64,000 bases of DNA from positions 1,426,001 through 1,490,000 of the forward strand of contig NZ_CP038143.1 of assembly GCF_006542375.1 (NCBI RefSeq), written 5' to 3'. The translations under genes and the position numbers were made by a program. The stretch comes from Oecophyllibacter saccharovorans. GTDB taxonomy: Bacteria > Pseudomonadota > Alphaproteobacteria > Acetobacterales > Acetobacteraceae. Below, in pieces: positions 1 through 64,000 of the stretch. The notes below the pieces were generated by a model. That model ran no database searches, had not been told where the DNA came from, and worked only from the letters and a program-made list of their open reading frames with translations. Position 1 is the stretch's first letter. The number at the start of each line of letters is the position of its first letter.

Positions 1-1
1 C

Positions 2-400
2 GCCAAGGTGGGGGCCGGCGGCGCCTCCATGATGGTTGCGGCCCAGCGCAATGACGAGGATGCCGTCTCGGCCAAGAGCTCTTACGAGACCGTGGATTCA
101 GCGGCGCGCAAGTTCAGCTGGCTGTCCCTCTCGCCGCTGACCGGGCGCACCCACCAGCTGCGCGTGCATTGCGAAAGCCTGGGCACGCCGATTCTGGGCG
201 ACCCGCGCTACGGCGGCAAGGCAGCCCATCCGGACGGCTTCACCGACCGGCTGCACCTCCACGCCCGTGAGCTGGACCTGCCGCATCCATCAGGCGGGCG
301 GCTGAAAGTGACCGCGCCGCTGCCTGCGCATATGCAGGAGACATTCCGCCAGCTCGGTTTCGTGCCCGGCCCGACGCCCGAGCCCGTACGCACGCTCTGA
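2..400 (+). CDS. RluA-family pseudouridine synthase, C-terminal part (5' end outside window)
   Basis: The frame is open from the window edge to the TGA at 398-400, so this is the 3' end of a longer gene. The visible protein carries the conserved C-terminal block of RluA/RluC/RluD enzymes: GRTHQLRVH followed by PILGDPRYGG. This region forms part of the RNA-binding and active-site cleft. The catalytic Asp, in the HRLDRxTSG motif, must lie upstream and is not seen. The family converts uridines to pseudouridine in 23S rRNA or tRNA in the cytoplasm; which RluA subtype this is cannot be told from the fragment. It lies about 95 bases upstream of the AsmA-like gene on the same strand. Confidence 0.85.
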   Translation, partial: AKVGAGGASMMVAAQRNDEDAVSAKSSYETVDSAARKFSWLSLSPLTGRTHQLRVHCESLGTPILGDPRYGGKAAHPDGFTDRLHLHARELDLPHPSGGRLKVTAPLPAHMQETFRQLGFVPGPTPEPVRTL

Positions 401-494
401 GGGGGGCGGGTTGCCCAGGTGCCGGGTTGAACGCGGCGGCCTGAAATGCTGAAGCTGAAACTGACGCAAGTCGCAAGTGACGAGAGGAGGGGGC

Positions 495-3182
495 ATGAAG
501 AAACTTCTTGGAGGGATGATCGTCCTCGTTCTGGGCGTGCTGGGGCTGGATATCGGCCTGCACGCGCTCATCAGCCCCGCGGCCCTGCAGCTGCGGGTGG
601 CGCGCATTCTCCAGGCCCAGACCGGGCTGCAGATGAAGGTGGAGAAATCCGGCTTCCAGTTCCTGCCGTGGCCTGCCTTCCGCTTTGAGGGCGTCACGCT
701 GGCGCGCCCGGGCTGCAGCCCGCTTGCCACGGCCCAGCGCATTCAGGGCGACATCGCCTTCATGCCCCTGCTGAAGCGCGAAATCAGCCTCCATGAGCTG
801 AAGACCCATGAGGTCTGGATCAATGCCGCCCCCCAGGGACAGCCGGACCAGGCGCAGTGCGGGTGGGCCGCTCCCATGGTTGCTTCCGCCGCACCCGTTT
901 CCGCGCAGGCTGCCGCCGGTCAGCCGGTCCAGGCCCCCGGTTCAGGCCCTGTGCTTTCCGTTCTCTCGAGTTCCGCGCCGCAACGCCTGCGCGCCTGGTG
1001 GAAATTCTCCCTCGACAGCCTGCGGATGAACGGGACGCGCGTGCAGTGGGGCGCTCAGCCCGGCAATAGCCCTGCCCCGGCGACCATGCAGGATTTCGGA
1101 GCGGCGCCTGCGACCCTGCTGCTGGACCATGTGCAGGTGACCTCCCTGCAAAGCGCCTCACCCTGGCTGGAAGCCTCTGGCAGGCATAGTGGTGTTCCCT
1201 TCAGCCTTAAGGGCCATGTCGGGCCGTGGGCCGCTTTCCTGCCGGGCAATGCCAGCAGTGCCGCGCCCTGGGCTTTCAGCCTGGACGGGCAGGCGGGCAA
1301 GAGCGCAGGGGAACGCGCAACGCTGGAGGGGCATTTTGCAGACGTTGCCGCCCTGGCAGGGCTGCACATGGCCCTGCAGGGCCAGGTGCAGTCCGGCGAG
1401 GAGCTGGGCCACCTGCTTGCAGCCCCGGCCCTGTCGCGTGGGCAGGTGGGGTTGCAGGGCCTCAAGGGCAGCCTGCTCCTGACCGAGCAGGAGGGCGCGC
1501 AGGGCGAAGGGACCGGTTTCCTGCAGCGCCTGCGCCAGCTGCCATCCCGCATGGCCCCGTCGAAAGTGAAGCTTTCCCTTGCCCGCCTGGTCCTCCAGGC
1601 CCCTTCAGGCGCAGGCGGGTTCTGGCCTGCCCATGAAGTGCTGACAGGCAACGGTCTGCAGCTTGACGCCCCCGCTGCCACCGCCCCGCTGACGCTTGAC
1701 GGCGCGGTACAGTTCCAGCCGGAGACCGCGCAGCAGACAGGCCCGGACCCCTGGGCGTTTCAGATGAAATTCGCCTCCCTCCAGCAGGCCGCAGCGGCCT
1801 GGCGCATTCTCACCGGTCAGCCGGACACGGTGGCCCAAGGGACTGTTGGGGTGAGCCTGAATGCCCATCAGGGAGACAAGGGGCGCCTGCAGCTTACAGG
1901 CAATGTCGGTTTGCCCACCGATGTGCGGGTTGCGCTGGTCGCGCCTCAGCTGGGGGAAATCGTTCATGACTTTGACGGACAGGGACAGGTGAAGCTCACC
2001 CGGGCTGATGCGCCTGGCGGGCTTTCCGTTTCCGTTGATGGGCTGACCTTCAGGAGCCGTGAAGCGAGCGGGACGGGCACAGGCGCGGTCCAGCACCTGC
2101 TGCAGCCTCATCCGGCGCTGAATGTGGCGCTGAATTTCAGCACGCTGGATGGCACGGCCTTGTGGGACGGTTGGCGCCACTTTCCGGACGCCCCCCAACC
2201 TGCGCCGGACAAGCAGGCTGACGCTTCTGTCAATTCCGCAGCGTCCGGTCCCGCTGGTTCTGAGTCCGCTGATTCCGGGAAGCCCTGGCGCCGTTTCCTG
2301 CAGGACTGGACGGCAACCGGTCATCTTGCCGCCGCAACCCTCAAGCTGCCTGAAGTTACCTATCAGGACGTCGTGGCTGATTTCAGGAGCGGTGACGGCC
2401 GTCTGGTCATTGATCCGCTGAGCGCGCGGCTGGATGGCACGCCCCTTTCAGGCAGCCTGGCCCTGCAGCTGGGGCCCCAGGGCGTGCATTTCGACCTCAA
2501 GGCCGCCCCTCTTGCGGTGCCTGCTGGGCTGGTACTGGAGGGGCTGGGCTGGGGCGACCTGGTGCAGGGCACCCTCCGCCTGGCCGGACAGGTGAGCGGG
2601 CAGGGCCATGACGTCCGTCAAGCCGTTGGCTCGCTGAACGGCACGATGGGCTTCGGCGTGGTGGATGGCCGTCTGGACGGTCACCTGCTGGCCCCTCTCG
2701 CCGGGCCGGCTGCAGAGCTGGTGAAGGTGAAGCCCACGCTGGGGCTGCGCTGCCTGGCCGCGCGCACCAGCTTTCATGAGGGGGCGGGCAGCCTGACCGG
2801 CCTCGTGCTGCAGGCAGGACATTTCCTGGTGACCGGCAAAGGCACGTTTACCCCAGGTGGCGCGGTCGATTTCAGCCTACAGCCCCATATAAGGGTGGCC
2901 GGCACGCAGATTTCAGCGCCGGTCCAGCTTAAGGGCACCTGGGACAGGCCTGAGATCTCCCTGAGCGGCGGCAGCGCGGCCGGGGCGGCAGGCATGAACG
3001 GGGGTCCGTCAGGAGGCGTGCACCAGCTCGATATCGGCGGGGCGCCTGCTGAAACGGATCACTGCCATGACGGCCTGCAGGCGGCCCTGGGCATGGTGCC
3101 GCCCCTGTCGCCTGCGCATGGGGGTGGTCACGGCGGGCAGGAAGACCTGCTGCGGGCCCTGGGAATCGGGAGCGGAAAATGA
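495..3182 (+). CDS. AsmA-like membrane-anchored protein
   Basis: An 895-residue protein with one N-terminal membrane segment (about residues 4-24), then a long stretch of short amphipathic beta strands and Gly/Ala-rich loops. The last 300 residues resemble the AsmA C-terminal region (repeated L.G...G.L..... and DGRL motifs). AsmA-family proteins sit in the inner membrane, reach into the periplasm, and are linked to outer-membrane assembly or phospholipid transport. The ATG at 495 is preferred over an upstream in-frame start at 477 because a strong GAGGAGGGGG ribosome site lies just before it. The stop overlaps the next gene by four bases (ATGA), so the two are probably translationally coupled. 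Assignment to AsmA rather than another member of this large family is moderately sure. Confidence 0.75.
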   Translation: MKKLLGGMIVLVLGVLGLDIGLHALISPAALQLRVARILQAQTGLQMKVEKSGFQFLPWPAFRFEGVTLARPGCSPLATAQRIQGDIAFMPLLKREISLHELKTHEVWINAAPQGQPDQAQCGWAAPMVASAAPVSAQAAAGQPVQAPGSGPVLSVLSSSAPQRLRAWWKFSLDSLRMNGTRVQWGAQPGNSPAPATMQDFGAAPATLLLDHVQVTSLQSASPWLEASGRHSGVPFSLKGHVGPWAAFLPGNASSAAPWAFSLDGQAGKSAGERATLEGHFADVAALAGLHMALQGQVQSGEELGHLLAAPALSRGQVGLQGLKGSLLLTEQEGAQGEGTGFLQRLRQLPSRMAPSKVKLSLARLVLQAPSGAGGFWPAHEVLTGNGLQLDAPAATAPLTLDGAVQFQPETAQQTGPDPWAFQMKFASLQQAAAAWRILTGQPDTVAQGTVGVSLNAHQGDKGRLQLTGNVGLPTDVRVALVAPQLGEIVHDFDGQGQVKLTRADAPGGLSVSVDGLTFRSREASGTGTGAVQHLLQPHPALNVALNFSTLDGTALWDGWRHFPDAPQPAPDKQADASVNSAASGPAGSESADSGKPWRRFLQDWTATGHLAAATLKLPEVTYQDVVADFRSGDGRLVIDPLSARLDGTPLSGSLALQLGPQGVHFDLKAAPLAVPAGLVLEGLGWGDLVQGTLRLAGQVSGQGHDVRQAVGSLNGTMGFGVVDGRLDGHLLAPLAGPAAELVKVKPTLGLRCLAARTSFHEGAGSLTGLVLQAGHFLVTGKGTFTPGGAVDFSLQPHIRVAGTQISAPVQLKGTWDRPEISLSGGSAAGAAGMNGGPSGGVHQLDIGGAPAETDHCHDGLQAALGMVPPLSPAHGGGHGGQEDLLRALGIGSGK

Positions 3183-3889
3183 CGGCAGCCCTGAAGCGGA
3201 TCTGGAAGAACGTCACGGTCGAGCCGGGGGAGGAAGAGGGCACATGGGGCCCGCTTCTCGACGGCAGCCCGGTGCGCCTGCCCAGCCGCAAGCGCCTGCA
3301 GGTCCGCTCGCGCCCGCTGGCCGAAGCGCTGGCTGAAGAATGGGGCGGCGTGCCCATGGGCAAGGAGGTGCGCCCTGATGACCTGCCGCTGACGCGCATC
3401 AGCGGCAACATGATCGACCGCATCGGCCCTGAGCCGGAAGCCACCCGCGCGCGCCTGCTGCCTTTCGGGCGCGATGATACGGTCTGTTACCGCAATGAGG
3501 GGCAGGACCGCGCCCTGCTTGACCGCGTGCTGGGCTGGGCGGAGAAGAACGGTCTGCACCCTGCCGCCACGGAAGGGCTGATGCCCCTGGAGCAGCCCGA
3601 GGCCTACATGCAGGCCCTTGCCGCCAGGCTTGCGCCCATGGGGGCTGAAGAGCTGGCGGCCCTGGGCGTCATGGCGCCCGCCATGGGCAGCCTGCTGCTG
3701 CCGCTTGCCGTGATGGACGGCGCGCTGACGGTCGAGGAAGCCGCCCGGCTGGCCAGTGCGGAAGAACTGCACCAGATGCAGGTGAACGGCCATGATGAGG
3801 ATCTGGCCGCCCAGCTGGCGCGCCGGGAAGAAGACGTGCGGGAAGCCAAGCGGTTTCTCGACCTGGCCCGCAGCGCTCGACCTGGTTGA
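3179..3889 (+). CDS. ATP12-family F1-ATPase assembly chaperone
   Basis: A 236-residue cytoplasmic protein matching the ATP12 family found in mitochondria and alphaproteobacteria, where it helps assemble the alpha subunit of F1-ATPase. Recognisable parts are the N-terminal LLDGSPVRLPSRKRL block, the central LPLTRI....ID segment, and the DTVCYRNEG motif typical of the family. The C-terminal half is helical and rich in Ala and Glu. The start codon overlaps the stop of the AsmA-like gene (ATGA at 3179-3182), implying one transcript. The gene is convergent with ispDF; the short gap between them contains a GC-rich inverted repeat at 3925-3938. Confidence 0.85.
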   Translation: MTAALKRIWKNVTVEPGEEEGTWGPLLDGSPVRLPSRKRLQVRSRPLAEALAEEWGGVPMGKEVRPDDLPLTRISGNMIDRIGPEPEATRARLLPFGRDDTVCYRNEGQDRALLDRVLGWAEKNGLHPAATEGLMPLEQPEAYMQALAARLAPMGAEELAALGVMAPAMGSLLLPLAVMDGALTVEEAARLASAEELHQMQVNGHDEDLAAQLARREEDVREAKRFLDLARSARPG

Positions 3890-3934
3890 AGCCGGGCGGG
3901 GGCTCAGGGTTACGGCCTGAGGTTCTGAGGGGCC

Positions 3935-5227
3935 TCAGTCAGCGTCCAGCGGTGCCATGATGCTGACAGCCGCGGTGGCGGCGATGCCTTCTTCCCGCCC
4001 CGTGAAGCCCAGGCGTTCGGAAGTCGTGGCCTTGATGGAGATCCGCCCCACCGGCACCTGCAGGAGCTCGGCCACCCGTTCGCGCATGGCCTGGGCATGG
4101 GGGCCGATCTTGGGGCGTTCACAGATGAGGGTCAGGTCGGCATTGACCAGCATGCCGCCCTTGCTGCGGATCAGTTCTCCCGCATGGACCAGGAAACGAG
4201 CAGAATCCATGTCGCGCCATTTATTGTCGCTGGGGGGGAAATGCCGCCCGATATCGCCTTCAGCCAGGGCGCCGTAAATGGCGTCGCACAGGGCGTGAAG
4301 GCCGACATCGGCATCTGAATGGCCTGCCAGCCCCTTCTCATGCGGGATCTCGACGCCGCAGATGATGAGCTTGCGCCCCTCGGCAAAGGCGTGGACGTCA
4401 TATCCCAGCCCCACCCGCGGCAGGAGCGGGCGCTGTTGCGCGCTCTGGTCCTGCTTGGGGTCAGGGGCTTGGTCGGCGAGAATGCGTTCAAGGCGCATCA
4501 GGTCCTCCGGAACGGTCAGTTTGATGTTGTCTTCCGAGCCCATGACGACCGCCACTTCATGGCCCGCCTGCTCCAGCAGAGCGGCGTCGTCGGTCGGCAG
4601 GGGCGCGCTGGTGCCCGCCGAAAGGGCATCCTGGGCCTGCTGGTGCAGCTGGCAGTGCAGGTCATGCAGCAGGGGGAAGGAGAAGCCCTGCGGCGTCTGG
4701 GCGCGCCAGAGATGGGCGCGGGGAACGGTTGCGGTGATGATCCCGTCTTCATCAACGCGCTTGAGCGTGTCGCTGACCGGCAGGGCCGGGATCACGCCGG
4801 AATGGCTCTGCAGGGCCCCCAGCACGTCTTCGATCACGCGGGGCGGCACGCAGGGGCGCGCGCCATCATGGACCAGGACCAGCTCAGGCGGCTCGTCAAG
4901 GGCGGCCAGCGCCTGCAGCCCGGCCCGCACGCTGTCATGGCGCTCAGCCCCGCCGGGCACGGGCGGCAGCACGTCAAGCCCCCCGAGCGCTTCAGCCAGG
5001 AGCGGGTCGCTGCCGACGGGCTGCACGAAATCGACAAAGGGCAGCAGGGCCAGCGCTGCGCGGCGGATGACGGGCTGGCCGCCGAGCTCCTGAAACTGTT
5101 TGCTGGCCTGCGGGGTGGGTGCTGAATCGGGCTGGGCTGAGGTGAGGTCAGCGGCGAAGCGGCGCCCGCGCCCTGCGGCCAGGAGAAGGGCGGCTGTCCG
5201 CCTGCGCGGTGCGGTGGGGGCAGTCAA
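3935..5227 (-). CDS. ispDF: Bifunctional IspD/IspF enzyme of the MEP isoprenoid pathway
   Basis: A 430-residue fusion. Residues about 1-255 are IspD (2-C-methyl-D-erythritol 4-phosphate cytidylyltransferase), with the nucleotide-binding [11 protein letters not shown] motif, [10 protein letters not shown] and AQTPQGF. From about residue 270 follows IspF (MECDP synthase), with the metal ligands in GYDVHAF and [13 protein letters not shown] plus ERPKIGPH. The two domains catalyse non-consecutive steps of the MEP pathway; the kinase IspE is encoded elsewhere. The fused form is common in alphaproteobacteria. All key residues seen are intact and the length is normal for a fusion. It lies 92 bases downstream of apaG on the same strand. 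Confidence 0.96.
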
Positions 5228-5319
5228 GGCAAAGCTTACCTTTCAGATCAGGTCAGGGCGGGGTTCAGCGTAAGGGCAAAGGGTATCGGAACTCTGAAGG
5301 GAGGTCTGCCGGCGTTGGC

Positions 5320-5796
5320 TCAGTGGACCATGCCGCCATGATGGGGGCTGTCGAGGCTGAAGACCGGAATGTCGACCTTGAAGCATTCGCCCGAGCCGGG
5401 AAGAAGCATGTGGAACTGCCCATGCATGATCCCGGTGGGGGTGGGGAGTTCCGTGCCGGAAGTATATTCGAAACTGTCGCGCGGCCGGATGACGGGCTGC
5501 TCATCCACCACGCCTTCCCCGTACACGTGCCGCACGCCGCCCTGTCCGTCCACGATGGTCCAGTCGCGCCCCAGGATCTGCACGCTTTCATCGCCGTCAT
5601 TTTCGATCGTGACATGGTAAAGCCACTGGTGGCGGCGTTCTTCCAGGCTGGACTGGTCCTCCAGCCAGAAGGTCCGCACGCTGACGCGGATGTCCCCGGT
5701 CGTTTCGACGAAGCAGAAAGAAAGCTCCGGCAGATCGATATCGGTGGTGTCCAGGTCTTCGAACTCGAAGAGGGAGGGAAAGGATTTCTCTGACAT
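5320..5796 (-). CDS. apaG: ApaG-domain protein
   Basis: A 158-residue protein with the ApaG fold: SVRTFWLEDQSS, then YHVTIEN, LGRDWTIVDGQG and the signature GIMHGQFHM. ApaG proteins are small single-domain beta-sandwich proteins; the E. coli member is linked to Co2+/Mg2+ resistance and diadenosine tetraphosphate levels, but the biochemical role is not settled. This protein is about 30 residues longer than the usual 125-130, through an acidic N-terminal stretch (FEFEDLDTTDIDLPEL). An AGAGAGG ribosome site lies just before the ATG at 5796. It may share a transcript with ispDF downstream. Confidence 0.9.
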   Translation of the reverse strand: MSEKSFPSLFEFEDLDTTDIDLPELSFCFVETTGDIRVSVRTFWLEDQSSLEERRHQWLYHVTIENDGDESVQILGRDWTIVDGQGGVRHVYGEGVVDEQPVIRPRDSFEYTSGTELPTPTGIMHGQFHMLLPGSGECFKVDIPVFSLDSPHHGGMVH

Positions 5797-6061
5797 GCCT
5801 CTCTATCTAGAATCATCCGCTCCTTTTGTCAGTCCGTTTGTTGGCGGTTGTTTCGGGGCCTTTCCCGCAAGGCGCGGCAGGCAGGAATCTCTCGCTGCGG
5901 CAGGGCTCTGGAACATGAGAAAATTTTCAGAAAGGCGAATAGTTTTTCGCATGCGGGCCGATATTCTGTAAGCTTGCCTGACGGATCCTGCGCGGGCTGG
6001 TGGCTGCGGCTTCATGTCCTGCCCCTCTTGCAGTGACCGTTTTTTCAGGAGATGTCCCATC

Positions 6062-6295
6062 ATGACGGCAAAAACCTCCCCCAGCGACAAGGCCTCCAAC
6101 CCTGTGCCCGGCGCGGGCCGCACCCCCCAGCCTGCCCAGAGCAGCGAGGAGGCGCAGATCAAGGCCACTGAGCGCGCTGACGCGCTGGCAGCCGAGCAGA
6201 ATGCCGAGGTGCAGGACGTGGCGGAAGCCGAGGTCGCTGCTGAAGCTGAAGTTCAGGATACCGCCATGATGGATGGCGATGTCGGCATGCGCTGA
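6062..6295 (+). CDS. Small acidic Ala/Glu-rich protein of unknown function
   Basis: A 77-residue protein with no family I recognise. The ATG at 6062 has a good AGGAGA ribosome site at 6047-6052; an in-frame start at 6014 has none. The N-terminal third is rich in Ser, Pro and Lys and looks disordered. The rest is a run of Ala, Glu, Gln and Val in a pattern such as AEVQDVAEAEV, suggesting an acidic amphipathic helix. There is no signal peptide or membrane segment. It stands alone between apaG (divergent) and tRNA-Gly. The ribosome site and biased composition support a real gene, but it could be lineage-specific. Confidence 0.55.
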   Translation: MTAKTSPSDKASNPVPGAGRTPQPAQSSEEAQIKATERADALAAEQNAEVQDVAEAEVAAEAEVQDTAMMDGDVGMR

Positions 6296-6332
6296 GCGGT
6301 CCTATCTGTTGGCGCGCGTCCTGGCTGCGGGG

Positions 6333-6362
6333 TTGCAGAAGGGCGCGCGCGAAAGCTATAAA
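6333..6362 (+). promoter_or_regulatory. Candidate sigma70 promoter of tRNA-Gly
   Basis: TTGCAG at 6333-6338 and TATAAA at 6357-6362 are separated by 18 bases and lie about 50 bases before the tRNA. Both hexamers are close to consensus. There is no direct evidence of use. Confidence 0.5.
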
Positions 6363-6411
6363 GGCTTCTGCAGCATGGAAGCGCCGCACGGCAGGCGCGA
6401 GTGCTGTCTGA

Positions 6412-6485
6412 GCGGATGTAGTTCAATGGTAGAACGGCAGCTTCCCAAGCTGCATACGGGGGTTCGATTCCCCTCATCCGCTCCA
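6412..6485 (+). tRNA. tRNA-Gly (anticodon CCC)
   Basis: Folds as a full cloverleaf. The 7-bp acceptor stem pairs GCGGATG (6412-6418) with CATCCGC (6475-6481), and the D stem pairs GTTC with GAAC. The anticodon stem GCAGC/GCTGC encloses the loop TTCCCAA, giving anticodon CCC. The T arm has the standard TTCGATT loop. The discriminator base is T (6482), followed by a genome-encoded CCA (6483-6485). It reads glycine codon GGG. Confidence 0.97.
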
Positions 6486-6829
6486 ATGCTGCCTTCAGGT
6501 CAGCTCAGCCCCGGCGCATGATACCCAAGCACGTCGACCGGCAGGTCTGAAAACAGCCCTGGGACCGGGCGGCTGAAAACTGAAAATCTGTTCCTGGCTT
6601 TTCCGGTATCCTGCGCCTTTTGCGGGACGTTAAGGTTTTATTTGTAATTCCTGAATGTTTTTCCCCGCAGAACCGTTCTGGCAAATGCAGCGGATGATCC
6701 AGAAGAATATCTTCGCAGCCGGCGGAGGTCTTTTTCTGGATTTCTTTTTGTCAGGCGCAACAGCAGCACTTGCAGCAGGGCGTTTTTGAAGGGATACCCT
6801 GCCCAGACGAAACTTTTCAGAGGGAAGAG
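6486..6829. other. Intergenic region between tRNA-Gly and proP
   Basis: About 340 bases without a convincing gene. It becomes AT-rich after about 6590 and contains runs of T that could be part of a proP promoter, but I see no clear -35/-10 pair. An in-frame start for proP at 6770 lies inside it but lacks a ribosome site. Confidence 0.4.
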
Positions 6830-8335
6830 ATGAAGCTGAGACGGAAAAAAGCCAAGCCCATTACCTTGAAAGACGTCACGATCATTGATGATAGCAAGCT
6901 CCGCAAAGCCATTACGGCAGCCGCGCTTGGCAATGCGATGGAGTGGTTTGATTTCGGCGTCTACGGCTTTCTTGCCAACGCGCTGGGCAAGGTCTTTTTC
7001 CCTGAAGCCTCACCGGGCGTGCAGCTGGTCGCAACGCTGGCCACTTTCTCGGTGCCTTTTCTCATCCGGCCGCTGGGCGGGCTGTTTTTCGGGCGGCTCG
7101 GCGACAAATACGGCCGCCAGAAAATTCTCGCCATCACGATCATCATCATGTCCATCAGCACGTTTTCCATCGGGCTGATCCCCTCTTACGCCATGATCGG
7201 GGTGTGGGCGCCGATCATGCTGCTGCTCTGCAAGATGGCCCAGGGGTTCTCGGTCGGCGGGGAATATACCGGTGCCTCGATCTTCATCGCCGAGTATTCC
7301 CCTGACCGCAAACGCGGCTTCATGGGCAGCTGGCTGGAGTTCGGCTCCATCGCCGGTTACGTGCTGGGGGCCGGGGTGGTGCTGCTGATCACAGCGCTCA
7401 TCGGCGAGCAGGGGCTCGACAGCTGGGGCTGGCGCCTGCCGTTCTTCCTGGCCTTTCCGCTGGGGGTGATCGGGCTCTACCTGCGCCATGCACTGGAGGA
7501 GACGCCGGCCTTCCAGCAGCATGTCGAAACCATGGAGCAGGGCGACCGCGAAGGCCTGCAGGACGGGCCCAAGATCTCCTTTGGCGAAGTCGTGCGCAAG
7601 TATTGGAGAAGTTTTCTCTGCTGCATCGGCGTCGTGATTGTCACCAACGTCACGTATTACATGCTCCTGACCTATATGCCGAGCTATCTTTCGCACAGCC
7701 TGGGCTATACCGAGGAACAGGGCGTTCTGATCATCATCGCCATCATGATGGGCATGCTCTTCATCCAGCCTGTCATCGGCCTGCTCAGTGACCGTTTCGG
7801 CCGCCGGCCTTTCGTGATCGGCGGCAGCATCGCGCTGTTTCTGCTGGCTGTGCCGGCCTTCAGGCTGATCGACAGCGGGCTGCAGCCGCTCATCTTCAGT
7901 GGCCTGCTGGTCCTGGCGGTGATTCTCAACTGCTTCACCGGGGTCATGGCTTCGAGTCTGCCGGCCATGTTTCCAACCCAGGTGCGCTTCAGCGCCCTGG
8001 CGAGCGCTTTCAACATTTCCGTGCTTATCGCAGGCCTGACGCCCACCGTGATCGCCTGGCTGGTGGAAGTGACCTCCAACCTGATGATGCCGGCCTATTA
8101 TCTGATGGCTGTTGCCGCTATCGGTATCGTCACCGGGCTTGCCATGCGCGAGACGGCCAACAAGCCCCTGCGCGGCGCGGCGCCAGCGGCCTCCGACATT
8201 GAGGAGGCCAAGGAGATCCTCAAGGAGCATCATGCCAGCATCGAGCAGCAGATCGAGGATATCGAGGCTGAAATCACCCGGCTGGAGGCGCAGCGCCGCC
8301 GCCTGATCGACCAGCACCCCAGGATCGAGGCCTGA
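6830..8335 (+). CDS. proP: ProP-type osmoprotectant/H+ symporter (MFS)
   Basis: A 501-residue, 12-helix major facilitator, almost the same length as E. coli ProP. Long stretches match what I remember of the E. coli protein: KPITLKDVTIIDD at the N-terminus, GNAMEWFDFGVYGF in helix 1, and KMAQGFSVGGEYTG. ProP takes up proline, glycine betaine and ectoine with protons across the inner membrane in response to high osmolality. The C-terminal tail (about residues 455-501) has the heptad-like pattern of the ProP coiled coil that tunes osmosensing, ending in LIDQHPRIEA. The ATG at 6830 has an AGGGAAG site just upstream and gives the ProP-like N-terminus. The close match to gammaproteobacterial ProP suggests horizontal acquisition. 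Confidence 0.93.
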   Translation: MKLRRKKAKPITLKDVTIIDDSKLRKAITAAALGNAMEWFDFGVYGFLANALGKVFFPEASPGVQLVATLATFSVPFLIRPLGGLFFGRLGDKYGRQKILAITIIIMSISTFSIGLIPSYAMIGVWAPIMLLLCKMAQGFSVGGEYTGASIFIAEYSPDRKRGFMGSWLEFGSIAGYVLGAGVVLLITALIGEQGLDSWGWRLPFFLAFPLGVIGLYLRHALEETPAFQQHVETMEQGDREGLQDGPKISFGEVVRKYWRSFLCCIGVVIVTNVTYYMLLTYMPSYLSHSLGYTEEQGVLIIIAIMMGMLFIQPVIGLLSDRFGRRPFVIGGSIALFLLAVPAFRLIDSGLQPLIFSGLLVLAVILNCFTGVMASSLPAMFPTQVRFSALASAFNISVLIAGLTPTVIAWLVEVTSNLMMPAYYLMAVAAIGIVTGLAMRETANKPLRGAAPAASDIEEAKEILKEHHASIEQQIEDIEAEITRLEAQRRRLIDQHPRIEA

Positions 8336-8388
8336 GCGAACAGCCCGGGGGGAGTAACGGAACAGAAACGGAAGCGGAGGGAAGGCGG

Positions 8389-9735
8389 ATGTCAGAGCGG
8401 GAGCCGAAAGAGGGCGCAGTACGGTCGGAGGCAGGGGGGATGAAAGGCCTCCGGATCGGGGTGGATGGCTTCAACCTGGCGCTGAAGCATGGCACCGGCA
8501 TCGCCACCTATGCCCGCACCCTGTGCCGCACCATTGAAGCGCAGGGCGGCAGGGTGGATCTGATCTACGGCGTCGGGCTGGACCGCAGCGTTCCCGAGCG
8601 CCTGCGCGAGACCATTTTCTTCGACAGCCTGGAAGATGCCCCTCTGCCGCGCAGGCCGCGCCTGCCCAGCCCGGCCTGGTTCAGGGAAACCTTCCAGCAT
8701 CTCAAAGGCCATGTGGCCATCCCCATTCCCGAAACCCCGGAAGTGGAGAAACGGCCCCTGGCAGGCAAGGTGCCGCCCCATGACCGCATCTTCAATGTGC
8801 CGTCCCTGTTCCGGGCTGCGAGCGGGTTTTTCAAGACAACGGGGAAGTTTCTCAAGATCGCCAATCCCGGTGGCATTGACGTCATGCACTGGACCTACCC
8901 GCTGCCGATCGAGATGCTCAATGCCCGCAATGTCTACACGATCCACGATGTCGTGCCGCTGACGCTGCCTTATTTCACCCTCGACAACAAAACCCAGCAT
9001 CGCCGCCTGCTCGAGGCGCTGGTCAGGCAGGCCGATGCGCTGGTGACGGTGTCGGAGCATGCGCGCGGCGAGATCGCGGGGCTGTTTCCGGCGGCCGCGC
9101 CCAAGCTGCACAATTTCCACCAGGCCATCGACCTGACGGACCGCGAGGAGAAAAGCGCCTTTCCCTCCCGTGAAGTGGTCAGCAAATTCTTCGGCCTCGA
9201 GCCCGGGGGGTATTTTCTCTATTACGGCGCGCTGGAGCCCAAGAAGAATATCGGCCGCCTGCTGGAAGCCTACCTGGCCTCTTCATGCACCACGCCGCTC
9301 GTCATCGTCGGCTCGCGCAGCTGGAAGGCGGAAGGGGAGCTTGCCCTGCTGCCCCAGGGGCTGGAGAGCGGGCGGATCAAAAAGCTGGAATATCTCTCTG
9401 CCGCCCATCTTGCCGATGTGGTCAGGGAAGCCAAGGCGGTCATCTTTCCCTCCATTGCCGAAGGCTTCGGCCTGCCAGCGGTGGAAGCCATGGCCTTCGG
9501 CACGCCGGTGCTGACCTCAGCGGAAGGGGCGCTGGCCGAAGTTGTTGGGGAAGCGGCGCTGAAGGTGGACCCCTACGACGTCCAGGCGCTCTCAAAGGGC
9601 ATGGAGCGCCTGGAAAGCGATGCGGCCCTGCGCGAAGACCTGCGCCGCAAGGGGCCTGAGCAGGCCCGCAGGTTCAACGCCGCGCACTATGGCGCGCGTC
9701 TGCAGCAGCTCTACCGCGACCTGCTGAAACGCTGA
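8389..9735 (+). CDS. GT4-family glycosyltransferase (glycosyltransferase 1)
   Basis: A 448-residue GT-B fold enzyme with no membrane segment. The N-terminal Rossmann domain starts with GVDGFNLALKHGTGIATYARTL (quoted in two parts: GVDGFNLALK and HGTGIATYARTL) and includes MHWTYPLP and TIHDVVPLTLP. The C-terminal sugar-nucleotide domain has YYGALEPKKNIGRLLEAY and the E-x7-E motif region in EGFGLPAVEAMAFGTPVLTS. It probably transfers a sugar from a nucleotide donor to a surface polysaccharide or lipid; the sugar cannot be predicted. The ATG at 8389 follows a GGAGGGAAGG site; an ATG at 8440 is a poorer alternative. It is a paralogue of the GT4 gene at 27075, sharing the HWTYPLP and IHD.(V/I)PLT blocks. 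Confidence 0.9.
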   Translation: MSEREPKEGAVRSEAGGMKGLRIGVDGFNLALKHGTGIATYARTLCRTIEAQGGRVDLIYGVGLDRSVPERLRETIFFDSLEDAPLPRRPRLPSPAWFRETFQHLKGHVAIPIPETPEVEKRPLAGKVPPHDRIFNVPSLFRAASGFFKTTGKFLKIANPGGIDVMHWTYPLPIEMLNARNVYTIHDVVPLTLPYFTLDNKTQHRRLLEALVRQADALVTVSEHARGEIAGLFPAAAPKLHNFHQAIDLTDREEKSAFPSREVVSKFFGLEPGGYFLYYGALEPKKNIGRLLEAYLASSCTTPLVIVGSRSWKAEGELALLPQGLESGRIKKLEYLSAAHLADVVREAKAVIFPSIAEGFGLPAVEAMAFGTPVLTSAEGALAEVVGEAALKVDPYDVQALSKGMERLESDAALREDLRRKGPEQARRFNAAHYGARLQQLYRDLLKR

Positions 9736-9784
9736 GCCCCTGGCTTACTGTACTTCACTGGCTGCTTTCCCCAGACAGACGTGA

Positions 9785-12139
9785 TTAGGCGGGCGCTGCG
9801 CTGTCACTGAGGGCTTTGAGAACCTCTTGGGGACGGATGGGCAGGCGGCGGACCCGTGCGCCGACAGCGGCATGGATGGCATTGCCGATCGCAGGGGCGA
9901 CGAGCGTGACGCCAGGCTCACCCAGACCTGTCGGCGGGTAGGGCGTTTTGAGAAAGGCGATGTCGAGCGCCGGCGTTTCGCTGATGCGCAGGGGCGTGTA
10001 GGTGTCGAGATTGCGCGCCGCGATATTGCCATGGCGGATTTCGGTGCCCTCATGCAGCGCCATGCTCACGCCCCACAGGGCCGCCCCCTCGCACTGGGCA
10101 CGCGCGCCGTCCTCATTGACGATGGTGCCGGCATCCAGCACCAGCCACAGCTTGCGGCAGGTGACCACGCCTGTCCTGCGGTCGACATGCACCAGGGCTG
10201 CCGTGGCGCCCCAGGTGGGCATCTCGCGTGACTGGCCGTAACCGCTGGCGATACCGATCCCCGTATCAGGCGGCAGGTCGCGGCAGGGCCAGCCGATCCT
10301 TTCTGCCAGCGCCTTGAGCACAGCTGCCTGCCGGCTGGCCCCGCCGACCGCATCAGGCGGACCGCCTGCATTGGGGCCAACGGGCAGCAGCATCGACAGC
10401 CGGAATGCCACCGGGTCGCAGCCTGCCATGAGAGCGGCTTCATCCATGAAGGATTCCAGCGCCCAGTTGGTCCAGCCGGGCCCGACCGAGCGCAGCCAGC
10501 CCGGGCGGATGGTCTTCTGGGTCAGGTCATTGCAGATCGCGCGCAGGCGGTAGGGCCCGACTGTGTACCAGGGCTCGGCCCCGCCGACGCTGTCGGGGTC
10601 GTAAAGGCCATTCACCCCGTGGAGAAGCCCCTTGTCATCAGGCACCAGCGCCTTGCTGGGCCAGCCGGTGACGGTCGTGTAGGCCATGGCTGAAAGGCGG
10701 CGGGTTTCAGGGTCGAGGGCCGCCGTGAGGCGCTGGAGCGAAGGGGCACGCACCGAGTCGAACTTCATGTCGTCTTCGCGCGTGAAGATCAGCTTCACGG
10801 GCCGCCCGCCCAGCTGGCGGGAAGCCAGGACGGCCGGCAGGATGTAGTCCCCGTTGAGACGCCGGCCGAAGCCGCCACCCAGAAAATAGGTTTTCATGAC
10901 GATGCGCTGCGTCACTTCGCCTGCGGGGATGCCGAGCGCCTGGGCGATCTGGGGCATGATGAGCTTCTGGGCCTGGCAGCCTGTATGGATCTCCCACACG
11001 CCCTCGCTGTTGCGGTGGGCCAGGCAGTTGACCGGCTCCATGGCGAAATGAGCCACCGGTTGCGTCCAGTATTCGCGTTCGAGCTTGTGGGGGGCCTGCT
11101 CAAGCTGGTGGCTGAGTTTCGGCCCGCCCCATAGCACGATGGTCCCGGCCTTGCGGTCATTGCAGAGCTCCTGGGCGCGGTGGGCGATATCGGCTTCTGA
11201 AACGTCAGCGGTCGGCCCGGGTTGCCAGTGAACCCTGATGCAGGCGCTGGCACGCAGGGCGGTCGGCCAGCTGTCGGCCAGGACGATCGCCCAGCCTTCA
11301 AAGCCGTTTTCAGGATCATTGATCTGCAGGGTGCCGTGATAGCCCTTGAGGCTGCGGGCCTGGCTGTCGTCAAGCGAGAGGATGCGCGCGCCGTAGCGGG
11401 TGGGCGGCAGGAGGGGGCGGGCGTAAAGCTGGCCGGGCAGGCGGGCGTCGATGCCGTAGCGGGCAGCACCTGTCACCTTGGGGGGGATGTCCAGGGCGGG
11501 CAGGGAACGGCCCGTTTGGGGCGGAGCGACAGGCGGCAGCTTCAGGGCCGCCAGCTCCTCAGCCGTGTAGCCCATCTGCAGCCCGGGCCTGGCGCAGGCT
11601 GCGACGATCTCACCGAAGCTCATCGCGCGCCCCCCGCAGCTGACCTGGCCGTCCGCGACCGTGCAGGCCTGTGGCGCAGCGTTGAGAAGCGGGGCTGCAA
11701 GGCGGGTGAGCATCAGGCGCGCCGCAAGGCCTGCCTGGCGGTAAGGGACCCAGCCGCTCCAGACCGAGCGCGAGCCGCCGGTTGCATACCAGGGCCAGAA
11801 TCTCTGCTCCGTATCCACCTGGATGATGCGGACCCGGTTCCACGGCATGCCCATTTCATCAGCCAGCACGGAGGCCAGCGCCGTGCCGACATGCTGGCCC
11901 ATCTCGGCGCGGGCGATGTTGACGTCAAGCCAGCCGTCGCTGTGGAGAACGCACCACAGGTTGGGGGTCAGCTCCGAAGCCTGCGCGGAGGCCCCCCCGA
12001 GCCTTTCGGGAAGGGGCGGCAGAACGATTTCCGCTTTCGCGCAGGTGGGGAGAAAGCCGAAGGCGAGGCTGCCGCCCGCGGCTTCAAGCAGGAACTGCCG
12101 GCGTGACAGGGAACGGGGGGAACGGGGTCTGGGCGGCAC
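9785..12139 (-). CDS. Tat-exported molybdopterin-binding dehydrogenase subunit (xanthine dehydrogenase / IorB-like)
   Basis: A 784-residue protein of the molybdenum hydroxylase large-subunit family, closest in style to isoquinoline 1-oxidoreductase beta subunits and the membrane aldehyde dehydrogenases of acetic acid bacteria. It starts at GTG with a twin-arginine signal (SRRQFLLEAAGG), so it is exported folded to the periplasm. Cofactor-pocket motifs include GGGFGRRLNGDYI and, near the end, GLGEPGVTLVAP, whose Glu matches the catalytic base. The length is normal and the reading frame is intact. No [2Fe-2S] small subunit or cytochrome c subunit lies next to it, which these enzymes normally need. 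The substrate is unknown; aldehydes or N-heterocycles are candidates. It is convergent with the upstream GT4 gene. Confidence 0.85.
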   Translation of the reverse strand: MPPRPRSPRSLSRRQFLLEAAGGSLAFGFLPTCAKAEIVLPPLPERLGGASAQASELTPNLWCVLHSDGWLDVNIARAEMGQHVGTALASVLADEMGMPWNRVRIIQVDTEQRFWPWYATGGSRSVWSGWVPYRQAGLAARLMLTRLAAPLLNAAPQACTVADGQVSCGGRAMSFGEIVAACARPGLQMGYTAEELAALKLPPVAPPQTGRSLPALDIPPKVTGAARYGIDARLPGQLYARPLLPPTRYGARILSLDDSQARSLKGYHGTLQINDPENGFEGWAIVLADSWPTALRASACIRVHWQPGPTADVSEADIAHRAQELCNDRKAGTIVLWGGPKLSHQLEQAPHKLEREYWTQPVAHFAMEPVNCLAHRNSEGVWEIHTGCQAQKLIMPQIAQALGIPAGEVTQRIVMKTYFLGGGFGRRLNGDYILPAVLASRQLGGRPVKLIFTREDDMKFDSVRAPSLQRLTAALDPETRRLSAMAYTTVTGWPSKALVPDDKGLLHGVNGLYDPDSVGGAEPWYTVGPYRLRAICNDLTQKTIRPGWLRSVGPGWTNWALESFMDEAALMAGCDPVAFRLSMLLPVGPNAGGPPDAVGGASRQAAVLKALAERIGWPCRDLPPDTGIGIASGYGQSREMPTWGATAALVHVDRRTGVVTCRKLWLVLDAGTIVNEDGARAQCEGAALWGVSMALHEGTEIRHGNIAARNLDTYTPLRISETPALDIAFLKTPYPPTGLGEPGVTLVAPAIGNAIHAAVGARVRRLPIRPQEVLKALSDSAAPA

Positions 12140-12284
12140 GGGCAGGCTCTTCCGGTTGAAGGATCAAGGTGCGGGATGATAAGGATTAACGGGACGCTGT
12201 GCCAGCGATGTCTCCCAGCGATGTCTCTAAGCTGAATCCGACCCTGTATCCGGCTGGGCAGCATTGGGGAGAAGAGGAGATCAG

Positions 12285-13070
12285 ATGACGGATTATGACC
12301 GCAAGTACCGGCGCTGGCGCAAGGGGCGGCTGGACTGCCTAGCATGGGATTATTTCGCCCAGGCCACGCCTGAGGAAAGGCGGCAGCAGGGCCTGTTCCA
12401 GAAGGTTCTCAAAAAACATGCCGGTGCCCGCTTCGACGGGGACTGCTTTGTGTCGGAAAAGGCCGAGATCTATACGGACCGCCTGGTTCTCGGCCCCAAG
12501 AGCTTCGTCTGCGGCGGGGCCATCATCCGCCATAATTTCGAGGCCGGAGAGGATTGCTGCATCGGCAGCTACTGCCACATCGCCGGCAAGGTGAAGCTGG
12601 GCTCCTTTGTCATGATGGGCGGGGGAAGCTGCATTTTCGGCTTCAACCACGGCATGGAACCTGACAGCATCATGGGCAAGCAGCCCTGTCATGAGGAAGG
12701 CGTGGTGATCGGCAATGACTGCTGGATCGGGGCCAATGCCACCATCGTGGACGGCGTGACGCTGGGCGACCACTGCATCGTGGCTGCGGGCGCGGTGGTC
12801 ACCAGGAGCTTTCCCGACTGGTCGGTGATCGGCGGCGTACCGGCACGGCTGATAAAGCGCCGCCGTCCTGAGGGGACGCCTTCCTTCATGGGGGGATCTC
12901 CAGAAAAGAAAGAGCCCGCGGATCCTGCCCCGGAACCGACAGATTCGGCAGATATACCCGTTGAGGTTGCAGGGGAAGGGTCAGAGGAAGAACCTGGAGG
13001 TGCAGATGAAAATCCGGGGTCTTCCGTATCAGACAGGGGTGACCTGTCGGCAGAGGAGGCAACGGATTGA
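12285..13070 (+). CDS. Left-handed beta-helix (hexapeptide) acyltransferase with acidic tail
   Basis: A 261-residue protein. Residues about 55-195 contain hexapeptide repeats of the LbH acetyltransferase fold, with the family signature GNDCWIGANATIVDGVTLGD and the closing GGVPARLIK. Such enzymes acetylate sugars from acetyl-CoA in the cytoplasm, often in polysaccharide clusters. The ATG at 12285 follows GAAGAGGAGA; a TTG 21 bases upstream is less likely. The last 60 residues form an acidic, Pro/Glu/Ser-rich tail, unusual for this family and probably disordered. The gene opens the polysaccharide region and is divergent from the molybdenum-enzyme gene. The acceptor sugar is unknown. Confidence 0.85.
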   Translation: MTDYDRKYRRWRKGRLDCLAWDYFAQATPEERRQQGLFQKVLKKHAGARFDGDCFVSEKAEIYTDRLVLGPKSFVCGGAIIRHNFEAGEDCCIGSYCHIAGKVKLGSFVMMGGGSCIFGFNHGMEPDSIMGKQPCHEEGVVIGNDCWIGANATIVDGVTLGDHCIVAAGAVVTRSFPDWSVIGGVPARLIKRRRPEGTPSFMGGSPEKKEPADPAPEPTDSADIPVEVAGEGSEEEPGGADENPGSSVSDRGDLSAEEATD

Positions 13071-13249
13071 GGCTCTGACCTGCCTTGGTCACAGGAGCGG
13101 CCCCGGTGTGAGCAGGGCTGGTAGTGGCTGGGGATTTTTCGTATCGTAAAAGGCGCTTTCCCCTGCCATTGAGGGGCTGCGGTGTGCAGAAGGGGTCCTG
13201 CAACACCTTTCAGAGAAGAAAGCGTTAGCCTAAGCAAGAAAGCGTAAGA

Positions 13250-14608
13250 ATGATGAGCGATCAGAGTCTTCCGGCCGAAACCGTTGAGCCAAAAAAAGAT
13301 AATGTTCTGGAGGCGGAAGAGGTCATAGAGGTCGGCCGCTATCTACTCTCTCATTATCCCATCAATCCCGAAAGTGTGGTGGTCGTGTTCGCTTCAGCCG
13401 GTGCACGACTGGCTGGCGGGCTGGAGGAGTTCAAGGGTTCGCTGAGGCGGTTCGGCATTTCCATGCTTTTCGTGCGCGACAAGGATGCCTCCTATTATCA
13501 GGAGCCCGAAGTCGAAGAGATGTTCAGAAAGGTTGCCGAAATGGTACAACCTTACAAAAACGTCGCGGTCATGGGAGAATCAATGGGCGGTTCGGGCGCG
13601 CTTATCTTCCCGAGATACTGCGACAAAGTCGATCGTACCCTGGCTTTTTCCCCCCTCTACAGTTTCGGCTTCCCCTATAACAGGTTCAATGGGGGCTGGG
13701 CCAATGAACGTATTCCTCGTCTGTGGGCCTTTGATTCTGACGACATGAAAGCGCGGGCCAGCAGTGTGCTGATTTACGGGGTGCGGCCCTGGCAGGACAT
13801 GCCCCATGCCGGCATGTTCGCGCTGCAGGGCTATCAGGTACTCATGGTCAAGGAGTGCGGTCATCAGGTTGCCGGGCATCTGAAGAAAGGGACGGACACC
13901 AATTATCTGATCCCGCTGCTGGAGCGCTTCCTGGATTTCAGCGCCGAATTCAACGAGGAGGGCGTGCGGCCCCTTCTGGCGCCCGTGCTGACGGTACTGG
14001 GTCGGGAAGAGAAAGAGTGGAAATATGAGGGCACGATGAAGCGCGAGCATACCCGGGTGGGTATGCTGCCCCTGCCGCCCATCCCGGAGGGACTGGTGGA
14101 TCTGGGACAAGGGCGCCCGGCCGATCAGAGCTCGCTCAGTGATTACTCCAAGGCGCCCACAACCCAGGAAGATGCCGCGCGCGCCCTCATGACAGAAACG
14201 CCGGAATTCTATGCTTTCCATACCAACCTGGAAAACCAACCCTGGTGGATGGTTGATCTGGGAGAGGGCGCGAAAGTCGAGGAAGTGCGCATCTATAACC
14301 GGATTGACAACAACTCCGTTGAACGTGGCCTGCGTTTTGCCATTGAGACACTCGTGGATGGTGAGTGGCAACTTCTGTTCGAGAAGAACAATTACAAGCT
14401 GTTCGGCGGTATTGACGGCCATCCCTTCAGCTGGCGCCCTGAGCAGCCCATGAGAATCAGGAAACTTCGCATCCGTTCTCTGGAAGACGAAAATTTCATG
14501 CACTATCAGAAGATAGAAGTGCTGGGAAAGAGACGCGTAAGAGCAACCGTGTTTACGCCCGTCCGTAAGATATGGAAGGGCCTGTTTGGAAGGAGTTCCA
14601 GGAAATAA
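13250..14608 (+). CDS. Serine hydrolase-like domain fused to discoidin (F5/8 C)-like domain
   Basis: A 452-residue protein with no signal peptide. Residues about 30-235 look like an alpha/beta-hydrolase: the elbow GESMGGSG puts the nucleophile at Ser111, and His205 in KECGHQVAGH (or His210) could be the catalytic base. After a linker, residues about 315-440 resemble a coagulation factor 5/8 type C (discoidin) domain: WWMVDLGEGAKVEEVRIYNR, then a long beta-rich run ending in IRKLRIRSL and a closing strand. That fold usually binds carbohydrate. A role as polysaccharide esterase or carbohydrate-recognising acyltransferase would fit its place before the capsule export operon. The family is not one I can name, and the specific function is open. 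Confidence 0.65.
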   Translation: MMSDQSLPAETVEPKKDNVLEAEEVIEVGRYLLSHYPINPESVVVVFASAGARLAGGLEEFKGSLRRFGISMLFVRDKDASYYQEPEVEEMFRKVAEMVQPYKNVAVMGESMGGSGALIFPRYCDKVDRTLAFSPLYSFGFPYNRFNGGWANERIPRLWAFDSDDMKARASSVLIYGVRPWQDMPHAGMFALQGYQVLMVKECGHQVAGHLKKGTDTNYLIPLLERFLDFSAEFNEEGVRPLLAPVLTVLGREEKEWKYEGTMKREHTRVGMLPLPPIPEGLVDLGQGRPADQSSLSDYSKAPTTQEDAARALMTETPEFYAFHTNLENQPWWMVDLGEGAKVEEVRIYNRIDNNSVERGLRFAIETLVDGEWQLLFEKNNYKLFGGIDGHPFSWRPEQPMRIRKLRIRSLEDENFMHYQKIEVLGKRRVRATVFTPVRKIWKGLFGRSSRK

Positions 14609-14922
14609 GGCACTTTATTGCCGCAGTAACCCGTCTCAATGGTCTATTAGTGAAAAGTAAATTTCCGACGTAATATTGACACAAACTCAATTGATTTTCC
14701 CCGACACCTATTCTGTTGTGCGATGATAATTCTGAATTCCTGTTCAGCATTCAGCAGAATGGGTCCTGCTTGACTTCCCGAGAAAAGCCAGTCTAGGGGA
14801 GAGGGGTTTTAAGACAGAGGTCGGCATCGCCCCTCATGACAGCTGCGTGGAAGATTTGAAATCAGGGTGCCAGCCCACAGCGGGTCTGGACAATTCTGGG
14901 CAATGGAGAAGGCATTCACGTT
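14609..14922. other. AT-rich intergenic region upstream of the capsule export operon
   Basis: About 310 bases, clearly more AT-rich than the surrounding genes, with no open frame of note. It probably holds the promoter of the export operon. No JUMPstart/ops element (GGCGGTAG) was found by eye. Confidence 0.5.
14701..14730 (+). promoter_or_regulatory. Candidate promoter of the capsule export operon
   Basis: CCGACA (14701-14706) and GATAAT (14725-14730) are 18 bases apart in an AT-rich stretch. A perfect TTGACA at 14676-14681 lies nearby but has no good -10 at the right spacing. This is weak evidence. Confidence 0.3.
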
Positions 14923-16191
14923 ATGGTCCTGTGCAAAGGCAGTGCGAAAAAGCGTGTAAAACTGCTTGTGGCAGCTATGGCTTTCGGAAGTCTGGGTGCC
15001 TGCAAGAGTTTGCCTGACAGTGGACCCACGGCCAGCCATATTCTCAAGGTCTACAAGAATCCCAAGAAAAACCTGGTCGGTTTCGGCATGGTGGATCTGA
15101 GCCCTGACCTGCTGACCCTCATGGCTATGGAACGTCCTGCGCCCTTTGCAGCCCTGCAGGGAAGCCGTTACCAGAGTGGCAATGATGCGATCGGGCCGGG
15201 CGATACGCTGCAGATCTCCATCTACGAGATGGGCAATGGGCTGTTCGGGGGCGGGGGCACCAATGCCAGTGGCCGCGCCGAAGCCTCCGGGATGCTGGGC
15301 GGGGCCGCCAACTCCTCCAGCTCGCTGGGCATCCTGTCCAGCGCCTCGCCGCCGGCTGAGCATACCGGCAGCACCGCGACGCTCACCAACCTGCCTCCCA
15401 TGGTGGTCAGTCACCAGGGAACCATCACCCTGCCTTATGTTGGCACGTTCAAGGTGGCGGGGCGTATGCCCGAGCAGGTGGCATCCCAGATCCAGTCGGC
15501 TCTGTCGCGCAAGTCCCAGGCGCCCCAGGTGCTGGTGCGCCTTGTGGACGGGGTGAGCAACTCAGCCATCGTCTATGGCGAGGTCAAGCGTCCGGGTCGT
15601 GTCGCGCTGACGCCGAATCATGAAAGCCTGCTGGATGTCGTGGCCCTGGCGCAGGGCACGCTCTATCCGTCCGAAGACCTGATGCTGCGCCTTACGCGCG
15701 GGCGCCATATCATCCAAGTGCCGATGAGCCTGATCGAGCATTATCCCAGCCAGAATATCCAGATACGCCCCGGCGACAGGCTGGAGGTCTACTACCAGCC
15801 CCGCACCTTCACGGTCTTCGGCGCGGCCGGCAAGGTGAGCGAGGTGCCCTTCAAGGTGCCGCAGCTTTCATTGACCGAAGCCATTGCGCGCGTTGGCGGG
15901 CCGAACAATTCCTGGGCCAACCCACGCGCTGTCTATCTGCTGCGTTTTGAGGACAACCACCTGGTGCGGCGTCTGGGGTTGCGCGCATCCGACACCGCGC
16001 CTGTGACGCCCATTCTCTACCGCATCAACATGATGAACCCTGGGAGTTACTTCCTGGGCCAAAAATTCGCCATGAAAAACAAGGACATGCTTTACTTCTC
16101 CAATGCGCCTGCCGACGAGTTCTACAAGCTTTTCGGTCTGATCAGCACCATCATCCAGCCCGGTATCACCGCCGGTATGATGGCGCGCTAA
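14923..16191 (+). CDS. Outer-membrane polysaccharide export (OPX) lipoprotein, Wza/BexD/CtrA(capsule)-type
   Basis: A 422-residue lipoprotein. After a basic start, the signal ends in the lipobox FGSLGAC, giving a lipidated Cys at about residue 28. The poly_export domain begins with GPGDTLQISIYE and continues with GTITLPYVGTFKVAG. An SLBB-type domain follows (VYGEVKRPGRVALTP). OPX proteins form the outer-membrane channel for capsule. It is the first gene of a run with kpsE, kpsM and kpsT, so it should work with that ABC exporter. It is not the cell-cycle regulator also called CtrA. Between residues 100 and 150 there is a Gly/Ser/Ala-rich insertion that looks like a loop. Confidence 0.92.
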   Translation: MVLCKGSAKKRVKLLVAAMAFGSLGACKSLPDSGPTASHILKVYKNPKKNLVGFGMVDLSPDLLTLMAMERPAPFAALQGSRYQSGNDAIGPGDTLQISIYEMGNGLFGGGGTNASGRAEASGMLGGAANSSSSLGILSSASPPAEHTGSTATLTNLPPMVVSHQGTITLPYVGTFKVAGRMPEQVASQIQSALSRKSQAPQVLVRLVDGVSNSAIVYGEVKRPGRVALTPNHESLLDVVALAQGTLYPSEDLMLRLTRGRHIIQVPMSLIEHYPSQNIQIRPGDRLEVYYQPRTFTVFGAAGKVSEVPFKVPQLSLTEAIARVGGPNNSWANPRAVYLLRFEDNHLVRRLGLRASDTAPVTPILYRINMMNPGSYFLGQKFAMKNKDMLYFSNAPADEFYKLFGLISTIIQPGITAGMMAR

Positions 16192-16272
16192 TACACCGTC
16201 AGCTTCGCGCCACCCCCAGTGGCAGAAGGGCCGGCAAAGCTGCCGCCAGGAAAAAGGAAGTAAGGCCTCCCT

Positions 16273-17526
16273 ATGACAGATACGTCTCATGAACAGCTTT
16301 CAGGCCCTCAAGAGCAGGTCGCTTTCCAGCATGATGCCCATCTCGTGCCTCCTGGCACGCAAATCGGCCATGGCGGAAAGCTTGAGGAAGCGCGTGAGCT
16401 GTTCCTGAAGGCCTGGGACACCCTGAAGAAATATCTGAAGGAACATCCGGGGCTGGTCTGGATGGTGATCGTCCCCAACATCATTTACGGCATCTATCTC
16501 TTCGGCATTGCGAGCCCGCAATACATTTCCGAGACGCATTACATGGTCCGTGGCGCGCGGCTGAGTGCGGGGCTGGGCACGCCGCTCGGCATCATGATGC
16601 AGACGGGTGAAGGCGGCGTGACGAGCGAGAACACGTTTGCCGTCCAGGATTACATGATCTCGCGCGATGCCATGAACCTGCTGATGAAGCGGGAAAACCT
16701 GGCGAAGGTCTACAACCGGGCCGGCGCGGATTTCATGGCACGTTACCCCAACTGGCACTCGCATGAGAACGATGTCACGCTCTACAAATATTACAAAGGG
16801 CATGTGATCTCGAAGATCGATTCGGAAACCATGCTGAATGTCCTGAAGGTCAGGACGTTCAATCCCGCTGATTCCCAACGCCTGGCCAATGCCCTGCTGA
16901 AGGGCGGCGAGGAGCTGGTGAACCGCATGAATGCCCGCCAGCGCGCCACCATGATCGGGGCCGCCCAGCAGGAAGTGACCGAGACCCTGCGTCAGCTGGC
17001 CCAGCTGCGGGTGGAGCTCACCGCCTTCCGCGGCAAGACCGGTCTCATTGATCCTGAAAAGCAGACCATGCCGCTCGTGGGAACGGCCTATGCCCTGCAG
17101 GCGATGCTGACCTCGACGCGCATGCGCCTTGAGGAGGTGCAGCGTACGGCCCCTGACAGCCCGGCAATCCGCGTCTACAGGCAGCAGATCGCGACGCTGA
17201 AGAAGGAACTCGCCACGGCCAACAGCCATCTGACAGGTGCCCAGGCAGCCCTTGTACCGGAGCTGAGCGAATATGACGTTCTGCTGCTCAAGCGGCAGAT
17301 CCTGGAGAAAACCCTTCTGGCGGAAACCACCGCCCTTGAATCGGCCAAGGAGCAGGCGCGGCGCCAGATGGTGTTTCTGGAAGTCGTGAGCGCGCCCAAC
17401 TATCCGGCCTATCCGGAATATCCCCCGGCGCTGACCTACCAGCTTGTTTTCTTTGCCTGCACGTACAGTCTGTATATCATGGCCCGGTTGATGGTTGCCG
17501 GGGCACGAGAGCACAAGATCACATGA
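16273..17526 (+). CDS. kpsE: Capsule export inner-membrane protein, KpsE/BexC/CtrB-type (PCP)
   Basis: A 417-residue polysaccharide co-polymerase. It has a roughly 60-residue cytoplasmic N-terminus, one membrane segment (LVWMVIVPNIIYGIYLFGI), a long periplasmic helical region and a second membrane segment near the C-terminus. The helical region is rich in Gln/Glu/Leu from about residue 220 to 370. A proline-rich PAYPEYPPAL stretch, typical of the family, precedes the last helix. It links the KpsMT transporter to the OPX channel. Its stop overlaps the start of kpsM (ATGA at 17523-17526), indicating coupled expression. Confidence 0.92.
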   Translation: MTDTSHEQLSGPQEQVAFQHDAHLVPPGTQIGHGGKLEEARELFLKAWDTLKKYLKEHPGLVWMVIVPNIIYGIYLFGIASPQYISETHYMVRGARLSAGLGTPLGIMMQTGEGGVTSENTFAVQDYMISRDAMNLLMKRENLAKVYNRAGADFMARYPNWHSHENDVTLYKYYKGHVISKIDSETMLNVLKVRTFNPADSQRLANALLKGGEELVNRMNARQRATMIGAAQQEVTETLRQLAQLRVELTAFRGKTGLIDPEKQTMPLVGTAYALQAMLTSTRMRLEEVQRTAPDSPAIRVYRQQIATLKKELATANSHLTGAQAALVPELSEYDVLLLKRQILEKTLLAETTALESAKEQARRQMVFLEVVSAPNYPAYPEYPPALTYQLVFFACTYSLYIMARLMVAGAREHKIT

Positions 17527-18356
17527 TCCACACGCCGAAACGTCGCGTTACAGAGCCGCCCATAAACGGGCTGCATGAGCTGGCACGTGATTTCATGATG
17601 CAGTACAAGGTCATCCATGCCCTGATCATCCGTGAAATCCATACGCGTTTCGGGCGTGAAAATCTGGGCTTTCTCTGGGTAATCGGTGAGCCGATTCTCT
17701 TCTGCGGCGGCGTGGCCATCCTGTGGACCGCCATCCGCCCGGCCAAGGAACACGGCCTGGCCATGACAGCGATGGTGGTGACAGGCTATGTGCCGCTCAC
17801 GATGTGGCGCCACTGTCTGGGGCGTGCGCTGAAAGCCTACGAATCAAACGGCAGTCTGTTCTATCATCGCCAGGTCACGCCCTTTGACATCATCGTGGCG
17901 CGCAGCTTTCTGGAGATCATCGGCACCATCATGGCCGGCATGATCGTCACTGTCGGGGCAATCGGGCTGGGCTACATGGCCCCGCCGGTCGATTACGGCC
18001 TGCTTGTTCTGGGCCTGGTATATCAGTGTGTGTTCTGTTTCGGCTGTGCCCTGGTGGCAGCGGCGCTGAGTGAAGTGTCCGAGCTGACTGAAAAGATCGT
18101 CGGCATCTTCAGCTATCTGGCCCTGCCGGTAACCGGCGCCTTCATCATGGTGAGCTGGCTGCCGCTGAAATATCAGTGGATTCTCCTGCTCTCTCCCATG
18201 GCCAACAATGTGGAGATGATTCGCGGCGGCCAGCTGGGACCGGAAATCCACGTTCAGTACGATCTGTTTTACGACACCTGGATTACCGGCCTGCTGGTGA
18301 TCGTCGGTATCATCCTGACTTCCAAGGTCCGTAAGTTCATCGAAATCAACGGATAG
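17523..18356 (+). CDS. kpsM: Capsule ABC transporter permease, KpsM/BexB/CtrC-type
   Basis: A 277-residue ABC-2 type permease with about six hydrophobic helices. The cytoplasmic N-terminus has the family feature IREIHTRFGRENLGFLW. It forms the membrane pore that moves finished, lipid-linked capsule polymer across the inner membrane, powered by KpsT, encoded nine bases downstream. Its length fits the family (about 260-280). Confidence 0.94.
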   Translation: MIHTPKRRVTEPPINGLHELARDFMMQYKVIHALIIREIHTRFGRENLGFLWVIGEPILFCGGVAILWTAIRPAKEHGLAMTAMVVTGYVPLTMWRHCLGRALKAYESNGSLFYHRQVTPFDIIVARSFLEIIGTIMAGMIVTVGAIGLGYMAPPVDYGLLVLGLVYQCVFCFGCALVAAALSEVSELTEKIVGIFSYLALPVTGAFIMVSWLPLKYQWILLLSPMANNVEMIRGGQLGPEIHVQYDLFYDTWITGLLVIVGIILTSKVRKFIEING

Positions 18357-18364
18357 GGGGCGCA

Positions 18365-19012
18365 ATGCTGTATTGTCGGGATGTCGTCAAGGAGTTCCAT
18401 GCGCTCGGGGGCAAGCGGCGGGTTCTGGACGGGGTCAATCTTCAGCTGGCGCCTGGGGACAAGCTGGGCATTCTTGGCCATAACGGCGCCGGCAAATCGA
18501 CGCTTTTAAGGCTGATCGGTGGTGTGGATCTGCCGACTTCAGGCGTGATCGACCGCCAGATGAGCGTGTCCTGGCCCCTGGCTTTCACAGGCGCCTTCCA
18601 GGGCAGCCTGAGCGGATTGGACAATCTGCGTTTCATCTGCCGCATCTACGACCGCGACTATTATGAGACGCGGGAATTTGTTGATGATTTCGCCGCATTG
18701 GGCCGGCAGCTGCTGGAGCCGGTGAAGACCTATTCTTCGGGCATGCGTGCCCGTCTTGCCTTTGCCCTGTCATTGGTGATCGAGTTCGACTGCTACCTGA
18801 TTGATGAGGTCATCATGGTGGGCGATGCCCGCTTTTCAGCCAAGTGCCATGCGGAGCTCTTTGAGAAGCGGGCTGACCGCAGTCTGATCGTGGTCTCTCA
18901 CGACATGAATTTTGTCAGGGATTCCTGCAACCGGTGCAGTGTGTTGCGGGATGGAAAGATGATCGACTGTGCCAGCATGCAGGAGGGGATAGACATGTAC
19001 TACAGTTACTAA
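18365..19012 (+). CDS. kpsT: Capsule ABC transporter ATPase, KpsT/BexA/CtrD-type
   Basis: A 215-residue ATP-binding subunit. Walker A is GHNGAGKST, the signature loop is the capsule-type YSSGMRARLAF in place of LSGGQ, and Walker B is CYLIDEVIMVGD, followed by the switch His in VSHDMNF. The short length is typical of exporters that lack a carbohydrate-binding C-terminal domain. That suggests the substrate is recognised by its conserved lipid/Kdo terminus, in line with the kpsC and kpsS genes downstream. It lies eight bases after kpsM. Confidence 0.95.
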   Translation: MLYCRDVVKEFHALGGKRRVLDGVNLQLAPGDKLGILGHNGAGKSTLLRLIGGVDLPTSGVIDRQMSVSWPLAFTGAFQGSLSGLDNLRFICRIYDRDYYETREFVDDFAALGRQLLEPVKTYSSGMRARLAFALSLVIEFDCYLIDEVIMVGDARFSAKCHAELFEKRADRSLIVVSHDMNFVRDSCNRCSVLRDGKMIDCASMQEGIDMYYSY

Positions 19013-19134
19013 ATTACTATTTCTCAATGTAGGTCATAAAATTTCCTTTTTGGTCATGGATGATTAACTGTTCCAGGATAAGGCCGTGGTAGGTCACGGC
19101 CTGTGGTATGGATTTACGGGTAAAAGTGGTTTAA
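19013..19134 (+). other. Short AT-rich gap with a hairpin between kpsT and the twin transferases
   Basis: The gap holds a perfect 8-bp inverted repeat, AGGCCGTG and CACGGCCT (19081-19102), with a 6-base loop and no T-run. It may modulate read-through from the exporter genes into the transferase genes, or be an operator. This is speculative. Confidence 0.35.
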
Positions 19135-20661
19135 ATGAAAAAGAATCATAAAATAAAACGTATCCATCAGGTTCTCCTGCAGGCGCCGGGGACAGAGCAG
19201 AGAAAGCTTCCAGGAGAGTTGGGCCGTAATGCCGCAGCCCTGAGAAGCATTTATCCCGAAGCGGATATCAAGATCTGGCGCGATACGGATATCCGGAATT
19301 TCCTCGAGGAATTTTTCGAGCCTGACGTCCTGGAGGCTTATGATACTCTAGTTCCCTATTCTTATAAGTGCGACCTGGCCCGTTTCGCCCTGCTGTATGT
19401 TCTTGGCGGCATGTATGTCGATCTGGGCGTTTACATGCAGCGCCCCTGGCAGATTCCGCTCGAGCGCCCGATTGCCGCTTTCCGGGATGTGACCTTCGTT
19501 TCTCCGAACTGGACCGCCGTGCAGACCGGTCTGCTCTGGGCTGAGCCCGGACGGGAGGAATTCAGGCTGGCGATCGAGGAGATCATCCATAATTGCCGGA
19601 CCCGCTATTACGGCGCCAATCCCCTTTATCCGACCGGTCCGGTCGTATTGGGCCGTGCTTTTCTGAAGGTGATGACCGATCAGGGACGCGCACCCAGCGT
19701 GGATGACCAGCATGTCGGTGCGTGCCGTTGTGTCACGCCTGAGGCTGAGATGCTGAATGTCGCTTATGTCTCCAAGGAAGGGGCGGTGGTGGCCCTGCGG
19801 TCAAAACGCAAGCCTGGGGACCTGAGTCATCTCGGCATCAAGGGCGCCAATAACTACAACCAGATCTGGAGCAGGCGCCAGGCTTACGGCGAGCCTGTCA
19901 GCAGCTGGCAGGCCAATGACCTGCAGATCCAGGTGCAGAACGGGGCCTTCAAGCAGGACGGGCTGATCCATCTGCCCGAGCAGGTTGCCCAGTCCCTGAC
20001 CTATGGCCCTCACATCACCGTGGAGCCGGGTCATTACGAGTTTTCACTGCAGTTTGAGCCCGGAACGGAATTCGATTTTCTGCGTCTTGACATCACTACG
20101 GCCGGCGGTGCGCGCATTCAGAAAAGCAGCGTTCTGCGTGCAAGTGCCATGGATGAGGACGGACGGTGCACGTTTGAGCTGCATGTGCCTGAAAGGCTGG
20201 AGAATGTTGAATTTGTCCTCCACCAGCTCGGCACGTTCAAAGGGGCGCTGAGGGCCTTTCAGCTGCGCCACCGCAAGCGCTGGAGCTGGTCGGCTGCCGG
20301 GCCGCAGATCAAGTCCCTGGGGGCTGCGCGTCAGACGCCTGAGGGGATCGCCTTTTCCTTTCTCTCGCGTGGCGGTCGCATCAATTACGGGCCTTATGCA
20401 TCCATTCCCGCCGGCCGCTATGCGCTGAAACTGTTCTTTTCCGCCGATACGGTCTTTTCGCATGTCAAGGTCGATGTAGCGACGGGGGCGGCCCACCAGA
20501 CCCATACGCGCAACCTGCGCAAGTTCAGTGACCTGGACAAGGACCATGCCCTGACTGTCCCGCTCGTTTTTGATGGACCCATGGAGGACGTCGAATTCCG
20601 CCTGCATGTGAACCGCTTCTTCAAGGGAAAGCTGCTTCAGTATCAGCTGAACGAAATCTGA
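19135..20661 (+). CDS. Capsule-type glycosyltransferase (GT32/Caps_synth-like) with duplicated C-terminal beta modules, copy 1
   Basis: A 508-residue protein. Residues about 8-230 resemble the GT32/OCH1 and capsular polysaccharide synthesis group: the conserved PYSYKCDLARFALLYVLGG leads to YVDLGVY, where Asp96 is the only acid of the usual DxD position (Gly98 replaces the second Asp). The C-terminal half (about 275-508) is not transferase-like. It contains two copies of a beta-rich module with the pattern YGP....P(A/G)(H/R)Y...L.F, then VEF.L......FKG.L..(F/Y)QL. It probably adds a sugar to the capsule, with the modules binding polymer. No signal or membrane segment is seen. A paralogue of the same layout follows immediately. 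Confidence 0.75.
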   Translation: MKKNHKIKRIHQVLLQAPGTEQRKLPGELGRNAAALRSIYPEADIKIWRDTDIRNFLEEFFEPDVLEAYDTLVPYSYKCDLARFALLYVLGGMYVDLGVYMQRPWQIPLERPIAAFRDVTFVSPNWTAVQTGLLWAEPGREEFRLAIEEIIHNCRTRYYGANPLYPTGPVVLGRAFLKVMTDQGRAPSVDDQHVGACRCVTPEAEMLNVAYVSKEGAVVALRSKRKPGDLSHLGIKGANNYNQIWSRRQAYGEPVSSWQANDLQIQVQNGAFKQDGLIHLPEQVAQSLTYGPHITVEPGHYEFSLQFEPGTEFDFLRLDITTAGGARIQKSSVLRASAMDEDGRCTFELHVPERLENVEFVLHQLGTFKGALRAFQLRHRKRWSWSAAGPQIKSLGAARQTPEGIAFSFLSRGGRINYGPYASIPAGRYALKLFFSADTVFSHVKVDVATGAAHQTHTRNLRKFSDLDKDHALTVPLVFDGPMEDVEFRLHVNRFFKGKLLQYQLNEI

Positions 20662-20703
20662 GCTCCACTTCAGAAGACTTGCTGCCACAAAAGGATAAGA
20701 TTT

Positions 20704-22389
20704 ATGGTTGATGAGAAATTTCAGGAAGTGGAATACCTGCATCAGGTGTTTATCGTCGATGACTTTAAAACACCTACAGTTCTGCCCAAGATGCTGGAAG
20801 AGCACGCCCAGATTGCACGGGATTTCTACCCTAACGCAAAATACAAGCTGTGGGGCGGAGAAGAGCTGCGCCGGTTTCTCAAGCAGCATTTTGAACCCGA
20901 AGTGCTGGAAGCTTTCGATACGCTCACCCCTTATTCCTATAAATGCGATCTGGCACGTTACTGCCTGATGTATGTCTATGGCGGGATCTATTTCGATCTG
21001 GCCGTGAAGATGCTGAACCGGTGGGACATTCCCAGCCATTACGGCATGGCTGCTTTCACGGAGGTTTATCCGGGCATGGATTGCTGGGCCTGCGTGCAGA
21101 CCAGCCTCCTGTGGTCGCGCCCCGGACGGCGGGAGTGGGAAATCATCATCAAAGAGATTGTTGATAACGTCCGTAACAGATATTACGGCCCGCACGATCA
21201 TTATCCCACCGCCGGACCCCTGCTCGGGCGCAGCATTGCAGCCGCCATGCTCGAGCAGCCTCCTGGCACGGATGACCAGTATATCGGCGAGATCCGTTAC
21301 ATCACACCCGAGTGTGAGCTGCAGAACGTCACTTTCGTCTCGCCGGACCGCACTCTGGTTGCAGCGCGCAACAAGCTGCGGGCGGGTGACATTGCCGAGC
21401 TTGGGGTCACGGGCGCCAATAATTACTGCCATATCTGGCGCGCCAAGACGGTTTACGGTGAAAAACAGCATATCTGGAAAGCCACGGACCGCCACCTGGT
21501 CGTTGATGAAGTCGGTGAGCGGACAGCGCGGGGAATCTATATTCCCAAAGGGGCGCAGGGACGGGTCATGTACGGGCCTTTCACACAGCTGCCGCCTGGC
21601 AATTACGTGATGGACATCAACTTCTCTGAAGACACCCGTTATCAGAAGTTCTACCTCGATATTGCCAGTGATGGCGGGAACGTGCTGTTTGATGTCGAGT
21701 TCGCGCTTCCCGCAGGTGCGGAAGGCCGCCATTCGGAGCGTGTGTATTTCACCGTGCCGGAAGGGGCGAAGGATCTCGAATTTCGCATGAGGGTCTTTGG
21801 AGACTTCTCGGGAACGCTGGAGAGTATCGTTGTTACCCGGCCTGAGGAATATGAATGGGAAGCCCATAATTCCCGCATTGTTCTCGATGAAGCCGGCACC
21901 CTGACACCGGAAGGCATTGTCATCCGCCAGGGTGAGAAGGGCCGGGTGATGTACGGGCCCTTCGTCAATCTCGAGCCCGGGCTTTATGAGCTGCGGCTGG
22001 AGTTTGACGAAAACACGACTTATTCCAGGATTCAGATCGGTGTTTCCGGAGACTGGAACAAGCACAAGCTCGCGTTGCGCGAGATGGGGTCGGACCGACG
22101 GAGCTACCATGGAGAGGAGAAGATCTTCTTCAAACTCACCGAGCCCATGGGTGGGGTGGAGTTCTTCCTTTTCGTTGACGGAAGCTTTGAGGGAACGCTG
22201 AAAAAGATTCATCTCCAGCCTACCCAGCCGGGCTCTCCTGCTTACAGTGTCGGTCAGGCGCATCTCAGGGAACATGCCCAGCAGGCGGTGCGTCCGTTCT
22301 CTGACCAGGCTGCAGGCGCTGCTCAGTCTGCAGACCATGAGCCCAAAAAGACGCTGCTTACTTCCCTGCGCCGGAAGCTCCGTCTCTGA
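20704..22389 (+). CDS. Capsule-type glycosyltransferase (GT32/Caps_synth-like) with duplicated C-terminal beta modules, copy 2
   Basis: A 561-residue paralogue of the preceding gene, 42 bases downstream. The transferase part has PYSYKCDLARYCLMYVYGG then YFDLAVK, with Asp98 retained and Ala100 in place of the second Asp. Two C-terminal modules start with GRVMYGPFTQLPPGNY and GRVMYGPFVNLEPGLY, and both end in (D/V)(L/V)EF......F(S/E)GTL. The modules of this protein are more alike than those of copy 1, pointing to internal duplication. After the second module comes a Gln/Ala-rich tail of about 55 residues ending in basic residues. It is the last gene before a strong terminator. Confidence 0.75.
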   Translation: MVDEKFQEVEYLHQVFIVDDFKTPTVLPKMLEEHAQIARDFYPNAKYKLWGGEELRRFLKQHFEPEVLEAFDTLTPYSYKCDLARYCLMYVYGGIYFDLAVKMLNRWDIPSHYGMAAFTEVYPGMDCWACVQTSLLWSRPGRREWEIIIKEIVDNVRNRYYGPHDHYPTAGPLLGRSIAAAMLEQPPGTDDQYIGEIRYITPECELQNVTFVSPDRTLVAARNKLRAGDIAELGVTGANNYCHIWRAKTVYGEKQHIWKATDRHLVVDEVGERTARGIYIPKGAQGRVMYGPFTQLPPGNYVMDINFSEDTRYQKFYLDIASDGGNVLFDVEFALPAGAEGRHSERVYFTVPEGAKDLEFRMRVFGDFSGTLESIVVTRPEEYEWEAHNSRIVLDEAGTLTPEGIVIRQGEKGRVMYGPFVNLEPGLYELRLEFDENTTYSRIQIGVSGDWNKHKLALREMGSDRRSYHGEEKIFFKLTEPMGGVEFFLFVDGSFEGTLKKIHLQPTQPGSPAYSVGQAHLREHAQQAVRPFSDQAAGAAQSADHEPKKTLLTSLRRKLRL

Positions 22390-22453
22390 TCCGATTATCG
22401 GTCAGCTTCCCAGACAGGAATCTGACGATATTGGCGGCAGATACCGGGTTATG

Positions 22454-22490
22454 AAAAACCTCCTCCGTGATTCGCACGGAGGAGGTTTTT
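22454..22490 (+). terminator. Bidirectional intrinsic terminator
   Basis: A perfect 16-bp inverted repeat (AAAAACCTCCTCCGTG and its complement) with a 5-base loop ATTCG. It has A-run and T-run flanks on both strands. It separates the converging capsule transferase operon and the GH66-like lipoprotein gene. Confidence 0.93.
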
Positions 22491-22514
22491 CTTTGAAACG
22501 GTTCGCACACTGTA

Positions 22515-24530
22515 TCAAGGGGTGCGGTAATCGCTGCCCTTCACGCCGTTTCCCAGCCACAGCATGTCCCAGTAATGCAGCTCCGGCACCGTGAAGGTGA
22601 TGAACCTGCCGCTGCGGTCCTGTCCGCTCTGGTACTTTACTACCTGCGGCTGGCCGTGTTTCAGGTCGGGGCTGGCGAAGTAGAGCGTGCCCAGCTGCCG
22701 GGGTGCGGAGACATACATCCTGACCTTGAGATCCTTGAGCGGCTCAGCAGGGGCTGCAATGCCTTCAAGGTCACTGACATCATGGAAGGAGACAGGGCTC
22801 ATCTTGGTATAGTTGAGCAGGTGCAGGACATCAAAGCCGCTGCGGTGATTCTGGATGAGCCAGATCTTGCCGGGCGCAGCCTGGGTGCTGGCCGGGGCAT
22901 TCTCGACTGTGGGAGCTGCCACCTGGGCAGGATGGATGTTGAGCCTGAGAAGCTTCTCATTGGCCACGCCGAAGGTCTGGTAATCGTATTCCGCCTGGAT
23001 CATTTCAGGCGTTGTGGGCAGCATGCGCCCGATCGGGAAATCATCGTTGGAGATGAAGCGGTCTCCGTCCGCCAGCCAGGCATGATGTGCGCCGACAGCC
23101 AGCATGGTCCCTTCCTGGTACAGAACGCCCGGCAGGTTGAAGGTGCAGGGATGGGGGCTGTTCTGCGCGACTTCGCATCTTCTGGAAGCGAACAGTTTCT
23201 TGGCCATGCCCATGTCCCAGTCCAGGCCGATATTGCGGGGCGTGCGGTGGGCCCATTGCCATACCTGGCGCGCCTTGGTGAGGAAATCGCCGAAATTGCC
23301 GATATCGGTCGGATTGTTCCACAGCTCGTCGAAGTGGTAGACCTCGCGGCCTGACTGCACCAGGTCCTGCTCGTTATAGGCGCCGGCCGGGTTGAAGGTC
23401 ATGGGCAGGTGCAGGGCATTGGTGGCATGGATCAGGAAGGTGGAATCCGTCCTATCCATGATGATGCGCTGAGCCTTGCTGTTCCAGAGCGGGCGGTAGA
23501 TGGTGCCGTAGGTGTCGATGAAGATGCCGTCAAAGCCGTATTTCTTCTGCCACCTGCGCGCCTGGTCGATCCAGTAGTTCTGCCAGTCAATGTTGTTGGG
23601 ATCCATGTAGCCGATATTATCGGTGAACTTCCACAGGTCCTTGAGGGTGCATTTGTCGCCGCAGGGCGCGGTGAACATGCCCCATGACAGCTGCACGCCG
23701 GAATGGTCATGCATGAAGTTGGGCGCAATGCCGACATTGACCGCGTAGAGCGGGAAATACATCAGCGTGCCCATGTGGTATTTGCGGGCATTCTGTATGT
23801 AGTCGAGAACGAGTTTTTCGCTCTGGTCCTCTCCGTCGCCATTGACCCAGTGCTGCTCGGGCACCCAGGGATAATGCCAGCGATAGAGGATGTTGTAGAG
23901 CTGGAGATTGTTGCAGTGCCAGGCATTGAAACCGTGGACATTCTCGTCAGGCGGCGTTTTGACGACCGGCGGCGCGTTGCCCCATCTGGTCCAGGTTGCG
24001 GTGACCCAGCACTGGCGCGGATAGGTCGCCCAATCGGGTGAGACATCAATGGCACCTGCCTGCCGGTCCGCTTCATGGCCCTGCGTGTCGGTCAGGGAAA
24101 GATCCAGGTAATAGCCCTGCCAGTCAGGCAGGCCGCGGGTGGAGAGCGGCAGGTCCATCTGGCGCGTCTCGCCAGGCGCCAGGCTTGCGACCGGCAGGGT
24201 GCTTTCCGGGCCGACTTTAACCCCGCGTCCGCTCATCTGGGTGTGCAATGTGCCTGTGAAGGGATGGTCAAGCCGGTTGTGCAGGGTGATCTGCAGGGTG
24301 ACCGGCTGGCCGGAAGCATAATGGGAAATGTCGGTGTTGACGCTCTCCAGCAGCGGCCCGGTCAGCCGGGGGCCGGGCTGCGGCAGGGCTGTTGGCTGTG
24401 TCTGTGCCGACGGCGTTTCTGTTGCCTGCGTTTCTGTGGCAGTGGTCGCACAGGCCGCGAAACCGGCGAGCAGGAGGAAACCCAGTGGAGGCTTCATTGA
24501 ATATTTATGAAATTTCAACAGATATTTCAT
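22515..24530 (-). CDS. GH66-like (dextranase family) lipoprotein
   Basis: A 671-residue predicted lipoprotein with the lipobox LAGFAAC (Cys27). Residues about 55-165 form a beta-sandwich domain (YASGQPVTLQITLHNRLDHP). A TIM-barrel-like region then carries KYGFDGIFIDTYG, with Asp339 as candidate nucleophile, and EVYHFDELWNN, with Glu402 as candidate acid. The arrangement recalls GH66 dextranases and cycloisomaltooligosaccharide transferases. A beta-rich C-terminal region ends the protein. It could trim or recycle an alpha-glucan or the capsule at the cell surface. The ATG at 24530 follows CCGGAGGG at slightly long spacing; an ATG at 24497 has none. The GH66 call is from motif memory and needs a profile search. 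Confidence 0.65.
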   Translation of the reverse strand: MKYLLKFHKYSMKPPLGFLLLAGFAACATTATETQATETPSAQTQPTALPQPGPRLTGPLLESVNTDISHYASGQPVTLQITLHNRLDHPFTGTLHTQMSGRGVKVGPESTLPVASLAPGETRQMDLPLSTRGLPDWQGYYLDLSLTDTQGHEADRQAGAIDVSPDWATYPRQCWVTATWTRWGNAPPVVKTPPDENVHGFNAWHCNNLQLYNILYRWHYPWVPEQHWVNGDGEDQSEKLVLDYIQNARKYHMGTLMYFPLYAVNVGIAPNFMHDHSGVQLSWGMFTAPCGDKCTLKDLWKFTDNIGYMDPNNIDWQNYWIDQARRWQKKYGFDGIFIDTYGTIYRPLWNSKAQRIIMDRTDSTFLIHATNALHLPMTFNPAGAYNEQDLVQSGREVYHFDELWNNPTDIGNFGDFLTKARQVWQWAHRTPRNIGLDWDMGMAKKLFASRRCEVAQNSPHPCTFNLPGVLYQEGTMLAVGAHHAWLADGDRFISNDDFPIGRMLPTTPEMIQAEYDYQTFGVANEKLLRLNIHPAQVAAPTVENAPASTQAAPGKIWLIQNHRSGFDVLHLLNYTKMSPVSFHDVSDLEGIAAPAEPLKDLKVRMYVSAPRQLGTLYFASPDLKHGQPQVVKYQSGQDRSGRFITFTVPELHYWDMLWLGNGVKGSDYRTP

Positions 24531-24758
24531 CTTTGGTTATAATCCCTCCGGATATTTGGAAAATACAGAAAAAATCTTGTGCAAACTCATAGCCCATTAT
24601 TCTGCATTCTGCCCAGCCAAGTCGAAGGGAGAATGACGGAAAGACGAACAAGGATCTTCAGGAGGGCAAAACGGAAAGAGAGCTTGGTCGGTGGCGGGCG
24701 ATAGCCTATAAGGCAGGGTGAGATTCTCGTTCGCATTTTCTCTCAAGGCCATGTCCGT
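24531..24758. other. Divergent intergenic region (GH66-like gene / manC)
   Basis: About 230 bases, AT-rich near the lipoprotein start. It should hold promoters for both directions, but no convincing -35/-10 pair stands out. Confidence 0.35.
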
Positions 24759-26201
24759 ATGATCGCAGCCCACTCCAGTTCTGCCGTTTCGCCGGTCGTG
24801 CCGGTCATTCTGTCCGGCGGGGTGGGCACGCGGCTGTGGCCGGTTTCGCGCGAGAGCTTTCCCAAACAGTTCTGGCCCCTGCTGAGCGAGAAGACGCTCC
24901 TGCAGGAAACCGCCCTGCGCAGCCACAAGGCCGGGCTGGAGGCCCCGCTGGTGGTCTGCAATGAAGAGCACCGTTTCGTGGTGGCGGAACAGCTGCAGGA
25001 TGTGGGGATCACCGAGCGCCGGATCGTGCTGGAGCCCATGGCGCGCAATTCAGCGCCTGCCATCGCTGCGGCCGCCTTTCTTGTGGCGGAAAAAGATCCC
25101 GAGGCCGTCCTGTGGGTGATGGCGGCTGATGCGGCCATCAAGGACCAGGAAAAGCTCGAAGCGGCGCTGGAAAAAGCGGTGACTGTGGCCCGCGACGGGC
25201 ACGTTGCCACATTCGGCATGAAGCCGACACGGCCTGAAACGGGGTATGGTTACATTGAGCGTGGCGAGGAGCTGGCCGGGGTGCCCGGCAGTTACCGCGT
25301 GTCGCATTTCCATGAAAAGCCCGAAAGCGCTGTGGCCGCCGAGCTGTGGCAGCGCCCTGAATATTACTGGAATTCAGGCATGTTCGTGGTGCGGGCCGAT
25401 GTCTTTCTCCAGGAGCTCAAGGCACACGCGCCTGAGATCTACACGGCTGTGGAGAAGGCCGTGGCCGGGCAGAAGCGGGAGCGGGATTTCATCCGCCTTG
25501 ATGGAGAGGCCTTTGCCGCATCGCCTGAGATATCGGTCGATCACGCCATTGCCGAGCGCACTTCGCGCGCCGCTGTCGTGCCCGGTGACTTCGGCTGGTC
25601 GGATGTGGGAAGCTGGGATGCCGTCTGGGAGCTGCAGGACAAGGATGCGCAGGGCAATGTCGCCACCGGCAACGCCTATCTGGAAGACACCAAGAACTGC
25701 TATGTCCGCTCGGACGGCATCGTTACGACGCTGACCGGCGTTGAGGATCTGGTCGTGGTCGTCACGACCGATGCGGTGATGATCTCCCACCGCGACCGTG
25801 CGCAGGATGTCAAAAAGATCGTCAAGCACCTCAAGGCGGAGGGGCTGCCTGAAGCCACGCGCCACCGGCGCATGTACCGGCCCTGGGGCTTTTATGAAGG
25901 CCTGATTGCCGGCGAGCGCTTCCAGGTCAAGAGAATCGTGGTGCATCCGGGCGGGAAGCTCTCGCTGCAGAAGCATTTCCACCGTGCCGAGCACTGGGTG
26001 GTGGTCGAAGGCACAGCCCTGGTCCAGCGCGATGAGGAAGAGCTCCTGCTGCGCGAAAACGAGAGTGTCTACCTGCCCTTGGGCTCGGTGCACCGCCTGG
26101 AAAATCCGGGCCGCATCCCCCTGAGCCTGATCGAGGTGCAGTCAGGGCCTTATCTGGGCGAGGATGATATCGTGCGTTTCGATGACATATATTCGAGGTA
26201 A
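24759..26201 (+). CDS. manC: Mannose-1-phosphate guanylyltransferase / mannose-6-phosphate isomerase
   Basis: A 480-residue bifunctional enzyme (also called AlgA/XanB/CpsB). The N-terminal nucleotidyltransferase has VILSGGVGTRLWPVSRESFPKQF, quoted here as SGGVGTRLWPVSRE plus FPKQFW, and makes GDP-mannose from mannose-1-phosphate and GTP. The C-terminal cupin domain (about 355-480) contains HPGGKLSLQKHFHRAEHW, with the metal-binding histidines of the isomerase. Length and motifs are standard. In this context it supplies GDP-mannose, or a sugar derived from it, to the capsule. The phosphomannomutase needed between the two reactions is not in the window, unless GlmM or another enzyme fills in. 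Confidence 0.95.
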   Translation: MIAAHSSSAVSPVVPVILSGGVGTRLWPVSRESFPKQFWPLLSEKTLLQETALRSHKAGLEAPLVVCNEEHRFVVAEQLQDVGITERRIVLEPMARNSAPAIAAAAFLVAEKDPEAVLWVMAADAAIKDQEKLEAALEKAVTVARDGHVATFGMKPTRPETGYGYIERGEELAGVPGSYRVSHFHEKPESAVAAELWQRPEYYWNSGMFVVRADVFLQELKAHAPEIYTAVEKAVAGQKRERDFIRLDGEAFAASPEISVDHAIAERTSRAAVVPGDFGWSDVGSWDAVWELQDKDAQGNVATGNAYLEDTKNCYVRSDGIVTTLTGVEDLVVVVTTDAVMISHRDRAQDVKKIVKHLKAEGLPEATRHRRMYRPWGFYEGLIAGERFQVKRIVVHPGGKLSLQKHFHRAEHWVVVEGTALVQRDEEELLLRENESVYLPLGSVHRLENPGRIPLSLIEVQSGPYLGEDDIVRFDDIYSR

Positions 26202-26293
26202 CCTGAACCGGTTTTCCGGCAGCGCCCTGAAATTGGGTCTATAATCATGATGTTTCAGGCGGACAGGGCCCTTTGGGCGAGGATGGACGGAAG

Positions 26294-27085
26294 ATGACGC
26301 GTTTTGCACCAGGTGGCAGAAAATACCGGACTGATCCGCCGATCCGCATTTTCCAGAACAGGTTTCTGGAAAGCTTCACCCTGACGCCTTTCCGGGTTTT
26401 CTTCGCCTGCTGGCTGGTGATCCTGTGCCTGGCCTTCTGGCTGGCGGGCACGCAGGCGCTTTCCTGGCCTTCTCTTGTGCTGTGGTCGGTGGTGGGGTTC
26501 CTGATCTGGTTTCCGTGCGAATACGTCGTGCACCGTTACCCGTTTCACTGGCAGCCCAACCATCCGGCCCTGAGCCGGCTGGTCTATGTCATTCACGGCA
26601 ACCACCACATCCAGCCCAACCACCCGCTGCGCACGCTGATGCCGGTGGTGGTCTCGCTGCCGATCGGCCTCGGCCTGCTGGCGCTTTTCACGGCCCTGAT
26701 CGGCAGCGCGCGCGGCTGCAGCCTGTGGGCGGGGTTCCTGCTGGGCTACGTGGTGTATGACACCGTGCATTACGCCTGCCACAACTGGCCCATGCGCCGC
26801 GGCATCGCCCGCTGGGTGCGGCGCCACCACATGCTGCACCACTACCGCAATGAAGACACGAACTACCAGATCTCCTTTCCGCCCATTGATTACGTGATGC
26901 GCAGCCAGTTCCGCCGCACCGTCAGCGTGACGCATACGGTGCGCAGGCAGAAGGTGCAGAGCCAGCTCATCGGCACGCCTCCTGCGCCCCAATCCAAAAT
27001 CAAGCCCAAATCACAGATGCAGCTCAAGAGGCGACCGCAGAAGGTCGAGCCCGGCGTCATCCAGGAGAGCAAAGCTGGCTTCTGA
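26294..27085 (+). CDS. Fatty acid hydroxylase / sterol desaturase family membrane protein
   Basis: A 263-residue integral membrane protein with about four hydrophobic segments and the histidine clusters that bind the di-iron centre: HRYPFHWQPNH, HGNHHIQPNH, HYACHN and RRHHMLHHYRNED. Fatty acid 2-hydroxylases of this family hydroxylate the acyl chain of ceramide or other lipids. It starts at ATG 26294 after CGGAAG (a TTG 21 bases upstream is unlikely). The C-terminal 45 residues are basic and rich in Lys, Pro and Gln, and look like an added tail. It overlaps the next GT4 gene. It may modify sphingolipid or the lipid part of the capsule anchor; the substrate is unproven. Confidence 0.82.
   Translation: MTRFAPGGRKYRTDPPIRIFQNRFLESFTLTPFRVFFACWLVILCLAFWLAGTQALSWPSLVLWSVVGFLIWFPCEYVVHRYPFHWQPNHPALSRLVYVIHGNHHIQPNHPLRTLMPVVVSLPIGLGLLALFTALIGSARGCSLWAGFLLGYVVYDTVHYACHNWPMRRGIARWVRRHHMLHHYRNEDTNYQISFPPIDYVMRSQFRRTVSVTHTVRRQKVQSQLIGTPPAPQSKIKPKSQMQLKRRPQKVEPGVIQESKAGF
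27063..27068 (+). promoter_or_regulatory. Ribosome binding site supporting a CTG start
   Basis: AGGAGA sits six bases before CTG at 27075. No ATG, GTG or TTG occurs in this frame nearby until 27261, which is too far into the conserved domain. Confidence 0.55.
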
Positions 27086-28289
27086 CCGGCCCGAAGACGC
27101 AATCTGGCTGGATGGCCGCAATATCGGCCGCTCGGGGGGCACAGGCGTTTCCACCTATGCCCGCACCCTGGCAGACGGCCTTGCGGAACTCGGCCGCAAA
27201 CCTGGCTGGCTGCTGGACCGCCTTGAGCCTTCCACCCGTTACGCCAAATCCCCCACCGTCATGCGCGCCCTGGCCGGGTGTGCGCCCCCGCTCCAGCGCC
27301 ATGCTTCCCCAGGCTGGCTGGCCCGGGAGGCTGAGACAGCCGGGCAGGTGGCGGTTTGCGCGGATCTCTACCGCCTGGCGCATCTGCATTACCGCTATTA
27401 CGGCCGCCTGCTGACCCTGCGCGTGCCAAACCCGCCGCGGGTCATGCATTGGACCTACCCGCTGCCCCTGCGGCTGGCGGGCAGTGTCAACATCGTCACC
27501 ATTCACGATCTCATTCCCCTGACCCACCCGCAATTCTGCGGGATTTCCCGAAATCGTTTCGCCAGGCTGCTGCAGGTCCTGTGCCGGGAGATGGATGAGG
27601 TCGTGACGGTGTCAGAGACCGTCCGCGAAGAGATCGCCCGCTACCTGGCACACCCGGCCCGCAAGACCGTCAATCTTTCCCAGGGCGTGGGGTTCAGCGA
27701 GGCGGAGCGCTTCAGCTTTGCTGCAGCGCCGCAGATCGCCCCGCCCGGCGCTTTCGTGTTCTTCGGCCGGGTGGAGGGGCGCAAGAACATCGACCGCCTT
27801 CTGCAGGCCCATGCGCTGTGCGGCACGCGAACGCCCCTGGTCATTATCGGCCCTGAGGGCGAAGACCGGCCTGACTGCAGGCCGCGCGGCCCTTCAAGCC
27901 AGGTGATCCGCCTGCCCTGGAGCGCGCGCGCCTCGGTGATGCGGGCGCTCTCAGAAGCCAGGGGACTGCTGTTTCCCACCCTGGCTGAGGGCTTCGGGCT
28001 GCCGATCATCGAAGCCATGGCGTTGGGCACCCCTGTGCTGACCAGCCGCGGCGGCGTGACCGAAGAGGTGAGCGAGGGGGCAGCGCTGCTGGTGGACCCC
28101 TGTGACGTGGCGGAAATTGCTGAAGGCATCCGCCAGCTTGACGCCCTTGCAGAACAGCCCCAGGCCCTCGCGCGCTGGCAGGAACGCGGGCGGCGGCGCG
28201 CGGCCGGTTACGGCATGGAGGCGCATCGCCGGCGCCTGAAGCAGTTTTATGGCCGCTGGGTGTCTTTCGGCCCGGATCATGGGGCGTGA
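27075..28289 (+). CDS. GT4-family glycosyltransferase, probable CTG start
   Basis: About 404 residues if translation starts at CTG 27075. The N-terminal motif WLDGRNIGRSGGTGVSTYARTL (in pieces: LDGRNIGRSGGTG and VSTYARTL) lies upstream of the first ATG at 27261 and matches the N-terminus of the GT4 paralogue at 8389, so the ATG start would remove a needed beta strand. Later blocks are MHWTYPLPLRLAGS, IHDLIPLTHPQF, FFGRVEGRKNIDRLLQAH and EGFGLPIIEAMALGTPVLTS. It overlaps the hydroxylase gene by 11 bases. The frame is open throughout. It probably adds a sugar to the surface polysaccharide; donor and acceptor are unknown. A sequencing error near 27080 is the main alternative. Confidence 0.85.
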   Translation: MASDRPEDAIWLDGRNIGRSGGTGVSTYARTLADGLAELGRKPGWLLDRLEPSTRYAKSPTVMRALAGCAPPLQRHASPGWLAREAETAGQVAVCADLYRLAHLHYRYYGRLLTLRVPNPPRVMHWTYPLPLRLAGSVNIVTIHDLIPLTHPQFCGISRNRFARLLQVLCREMDEVVTVSETVREEIARYLAHPARKTVNLSQGVGFSEAERFSFAAAPQIAPPGAFVFFGRVEGRKNIDRLLQAHALCGTRTPLVIIGPEGEDRPDCRPRGPSSQVIRLPWSARASVMRALSEARGLLFPTLAEGFGLPIIEAMALGTPVLTSRGGVTEEVSEGAALLVDPCDVAEIAEGIRQLDALAEQPQALARWQERGRRRAAGYGMEAHRRRLKQFYGRWVSFGPDHGA

Positions 28290-28303
28290 TCCCGTTCTGG
28301 GGC

Positions 28304-29755
28304 TTACCTGCCTTCGATCTCGCGCAGGATGGCCTGGTACAGCCCGGCAGGCGTCAGGGTGACGGGGTGCGCTGAGTGCGGGGTGGTGACCGTTTGGCCC
28401 TTGCTGAAACGCAGCATGACATAAGGGGTGTGGCGCGCCGGCTGGGGGGCACGCGGGTCAAGCGGCGCAAGGGCCGGACGGTGATCGCCGAAAAAGACCA
28501 GCAATGCTTCCCGCCCGCTTGCCGCCAGCGCCTGGGTGAGCGTTTCCAGCAGCCTGGCGCCATTATGGGCGTGATGGTGCCAGGCCGCCCTGCCGCTTGC
28601 CTGCCCCGCGCGCCCGGCAGCCCAGGGGCCGTGATTTTCCATCGTCACCGTGTAGCAGAACACGGGCCCATCCCGGTTGATCTCTTCGGCCAGGCGTCTG
28701 CCGAGGGCCTGATCGCTGACATAAGGCCCGTTTCGATCAGCCGGGGTGAAAGCGGTCTCGCTGACCATCTCCGTGAAGCCGAGCTCAGGCATCAGCCCGA
28801 TGCGGTTGTAGAAATGCAGGTTGTGCGGGTGCAGGAAGAGCCTGCGGCCGTAGAGATGGCGCAGGCGCCGGGGGAGGGCGCAGGCGCGATCCCGGGTTGC
28901 GGTGAGGAAGGGATCATAACGCCTGAACCCCAGCTCTTCCTCGCTTCTGCCGACCAGCACGCCGTATTCGCTGCGCATCGTGTAGGCCCCGAACCCGCTG
29001 ACTTCCAGCTGCCCCCATTGGAGGGCCTGGCCCTGGGCGCGTGCAAGCTCGGCAAAGCCTTCCCGGGCCGGGACGATGTCAGCGGGGTCGGCAAATGATT
29101 CGCACTGCACGACCAGGACGATCTCAGGCGCTTCGGGCGCCAGGGAAGCTGGCAGGGCGCCTGCTGGGGGCGGAAGGGTCTCGTGCCGCCAGTGCCAGCT
29201 GTAGAGCAGCAGGGCCGGCAGCAGCCCGAACTGCCCGACAGTCGCGTGCAGCTCGGGCCGGGGGGCGAGCCTGCGGGCCATGGAAGGCAGGGTGAAATGC
29301 AGCACGGCAAGGCTGGCCCCCATGAGGGCTGCGCCGATCAGGCGCGGGGCAAGCGCTGGGGAAGACTGCCAGATGACCAGCAGGATCAGCCCTGCCAGGC
29401 CCGGCACCAGCAGCAGGCGCGTCGGCAGGGGGATGGCCTGCAGGTAGAAGCGCGGATAGCGGAAAAAGGCCGGGATGACGGCAAGATCGGTGAAAACGAA
29501 CGGCTCGCTCAGGAGACGGTTCTTGAGGTTGGAGCCGAGGACCAGCACCAGCAGGACGACCGCGGTCAGCAGCAGGGCCAGCAGGGGCGCGCCGGTCAGC
29601 ATCAGCAGCAGGCCCGACAGGGCCAGGACGGGCAGCCAGCGTGCCGGCAGTCCCGCAAGCCCGCGCAGCAGGCGAGCAGGGCGGGGGCGGCAGAAAAGAT
29701 CGCAGAGTTCTCCCAGAAGAAAAGTGACGCCGAGCATCAGAAAAAGGACGGACAT
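28304..29755 (-). CDS. LtaS/MdoB-like membrane phosphotransferase (alkaline phosphatase superfamily)
   Basis: A 483-residue protein with about four to five N-terminal membrane segments (residues 1-150) and a large soluble domain of the sulfatase/LTA-synthase type. Metal-site motifs are all visible: VVQCESF (Glu), GAYTMRSEYG (candidate nucleophilic Thr), TMENHGPW (His) and FFGDHRP (Asp and His). Relatives transfer phosphoglycerol or phosphoethanolamine from phospholipid onto surface glycans on the periplasmic side. In a capsule region this suggests phosphoglycerol or phosphoethanolamine decoration. A plausible GGAAGAAAG site precedes the ATG at 29755. It converges with the GT4 gene at 27075 and diverges from galE. 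Confidence 0.78.
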   Translation of the reverse strand: MSVLFLMLGVTFLLGELCDLFCRPRPARLLRGLAGLPARWLPVLALSGLLLMLTGAPLLALLLTAVVLLVLVLGSNLKNRLLSEPFVFTDLAVIPAFFRYPRFYLQAIPLPTRLLLVPGLAGLILLVIWQSSPALAPRLIGAALMGASLAVLHFTLPSMARRLAPRPELHATVGQFGLLPALLLYSWHWRHETLPPPAGALPASLAPEAPEIVLVVQCESFADPADIVPAREGFAELARAQGQALQWGQLEVSGFGAYTMRSEYGVLVGRSEEELGFRRYDPFLTATRDRACALPRRLRHLYGRRLFLHPHNLHFYNRIGLMPELGFTEMVSETAFTPADRNGPYVSDQALGRRLAEEINRDGPVFCYTVTMENHGPWAAGRAGQASGRAAWHHHAHNGARLLETLTQALAASGREALLVFFGDHRPALAPLDPRAPQPARHTPYVMLRFSKGQTVTTPHSAHPVTLTPAGLYQAILREIEGR

Positions 29756-30058
29756 TTCTTTCTTCCAGTTTTTCTCCCCGGATTGTCAGACCCTGCCGCG
29801 GCAGGGGAAGCCTGCGTAGCGGAAGGCCGTACGGGATCACGACGGTTATGGCGGATGGGCCTGCCTTCTGTCACCCTGCCTGGGCGGGACGGAAAAATTA
29901 AAAAGTCTTTTCTTTCGGGCTTAACGGAAAATTGGCGTATTTCACGGCAATACCCTAACCTTGAAAGGCCATTGCTCAAGCGCCTTGAGCCTTCCTGTCA
30001 TACTGCCATACTGCGTATGGAAAAGCCCTTTGTCCCGAAACAGTTGCGTGGAACTTCC
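29756..30058. other. Divergent intergenic region (LtaS-like gene / galE)
   Basis: About 300 bases with no convincing gene. The 29880-29960 part is AT-rich and the likely promoter area. The galE frame is open across it but has no good start there. Confidence 0.4.
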
Positions 30059-31051
30059 ATGAAATGTCTTGTCACCGGTGGCGCCGGTTTTGTCGGCAGC
30101 CATGTGGCCCTCAGCCTGCTCGATGCCGGTCATGAAGTCACAATCCTCGATGACCTGAGCACCGGCTACCGGGAAGCTGTGCCGGCCCAGGCCGATTTTC
30201 ACCAGGTGGACCTGGGCGATGCGCAGGCCACCAGGAATGTGGTGGAAAGCCAGGACTGGGACGCCGTGCTGCATTTTGCCGCCCTGTCGCTGGTCGGCCA
30301 TTCCATGCAGAAGCCTTATTATTATCTGGGCCGCAATACCCAGACCTCGCTCAACCTGATTGAGGCCTGCGCCACTTCGGGCGTCAAGCGTTTCGTGTTC
30401 TCCTCCACCGCCGCCCTGTTCGGGGGCGAGGACCGCACGCCGCCCATCGCCGATGACGCCGAGATCGATCCCGGCTCGCCTTACGGGGAGAGCAAGTTCT
30501 TCATCGAGCGCGCCCTGGTCTGGGCGGACCGCATTCACGGCATGCACCATGCCTGCCTGCGCTATTTCAATGCCGCCGGCGCCGATCCCCAGGGCCGCTC
30601 GGGCGAAGCGCACCAGCCTGAAACCCATCTGATCCCCCTGGCCATTGACGCGGTTCTCGGCCGCAGGCCCGGGCTGAAGCTGTTCGGCAATGATTATCCG
30701 ACCCGCGACGGCACCTGCGTGCGCGATTATATCCATGTCACCGACCTTGCAGACGCCCATATCCGCGCCATCGGCCAGCTGGGGGACCGCTCGGTCACCT
30801 ACAACCTGGGCAACGGGCGCGGCTTCACCAATCTCGAGGTGATCGAGAGCGTCGGCCGCGTGGCCGGCCGGCCCGTGCCCTGGGAGTGGGCGCCGCGCCG
30901 CGAGGGCGATCCCAGCGTTCTGGTCGCCGATTCGTCGCGCATCCGCCGCGAGACGGGCTGGACGCCGCGTTATGCCGAGCTGGACCAGATTGTCGAAACG
31001 GCCTTCCGCTGGCGGGAAGCGCATCCGCATGGCTTCAGCGCGCCGGCCTGA
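30059..31051 (+). CDS. galE: UDP-glucose 4-epimerase
   Basis: A 330-residue short-chain dehydrogenase/epimerase. The N-terminus MKCLVTGGAGFVGSH is the NAD-binding Rossmann motif; the catalytic set is SSTAALFG and the Tyr/Lys of YGESKFF. Other GalE features are YFNAAGADP and DYIHVTDLADAH. It interconverts UDP-glucose and UDP-galactose. The start at 30059 gives the normal N-terminus; an ATG at 30017 and a far longer open frame upstream are not supported by a ribosome site or similarity. It heads a run galE-kpsC-kpsS-GT4, so it probably supplies UDP-galactose for the capsule. Confidence 0.93.
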   Translation: MKCLVTGGAGFVGSHVALSLLDAGHEVTILDDLSTGYREAVPAQADFHQVDLGDAQATRNVVESQDWDAVLHFAALSLVGHSMQKPYYYLGRNTQTSLNLIEACATSGVKRFVFSSTAALFGGEDRTPPIADDAEIDPGSPYGESKFFIERALVWADRIHGMHHACLRYFNAAGADPQGRSGEAHQPETHLIPLAIDAVLGRRPGLKLFGNDYPTRDGTCVRDYIHVTDLADAHIRAIGQLGDRSVTYNLGNGRGFTNLEVIESVGRVAGRPVPWEWAPRREGDPSVLVADSSRIRRETGWTPRYAELDQIVETAFRWREAHPHGFSAPA

Positions 31052-31066
31052 GCCAGCGGGGGATAC

Positions 31067-32986
31067 GTGTCCATCAAGCCGCTTCTGCGCCTGCCTGAAA
31101 CCCGTCCGCTGGCTGAAGGGTCCGGGCCTGGAGAAGACCTGACCCCACACCCGCCTGTTTCTCATGGGTCTGGCTCTCACGAACCTGTCTCGCTGGCGCG
31201 CATCTGGCAGGCTGGCGTAGGGGGCGCGTTCTGGGCGCCTGAGCCCGGAGGGGAAAGCCCCCTTCCGCCCATCGTGGTCTCACTGGGCGAAGACCCGGAA
31301 GGGGCGTGCGCGCTCAGCATGCAGGTTCTCCAGCTGCTCGGGCGCACCGGGGTGGAGGCTGCGGAGGTGGGGGTCGTCTTTCCCGAGCCCGGCCCCTTCG
31401 GGCATGTGGGCCTGCGTGAGGCGGCCAGCTGGCGCGGGCTTGCACAGGCCCTCAGGCGGGCGGGTGTGCGGTGTTTCGTGGCGCCCTGTGCGCCGCAGCC
31501 GCTGCTGCAGGCGGCCCGGCTCGTCCTGGCCGGCAGTGCGGAAGATCCGTTCGCCCTGTTGGGCAAGGGCGCGGGCCTGCCCGTGTGGGTCCTGCAGGAA
31601 GAGGGTCTTGCCGAGCTGGAACTGGAGGCGGCGGAGCGCATCAACGGCGCTTTCCGCTACCGCCACCCCGTGAGCGGCGCGCCCGTGCCGCCTGGCGAGA
31701 TGCTGGGATACCTGCGCCATTACAGAGCTTTGCTGCAGGCCAACCGCCGGATCGGCGCGTGTTACGGCATGGCGTGGTGGAAGCGGCGGCGCATGCGCGC
31801 TTTCCTGTTTCAGGGCGCTGGTGAAGCGCCGCCGTTCCACTTCAGCGGCCGGCGTGCTCTTGAAGCTGCGCGCAGACGGGGTGGGGCGCTGGCCGTATGG
31901 GCCGCCAAAGTGACGCCGGGCCTTGAAGCGCGGGCGCTGTCGCTGGGCGTGCCCCTACTGCGCATCGAGGACGGCTTCATCCGCTCGCTGGGGCTTGGCA
32001 GCGGCTTCCTGCCGCCGTGCTCCATCGTCTGTGACGGGCGCGGCAATTATTTCGACCCGTCGCGCCCCAGCACGCTGGAGCATATTCTGGCCACTGCGGA
32101 TTTCACGCCTGAGCTGCGCGGGCGTGCCGCACGGCTTGTGGAGCGGCTGAAGCGCGAGAAGGTCTCGAAATACGGTGCTGGGAGCCAGTCCAGCCAGGGG
32201 GAGGCTGGAGACCGTTTCACCGTGGACCGCGCGCGCGCCGCAGGCAAACCGGTCCTGCTGGTGCCGGGGCAGGTGGCCGATGACCTGTCGGTGCGGCTTG
32301 GCAGCGGCGAGGTCAGGGACAATCTGGCCCTGCTGAAAGCCGTGCGTGCGCAGCATCCTGAGGCCTGGATCGTCTACCGCCCCCATCCCGATGTGGAGGC
32401 AGGCCACCGCCACGGCGCCCTGGCCGACAGCGAGGTGCTGCAGCATGCAGACCAGATCGCGCGCGGCGGCACGCTGGTCGAGCTGCTGGAGCAGGTGGAC
32501 GCGGTGCACACCCTGACCTCGCTGGGCGGTTTCGAGGCCTTGCTGCGGGGCCTGCCGGTCACCACATGGGGCACGCCCTTCTATGCCGGCTGGGGGCTGA
32601 CCACCGACCGCGCGCCCATCCCGCCGGGCCGGGGGCGGGCGCTGACCCTGCTGGACCTTGCTGCTGCCACACTGCTGCTCTATCCCCGCTACCTGGACCC
32701 CAGGACGGAGCTGCCGTGCACCCCTGAAGTGCTGCTGGACCGCCTTGGCGAGCCTGACCTGTGGCAGCCGGGGCTTGCCATGCGGCTGCGAAAGGTTCAG
32801 GGACAGGTGAGCCGCTGGCTCGGGCGCCGCAAGGTGCGCCTTGGCAGGCGGAAGCGGCCTGGGGAGACCAGGGAAGGGGGGACACGCGCCCCTGAATTCT
32901 GCTACCATGAGGGGCGCGTTCCTGAAGGCGGACGCGACAGGGCCCGCCCGCAGGCCAGGGGCCCCCAGGAAGGGGAGGGAGCGTGA
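31067..32986 (+). CDS. kpsC: KpsC-like capsule beta-Kdo transferase with degenerate N-terminal half
   Basis: A 639-residue protein, GTG start. The C-terminal region (about 215-600) is a clear KpsC transferase domain: LRIEDGFIRSLGLGSGF, FDPSRPSTLEHIL, LLVPGQVADDLSV, YRPHPDVEAGHRHG, GGFEALLRGLPVTTWGTPFYAGWGL. Normal KpsC (about 675 residues) has two such transferase units that lay down alternating beta-Kdo linkages on a lysophospholipid primer. Here the first about 215 residues keep only the end of a unit, including the inter-domain WKRRRMRAFL block, and lack EDGF.RS. A basic tail follows the domain. It ends in a four-base overlap with kpsS. Transfer by the second unit is likely; alternating synthesis is doubtful. 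Confidence 0.85.
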   Translation: MSIKPLLRLPETRPLAEGSGPGEDLTPHPPVSHGSGSHEPVSLARIWQAGVGGAFWAPEPGGESPLPPIVVSLGEDPEGACALSMQVLQLLGRTGVEAAEVGVVFPEPGPFGHVGLREAASWRGLAQALRRAGVRCFVAPCAPQPLLQAARLVLAGSAEDPFALLGKGAGLPVWVLQEEGLAELELEAAERINGAFRYRHPVSGAPVPPGEMLGYLRHYRALLQANRRIGACYGMAWWKRRRMRAFLFQGAGEAPPFHFSGRRALEAARRRGGALAVWAAKVTPGLEARALSLGVPLLRIEDGFIRSLGLGSGFLPPCSIVCDGRGNYFDPSRPSTLEHILATADFTPELRGRAARLVERLKREKVSKYGAGSQSSQGEAGDRFTVDRARAAGKPVLLVPGQVADDLSVRLGSGEVRDNLALLKAVRAQHPEAWIVYRPHPDVEAGHRHGALADSEVLQHADQIARGGTLVELLEQVDAVHTLTSLGGFEALLRGLPVTTWGTPFYAGWGLTTDRAPIPPGRGRALTLLDLAAATLLLYPRYLDPRTELPCTPEVLLDRLGEPDLWQPGLAMRLRKVQGQVSRWLGRRKVRLGRRKRPGETREGGTRAPEFCYHEGRVPEGGRDRARPQARGPQEGEGA

Positions 32987-34401
32987 AACGCGAGAAAGCA
33001 AGTCCGGTGAATGACAATTTTACGGCGCCGTCGCTCCCGTCCTCTTCAGTTTCAGGCCCTTCAGGTCTGCCCGCGCGTGAGAAACCCGTTCTGGCGGAAG
33101 GGGAACTGCCCCCGGACTGGGACAGGGAGCTTGAGGAGGAGGGACGGCCTGTCCGGAACTTCCTGCTGCTCCAGGGGCTGATGGGCCCTTTCTTCCAGTG
33201 GATGGGCGAAGGGCTTCGCCGGCGGGGCCACGGGGTGTGGAAGGTCAATTTCAACGGCGGCGACGAGCAGTTCTGGCAACTGCCCAACGGCATTTCCTAC
33301 ACCGGCACGATGGAGGAATGGCCCCAGACCCTGCGCACAATCCTCAAGCAGCATGAGATCACCGATGTCCTGCTGTTTGGCGATTGCCGCCAGCAGCACC
33401 GGGTGGCCACGGCCCTGTGTGCCGAGCTGCACATTCCCGTCCATGTGTTCGAGGAAGGCTATATCCGCCCTGACTGGGTGACGCTGGAGCTGGGCGGCGT
33501 CAACGGCCATTCCACCCTGCCGCGCAATCCGGACTGGTACAGGCGCACCGCTGCCCGCCTGCCGCCCCCGCCGCCCCACATGAAGGTGCCTTCCTCCTTC
33601 CGCCGCCGCGCCTGGGAGGGGGTGGTCTATAACACGGCAACCATTCTGGGCAAGAGGCGCTATCCCCACACGCTCAACCACCGTCCCTGGCCACCATTGG
33701 TTGAAGGCGTGGGCTGGCTGCGCCGCCTGGCGCGCCGCGGCAAAGCCCGCAAGCGCAGTGCCAGGCTGCTCAAAGAGCTTCAGGGGCGGGAATACATGCT
33801 TTTTCCCCTGCAGCTCGATGCCGATGCGCAGGTGCGCCTGCACTCGCCCTTCAGTGACCTGCGCCAGGCCATCCGCCTGGTGATCGCCTCCTTTGCCAAC
33901 CATGCGCCTGCCGAGCAGCTGCTGGTCATCAAGGAGCACCCTCTCGATAACGGCGTGCGCAACTGGCGGAAATACGTAGCGCGGATCGCAGCGGAATGCG
34001 GGGTTGCCGAGCGCGTCCGTTACATGGAGGTGGGCGACATCGCCCTGGTGGTGCAGGCGGCGCGCGGGCTGGTGACGATCAACAGCACCACCGGCACCCT
34101 GGCGCTGGCTTCAGGCGTGCCGGTGATCACGCTGGGCCATGCGGTCTATGACATGGCGGGCATCACCTATCAGGGATCGCTGAACACTTTCTGGAACGCC
34201 CCGCCTCCGCCTGACGAAGAGACTTTCGGCGCGTTCCGGCGCGTCCTGATCGAGCGCTGTCTGATCCCGGGCGGGTTTTTCTCCGATGCAGGGCTGAGCA
34301 AGCTGGTCAATGCCGCCCTGGTCAGGCTTGAAAAACACTGCCCCTTCACCTTCGCGGCCAAGTCGCAACGCCAGATGGCGCAGCGGGAGGCGGGCGAATG
34401 A
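32983..34401 (+). CDS. kpsS: KpsS-like capsule polysaccharide biosynthesis protein
   Basis: A 472-residue cytoplasmic protein of the KpsS/LipB family. Matching blocks are FLLLQGLMGPFF, VWKVNFNGGD, LLFGDCRQQH, VHVFEEGYIRPDW, LQLDADAQV and the C-terminal LVTINSTTGTLAL. KpsS adds the first Kdo to lyso-phosphatidylglycerol, making the primer on which KpsC acts. The GTG start at 32983 has a strong GGGGAGGGAGC site and overlaps kpsC. The first about 55 residues are Pro/Ser-rich and extra compared with the core. The stop overlaps the next GT4 gene (ATGA), so the three are coupled. Confidence 0.9.
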   Translation: MKREKASPVNDNFTAPSLPSSSVSGPSGLPAREKPVLAEGELPPDWDRELEEEGRPVRNFLLLQGLMGPFFQWMGEGLRRRGHGVWKVNFNGGDEQFWQLPNGISYTGTMEEWPQTLRTILKQHEITDVLLFGDCRQQHRVATALCAELHIPVHVFEEGYIRPDWVTLELGGVNGHSTLPRNPDWYRRTAARLPPPPPHMKVPSSFRRRAWEGVVYNTATILGKRRYPHTLNHRPWPPLVEGVGWLRRLARRGKARKRSARLLKELQGREYMLFPLQLDADAQVRLHSPFSDLRQAIRLVIASFANHAPAEQLLVIKEHPLDNGVRNWRKYVARIAAECGVAERVRYMEVGDIALVVQAARGLVTINSTTGTLALASGVPVITLGHAVYDMAGITYQGSLNTFWNAPPPPDEETFGAFRRVLIERCLIPGGFFSDAGLSKLVNAALVRLEKHCPFTFAAKSQRQMAQREAGE

Positions 34402-35693
34402 ACGCCCCCCAAGAGCCGGTCTTCATCCTGGACCTGTCGCGCCTCATGGCCCGTGCAGGCCAGGCGGTGCCGACCGGCATTGACCGCGTCGAGCTTGCCT
34501 ATGCGGTGCACCTGGTCAGGCATTATCCCGAGCGCACCCGTTTCGCAGCCTACCATCCGCTCGCCGGCTGCGACCTGCTGCCGCCTTCCACCGCCCATAA
34601 CCTTATCGCCACCCTGCTGGAAGGCTGGGACCGCGGGGAACGCGCAGCCCACCAGCGCGCGAAGAAACTGGCCGACCGGTTGCGCGGCGGGCTGCTGCGT
34701 CGCGGCCTGGGTGGGGGATTGTTTGGGCCGCGCCTGCCAGGCGGGGGCGCCAGGGCCAGGCGCTTGCCGGCAGGCAGCGTCTACCTGCTCGTCTCCCACC
34801 ACCACCTGGGCGCGCGCAAGCCCATCCGCCGGGCGCTGAAGCGCTGGGGGGCGCGTTTCGTGCCGATGGTGCATGACCTCATCCCGCTGGAATTCCCCGA
34901 ATATGCCCGCCCGCGCGAGCCGCGGCGCCATGAGGCGCGGATGAAGACGGTCGCCACGCTGGCTGAAGGCGTGATCGTGCCCTGCGAGGCGGTAGCAGCC
35001 CAGGTCAGGTCGCGCCTGGCTGCGCACAGACGGGCGCAGGTGCCGGTCTGGGTGGTGCCGCACGGCGTGCATCTGCGCGCCCACCAGCCCGATGGGAACA
35101 GGTCTCCCGAGCCTGTTGCGGTCGATAAGAGCATGGATAGCCACACTGACAGCGGGCAACGGCCTTATTTCGTCTGTCTGGGCACGCTTGAGCCGCGCAA
35201 GAACCACCTGCTGCTGCTCAATCTGTGGCGGCGGATGGCCGAGGAGGGCGGGCCCAAGATCCCGCGCCTGCTGCTGGTGGGCAAGCGCGGCTGGGAGAAC
35301 GAGAACATCATCGACATGATCGAGCGTTGCCCGGCCCTGCAGGGCCATGTCGAGGAGCATTCGGACCTGTCGGACGAAGAGGTGGTCACTCTGCTGCAGG
35401 GCGCGCGCGGGTTGCTTTTTCCCTCCTTCGGGGAAGGGTACGGCCTGCCCCTGGCGGAGGCGCTGTCACTGGGCGTGCCGGTGATCTGCTCGGACCTGCC
35501 GGTCTTTCGCGAGGTGGGTCAGGAGGTACCTTGTTATCTCGACCCGCTGGACAGCCTGGGCTGGAAGGCGGCAATCGAGGATTTCAGCGCCAGGGGGCCG
35601 CTCTACCGCGCCCAGCATGAGCGGATGGGGCGCTGGCAGTCAGTGAGCTGGCCCCAGAGCGTGGCGCTGGCCCTGGAGCAGGTGGACGGCTGA
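34398..35693 (+). CDS. GT4-family glycosyltransferase
   Basis: A 431-residue glycosyltransferase. The N-terminus reads FILDLSRLMARAGQ and PTGIDRVELAY, followed by MVHDLIPLEFPEY in the first Rossmann domain. The second domain has CLGTLEPRKNHLLLLNLW and EGYGLPLAEALSLGVPVICSD, the family donor-binding site. There is an Arg/Gly-rich insertion around residues 85-125. The start overlaps kpsS by four bases. It belongs to the galE-kpsC-kpsS group, so a capsule role is likely; the transferred sugar is unknown. It is more distant from the other two GT4 enzymes here than they are from each other. Confidence 0.9.
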   Translation: MNAPQEPVFILDLSRLMARAGQAVPTGIDRVELAYAVHLVRHYPERTRFAAYHPLAGCDLLPPSTAHNLIATLLEGWDRGERAAHQRAKKLADRLRGGLLRRGLGGGLFGPRLPGGGARARRLPAGSVYLLVSHHHLGARKPIRRALKRWGARFVPMVHDLIPLEFPEYARPREPRRHEARMKTVATLAEGVIVPCEAVAAQVRSRLAAHRRAQVPVWVVPHGVHLRAHQPDGNRSPEPVAVDKSMDSHTDSGQRPYFVCLGTLEPRKNHLLLLNLWRRMAEEGGPKIPRLLLVGKRGWENENIIDMIERCPALQGHVEEHSDLSDEEVVTLLQGARGLLFPSFGEGYGLPLAEALSLGVPVICSDLPVFREVGQEVPCYLDPLDSLGWKAAIEDFSARGPLYRAQHERMGRWQSVSWPQSVALALEQVDG

Positions 35694-35740
35694 ACGGCGG
35701 ACCCTGGTTTCAGCCTGGACGGCAGGTCTTACGGCAGGCC

Positions 35741-36313
35741 TTAATGGCCGCCCAGGGTGTCCTGGTAGGTTTTGCCGTTCCAGATCCATTTGTCGTCATT
35801 GTCGATCAGGATGTCATACAGCCCCTGGTGGCGCGTCGGCAGGATGGACATGCCGCCATTGACGGAATCAATCACGTTGTCCCACTTCTTGCCGTGGCGC
35901 AGGAAAACGGATGTTGCGCAGCCGGCTGAGCCGCACATGCCCGCTGACTGCAGCTGCACGAACAGCGCCATGTTCTTGTGGCCGGGCGCGAGCGGGGCGG
36001 AGGCAGTCAGGATAATGGGATGATCGTGGTGGCGGGCCGCTTCCTTGAGCTCATCAGCGCTCAGGCTGCGCGCCACGGCTTCCAGCCCGCTGCCGGGATG
36101 AGCGGTGAGCACGACCGGATGGCCAGCCGGGCGGGGCGCCTGCGGCGCTGCAGCCGGCGCTTTTGCGCGGTGCGTGGCTTTGCGGGCCAGGGCGGGGGCC
36201 GCAGGCAGCGTGCAGGCCAGCAGGAGGCCACCCAGGGCGAGGGCGGTTGGAGCGGCGTGGCTGGAGACGCGCAGCAAGCCCGCAAGCGCCGGTTTCAGGG
36301 AGAAAGGGGTCAC
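35741..36313 (-). CDS. Exported protein of unknown function
   Basis: A 190-residue protein with an N-terminal signal (hydrophobic stretch ALALGGLLLACTL, likely cleavage after APALA). A Pro/Ala/Lys-rich linker follows, then a domain of about 120 residues. The domain has ILTASAPLAPGHKNMALFVQL, a two-cysteine motif MCGSAGC that could form a disulfide or bind metal, FLRHGKKW, and ends in LIDNDDKWIWNGKTY. Its layout resembles small periplasmic proteins of acetic acid bacteria, but I cannot name a family. It stands between the capsule region and the dioxygenase gene, both convergent or in line with it. Confidence 0.65.
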   Translation of the reverse strand: MTPFSLKPALAGLLRVSSHAAPTALALGGLLLACTLPAAPALARKATHRAKAPAAAPQAPRPAGHPVVLTAHPGSGLEAVARSLSADELKEAARHHDHPIILTASAPLAPGHKNMALFVQLQSAGMCGSAGCATSVFLRHGKKWDNVIDSVNGGMSILPTRHQGLYDILIDNDDKWIWNGKTYQDTLGGH

Positions 36314-36405
36314 GCGATGCGTCTCCTCACGGAAGGGGGGTGGCGCCTGCAGGAAGCAGGCCGGCTGAAAAGGGTTCGGGCCAGATAATTTATTGCCAGG
36401 TGATT

Positions 36406-37176
36406 TTATTCATGACGCAGGGTGACGACAAGCACATCCCGGTAGGCAGGTTGCCCAACTGCGAGGGCTTCAACCGGGGTGACGCCGTGAAAGACCCGGT
36501 GGTCATTGACCAGGGCTGCGTCCAGCGGCTCGGTCAGGGTGAAGGAGCCCAGCAGGGTTTCACGGTCCAAAGCGGTGATGCTGGTCTCGCCTTCGCGGAT
36601 GTTGTGCCGCTTCACCATCAGGACGAAAACGAAATCAACCCCGTCGCGGTGCAGGCCTTCAGGGGTGGGTTTGCCGTGGCCTTCAGTATCGGCTTCGATG
36701 CGGAACTGGTGCACTTCCGCATGCCATGAGGCAGGCCGGCGCTCGGGCGGCGTGAGTTCTGTCGCCAGCGCGCCCGCCGCCTGAAGCGTGGCCTGCAGCG
36801 CGGGATGGGCGCTGATTTCAGGCAGGATGGGCGCGAACCAGCGTTCTATGTCGCCGTTGAGCGGGTTGTAGTCGCGGCTCTGGTAATGGGGCTGGGGCGG
36901 CTTGGGCTGAATGACAGGCCTGGCAGGGGCCCTGTCGTCCGGCCCGGTTTTCGGGAGGCAGGGGATAGAATAGGTGGCGTAGCGGCGGCGGCGGTAATGG
37001 CCGCCATCGGCCATGTAGCGGTCCAGCCCGAGATGGTTCCAGCTTTCAGCGAAGCCGGCCCAGTCCTTAAGTCCGAAGCCCTCGAGGAATTTCCGGTTCA
37101 GCTTTGCCGGGACAAAGGCGAACCCCTCTTTCTGCAGGGGGGTGAGGAGGTCGGCAGGCACGGGCGCAGGGGACAT
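36406..37176 (-). CDS. 2-oxoglutarate/Fe(II) dioxygenase family protein (2OG-Fe_Oxy_2 type)
   Basis: About 256 residues. The C-terminal half has GLHRDGVDFVFVLMV, giving the H-x-D pair, and VNDHRVFHGVTPV, giving the distal His, with an Arg after it for 2-oxoglutarate. Members of this group include L-isoleucine 4-hydroxylase; others act on free amino acids or are uncharacterised. The N-terminal part has FVPAKLNRKFLEGFGL and RYRRRRYATYSI-like basic runs. An upstream in-frame ATG at 37242 would add 22 residues that look non-conserved, so the start is uncertain. It appears to be a single-gene unit. Confidence 0.78.
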   Translation of the reverse strand: MSPAPVPADLLTPLQKEGFAFVPAKLNRKFLEGFGLKDWAGFAESWNHLGLDRYMADGGHYRRRRYATYSIPCLPKTGPDDRAPARPVIQPKPPQPHYQSRDYNPLNGDIERWFAPILPEISAHPALQATLQAAGALATELTPPERRPASWHAEVHQFRIEADTEGHGKPTPEGLHRDGVDFVFVLMVKRHNIREGETSITALDRETLLGSFTLTEPLDAALVNDHRVFHGVTPVEALAVGQPAYRDVLVVTLRHE

Positions 37177-37311
37177 GACACACTTACCACTTGTCCTGAA
37201 GGCGGAACCTGCCGGAGGGGCAGGCCTGGCCTTCCCGCCCATTATGCGCCGCGCTCCGGCCCTGCGGCAAGGGCGCTGCCTGTGCTGAGCTGTGCTGTAA
37301 GAGCCGGGCTG

Positions 37312-38589
37312 TCAGTGCAGCTGCGAAGCGGCCTTGCCGGGCTGAGGGGCCTTCAGGTCGGGGCGGGGGGGATGGAAGAAGTGGCACAGACCGGCTTTCA
37401 GCGCGGTGGGGAAGCCTGAAAGGCCGACCTGGTGGCGGCGGTAGAGGCCTTCATGCAGGACCTCGGCCACGTAGGTGCCGAGACCGTGGCCGCCGAAGGG
37501 GCGGTTGCCGCCCTCGCGGTTGGGCAGCATGCCCCAGGCGTTGTAATGGGCCAGGGTCACCACCGCGCCGCGGTCATGATAGACGAAGGGCGGCGGCTCG
37601 CGCCCGGCGATCACGTCGGGAATGGCTGTCTTGCCGACATAGATCCCTTCCTGGCGTGCGACCTGGGCAGTGGGGGGAACGGGATGGGCGGCGATGAAGG
37701 AGCAGTCGCCGACGGCGAAGATGTCCGCATCGCGGGTGGTCTGCAGCGTGGGCGTGACCACGAGCTGGCCGCCGCGGTTCATCTCCAGCCCCTCGAAAAG
37801 CGAGGTGGCCTGCGCTGCCTTGACGCCTGCCGCCCAGATGCGGAGGCTTGCCGGAATGAAGCGGCCGTCCTTGAGCTCGATGCCGTTGTCCTTGATGGCG
37901 CTCACCATGCCGCTGGTGATGACGTCCACGCCGATCTTGCGCAGCTGGTTCTGCACGCCTGCCGAGACGCTTTCGGGGAAGGGGCCCAGAACGCGCGGGG
38001 CGGCTTCGATCAGGGTGAGCTTGAGAAGCTTCTGCCGCTCCTGCCGCCCGAAGCCCGGCGCCCTGTCAATGGCCTCGCACAGCTCGGCAGCCAGCTGAAC
38101 GCCTGTCGCGCCGCCGCCGATGATGACCGCTTCCAGCCGTTGGCCGGTCTCGCGCGCCCGGTTGAGGTCGCGGCGCAGGGTTTCGTTGAGGGCGTGGGCC
38201 TCATTGATGTTGTCGAGGAAGAAGCAGTTCTCCTGCGCGCCCGGCGTGCCGAAATCATTGGCGCGCGCGCCCAGGGCCACCACCAGCTTGTCATAGGGGA
38301 GCACTTCGCCGTTTTCGAGCGTGACGGTGCGGGCCTGCCGGTCGATGGCAGCGGGTGCGCCCTGGACGAAGGTGAAGCCGAAGCGTTTGCCCAGCTTGGT
38401 GAAGGGAAAGAGATTGCCCTGGGTGGGGAGGGTGCCTGCAGCGAATTCGTGCAGCGCCGGTTTCCAGACATGCACCGGGTTGCGGTCAACGAGGGTGACC
38501 TGCACGTCAGGCGTGTGGTGGAGCTCGATGGCGACATCCATACCGCCAATTCCCCCACCGAGGATGAGGACACGTGTCTTGGAAGACAT
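37312..38589 (-). CDS. ndh: Type II NADH dehydrogenase (FAD-dependent NADH:quinone oxidoreductase)
   Basis: A 425-residue flavoprotein. The FAD-binding site is at the start (VLILGGGIGGMDVAIEL), the second Rossmann fold for NADH is VIIGGGATGVQLAAEL, and IFAVGDCSF is the FAD-contacting Asp motif. Quinone-site hallmarks of NDH-2 (about AQVARQEG) follow. It is a membrane-associated, non-proton-pumping enzyme that feeds electrons from NADH to ubiquinone, a main respiratory route in acetic acid bacteria. ATG 38589 has AAAGGGA upstream; a longer frame from 38712 would add a Ser/Thr-rich 41-residue leader that I regard as unlikely. Confidence 0.88.
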   Translation of the reverse strand: MSSKTRVLILGGGIGGMDVAIELHHTPDVQVTLVDRNPVHVWKPALHEFAAGTLPTQGNLFPFTKLGKRFGFTFVQGAPAAIDRQARTVTLENGEVLPYDKLVVALGARANDFGTPGAQENCFFLDNINEAHALNETLRRDLNRARETGQRLEAVIIGGGATGVQLAAELCEAIDRAPGFGRQERQKLLKLTLIEAAPRVLGPFPESVSAGVQNQLRKIGVDVITSGMVSAIKDNGIELKDGRFIPASLRIWAAGVKAAQATSLFEGLEMNRGGQLVVTPTLQTTRDADIFAVGDCSFIAAHPVPPTAQVARQEGIYVGKTAIPDVIAGREPPPFVYHDRGAVVTLAHYNAWGMLPNREGGNRPFGGHGLGTYVAEVLHEGLYRRHQVGLSGFPTALKAGLCHFFHPPRPDLKAPQPGKAASQLH

Positions 38590-38840
38590 GGCTATTTCCC
38601 TTTCCGTCTGCGCAGTCATGGCGCTCTGGTCTGTCTCGCTCGATCCAATCTGGCTCGATGCCGTCAGGCTTGATTCTGGCCGGTTCGAATTCAGTCGCTC
38701 AGACTCCGTCATTCTACCCGTCGAATTCTGTCCGTTGAGTGACGTTTTATTAATCTGGTACGCTTTTACAGCTATCCTTCTCTTATGAGAGTGACAACCC
38801 CTACTTTGCCATCACGCGAGAACGTGAACGCCGCCCCCGC

Positions 38841-40091
38841 TCAGCTGCGGTAAGAGCCGTTGATGTCGATGTAGCCGTGGGTGAGATCGCAGGTCCAGAC
38901 GCGCGCTTTTCCCTGGCCCAGGCCCAGATCAACGGTGAGACGGATTTCAGGCTGCTTCATCGAGGCGTCCACCTGTGCTGCGTCATAGCCTTCGACGACC
39001 GTGCCGTGGCGGGCGACCCAGATGCCGTTGATGGCCACGGACAACCTGTCGCGGTCAGCCGGCTCCCCGCTCTTGCCCACGGCCATCACAATGCGCCCCC
39101 AGTTCGCGTCCTCTCCGGCCACAGCGGTCTTGACGAGGGGGGAATTGGCGATCGCGCGTGCGACCTGCCGCGCCGAGTGGTCGCTTTCAGCGCCTTCGAC
39201 GCAGACCTCGATCAGTTTCGTCGCCCCTTCGCCGTCGCGCACGACCAGCAGGGCCAGCTCTTCCATCAGGCTGTCGAGGGCGGTGCGGAAATCATTGAGG
39301 AGGGGATCAGCGGCTGAAGAGACGGGGGGATTGTCGGCCTGGCCGGTGGCGAAAAGCAGGACCGTGTCGGAAGTTGAGGTATCGGAATCGACAGTGATGG
39401 CGTTGAAGCTGGTCTGCACGCCTTCATCCAGCAGGGTCTGGAGCACCGGCTGGGACAGACGGGCATCAGTGACGATATAGGCCAGCATGGTGGCCATGTC
39501 GGGCGCCACCATGCCCGAGCCCTTGGCGATGCCCTGCAGCACGACGGGCGTGTTGCCGATGCGCGTCTCCCGCCGGGCGGCCTTGGGGAAGGTGTCGGTG
39601 GTCATGATGGCGCGCGCAGCCTGGGCCCAGCCGTCCTCGCTCAGTGCCTGATGGGCTGCGGGCAAGGCGTCGCGAATGGGCTGGACGGGCAGGACCTCGC
39701 CGATGACGCCGGTCGAGGAGAGAAAGACGTCTTCAGGGGGGCAGTCCAGCATGGAGGCGACCGCGCCGGCACTCTGGCGGACTGTCTCCTCACCCTTTCT
39801 GCCAGTGAAGACATTGGCATTGCCGGAATTGACCAGCAGCGCGCGTGCCGTGGGCGAGCTTGCCTGGGCCATGCGGCACCATACGACCGGCGCGCCCGGG
39901 CAGCGGTTTTTCGTATAGACGCCTGCAGCGGTGGTGCCGGGGGCGAAAACCGCCAGCATCAGGTCAGGCCTGCCGCGGTAGCGGATTCCTGCTGCGACCG
40001 CGCCCAGCCGCACGCCCCGCACTGCAGAGAGCGCGGGCAGGGGGCGGGCCAGGGGAGAGACGGGCGGCGCACCGGATGACGTGGAGGCCAT
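38841..40091 (-). CDS. argJ: Bifunctional ornithine acetyltransferase / N-acetylglutamate synthase
   Basis: A 416-residue ArgJ. It self-cleaves at the conserved KGSGMVAPDMATMLA, where the Thr becomes the new N-terminal nucleophile of the beta chain. Other motifs are NSGNANVFTG and FLSSTGVIGE in the alpha chain. It moves the acetyl group from N-acetylornithine to glutamate (and can use acetyl-CoA), closing the arginine cycle in the cytoplasm. Length and residues are normal. It is read in the same direction as the parvulin gene 71 bases upstream. Confidence 0.96.
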   Translation of the reverse strand: MASTSSGAPPVSPLARPLPALSAVRGVRLGAVAAGIRYRGRPDLMLAVFAPGTTAAGVYTKNRCPGAPVVWCRMAQASSPTARALLVNSGNANVFTGRKGEETVRQSAGAVASMLDCPPEDVFLSSTGVIGEVLPVQPIRDALPAAHQALSEDGWAQAARAIMTTDTFPKAARRETRIGNTPVVLQGIAKGSGMVAPDMATMLAYIVTDARLSQPVLQTLLDEGVQTSFNAITVDSDTSTSDTVLLFATGQADNPPVSSAADPLLNDFRTALDSLMEELALLVVRDGEGATKLIEVCVEGAESDHSARQVARAIANSPLVKTAVAGEDANWGRIVMAVGKSGEPADRDRLSVAINGIWVARHGTVVEGYDAAQVDASMKQPEIRLTVDLGLGQGKARVWTCDLTHGYIDINGSYRS

Positions 40092-40162
40092 GGCAGGCTC
40101 AGGCTCCGGATCGGGGCCCGGGCGGCCCGGTTGGGCGCGCCCGGGCCGCTTGGGAGAGGGGG

Positions 40163-41110
40163 TTATTTGGCCGGCTGGGCAGCAGGCTTGGCGGCAGCGG
40201 CAGGCGGCTGGGCCATCGGCTTGCCGTCAGCATTGTAGTAGACGACCTTGACGTCCTTGCTGGCCTTGTCGATGACCTGGCGGATGCCCTGGCGGACCAG
40301 CTCGTTCTTGATGTGGTCATGCGCCTGCTCCAGCGTCGGCACCGGCACCATGCGGGTGCCGAGCACCTGGATGACATGCCAGCCGTACTGCGTCTGGATC
40401 GGGGTCTGGGAGATGGTGCCCGGCTTGAGCGAGAAGGCCGCCTTGGAGAAGGCCGGGATCATGTCGCCCTTCTTGAACCAGCCGAGATCGCCGCCGTCAT
40501 GCGAAGCGGTGCCCTTGTCAGCTGAAAGGGTGGCGGCCAGCTTGGCGAAATTCGCGCCGTGGTCGCGGTCGAGCTGCTTGATGATGTCCTTGGCCTGCGC
40601 CTCGGAATCCACGAGGATGTGGCGCGCATGCACCTCTTCCTCAGGCTTCTGGTTGGCGTAATGCGCGTCGTAATAGGCCTTGATGGCCGCTTCGTTGATC
40701 TTGGGCGCGATCTGCTGCTCGAGATAGGCGTTCTGCAGCACGTTGTCGGCCGCAGCGGTCATGGCGGCCTTGACGGCGGGCTTGTCTTCGAGCTTTTCCT
40801 TCTCGGCCATGATCTGGACGACCTTCTGGTCGATCAGCTGGTGGGCCAGGAGAGACAGCAGAAGTTCCGGCTTCATGTTGAGCTGGCGCACTGAAGGGGG
40901 CAGGCTCTGGGCGGCGCGCTGGATGTCGCCGAGCGTGATCTTCGCGCCGCCAACGGTGGCGATCAGCATGTCGGGGTTGGCGGTGCGGGCCGGCTGGGCA
41001 GCCGGAGCGGCAGGCTTGGCCGGAGCGGCGGGGGCAGCGATGGCTGCGGTGCCGGCAAGAAACGTGCAGGCAGTCAGGGCCGTGACGGCCAGGGAGCGGG
41101 AAAGCCGCAT
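40163..41110 (-). CDS. Periplasmic parvulin-type peptidyl-prolyl isomerase
   Basis: A 315-residue exported foldase with a signal peptide ([21 protein letters not shown]). A Pro/Ala-rich linker and a SurA/PrsA-like N-terminal helical region come next. The PpiC rotamase domain (about 160-255) has [34 protein letters not shown] and GWHVIQVLG. It helps fold secreted and outer-membrane proteins. A Pro/Ala/Lys-rich tail ends the protein. The ATG has CGAGG at good spacing. It lies back to back with secA. Confidence 0.9.
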
Positions 41111-41458
41111 GGAATACCTCGTGCTGTGGATCGCGAAGATTATATTATAAAGACACTTCTACCCCGCCAACATGACAAAGCCCGGCCCGGCCCGCAAGCG
41201 TTTCCTGTCATGGTCGGCTATAGTCGGCGCGATGCTGGCGCCCGGTCCTGGCCTGGCCCCGGCTTGACCCTGGGCGCGGGCGTGCTTATTTCCAGCAGAC
41301 ATGACCATGAGTATCTGCGCCCCCGCCCGGCAGGACCCGGGTGGACAGGCAGCAGGACGTCACCGCCGGCCCAGCGCTGCCGGCGCGGCCCGCCAAGCAA
41401 GAGATGCGGGCGCGTTCCTGCCGGGCCGCGGAACCAGCGCCAGCAGTCAGGGATCTCC
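41111..41458. other. Divergent intergenic region between the parvulin gene and secA
   Basis: About 350 bases. The left part is AT-rich (41135-41155), the rest GC-rich. The secA frame stays open back to 41126 but has no ribosome site or SecA-like sequence, so it is not counted as coding. Confidence 0.45.
41144..41149 (-). promoter_or_regulatory. Candidate -10 box of the parvulin gene
   Basis: A perfect TATAAT on the reverse strand, about 35 bases before the ATG. A TTGTCA upstream is 23 bases away, too far for a standard -35. Confidence 0.35.
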
Positions 41459-44188
<2,730 letters not shown>

Positions 44189-44253
44189 AACTTTGACTTT
44201 TATTTTCCAGACGGATTTTTCCCCAACAGATTAAGGACCAAGAGGCAACTCCC

Positions 44254-45006
44254 ATGGCAGGCCATTCCCAATTCAAGAACATCATGCACCGCAAGGGGGC
44301 GCAGGATGCCAAGCGCGCCAAGCAGTTCGCCAAGGTTATCCGCGAGATCACGGTGGCGACACGCGCCGGCCTGCCCGACCCTGCCATGAACCCCCGCCTG
44401 CGCGCCGCCGTGATCGCCGCGCGTGAGGTCAATATGCCCAAGGACACGGTGGAGCGCGCGATCAAGAAGGCCTCTGGCGCTGCCGGAGGGGAGGATTACG
44501 CGGAGGTCCGCTACGAGGGGTACGGGCCTGCCGGCGTGGCCATCATCGTCGAAGGCCTGACCGACAACCGCAACCGCACCGCGTCTGACGTGCGGGCCGC
44601 CTTCTCCAAGCATGGCGGCTCGCTGGGGGAGACCAATTCCGTCTCCTTCATGTTCCAGCGCGTCGGCGTGGTGACCTACCCGCTGGAGGCCGGCAGCGAG
44701 GAGGAGATGCTGGAGGCCGCCATCGAGGCCGGGGCCGACAATGTGGAGACCACCGAAGACGGCCACGAGATCCTCACCGACATGGAATCGCTCATCAGCG
44801 TGCGCGATGCGCTGGAAGGGCGCTTCGGCGAGCCGCGCTCGGCCAAGCTGGACTGGCGGCCTGAAACCTCCACACCGCTGGATGAGGAGAAGGCCCGTTC
44901 CGTCTTCAAGCTGATCGACACGCTGGAGGAAAATGACGACGTGCAGGCCGTCTACGCCAATTTCGAGCTCTCCGACGAGGTGGCGCAGGCCCTGGCCGCC
45001 GACTGA
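44254..45006 (+). CDS. yebC: YebC/PmpR (TACO1) family protein
   Basis: A 250-residue protein with the family start [21 protein letters not shown], then [12 protein letters not shown] and [11 protein letters not shown]. Members are DNA-binding regulators in some bacteria and, as recent work shows, can help ribosomes at polyproline stretches. The length is standard. It sits just upstream of ruvCAB, as in many proteobacteria. Confidence 0.95.
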
Positions 45007-45042
45007 GCGCGCCCCTTACTGAAAAACGGAAACCGGGAAATC

Positions 45043-45636
45043 TTGGCTGATCGTCTTGAAATTGTGCGTCTCATGGGGCTGGATCCCGGCCTGCGCTATA
45101 CGGGCTGGGGGGTGATCGAGGCGCGTGGCAGCCAGCTGCGCCACGTGGCGGACGGGGTGGTGGCAAGCCAGGCCGGCGACCCGCTGCCGCTGCGCCTGCG
45201 CGCGCTTTATGAAGGGCTGCAGGCGCTGGTGGAGCGCTACCGCCCGGCTGAGGCGGCGGTGGAGCGGGTGTTCGTCAACCCCAACGGGGCTTCCACCCTC
45301 AAGCTGAGCCAGGCGCGCGGCGTGGCGCTGCTGGTGCCGGCCCTGGCGGGGATCGTGGTGGGGGAATACACCCCGCGCGCGGTCAAGAGTGCTGTGACAG
45401 GCAGCGGGGCGGCCACCAAGGAGCAGGTGGCCATGATGGTCAGGCAGATGCTGCCTGCAGCTTCAATGAAGCAGGCCGATGCGTCCGACGCGCTGGCCAT
45501 TGCGATCTGCCACGCCCATCACCGCGCCAGCCACAGCCGCCTTGCGGTCCTGGGTGCGGCAGGTGGGGCCCGGCCTGGCTCTGAAATGCGCATAGGCGCG
45601 CAGGGCCAGGGATTGCCGGAAAGGCGCAGGGGATGA
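45043..45636 (+). CDS. ruvC: Holliday junction endonuclease RuvC
   Basis: A 197-residue resolvase. Acidic residues of the active site are in GLDPGLRYTGW, AAVERVFVNPN and QADASDALAIA. It cuts Holliday junctions as part of the RuvABC complex. A TTG start at 45043 with CGGGA upstream is chosen because the later ATG at 45073 would delete the first beta strand. The last about 25 residues are extra and Gly/Arg-rich. Its stop overlaps ruvA (ATGA). Confidence 0.95.
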   Translation: MADRLEIVRLMGLDPGLRYTGWGVIEARGSQLRHVADGVVASQAGDPLPLRLRALYEGLQALVERYRPAEAAVERVFVNPNGASTLKLSQARGVALLVPALAGIVVGEYTPRAVKSAVTGSGAATKEQVAMMVRQMLPAASMKQADASDALAIAICHAHHRASHSRLAVLGAAGGARPGSEMRIGAQGQGLPERRRG

Positions 45637-46249
45637 TCGGGCAGCTGACGGGGCTGGTGAGCCAGGTCGAGCAGGACCGTTGCCTGGTGGATGTGAACGG
45701 GGTCGGTTACGTGGTCTCGGCCTCCACCCACACGCTTGCCGCCCTGGCGCGCCCGCCTGAGGTGGCGCGCGTGCTGATCGAGACGGTGGTGCGCGAGGAT
45801 GCCATCCAGCTCTTCGGCTTCTCCACGCCTGAGGAGCGCAACTGGTTCTGCCTGCTGACCACCGTGCAGGGCGTGGGCGCGCGCGTGGCCCTGGCCATCC
45901 TGTCGGTCAACCAGCCCCAGGCCCTGCTGCAGGCGGTTAATGCGGGCGACAAGCAGGCCTTCACCCAGGCGGCGGGCGTGGGGCCGAAACTGGCTTTGCG
46001 CATCATCACTGAACTGCGCAGCAAGGTTGCGAAAATGCCCGGCCTGGCCGGCGCCGGCGGTACTGGGGCCATGGCTCCGCTGGCCGAGGGCGGGGGAGAA
46101 GCAGGGCTGCAGGCAGACGTGCTGATGGCGCTTGAAGGGCTGGGCTTCCGCCGTGCTGAGACCTGGCCCGTGGTCAGCCGTCTCATGGCTGACACGCCTG
46201 ACGCCACGCTGGACCAGATCCTCCGCCAGGCCCTGCAGGAGCTGGCGCG

Positions 46250-46253
<4 letters not shown>
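45633..46253 (+). CDS. ruvA: Holliday junction helicase subunit RuvA
   Basis: A 206-residue DNA-binding subunit. It starts [14 protein letters not shown] and has the helix-hairpin-helix blocks [14 protein letters not shown] and [18 protein letters not shown] flexible Gly-rich linker leads to the C-terminal domain that contacts RuvB. It overlaps ruvC upstream and ruvB downstream by a few bases. Confidence 0.96.
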
Positions 46254-47377
<1,124 letters not shown>

Positions 47378-47392
47378 GGGGGATTTGCCGAC

Positions 47393-47854
47393 ATGGCCGC
47401 CCATGAATGCCGCTTCCGGGTTTACTATGAGGATACTGACGCGGGCGGGGTCGTCTATCATGCCCGCTACCTGGGCTTTGCCGAACGTGCCCGCGCCGAG
47501 GCCCTGCGCGCATTGGGCCTGCCTGTGGGCTGGCTGGCACGCCAGAAGCGCCGCCTCTTCGTCGTGCGCACCCTCAGGGCCGACTACCACGCCCCTTTGC
47601 ATCTGGACGAAGAGATGCTGGTCGAAACCGAGCTTGACCAGATACGCGGGGCGCGGCTTGTGCTGGTGCAGAGGATCTACCGCCTTGACCCCGACCCTTC
47701 TCCGGGAAACGGGCCCCGGCCGCAGGGAGACGCGCCGGCGCGCCACTTGGCCGTCACGCTGGAGGTGACGCTGGCCTGCCTGGATGCCGACAGCATGAAG
47801 CCGGCCCGCATTCCGCCATATTGTTTGCAGAAACTGGCCCGGCTGGCCCCTTGA
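47393..47854 (+). CDS. ybgC: YbgC-family acyl-CoA thioesterase (Tol-Pal associated)
   Basis: A 153-residue hot-dog fold protein with the catalytic block YYEDTDAGGVVYHARYLGF (shown by Asp in DTDAGG) and FAERARAEALRALG. YbgC hydrolyses acyl-CoA thioesters and commonly opens the tol-pal operon. A GAGGGGG site precedes the ATG, 15 bases after ruvB. Confidence 0.93.
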   Translation: MAAHECRFRVYYEDTDAGGVVYHARYLGFAERARAEALRALGLPVGWLARQKRRLFVVRTLRADYHAPLHLDEEMLVETELDQIRGARLVLVQRIYRLDPDPSPGNGPRPQGDAPARHLAVTLEVTLACLDADSMKPARIPPYCLQKLARLAP

Positions 47855-48051
47855 AGTCACACTCTAAGGCCACACTGGGAAGGATTTTCCGCCCAAAGCG
47901 CCTTCTTGCCGGTTGATCCCCTTGACCCTGTTGACCTGCGGGGCCATTGACCTATTGATCGGCCGGGCGATTATCCGGGCGCGCCCTTCCCGGTTGCGCC
48001 AGTCTGCAGGCGGCCGTGTCAGTCTACAGGGAATTCAGGAGAGAGCAGAGC

Positions 48052-48783
48052 GTGGACCAGCCAGTAAGTTCAACCCCGTTGGCCTCCGTGGCCGCAACGG
48101 ATCTGTCGCCCATCCATCTCTTCCTGCATGCCTCGCTCGTGGTGCAGATCGTGATGGTGGGGCTCATTCTCTGCAGCATCTTCGTCTGGGCGGTGATTGC
48201 CGAGAAGGTCCTGCTCCTGCGCCGCGTCAACCGCGAGGCCACGGTGTTTGAAGACCGTTTCTGGTCCGGCGGCTCGCTTGACGACCTCTATGACAGCGAA
48301 GGCGCGCGCCCGACCAATCCCATGGCGGCCGTCTTCGGCGCGGCCATGGGCGAGTGGCGCCGTTCCTCGCGCATTGCGGGCATCGACATGTCGCGCGGCA
48401 GCACGCAGGAGCGCATCGACCGCGCCATCAACATCACGATCGCGCGCGAGAACGACCGGCTTTCGCGCTACATGACGCTGCTTGCCACCATCGGGCCGGT
48501 GGCCCCCTTCGTCGGTCTGTTCGGCACGGTCTGGGGCATCATGCACGCCTTCAGCTCCATCGCCACCATGCACAACACCAATCTTTCCGTGGTCGCGCCG
48601 GGCATTTCCGAAGCCCTGTTTGCCACCGCCCTCGGCCTGCTGACCGCCATTCCGGCCTATGTCGCCTACAACCTGCTCAGCCGCGCCATCGATAATTTCG
48701 ACGAGCGGCTTGAATCCTTCGGCACGGAATTTGCGGCCATCCTGTCGCGCCAGTCCGAAGAACGCATCGCCGGGAGGAACTGA
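48052..48783 (+). CDS. tolQ: Tol-Pal system motor protein TolQ
   Basis: A 243-residue inner-membrane protein of the TolQ/ExbB/MotA family with three membrane segments: VVQIVMVGLILCSIFVW, TLLATIGPVAPFVGLFGTVW (in part) and ATALGLLTAIPAYVAYN. With TolR it uses the proton gradient to power the Tol-Pal complex, which pulls the outer membrane in during division. The GTG at 48052 has AGGAGAG seven bases upstream; a GTG at 48016 would add a 12-residue leader and lacks such a site. Confidence 0.95.
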   Translation: MDQPVSSTPLASVAATDLSPIHLFLHASLVVQIVMVGLILCSIFVWAVIAEKVLLLRRVNREATVFEDRFWSGGSLDDLYDSEGARPTNPMAAVFGAAMGEWRRSSRIAGIDMSRGSTQERIDRAINITIARENDRLSRYMTLLATIGPVAPFVGLFGTVWGIMHAFSSIATMHNTNLSVVAPGISEALFATALGLLTAIPAYVAYNLLSRAIDNFDERLESFGTEFAAILSRQSEERIAGRN

Positions 48784-48788
48784 GGCCC

Positions 48789-49223
<435 letters not shown>

Positions 49224-49232
49224 GGCACCATC

Positions 49233-50363
49233 GTGCTTCCGCCCAGCTATTCCACGCCTTCCCCCTCTGACCCGCCTGACCCGCGCGCCGGCTTCTACAG
49301 CCGCGGCGCGGATTGGGACGACGGCCGCGCCGCCCGCGACGGGCTGAGGGCGCAGGCCATCCTGCCCAGGGACGGTGAGGCGGGGGCTGAACGCCATTTC
49401 GAGCATGTCGGCGTCGGCGTGTCGGTGCTGGCCCATCTGGGGCTGGTGGCGCTGCTGCTGTGGCCGGCTGGTGAAATGCCGCCGCCCCCGCCGCCTGCGC
49501 CGCAGGTGGAGATGGTGTTCGACAGCGCTGCCGTGCCTGCCCAGCAGGGAACGGGCCAGCCCCATGCGGCGCAGAAAAGCCCGTCCCCCAGGCCGCCCGC
49601 GCCCCAGGAGACGCCTGAGCCGCCTGCTCCGCAGCCGCCCACGCCCAAGCCGCCTGAACCGCCCCCGCCAGCCCCCCCGCCGCCCCGGCCGGTCAGAGCG
49701 ACGCCCAAGCCCGTGCACAACCAGCCCAAGGCGCAGGTGCACCAGCAGGCGGAGCTGCATGAGAAGGGCGAGGTCGCGCCCAAGCCTAAAACCCATCCCA
49801 AGACCGAGCCTGCCAAGCAGCAGGCGGATGTGAAGGCGCCTGAAAAGCACGTCGAGAAAACCAGCGAGAAGAGCACCACCTCGCACACGACCCAGGCGCA
49901 TGAGACCAAGAACACCCAGGCGGACAGCAATTCCCTGCTGGCCACGCTCGACAGTTTCCGCTCGTCTGAAAAGCAGTCCCGCCCTGCCAGGGCGGCAGCC
50001 AACCCCCATTCTGGCGGCTCGCCCAAAGGCGGGGGCTCGCCTGACAGCGACACGCGCGCGCTGAGCGGGGGCGAGCAGCGGGCCATCGGCGGCTCGGTGC
50101 GGCGCTGCTACGAGGAGGACACCGCAGCCAAGAACTATGCGAGCTTCACCGCCCACCTGATCGTGACGGTGGATTCGAGCGGCGAGGCCCGCCTGGCCAC
50201 CTTCGCGCCCGAGACAGCCGCGCGCATGGCCCGTGACCCGAGCTACCGCGTCCTGGCCGAGCGCGCCCGCTCAGCGGTGCTCAGCCCGACCTGCTCGCGC
50301 CTGCCGGTGCCCAGGCGCCTGCTGGGCCAGACGCGCCAGTTCCGCTTCGTGTTCCGCCCCTGA
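49233..50363 (+). CDS. tolA: TolA-like energy transducer of the Tol-Pal system
   Basis: A 376-residue protein, GTG start. It has a roughly 65-residue cytoplasmic leader, one membrane segment (VGVGVSVLAHLGLVALLLW) and then a long Pro-rich and Lys/Gln/Glu-rich periplasmic spacer (about residues 85-260). A C-terminal domain has RCYEEDTAAKNYASFTAHLIVTV. The spacer looks more like TonB than the Ala-rich helix of enterobacterial TolA, but position between tolR and tolB argues for TolA. Confidence 0.85.
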   Translation: MLPPSYSTPSPSDPPDPRAGFYSRGADWDDGRAARDGLRAQAILPRDGEAGAERHFEHVGVGVSVLAHLGLVALLLWPAGEMPPPPPPAPQVEMVFDSAAVPAQQGTGQPHAAQKSPSPRPPAPQETPEPPAPQPPTPKPPEPPPPAPPPPRPVRATPKPVHNQPKAQVHQQAELHEKGEVAPKPKTHPKTEPAKQQADVKAPEKHVEKTSEKSTTSHTTQAHETKNTQADSNSLLATLDSFRSSEKQSRPARAAANPHSGGSPKGGGSPDSDTRALSGGEQRAIGGSVRRCYEEDTAAKNYASFTAHLIVTVDSSGEARLATFAPETAARMARDPSYRVLAERARSAVLSPTCSRLPVPRRLLGQTRQFRFVFRP

Positions 50364-50531
50364 GGGGCCGCTCTTCCTGCAGGCTATCTTCCTGCAGCGG
50401 GGGACAGCTGGTAGGATAGCCCGTTTTTACCCGGCCGCTGCAGAGGCAGAAAGCTGCGTGGCCCTTAACCTGTCACAAATGCCTGGCACAGATGCGTGTC
50501 ACAGAGTGCAGTAGATTGCAGAGGTTGCTTC

Positions 50532-51974
50532 ATGTCCCGTTCGTCTTCCCGTTCCACGCCGCCCCTGATCACGGACCCCCTGATCACTGACATGATGGCG
50601 CAGGACCTGGCCGATCATCTGGCCCCGCTTCCGCTCACGCGCCGCTCGGTCCTGGGGCGCGGCCTGGCGGGGGCCGCATTGCTGGGCACCTCGCTTGCCG
50701 CCCTGCCGGGCGGTGCGCGCGCCCAGTCAGCCGGCGCTGACCAGGGCGCCGGGGAGATCACGGTGGACCAGGCGCACCAGGCGCCCATTCCCATCCTCAT
50801 CCCCGATTTCGGCCCCGGTCTGGGCGACCGGATCTCGCAGGTCATCTCCAATGACCTTTCAAGCACCGGCCTGTTCCGGGTCATTCCGGGCGGCAGCCTG
50901 CCTGCCAATGCCCGGCCTGATTTCGCTGCCCTGAAGGCGCGCGGCGTGCGGGCCGCGGTTGCCGGCAGTGCGACAGGCGACGGCAGCGTGCGCGTCGAGA
51001 TGCGTCTGTGGGACGTGCTGAGCGGCCAGCAGCTGCAGGGGACGGCCTATACCGCCTCTGAAGCCAACTGGCGGCAGATCGCCCATCTCATCGCCGATGT
51101 CATCTATGAGCGGCTCCTGGGCGAGCCCGGCTACTTCAACACGCGCATCGCCTACATTGCGCGCACGGGCCCCCACCGCCACCAGGAGACGCGCCTTGCC
51201 ATCATGGACCAGGACGGCGCCAACCCCCACATGCTGACCGATGGCCGCTGGCTGACGCTCGAGCCGCGCTTCGACCCCTCGGGCAGCCAGCTCGCCTTCC
51301 TGTCCTACGCCAACAACCGCCCGCGCGTTTACCTCTACAACCTGCGCTCAGGCCAGCAGAGCCTGCTGGGCTCCTTTGAGGGCATCTCCTACGCGCCGCG
51401 TTTCGCGCCCAACGGGCAGTCGATCATCCTGGCCGTCACCACGCCCAATGGCGGCTCGGACATCTATACGATCGACCTGGCCTCCCACAGCCGCCGCCGC
51501 CTGACCTCGGCTCCGGGCGTCATCGACACCAGCCCCTGCTACAGCCCTGACGGCCGCCAGATCGTCTTCAACTCCGACCGCGGTGGCAGCCCGCAGCTCT
51601 ACATCATGAACGCCGATGGCAGCGGGGCGCACCGCATCTCCTACGGCCAGGGCCATTACGGCTCGCCCGTCTGGTCGCCGCGCGGGGACCTGATCGCCTT
51701 CACGCGCATCAATCACGGCGCCTTCTCGCTGGGCGTGATGAACCCTGACGGCACGGGCGAGCGCATCCTGACCCAGGGCTTCACGGTGGAAAGCCCGAGC
51801 TTTGCGCCCAACGGGCGGGCGATCGTGTTCTGCCGCCAGTCCGCCTCGGGCAGCGGCGGGGCCGGCTTCAGCTCGCGCCTGGGCGTGATCGACGTTGCGG
51901 GCTTCAACGAGCATGAACTGCCGACCAGCACCGGCGCTTCCGACCCCGCGTGGTCGCCTTTCCGCAACAAATAA
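50532..51974 (+). CDS. tolB: Tol-Pal system beta-propeller protein TolB
   Basis: A 480-residue periplasmic protein. After an N-terminal TolB domain (IPDFGPGLGDRISQVI) comes a six-bladed propeller with repeats such as FDPSGSQLAFLS, FAPNGQSIILAV and YSPDGRQIVFNS. It binds Pal. The signal is preceded by LTRRSVLGRGLAGAALLG, a twin-arginine pattern rather than the usual Sec signal, with a long Pro/Leu-rich leader of about 35 residues. The ATG at 50532 follows GAGGT. Confidence 0.94.
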   Translation: MSRSSSRSTPPLITDPLITDMMAQDLADHLAPLPLTRRSVLGRGLAGAALLGTSLAALPGGARAQSAGADQGAGEITVDQAHQAPIPILIPDFGPGLGDRISQVISNDLSSTGLFRVIPGGSLPANARPDFAALKARGVRAAVAGSATGDGSVRVEMRLWDVLSGQQLQGTAYTASEANWRQIAHLIADVIYERLLGEPGYFNTRIAYIARTGPHRHQETRLAIMDQDGANPHMLTDGRWLTLEPRFDPSGSQLAFLSYANNRPRVYLYNLRSGQQSLLGSFEGISYAPRFAPNGQSIILAVTTPNGGSDIYTIDLASHSRRRLTSAPGVIDTSPCYSPDGRQIVFNSDRGGSPQLYIMNADGSGAHRISYGQGHYGSPVWSPRGDLIAFTRINHGAFSLGVMNPDGTGERILTQGFTVESPSFAPNGRAIVFCRQSASGSGGAGFSSRLGVIDVAGFNEHELPTSTGASDPAWSPFRNK

Positions 51975-52350
51975 AAACGCTTTTTGGTGCCACTCCCGTT
52001 GCGCGGCTTCCTGGCTGGCGGGGCGGGGGTGGTACCAGCAGGGGCGCCAACAACCCGCCAGCGCCAAGAAGCCCAACCACAAGAAGCGGGCACTATATTT
52101 CGTTAAACCCGGTTCAGGAGAGGCCCGGTCAGGAAAAAGTGTGACATATCTGACGCCATTTCCCGGTAGAACAGCAGGATTCCAAAAGAGAGCCCCGCGC
52201 TTGCTTGACAGATAACTTGCTGAGGGATTAGGCCGGAAGTAGAGACATGTCCGTTCTGACTGGAAACATTTCAACTGGACCGTGTTTCCTTCTTTAAAAC
52301 CCACCCAATTTCGATTTCGAAAGTTGTGGGCTTACTTCAAGGTAGAAGAC
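51975..52350. other. Intergenic region between tolB and pal
   Basis: About 375 bases with no convincing gene. It is GC-rich to about 52100 and then AT-rich. It may carry a separate pal promoter. Confidence 0.4.
52205..52232 (+). promoter_or_regulatory. Candidate pal promoter
   Basis: A perfect TTGACA at 52205-52210 is followed after 16 bases by ATTAGG, a poor -10. It would give a leader of about 110 bases. Confidence 0.3.
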
Positions 52351-52851
52351 ATGACAATTAAGGCAATTGGTGTGAGGACGATGACCGCTCTGGCGCTGGG
52401 GCTGGCTCTTGCAGCCTGTAGCAGCAGCACCGGCGAGGGCGGCAACGGAAGCGGCAACGGCAACAATTCCGGCATGACGAGCAATGCGCCCGTTCCCGGA
52501 AGTGAGGCCGATCTGGTCGCCACGGCAGGGGACCGGGTGTATTTCGCCCTGAACCAGAACACGCTCAGCCCCGAGGCGCGCGAGACGCTCGACAAGCAGG
52601 CGGCCTGGATGAAGCGTTATCCGCAGGTCAACGTCCTGGTCGCCGGTAACTGCGATGACCGCGGCACCCAGGAATACAACATCGCCCTGGGCCAGCGCCG
52701 CGCCAATGCCGTGCGCAACTACCTGCAGGCGCAGGGGATCGCGCCCAGCCGCATCTCCACCATCTCCTACGGCAAGGATCGCCCGACCGTTGACGGCGAC
52801 AGCCAGGATGCGTGGGCCCAGAACCGTAACGCCATCACCTCTGTTCAGTAA
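52351..52851 (+). CDS. pal: Peptidoglycan-associated lipoprotein Pal
   Basis: A 166-residue lipoprotein: lipobox LALAAC with lipidated Cys23, a Gly/Asn/Ser-rich linker, then the OmpA-like peptidoglycan-binding domain (CDDRGTQEYNIALGQRRANAV, Asp and Arg contacts present). Asn100 stands where most Pal proteins have His before CDxRGT. It anchors the outer membrane to peptidoglycan. The ATG at 52351 follows AAGGTAG; an upstream in-frame ATG would spoil the signal peptide. Confidence 0.95.
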   Translation: MTIKAIGVRTMTALALGLALAACSSSTGEGGNGSGNGNNSGMTSNAPVPGSEADLVATAGDRVYFALNQNTLSPEARETLDKQAAWMKRYPQVNVLVAGNCDDRGTQEYNIALGQRRANAVRNYLQAQGIAPSRISTISYGKDRPTVDGDSQDAWAQNRNAITSVQ

Positions 52852-52964
52852 GAACCGGGTTCTGGTCCGGGCGGGCGTGAAGCGTTCTGACGCGCTTGCG
52901 TGCCTGCCCGGGCAACCCGCAATGAGGTTCCTGGCAGCCAGGGTTCATGACCAGGTTTCATGAA

Positions 52965-53001
52965 AAGAAAGCCGGCCTCCTTGCAGGGAGCCGGTTTTCT
53001 T
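52965..53001 (+). terminator. Intrinsic terminator after pal
   Basis: AAGAAAGCCGG(C)CTCC pairs with GGAGCCGGTTTTCTT around the loop TTGCAG, with one bulged C and one G-T pair, and a T-rich 3' arm. Confidence 0.8.
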
Positions 53002-53112
53002 GCTTTCAGGGTAAGGGCTTTGCGAAGGGCTGCCTCTGGAGGTGCGCCTGGTGAATGACCCTGTTGAAGCTGCGCTGTGACTTTTATGACCTTCGTTCGG
53101 GAAATCCGTCTC

Positions 53113-54051
53113 ATGATGCGTTCCTTTCCTCTCCGCCTTGCCGGTCTGGCCCTGGTCGTGGGCCCGCTGATGTATTCAGTCTCTCCGTCCGTTCTGCTTC
53201 CGGCCCAGGCCCAGGAACTGACGCGTGACGAAATCCTCCGCCAGCACCAGGAGCTTGCGCGCGAGCACGGCCAGAGCCTGGGCCAGCCGGAAGCCATGCC
53301 AGCCGGCGGGGAAGATCTGGATGCGCCCGCAGAATCGCCAGCGCCCCGCTCCAGCCGCCGTGCCGCACGCCGCCAGTCCGGTGAGGGCGTGGAAACGGAA
53401 GGCTCTCTCACCGCCCAGCTGCTGACGCGCGTCACCTCGCTTGAAAACCAGGTGCGCCAGATGCAGGGCCAGCTCGAGCAGCTGACCAATGAGGTGCACC
53501 GCAACCAGGCTGATGTGACCAAGCAGATCGGCGACATGCAGTTTGCCGCCCAGAACGGTGGCGGCGGTGGGCTGGGCGGTGGTGCGGCAGCGGTTGAGAG
53601 CCCGCGTGCGGCCCGCGCCCCGGCCGCGGTGGAAAAACCGGCCCCCCGCGCTGAGGAAACGCCGCGCACTGCAGCGCAGTTCCTCCAGGCGGCCCGCACG
53701 GCCCTCAGGAGCCATCATTACGCCGAATCCCTGTCTGCAGCCCAGCAGGCGCAGAGCCTGAGCCACAGCTCTGCCGAGCGCAGCGAAGCGCTCTATGTGG
53801 AGGCGCAGGCAGCAGCAGGGCAGAAGAATTACCGTCAATCCGCCGTCGCCTATTATGACGCTTACGGCAAGGCCCCCAAATCAGCCCGTGCGCCTGGCGC
53901 CTTGCTTGGGGTATCGGCCTCCATGCTGGCGCTGGGCAACAAGGGCGCTGCCTGCCAGGCGCTCGACAAGCTGCAGAAGGAATTCCCCGCAGCTTCTGCC
54001 AGCGTGAAAGCCTCTGAAAAAGCCTTCCGCAAACGGGCTGCCTGTCCCTGA
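53113..54051 (+). CDS. cpoB: CpoB/YbgF-like periplasmic TPR protein
   Basis: A 312-residue exported protein: signal peptide (LAGLALVVGPLMYSVS, cleavage near AQAQ), an acidic low-complexity stretch, a coiled coil (VTSLENQVRQMQGQLEQL), a Gly/Ala linker, and C-terminal TPR-like repeats from about residue 195 (SHHYAESLSAAQQAQSL and NYRQSAVAYYDAYGKAP). CpoB links Tol-Pal activity to peptidoglycan synthesis. Start codon uncertain: GTG 53077 and ATG 53086 are also in frame. Confidence 0.85.
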   Translation: MMRSFPLRLAGLALVVGPLMYSVSPSVLLPAQAQELTRDEILRQHQELAREHGQSLGQPEAMPAGGEDLDAPAESPAPRSSRRAARRQSGEGVETEGSLTAQLLTRVTSLENQVRQMQGQLEQLTNEVHRNQADVTKQIGDMQFAAQNGGGGGLGGGAAAVESPRAARAPAAVEKPAPRAEETPRTAAQFLQAARTALRSHHYAESLSAAQQAQSLSHSSAERSEALYVEAQAAAGQKNYRQSAVAYYDAYGKAPKSARAPGALLGVSASMLALGNKGAACQALDKLQKEFPAASASVKASEKAFRKRAACP

Positions 54052-54080
54052 ACCCTGCAGATGCCCAGCCTGTAGGAGAA

Positions 54081-55322
54081 GTGGAGTTTGCCGCGCTGAT
54101 GACGCGCTGCGGGGCGGATTTTCTTAAAGTGCTGGATCTGCCCGTGGCGGTGGGGGTTTCAGGCGGGGCCGATTCGATGGCGCTGGCCTGGCTGACCCAT
54201 CGCTGGGGCGGGCGCGTGCTGGCCTTCACGGTTGATCACGGCCTGCGCCCTGAAGCCGCCCAGGAAGCCCGGCTGACCTACGAACGCCTGCAATCCTGCG
54301 GAATTGCGTGCCGGGTCCTGGTGCTGGAAGGGCTGGGGACACGCCGCCTGCAGGAACGCGCGCGCCAGCACCGCCTGGCCCGGCTGGAGGAAGCCGCCTG
54401 GCAGGCAGGCGCGCCGGCGCTGCTGCTGGCCCATCACCGCCACGACCAGGAAGAAACGCTCTGGATGCGCCAGCAGGGCGGGAGCGACTGGCCGGGCCTG
54501 CAGGCCATGGCGGCGAGCGCGCTGCGCGGGCGGGTCGCTGTGCTGCGGCCCCTGCTCGGGATCAGCCCTTATCGCCTGCGCGCCACCCTGCGCCAGGCCG
54601 GCCTGCCCTGGTGTGAAGACCCCTCCAACCACAACCGGCGCTTTGAGCGCGTGCGGGTGCGCCAGGACCTGGGGGCCTCACAGCGCCAGGACCTGCACGA
54701 CCTGCGCGACCGCGCCCTCAGCGAAGCCGGGGCCGAGGAAAGGGCGGTCGCTGGCCTGCTGGCTGAGGCCTGTCGCTGGGAGCCTGAAGGCTGGGTGTCG
54801 CTTGCGCCAGGCCTCCTGCAGGCAGGGGGGGAAGCGCTGGCGGTTTCAGCTTTGCGCCGCCTGGTCCGGCTGGTGGGCGGCAAGGCTTATCCGCCTTCCC
54901 GCCAGGCCACTGCTGCCCTGCTGCAACGCGGGGGCGGCAGCCTGGGCGGTGCAGTGCTGGGCGCGCGGCGGGGGCGCTGGCATCTCGTGCGCGAGGGGCG
55001 GGGCCTGCCAGCCGTGCCGCTCACGGACCAGCTGCTCTGGGCCGGTCGCTGGCGCTACGTGGCGGGGCCCGAGCCCCTGGGGGAGGCCCGCGCACCGCTC
55101 CTGTGCGCCCCGCTGGGCTCGCACGTCGCCCAGTTGAAATCTCCCGCGCCTGAATCTTTCGTGCCCCGCGCTGCCTTGGCCGCCCTGCCGGGGATCTGGC
55201 AGGGAGGGCGGCTGGTGGCGGTGCCGGCCGGCATGCGGGGGCTGCAAGAGAGCGGCCGCCCTGCCGTCTCCTTCATATGGGAGAGCGGCGTGCCGGTGAC
55301 CGGGGCGCGCCTGCTGGACTGA
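54081..55322 (+). CDS. tilS: tRNA(Ile)-lysidine synthase TilS
   Basis: A 413-residue enzyme, GTG start. The PP-loop ATP-binding motif GVSGGADSMALAWL is at about residues 25-38, followed by FTVDHGLRPEA and the HHRHDQEET block typical of TilS. It adds lysine to C34 of tRNA-Ile(CAU), allowing AUA decoding. The C-terminal part is less conserved, as expected in alphaproteobacteria. It lies 29 bases after cpoB. Confidence 0.93.
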   Translation: MEFAALMTRCGADFLKVLDLPVAVGVSGGADSMALAWLTHRWGGRVLAFTVDHGLRPEAAQEARLTYERLQSCGIACRVLVLEGLGTRRLQERARQHRLARLEEAAWQAGAPALLLAHHRHDQEETLWMRQQGGSDWPGLQAMAASALRGRVAVLRPLLGISPYRLRATLRQAGLPWCEDPSNHNRRFERVRVRQDLGASQRQDLHDLRDRALSEAGAEERAVAGLLAEACRWEPEGWVSLAPGLLQAGGEALAVSALRRLVRLVGGKAYPPSRQATAALLQRGGGSLGGAVLGARRGRWHLVREGRGLPAVPLTDQLLWAGRWRYVAGPEPLGEARAPLLCAPLGSHVAQLKSPAPESFVPRAALAALPGIWQGGRLVAVPAGMRGLQESGRPAVSFIWESGVPVTGARLLD

Positions 55323-55497
55323 AGGGGCGGGTTTTTTGGGGAGAAAACGCCCATACCAGGCGCTTTTCTTGCGTTTCAGGGGTGGGAAGCGGGCGAAAGC
55401 TGCTTATGTTTAGAAAACTGGACCAGAGCAAAAAGGTCCTGTTTTCAGCGCCCCTTTTTGGGGGCGGGCAGGGCCCTGCAGGATTGTTGAGAGAAGT

Positions 55498-57411
55498 ATG
55501 AAAAACATCAGCCGTAACGTTGCGATCTGGGTGGTTGTGGTCATGACCGCAATCGTCATGCTGACCGCCCTGCAGCCCGGCGGCAGCCACAAGGCGGTCG
55601 AGAAGATCACCTATTCCGAATTCCTTCATGACGTGAGCGAGCACGCCGTGAAGACCGTCTCCATCCGGGACCAGAACATCTCGGGCGAGCTGACGGACGG
55701 CAAGTCCTTTGCGACCTACGCGCCCTTCGACCCCTCGCTGGTGCACCGCCTGACGGAAGCGGGCGTCGAGGTCACGGCCCAGCCGCCCCAGAGCGACGAG
55801 AGCCCGATCATGCGCTATATCGGCGCTTATCTGCCGCTGGCGCTGATGCTGGGGCTGGGCTTCATGATCTTCCGCCAGATGCAGAATGGCGGCGGGGCCA
55901 AGGGCGCGATGGGCTTCGGCAAGTCGCGCGCCAAGCTGCTCAATGAAAAGCAGGGCCGCGTGACATTCGCCGATGTGGCCGGCATTGACGAAGCCAAGTC
56001 CGAGCTTGAGGAGATCGTCGATTTTCTCAAGGACCCGCAGAAATTCACCCGCCTTGGCGGCAAGATCCCCAAGGGCGTGCTGCTGGTGGGGCCGCCCGGC
56101 ACCGGCAAGACCCTGCTGGCCCGCTCGGTTGCGGGCGAGGCGAACGTGCCGTTCTTCAGCATCTCGGGCTCTGATTTCGTGGAGATGTTCGTGGGCGTGG
56201 GCGCTTCGCGCGTGCGCGACATGTTCGAGCAGGGCAAGAAATCCGCCCCCTGCATTATCTTCATCGACGAGATCGACGCCGTGGGGCGCCACCGCGGCGT
56301 GGGGCTTGGCGGTGGCAATGACGAGCGCGAGCAGACGCTCAACCAGATGCTGGTGGAGATGGACGGCTTCGAGAGCAATGAGGGCGTCATCCTCATCGCC
56401 GCCACCAACCGCCCTGACGTGCTGGACCCCGCTCTGCTGCGCCCGGGCCGCTTCGACCGCCAGGTCGTCGTGCCCAATCCTGACGTGAGCGGGCGCGAGA
56501 AGATCCTGCGCGTGCATATGAAGAAGCTGCCTCTTTCCTCGGACGTTGATCCGCGCGTCATCGCCCGCGGCACGCCCGGCTTCTCGGGCGCTGACCTTGC
56601 CAACCTGGTCAATGAGGCCGCGCTGTTCGCTGCGCGCGAGGGCCGCAACAGCGTGACCATGCACCAGTTCGAGAAGGCCAAGGACAAGGTCATGATGGGC
56701 GCTGAGCGCCGCTCCATGGTCATGACCGACCAGGAGAAGCGCACCACCGCCTATCATGAAGCGGCCCATGCGATGTGCGCCTATTATTCAGAGGGCAGCG
56801 ACCCCATCCATAAGGCCACCATCGTGCCGCGCGGCCAGGCGCTGGGCATGGTCATGACCCTGCCTGAGAAGGACAACATCTCCTACAGCCGCAAATGGTG
56901 CCTGGCCCGCCTGGTCACCGCTATGGGCGGCCGCGTAGGCGAAGAGCTGATCTTCGGCCATGAGGAGGTGAGTGCCGGGGCCTCGGGCGACATCAAGGGC
57001 GCCACCGACATCGCGCGGCGCATGGTCTCGCAATGGGGCATGAGCGACAAGCTGGGCATGGTTGCCTATGATGACCGCGAAGCCATTTCCGGCCGCACGG
57101 CCCAGGAAGTGGATGAGGAGGTCCGCAAGCTGGTTGACGAAGCCTATGCCCAGGCCCGCCAGCTGGTGCTGACCCATATCGATGACCTCCACCGCCTGGC
57201 CGGCGCTCTGCTGGAATACGAGACGCTGACCGGCGATGACGTGGCGCGGATCCTGCGCGGCGAAGAGCTGGACCGGCGCGAGGGGGAAGTGGAGGTTTTC
57301 AGCGGCCGCCGCGGCTCCGTGCCGCCGTCCGGCACGCTGGAGGGCTCTGCGCCGCCGCGTCTCTCAAAAGGGAACGACGACGGCTTTCCGGCCGGCACTC
57401 AGCTGGCCTGA
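55498..57411 (+). CDS. ftsH: Membrane-bound ATP-dependent zinc metalloprotease FtsH
   Basis: A 637-residue AAA protease. Two membrane segments (about residues 9-24 and 100-120) flank a periplasmic domain. Then come Walker [14 protein letters not shown], Walker [12 protein letters not shown], the second region of homology [17 protein letters not shown], and the zinc site YHEAAHAM. It degrades misfolded membrane proteins and controls LpxC and sigma-32 levels in relatives. A GAGAGAAG site precedes the ATG. Confidence 0.98.
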
Positions 57412-57431
57412 GCGGCAGGTCTTTTCACTGA

Positions 57432-57483
57432 GGCAAAGACAGACGCAGGCCCGTCCCCCAGGGGGCGGGCCTGTCTGTTTGCC
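57432..57483 (+). terminator. Long GC-rich hairpin after ftsH (probable terminator)
   Basis: GGCAAAGACAGACGCAGGCC pairs with the complementary 3' arm ending GGCCTGTCTGTTTGCC, with small bulges. There is no T-run right after it, so termination may be partial. Confidence 0.6.
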
Positions 57484-57604
57484 GGAGAATATGTAGGGGG
57501 TGGGAAATTTTCCGGCCTAGGGCGCGACGGTGTTGCCAAACCGGGCCCTGCCGTCCGATAAGGTGCCGTTGGGTTGTTTGAGGGGCAAAGTGGGGAGCAC
57601 GGCA

Positions 57605-58990
57605 ATGGGAAAGGCGGGCAGTCAGGTGGGGGAACCGGTGGGCGAGCGGGCGTATTTCGGCACGGACGGGATCAGGGGCACGGCCAATGCCTGGCCCATG
57701 ACGGTGGAAGTGGCCCAGAAGCTCGGCCAGGCTGCAGGGCTGTATTTCAGCCGGCGCCAGAACCGCCATACGGTCGTTGTGGGCAAGGACACGCGGCTTT
57801 CAGGCTATATGATCGAATGCGCGTTGGTGGCGGGGTTTCTCTCGGCCGGCATGGATGTCACGCTGGTCGGCCCTCTGCCCACGCCTGCCATCGCCTTTCT
57901 GACCCGCTCGCTGCGCGCTGATCTCGGCGTGATGATCTCGGCCTCGCACAATCCCTATACCGATAACGGCATCAAGCTCTTCGGCCCTGACGGCTTCAAG
58001 CTTTCCGACGCGGTTGAGCTTGAGATCGAAAATCTGATGGGCCAGGACATCTCCGCGCGCCTGGCCACCCCCGACCGGATCGGCAAGGCCTCGCGCCTCA
58101 ATGACGCGGCAGGGCGCTATATCGAGAACGTCAAGGCGTCCTTCCCGCGCGGGCTGCGACTGGACGGGCTCAGGATCGTCATCGACTGCGCCAATGGCTC
58201 GGGCTACCGCGTGGCGCCCGCAGCCTTGTGGGAGCTCGGGGCTGAAGTCATCCGCCTCGGCTGCAGCCCTGACGGGCTGAACATCAATGACGGCGTGGGC
58301 TCCACCCATCCCCAGGCGTTGCAGGAGGCGGTGCGCAAGCACGGTGCACATTGCGGCATCGCCCTGGACGGCGATGCGGACCGCCTGCTGATGGTCGATG
58401 AGAACGGCCAGATCGTTGACGGCGACCAGATCCTGGCCCTGATCGCCACCTCCTGGAAAAAGCGCCGCCAGCTCAACGGGGCGGAAGTGGTGGCAACCGT
58501 GATGTCCAATATGGGGCTGGAAGCCTGCCTGCGCGAACACGACCTGGAGCTTTACCGCACGGCGGTGGGCGATCGCTACGTGGTGGAGAGAATGCGTGCA
58601 GGCGGCGGCAATCTGGGCGGCGAGCAGTCAGGCCATGTTGTGCTGTCCGATTACGCCACGACAGGCGACGGGCTGCTTGCCGCCCTGCAGGTTCTGGCTG
58701 TCATGGTGGAGACAGGCGCGCCTGCAAGCGAGGTCTGCCAGATGTTCAGCCCTTATCCCCAGCTGCTCAAAAACATCCGCTACCAGGGTGCGAACCCCAT
58801 GCAGCACCCTGATCTGCCGGCCATCTGCCAATGGGCCGAGGCGCGGCTGGGCGACAGCGGGCGGCTGGTGCTGCGCGCCAGCGGCACGGAGCCGCTTATC
58901 CGCGTGATGGTTGAAGCGCGGGATGAGGCGCTGGTGCGCGAGGTGGTGGAAGAAGTCAGCCAGCGCATCGAGGGGCTGATCACCGCCTGA
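57605..58990 (+). CDS. glmM: Phosphoglucosamine mutase
   Basis: A 461-residue enzyme that converts glucosamine-6-phosphate to glucosamine-1-phosphate for UDP-GlcNAc. The phosphoserine loop is [17 protein letters not shown], the metal loop [12 protein letters not shown], the sugar loop [12 protein letters not shown], and the phosphate-binding loop [14 protein letters not shown]. The ATG at 57605 follows GGGGAG and gives the expected FGTDGIRG start region; a 75-base upstream extension is unlikely. Confidence 0.96.
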
Positions 58991-59053
58991 TCAGTCTCTC
59001 GCCACGCTGGCTGGTTTTTACTTACAGAGCCGCCCGGTGAAGCAGCAGCCAGA

Positions 59054-59812
59054 TCAGTGCATGACCTTCACGGCTTTTTTGGTCAGGGTCGGCAGCGGTA
59101 CATCGCGCGCTTCTTCATGCTCGGCCGTGGCAGAGTGGGGGTCTTCATTGCGGATGACATAGCCGCGGCCCCAGACGGTCTCGATGAGGTGGTCGATGCC
59201 GAATTTCTGCAGTTTGCGGCGCAGCTTGCAGACGAAGACATCGATGATCTTCATTTCCGGCTCGTCAATGCCGCCATAGAGATGGTTGAGGAAGGTGTCC
59301 TTGGTCAGAACCGTGCCGCGGCGGACGGCGAGCAGTTCGAGAATGGCATATTCCTTGCCGGTCAGGCTGAGGGGCGTGCCGTCAACTGTGGCCATGCGGG
59401 CCTCGAGGTTGAGCTCCAGCGGGCCGAGATGCAGGCGGGGCTCGGAGAAGCCGCGCGTCCGGCGGAACAGGGCCTGCAGGCGGGCTGCCAGCACTTCGCG
59501 GTCATAGGGCTTGGTGACGTAATCGTCAGCGCCGGCCGAAAACGCGCTCAGCTGAGCCTCAGTGGTGACAACCTCCGAGAGCACGAGCACGGGCAGGTCG
59601 ATATGCGCCCGGCGCAGGCGCTTGATCAGGCTGGCGCCGTCACAGTCTGCCAGGGCCATTTCAGTGATCAGCAGATCGAAATCATAACGCTGCAGCATGG
59701 TCAGGGCTTCAGTGCCGGTAGAGACGGCTTCGATCTGACAGGCCGTGGGGCGCAGCGCCTTGGTCAGGGCTGCGGCAGCTGAAGGATCGCTTTCAACAAT
59801 CAGGATAAGCAT
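59054..59812 (-). CDS. ctrA: CtrA-like response regulator with Glu at the phospho-acceptor site
   Basis: A 252-residue OmpR/PhoB-type regulator closely resembling CtrA, the alphaproteobacterial cell-cycle master regulator. The DNA-binding half keeps CtrA hallmarks: LTGKEYAILELL, TKDTFLNHLYGG, DEPEMKIIDVFVCKLRRKL and ETVWGRGYVIR. The receiver half keeps the switch Lys in DDYVTKPYD. The phospho-acceptor, Asp51 in Caulobacter CtrA, is Glu51 here (ITEMALAD; codon GAA on the reverse strand at 59660-59662), and the acidic pocket reads ESD instead of EDD. It may therefore act without phosphorylation. ATG 59812 has GGGAGA upstream. A 25-residue extra tail ends the protein. Confidence 0.85.
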   Translation of the reverse strand: MLILIVESDPSAAAALTKALRPTACQIEAVSTGTEALTMLQRYDFDLLITEMALADCDGASLIKRLRRAHIDLPVLVLSEVVTTEAQLSAFSAGADDYVTKPYDREVLAARLQALFRRTRGFSEPRLHLGPLELNLEARMATVDGTPLSLTGKEYAILELLAVRRGTVLTKDTFLNHLYGGIDEPEMKIIDVFVCKLRRKLQKFGIDHLIETVWGRGYVIRNEDPHSATAEHEEARDVPLPTLTKKAVKVMH

Positions 59813-59827
59813 GTTGGTTTCTCCCAC

Positions 59828-60411
59828 ATCAATGAAGATGATCTAAAGCTTATTATTTTTCGAATGCAACCCGAGATTGTTTTTAACGGCTCGGATGCAC
59901 CCTTGTGAAGGGTGGAACCCCACGGAAAACCACCATTTTCTTTAAATATTTTGTCAGCTTTCTAGAGCAGGCATTCATGACTGCTCAGGTCAGCTTTCCT
60001 GCCGAAAACCCTGAAAATTCCGCAAGGTGCGCGCGACTCGTGCTGAGCGCATATCTGGTATGTTTTAAAGGCCAAAAGGGACAACCTCTGCAGAAGTTAA
60101 GGGTGGTGCAGGTTGTGAAGCGGTTGTGCCCATGCAACCCGGATTCCGGCACGACGACCGGCGATGGGGCAGGACATACAGCAAGAGCTTTCAAATAGGA
60201 ATAGAAAGGTACTGTTTTTTTAGCGCAATTTTCATCCACGGTCCTTCAGCCCCTGTTTTTTCGGCGGCGGATCTTTTGCAGATCTTCTGCAGGGACGTAC
60301 GGATTTATTGACGTGCGGGCGCGCCCAGGCGGTTCAGCTTGCCGCCTGGCTCCGCTACAGTCAGCCCACACAGAAGTTCCAAAGAACCCCCGATGAGAAG
60401 AGGTCCGGAAG
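59828..60411. other. Intergenic region between the ctrA-like gene and the 60.4-kb gene
   Basis: About 580 bases, partly AT-rich, with a 7-bp perfect hairpin (CACCCTT, loop GTG, AAGGGTG, 59898-59914). A small open frame at 59905-60198 has no ribosome site and odd composition. No CtrA box (TTAA-N7-TTAA) was found by eye. It probably holds the promoters for both flanking genes. Confidence 0.45.
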
Positions 60412-60762
60412 ATGAGCGCAGGAAAACCCCCCAGCCCGGCTGAACTGTCCCCTGAACTGCCTTCTGAATTATCAGAGATCGAGCAGCTTTACGTGGAGCT
60501 GGCCGAGGCGGAAGCCAAGGCTGAGGCGCAGCTGGTGGGTGCTGAGGAAGCCCTGCTGGCAGCTCAGCACAAGGCCAGCCATCCGGCCGCCAGTGACGAG
60601 ATGGTGGAGGCGTTCGGCCGTTGGCTGCCCCAGGGGCGGCGCGAAATCGTTGCGGCCCGCAAGGCGCTGGAGAAGGCGACGCTGGAAAAGGACATGTTCC
60701 GCCGCTACTACCTGGCGCGCCAGCCGGTCTGCGCGCCCCAGCGTGATTCAGCCAGGGTGTGA
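60412..60762 (+). CDS. Small helical protein of unknown function
   Basis: A 116-residue protein starting with a Pro/Ser/Glu-rich stretch and then a long charged helix (ELSEIEQLYVELAEAEAKAEAQ, quoted in part) that looks like a coiled coil. A second helix is RREIVAARKALEKATLEKD. No signal or membrane segment. I do not recognise a family. A GAGGTCCGGAAG stretch before the ATG provides a ribosome site. It converges with and overlaps the next gene by 15 bases. Confidence 0.6.
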   Translation: MSAGKPPSPAELSPELPSELSEIEQLYVELAEAEAKAEAQLVGAEEALLAAQHKASHPAASDEMVEAFGRWLPQGRREIVAARKALEKATLEKDMFRRYYLARQPVCAPQRDSARV

Positions 60763-61308
60763 CGGGTCAGCCGGCGGGTTTCCGCCATGCGGCTGGGCGG
60801 GCAGCAGCGTGGCCAGCTGGGCCGGCGTGCCGAGCAGGGCGCAGACGACAGGATGCGTGCGGTCGCGCACCAGGACCAGGCGCGTCTGCGGGTCGCTGGG
60901 GAAGAGATCGCTTTCAAGCGTGAAGATCGAAGGCGGGGCTTTGGGCGCGTTCTCCTGCGCAGCGGGCTTGGCGTGATGCTCGCTCGCTTCAGCCGCCTGG
61001 GCCAGCAGGCGGGCTGAGATCTGCTCCAGTGCGGGCAGCAACTTGGTCAGGGCCACTTTCTCTTCCGGCTCGCCCTTGCCGTGATGGCTGAGCAATTCGT
61101 CCCATCCGGCCCGGGTGACGAAGACCGGCACGCCGTCAGGCGGGGTTTCGCGTTCGGCGCGCAGGATCCTGCCTTCCTGGGCCAGGGTGAGGATGTCGAG
61201 GGCCGGCAGGCTCTCAGGCACCAGCCGAACCTGGCGGGCGCCCTCACTGGTGCTGGCGCCGGCAGCTGAGGTGGGGGGAGCTGCGTGTGTATCCGTTGTA
61301 TCCGTCAT
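60748..61308 (-). CDS. SseB-like protein of unknown function
   Basis: A 186-residue protein with a Thr/Ala-rich N-terminus. A region follows with ALDILTLAQEGRILRAERE, VPVFVTRAGWDELL and a C-terminal FTLESDLFPSDPQTRLVLVRDRTHP block. The alternation resembles SseB-type domains only loosely. It follows the M29 peptidase by 36 bases on the same strand and probably belongs to that operon. The 3' end overlaps the convergent gene at 60412. Confidence 0.5.
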   Translation of the reverse strand: MTDTTDTHAAPPTSAAGASTSEGARQVRLVPESLPALDILTLAQEGRILRAERETPPDGVPVFVTRAGWDELLSHHGKGEPEEKVALTKLLPALEQISARLLAQAAEASEHHAKPAAQENAPKAPPSIFTLESDLFPSDPQTRLVLVRDRTHPVVCALLGTPAQLATLLPAQPHGGNPPADPSHPG

Positions 61309-61344
61309 GGCGTGCGACTCCGGCTGAAGGTGGGGGCAGGCGCG

Positions 61345-62601
61345 TCAGGCGTTGGTGTGAGCGGGGCTGACCCACTCGCCATTGCGCATGAGGGGGGTGA
61401 CGCGCCCGTCCTTGAGGCCGTCAACGTCGATTGTCGCATTGCCGATCATCCAGTCAACATGAATGAGCGACTGGTTGGCCCCGCGCTCGGCCAGCTCGGC
61501 CTCGGTCTGGCCCTCGGCGTTCACCAGGCATTTGGCATAGGCCTGGCCCAGGGCGATGTGGCTGGCGGCGTTTTCGTCAAACAGGGTGTTGCGGTAGAGG
61601 ATGCCGCTTCTGGAGATGGGCGATGAATGCGGCACCAGCGCCACTTCGCCGAGGTGGCGGGACCCTTCATCGGTGTCGAGCAGGCGCTGCAGCACGTCAT
61701 TGCCCGTATTGGCATGGGCCTCGGTGATGCGGCCTTCCTCAAAGCGCACCTCGATGCCGTCGATCAGCGCGCCCTGGTGGAACAATGGCTTGCTGCTGCT
61801 GACCCGCCCGCTGACGCGCCGGGCATGGGGCGTGGTGAACACCTCTTCCGTGGGGATGTTGGGGTTGCACACCAGCCCGCTGCGCGTCGTCTCCGCCCCG
61901 CCGGCCCAGTGGTGGCCGTCTGCCAGGCCGATGCGCAGGTCCGTGCCTTCGCCGCTGAAATGCAGCGCGTCGAACCGGGCCTCGTTGAGCATGCGCGCGC
62001 GTGCAAGCAGGGTGGCGTCATGGTCCTTCCAGGCGCGCAGCGGGTCAGGCCCGTCCACGCGCGAGGCGCTGAAGATGCCCTGCCACAGGGCCTGCAACGC
62101 CTGATCCGGCGGCAGGTCGGGGAAGACCTGCGCCGCCCAGGCCGGAGTGGCGTTGGCGACGATGCACCAGTTGGTTGCAAACTGGCTGATGAGCTCCATC
62201 GCCGGGCGGTTGGCGCGGCTGGCCGCACGGCTGGCGCGCGACAGGTGCTCGGGGTTCTGGCCTGCAAGCAGGGTGGGGTCGCCGCCGGTGATCGCCAGGC
62301 GCGCAGCCCCCTCCCTGAAGGCGCGCGCCACGCCTTCGCCCATCCAGGCGGCTGCCGTGTCAAAGCTGGCCTCCGTGCCGTACTGAAAGCGCGCAAGCGT
62401 GGTGACGTCATCGCTGTAAAGGGTGGTGACCAGACCGGCCCCCGCCCTGTAGGCGTGCTCGGTGATGCGGCGCACGAGCGGCACAGCGTCCAGCGGGGCC
62501 GAAAGCACCACCTGCTGGCCGGGCTGCAGGTTCAGCCCCACCCGCACAGCGACTTCACCCAGGCGGTCGAGAAGCTGGTCGTGGGAAAGGGCGTCCGTCA
62601 T
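61345..62601 (-). CDS. M29-family metallo-aminopeptidase
   Basis: A 418-residue peptidase of the thermophilic aminopeptidase T/AmpS family. Conserved parts include FSGEGTDLRIGLADGH, NIPTEEVFTTP, LDTDEGSRHLGEVALVPHSSPIS and the C-terminal HVDWMIGNATIDVDGL, which holds the metal ligands. It trims N-terminal residues from peptides in the cytoplasm. It overlaps hisC by four bases. Confidence 0.9.
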   Translation of the reverse strand: MTDALSHDQLLDRLGEVAVRVGLNLQPGQQVVLSAPLDAVPLVRRITEHAYRAGAGLVTTLYSDDVTTLARFQYGTEASFDTAAAWMGEGVARAFREGAARLAITGGDPTLLAGQNPEHLSRASRAASRANRPAMELISQFATNWCIVANATPAWAAQVFPDLPPDQALQALWQGIFSASRVDGPDPLRAWKDHDATLLARARMLNEARFDALHFSGEGTDLRIGLADGHHWAGGAETTRSGLVCNPNIPTEEVFTTPHARRVSGRVSSSKPLFHQGALIDGIEVRFEEGRITEAHANTGNDVLQRLLDTDEGSRHLGEVALVPHSSPISRSGILYRNTLFDENAASHIALGQAYAKCLVNAEGQTEAELAERGANQSLIHVDWMIGNATIDVDGLKDGRVTPLMRNGEWVSPAHTNA

Positions 62602-63761
62602 GGTGCTGGGGTCCTTGCAGCTGGGGGTTCACTGGCCGTTTCAGGCGCGGAGTCCGGTGCAGGCTCCGGGTCGCGCGCCGTTTCGCCTTCCGACACCGGC
62701 ATGTCGCGGAGGATCTCGTGGAGCGCTTTCACCAGCGCCTGGCATTCATCCTCCGTGCCGATGGTCACGCGCAGCCAGTCCTGCAGGCGCGGCGTGTCGG
62801 AGAGGTGGCGGACGAGAATGCCGCGATCGCGCAAGTCGCCTGCCAGTTTTTCGGCCGGTTGGGCGGGATGGCGCATGAGCAGGAAATTGGCGCGCGAGGG
62901 CAGCACTTCAAAGCCTGAGCGGGCCAGCGTTTCAGCCAGGGCGTCACGCGTGCCAGCGATGCGGTTGACTGTTTCCTGCAACCATTGAACATCCTGGGTG
63001 GCGGCGATGGCGCCTGCCTGGGAGGTGCGGGAGAGGGGATAGGAATTGAAGCTGTCCTTGACGCGGTTGAGCCCTTCGATCAGTCCGGGCGCGCCCAGCG
63101 CGTAGCCGACCCGCAGCCCGGCCAGGCCTGAGGATTTGGAGAGGGTGCGCACGACCAGCAGGTTGTCAAAGCGTTTGATGAGCCCGACTGCCGATTGCGC
63201 GCCGAAATCCACATAGGCCTCATCAATGATGACCGTGCATTCCCGCTGCGCCTCCAGCAGGGTCTCAAGCGCACTTGCAGGCAGCGCCAGGCCGGTATGG
63301 GCGTTGGGGTTGGCGATGACGATGCCGCCGCTGGGCTGCACATAATCCTCCACATGGAGAGAGAAGTCAGGCCGCAGGGGGATGACCTGGTAGGGCTGGT
63401 CGTAAAGGGCGCAGTAGACGGGGTAGAAGCCGTAGGTGACATCGGCGAAGAGGGCCGGCCCCCTGTCCTGCAGCAGGGCGCGGAAGGCATGGGCCAGAAC
63501 CTCGTCGGAGCCGTTGCCGACAAAGACGTTTTCAGCCCCCAGCCCGTGCCGGGCGGCAATGGCCTGGCGCAGGGCCGTGGCCTCGGGGTCGGGGTAGAGG
63601 CGCAGGTTTTCGTCAGCGGCGTCGCGGATGGCAGCCAGGGCCCGGGGGCTTGGGGGGTAGGGGGATTCGTTGGTGTTGAGCTTGACCATGGGCGCTGACG
63701 GCTGCTCGCCCGGCACGTAGGGGCGCAGGGCGTGAACGCGCTTGTTCCAGAACCGGCTCAT
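62598..63761 (-). CDS. hisC: Histidinol-phosphate aminotransferase
   Basis: A 387-residue PLP enzyme of the class II aminotransferase fold. The PLP lysine lies in RTLSKSSGLAGLRVGYALG, preceded by VIIDEAYVDFG and the NTNESPYPPSPRAL start block. It converts imidazole acetol phosphate to histidinol phosphate; some alphaproteobacterial homologues also act on aromatic amino acids. The C-terminal 30 residues are Pro/Glu/Ala-rich and extra. It overlaps both neighbours by four bases. Confidence 0.92.
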   Translation of the reverse strand: MSRFWNKRVHALRPYVPGEQPSAPMVKLNTNESPYPPSPRALAAIRDAADENLRLYPDPEATALRQAIAARHGLGAENVFVGNGSDEVLAHAFRALLQDRGPALFADVTYGFYPVYCALYDQPYQVIPLRPDFSLHVEDYVQPSGGIVIANPNAHTGLALPASALETLLEAQRECTVIIDEAYVDFGAQSAVGLIKRFDNLLVVRTLSKSSGLAGLRVGYALGAPGLIEGLNRVKDSFNSYPLSRTSQAGAIAATQDVQWLQETVNRIAGTRDALAETLARSGFEVLPSRANFLLMRHPAQPAEKLAGDLRDRGILVRHLSDTPRLQDWLRVTIGTEDECQALVKALHEILRDMPVSEGETARDPEPAPDSAPETASEPPAARTPAP

Positions 63762-64000
63762 GCGGGCGTGGCCCTGTTGTTTACAGCAGGACTTTCCGGG
63801 GCCGGGTCCTCAAAAAGCTTCAACCCCTGACGCTGGGCCAGGGCGCGGGCTGAAAGGCCGTCCATATCCGTGCGCTCGGGGTCTGCGCCGTGCTGCAGCA
63901 GCAGGCGGGCCATGTTCTCGCGCCCGAACATGATGGCGAACATCAGCGGCGTCCTGCCTGCATGGTTGGGGCGGTCCACTTCGGCGCCATGGGCGATGAG
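63758..64000 (-). CDS. Ankyrin repeat protein, C-terminal part (5' end outside window)
   Basis: The open frame runs off the right edge of the window. The visible end has the ankyrin pattern IAHGAEVDRPNHAGRTPLMFA followed by GRENMARLLLQHGADPERTDMDGLSA (quoted in parts: GRTPLMFAIMFG and ARLLLQHGADPERTD). Ankyrin repeats mediate protein contacts; no function can be given. The stop overlaps hisC by four bases, so the gene probably leads the operon. Confidence 0.8.
   Translation of the reverse strand, partial: LIAHGAEVDRPNHAGRTPLMFAIMFGRENMARLLLQHGADPERTDMDGLSARALAQRQGLKLFEDPAPESPAVNNRATPA

Follow-up and report, generated by a model that had tools for sequence, protein, structure and literature searches.

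A natural Glu51 form of CtrA with an apparent pseudo-receiver in acetic acid bacteria

A gene of the acetic acid bacterium Oecophyllibacter saccharovorans is best explained, on the sequence comparisons presented here, as a genuine ctrA, the product of which carries a receiver that has turned into a pseudo-receiver. The protein lacks two hallmarks of a phosphorylatable regulator, namely Asp51, which is replaced by Glu, and an acidic residue at position 8, which is replaced by Ser. A pseudo-receiver is distinguished by the lack of at least one of five active-site residues in a domain with the receiver fold; here D51E and D8S affect a domain predicted with high confidence to keep that fold. The gene lies in the 64-kb stretch of DNA that was analyzed (hereafter the window; C1:1426001-1490000), and its host genome, 1.94 Mb in two contigs, is rated 100% complete. 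The CtrA phosphorelay is essential in Caulobacter, and acetic acid bacteria are known from studies of vinegar, cellulose and the bee gut.

The ctrA gene of the window and its product

The ctrA gene occupies positions 59054..59812 on the minus strand and encodes 252 amino acids followed by a stop codon; an in-frame GTG at 59827, upstream of the start, would add five amino acids. Profile searches identify an N-terminal receiver (PF00072; residues 1-118, 59459..59812, minus strand) and a C-terminal winged-helix DNA-binding domain (PF00486, Trans_reg_C; residues 145-219, 59156..59380, minus strand), the latter strongly conserved. The initial annotation called the DNA-binding half recognizably CtrA, and indeed the block HLYGG-DEPE-KIIDVF-CKLR-KL ... 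WGRGY, which we take to be specific to CtrA, is present and conserved, and the best NCBIfam match is the CtrA model NF045991 at 280 bits, under its own cut-off of 350 bits.

Reading of the gene confirms that codon 51 is GAA (59660..59662, minus strand), so that Glu takes the place that alignment assigns to the phospho-acceptor Asp. The acidic cluster at residues 7-9 is ESD in the alignment (59786..59794, minus strand), with Asp8 changed to Ser, again in agreement with the annotation, which had noted ESD rather than EDD. Three conserved switch residues are retained, namely Ser79 (59576..59578), the aromatic Tyr98 (59519..59521) and Lys101 (59510..59512), all on the minus strand. The protein ends in VMH (59057..59065, minus strand) and is without the Ala-Ala end that is usual in ChpT-bearing relatives.

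An AlphaFold2 monomer prediction from 41 sequences gives alternating strands and helices in the receiver, with pLDDT values of 83-98 for ten-residue blocks over residues 1-130. Foldseek matches for the predicted CtrA are OmpR/PhoB regulators, and the receiver superposes with a TM score of 0.94 by target and an rmsd of 1.2 on 4qpj_C, a CtrA receiver solved with a phosphotransferase. The predicted monomer shows a retained receiver fold and is silent on the active or inactive state.

Could Glu51 nevertheless be a sequencing error, or the gene a member of another family that sits beside a normal CtrA? The NF045991 score below cut-off would fit such an explanation, as would the name of that model (RespRegCtrARhodob), which points to the Rhodobacterales. 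It is opposed by the conserved CtrA-type DNA-binding block, by the recurrence of E51 in 63 genomes of the family, and by the finding that the window gene is the only CtrA-grade match in its genome, where the other six matches are at most 33% identical. A sequencing error at codon 51 and a second, normal CtrA were accordingly both rejected. Because E51 is present in relatives, neither sequencing error nor chance accounts for it, and we give this explanation next to no weight. None of the three observations that the initial annotation had named as contrary to its reading, i.e. a second CtrA with Asp51, a different family or a sequencing error, was made.

The gene converges with a neighbor on the plus strand that resembles a phosphoglucosamine mutase gene (57530..58990; Pfam PGM_PMM I-IV), presumably glmM. 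A further neighbor is ftsH (55498..57411, plus strand), which served as the species marker for trees. In the ChpT-positive genomes G141, G289, G198 and G022, some 6 kb separate chpT and ctrA, whereas proximity of ctrA to ftsH is seen in many E51 genomes; G338 and G390 are exceptions.

A CtrA ortholog would be expected to bind sites of the TTAA-N7-TTAA type, its own promoter among them. The window holds no exact TTAA-N7-TTAA site and one with a single mismatch (1.21 expected), and near ctrA there are three with up to two mismatches (2.21 expected). Upstream of ctrA there is no CtrA box at up to one mismatch, and a promoter scan returned zero hits. In other genomes (L088-L116), a similar site with up to one mismatch does lie upstream of ctrA, at about -127 to -129 in Gluconobacter and at -112 in genus g76; its near-constant position in those E51 genera may come from shared ancestry.

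Residue 51 and the phosphorelay in the Acetobacteraceae

The family was sampled as 394 genomes, and CtrA residues were read in 133 of these (65 genus codes), comprising the best matches to the window protein and genus representatives, with truncated G030 and G057 and non-CtrA G088 left out. Residue 51 is Asp in 63 genomes, Glu in 63, Ala in three, Arg in two, and Asn and Ser in one each. In support of the initial annotation, E51 recurs among relatives, the 63 genomes spreading over 18 genus codes. The E51 codon is GAA in 47 genomes and GAG in 16, and the D51 codon is GAC in 46 and GAT in 17. Named carriers of E51 include Gluconobacter cerinus, G. cadivus, Acidomonas methanolica and Acetobacter musti; Ala51 is found in Bombella sp. 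ESL0385, Parasaccharibacter apium and G061, and Asp51 in Roseomonas and the other alphaproteobacterial rows of the named-genome alignment. From the CtrA alignment, five of 107 rows (L035, L037, L176, L181, L191) were omitted as truncated or not CtrA.

A CtrA match at 1e-50 is absent from 48 of the 394 genomes. Two of the genomes, G027 (g28) and G068 (g69), have no match at 1e-30 and G088 (g89) has only a 33% match, such that ctrA itself seems to have been lost in these three. In G030 (genus g31), the Bombella-group ctrA (L176) matches only from near residue 92-94 within a 191-aa frame, most of the receiver being missing or out of frame.

ChpT was sought with its profile PF10090, a match being termed strong at E <= 1e-4, and with a family-specific model built from 16 ChpT proteins of Acetobacteraceae, whose true matches score 97-261 bits. 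PF10090 exceeds its cut-off in 201 of the 394 genomes. All 52 clearly ChpT-positive genomes have both Asp51 and Asp8, and a clear ChpT is missing from each of the 70 non-D51 genomes (32 searched with the family model, 38 with PF10090 alone). In those 32 the family model finds nothing above 26.5 bits, and its weak matches sit in frames of at least 487 aa, bar one of 15.9 bits in a 224-aa frame. Five non-D51 genomes give weak PF10090 matches (E 1e-4 to 1e-3); two of these, G008 and G001, have no ChpT by the family model, and G330, G305 and G163 were covered by PF10090 only.

Fourteen D51 genomes have no strong PF10090 match, and the family model recovers ChpT in three of them (G025, G139, G204); because the profile missed these, some of the 38 genomes searched with it alone could hide a ChpT. 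The 11 D51 genomes that remain without ChpT were all searched with the family model. Seven of them are altered elsewhere in residues 7-9, and four keep EDD (G011, G037, G194, G373), with G037 and G194 about 90% complete. A Fisher test of the association between D51 and ChpT (p 5e-24) treats related genomes as independent and uses the counts before correction by the family model, and is given no weight as evidence.

In the window genome, neither PF10090 nor the family model matches a ChpT. Its nine PF00072 receivers belong to CtrA, to four other OmpR-type regulators that CtrA matches over their length, to a 486-aa regulator beside NtrY (PF19312) that we take to be NtrX, and, as three domains, to two hybrid kinases. 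None of the nine is a single-domain receiver, so DivK and CpdR are absent at the sensitivity of PF00072.

The two hybrid kinases, one REC-HK (671 aa) and one REC-HK-REC (715 aa), are encoded by overlapping genes on the minus strand (L192:2392-6484, C1:318.9-323.0 kb). The Caulobacter CckA model at 1e-40 has one match in the genome, the 715-aa REC-HK-REC kinase, whose best PDB sequence matches are 5idj, titled 'Histidine kinase', and 5idm, which is the catalytic domain of CckA. This kinase was considered as CckA and rejected. In a midpoint-rooted tree of 31 cores picked from CckA-model matches, from which the REC-HK kinase of the same genome had been removed beforehand, it clusters with 11 proteins from other genomes in which the family model finds no ChpT (support 100/99), apart from a separate clade of 14 PAS-HK-REC kinases of ChpT-positive genomes (100/100). 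A distant shared origin of the two is possible, given the midpoint rooting. Together, the CckA model at 1e-40 and the tree recognize no PAS-HK-REC CckA ortholog in the window genome. The available part of Brilli 2010 (PMC2877005), in contrast, lists cckA as present in a Rhodospirillales group by best hits, and a kinase of the REC-HK-REC type may be what was counted there.

The relay genes whose loss the initial annotation had asked about, chpT, a recognizable cckA ortholog and divK- or cpdR-type receivers, are thus all missing from the window genome. Its proposal of a CtrA freed from CckA and ChpT stands to this extent, whereas constitutive activity through Glu51 is a further step that we infer.

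Decay and retention in the Glu51 receiver

Glu51 is real, but the loss goes further than the phosphomimetic state that had been proposed for the window protein, in that Asp8 is gone too and position 51 is taken by Ala, Asn, Arg or Ser in some relatives. Position 8 is non-acidic in 54 of the 63 E51 proteins, and Pro55, invariant in 52 ChpT-positive proteins, is retained in just 11 of 63. Other residues have been kept in nearly all E51 proteins: Asp9 in 59 of 63, Asp56 in 63, Ser/Thr79 in 63, Tyr98 in 62, Lys/Arg101 in 61 and Pro102 in 63. Among the seven proteins with Ala, Asn, Arg or Ser at position 51, Ser79 is found in three and Lys101 in one.

Column entropies were compared between 34 D51 proteins from ChpT-bearing genomes and 18 E51 proteins, each genus and state contributing a single row. 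Helix 1 of a receiver docks the phosphotransferase. E51 proteins show rises of 0.90 bits in helix 1, 0.83 around the acidic pocket and 0.86 after residue 51. The increase is smaller in helices 4 (0.36 bits) and 5 (0.39), in strand 5 (0.15) and in the DNA-binding domain (0.14). Pooled, the phosphotransfer side rises by 0.79 bits (trait columns excluded), a4-b5-a5 by 0.33 and the DNA-binding domain by 0.14. The rise is greater on the phosphotransfer side than in a4-b5-a5 (p 0.0015 with one row per genus and state, 0.0004 with all rows), and a4-b5-a5 compared with the DNA-binding domain gives p 0.019 and 0.12, respectively, although related sequences are not independent and these p values are a guide only. 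The a4-b5-a5 surface is the dimer face in OmpR-type regulators (Bourret et al. 2025, PMC12632262). In sum, E51 proteins have mostly lost Asp8 and conservation of the partner-docking side; their switch residues, dimer face and DNA-binding domain have been kept.

These data bear on whether CtrA is still phosphorylated by other means, through acetyl phosphate or another kinase, or at Asp9, Asp56 or a Ser, such that control would persist without CckA and ChpT. The genome does encode other kinases, including the REC-HK-REC protein with its CckA-like core, and D9 and D56 are present in 59 and 63 of the 63 E51 proteins, respectively. However, 54 of them carry a non-acidic residue in place of the metal ligand Asp8, and helix 1 is the region most relaxed. 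From the alignment, we take residue 8 to be the position known as DD2. DD2 is an acidic residue that binds the metal directly (PMC12632262), and its loss should disable phosphotransfer to the receiver. We therefore view alternative phosphorylation as improbable.

Control of CtrA by proteolysis of the Caulobacter type, another suggestion of the initial annotation, is doubtful. The C-terminal Ala-Ala tag serves degradation of CtrA by ClpXP. Among complete proteins, 33 of the 44 from ChpT-positive genomes carry it, as against eight of the 61 with E51; the window protein lacks it, and PF00072 finds no CpdR-type receiver in its genome.

The order of events was approached with two trees. In an FtsH tree of 50 genomes made by a quick method, E51 extends from G008 and the genomes of g29 as far as Gluconobacter and the Bombella group, and D51 reappears within this span in G042, G028 and G055. 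Two g37 genomes on long branches, G036 (E51) and G183 (N51), fall outside it among D51 rows, and may represent a further event or be misplaced. In a CtrA tree of 88 rows from which columns 7-9 and 51 were excluded, a 32-row group (support 81, not starred) takes in every E51 row except one, together with four D51 rows (G028, G011, G042, G055), and a separate group (G063, G084, G021) has Arg or Ser at position 51. The one E51 row elsewhere is G072 (genus g73, L334), whose relatives are D51; this genome, 93% complete in about 300 contigs, has no ChpT and an EHD acidic pocket.

On either tree, parsimony counts seven switches between D and non-D (over 45 rows for FtsH). The association with ChpT is clean, but with so few independent events a phylogenetic pair or sign test is unable to reach significance. 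The step from D to E may have been taken at least twice, in the crown acetic acid bacteria and in G072. E51 genomes of g9 and g29, including G008, have an intact EDD pocket, which indicates that E51 preceded the loss of Asp8 there. The acidic triad is a broken EPN in both G055 and its sister G066, such that the D51 of G055 would resemble a reversion rather than a working acceptor.

Neutral decay is the more serious rival: once the relay was lost, the receiver would have drifted, with Glu51 as one tolerated state without a role, and CtrA would dimerize independently of phosphorylation in the manner of atypical OmpR-type regulators. In its favor, the position is Ala, Asn, Arg or Ser in seven of the 70 non-D51 genomes, four members of the E51 group have D51, conservation is relaxed at Asp8 and on the docking side, and Foldseek also returns 2hqr, an 'atypical orphan response regulator'. 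Yet E51 has been held in 63 genomes and 18 genus codes despite a mean pairwise receiver identity of only 53% (one row per genus), and even though a return from E to D is just one base away. Furthermore, residues suited to sensing a charge at position 51 persist in E51 proteins and have mostly gone where E51 is absent. On balance, we regard drift without a role for Glu51 as rather unlikely.

The account we consider probable is instead that CtrA is a pseudo-receiver protein uncoupled from the phosphorelay, with dimer formation and DNA binding independent of phosphorylation, Glu51 in place of the phosphoryl group, and output set by amount or partners. Loss of the relay (CckA, ChpT) would have come first, D51E second, decay of Asp8 and the partner-docking face third, and, in some lineages, a further change to A51 last. 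Glu51 probably stands in for phospho-Asp, judging from the conservation pattern, and would contact the retained Ser79 and Lys101 where the phosphoryl group otherwise would. The protein would then dimerize and bind DNA without phosphorylation, and its output would depend on the quantity made, or on other partners, instead of the phosphorelay. A Glu mimic is not required everywhere, since the A51 lineages (Bombella, Parasaccharibacter, G061) keep CtrA. A broader version, in which the whole group fixed a constitutively active phosphomimetic CtrA, dropped the phosphorelay and shifted control from modification to protein amount, is one that we entertain only tentatively.

Comparison with known systems and implications

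The window protein resembles canonical CtrA in domain order, DNA-binding block, single copy and a receiver that superposes on 4qpj_C. It differs in having Glu51, Ser8 and no Ala-Ala end, and its genome differs in having no ChpT, recognizable CckA or single-domain receivers. The laboratory allele ctrA(D51E) of Caulobacter, which the initial annotation cited as a mimic of phosphorylated CtrA and which is called phosphomimetic in the available text of PMC12186491, has the same substitution at the same residue. Here, unlike in that allele, the change is natural, spans 18 genus codes, and comes mostly with loss of the metal site and of docking-side conservation, and with no ChpT.

Like the aspartate-less receivers reviewed by Bourret et al. 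2025 (PMC12632262), the window CtrA is without the phospho-Asp. According to the accessible main text of that review, Glu is the commonest replacement among such receivers, which have often lost the second acidic residue as well. It also reports that activation by Glu is only partial in many regulators and that the mimic idea has been disproved in some pseudo-receivers, describes how pseudo-receivers are switched on as an open question, and does not mention CtrA. In the Acetobacteraceae, in contrast to those pseudo-receivers, the D51 form, its partner and intermediates survive in one family.

A degenerate relay in the Rhodospirillales has been described before. The available part of Brilli 2010 (PMC2877005) reports a group without a chpT ortholog, DivK or CpdR, and Granulibacter without ctrA, and that of a 2021 survey (PMC8116508) gives ctrA in 72-82% of Rhodospirillales genomes and chpT, cckA and divL in only 27-36%. 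The absence of chpT, DivK and CpdR is thus shared with that picture, whereas cckA is present in the former account and the CckA-like kinase falls outside the CckA clade here. Neither paper, in its accessible text, looks at the phospho-acceptor; that of PMC2877005 contains neither 'aspartate' nor 'Asp', and that of PMC8116508 does not contain 'Asp51'. A search of open-licence PMC papers turned up no report of the loss of Asp51 in CtrA; chpT loss in the order was partly known.

The family offers a natural series in one well-studied regulator, from D51 with a relay, through E51 with an intact pocket and E51 without the pocket, to A51. With these natural D51, E51 and A51 forms, Glu51 as a source of activity becomes directly testable. 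The findings suggest that many acetic acid bacteria have dispensed with the CtrA phosphorelay while retaining CtrA itself, and in these organisms a well-known on/off switch seems, after rewiring, to run without a phosphorylation signal.
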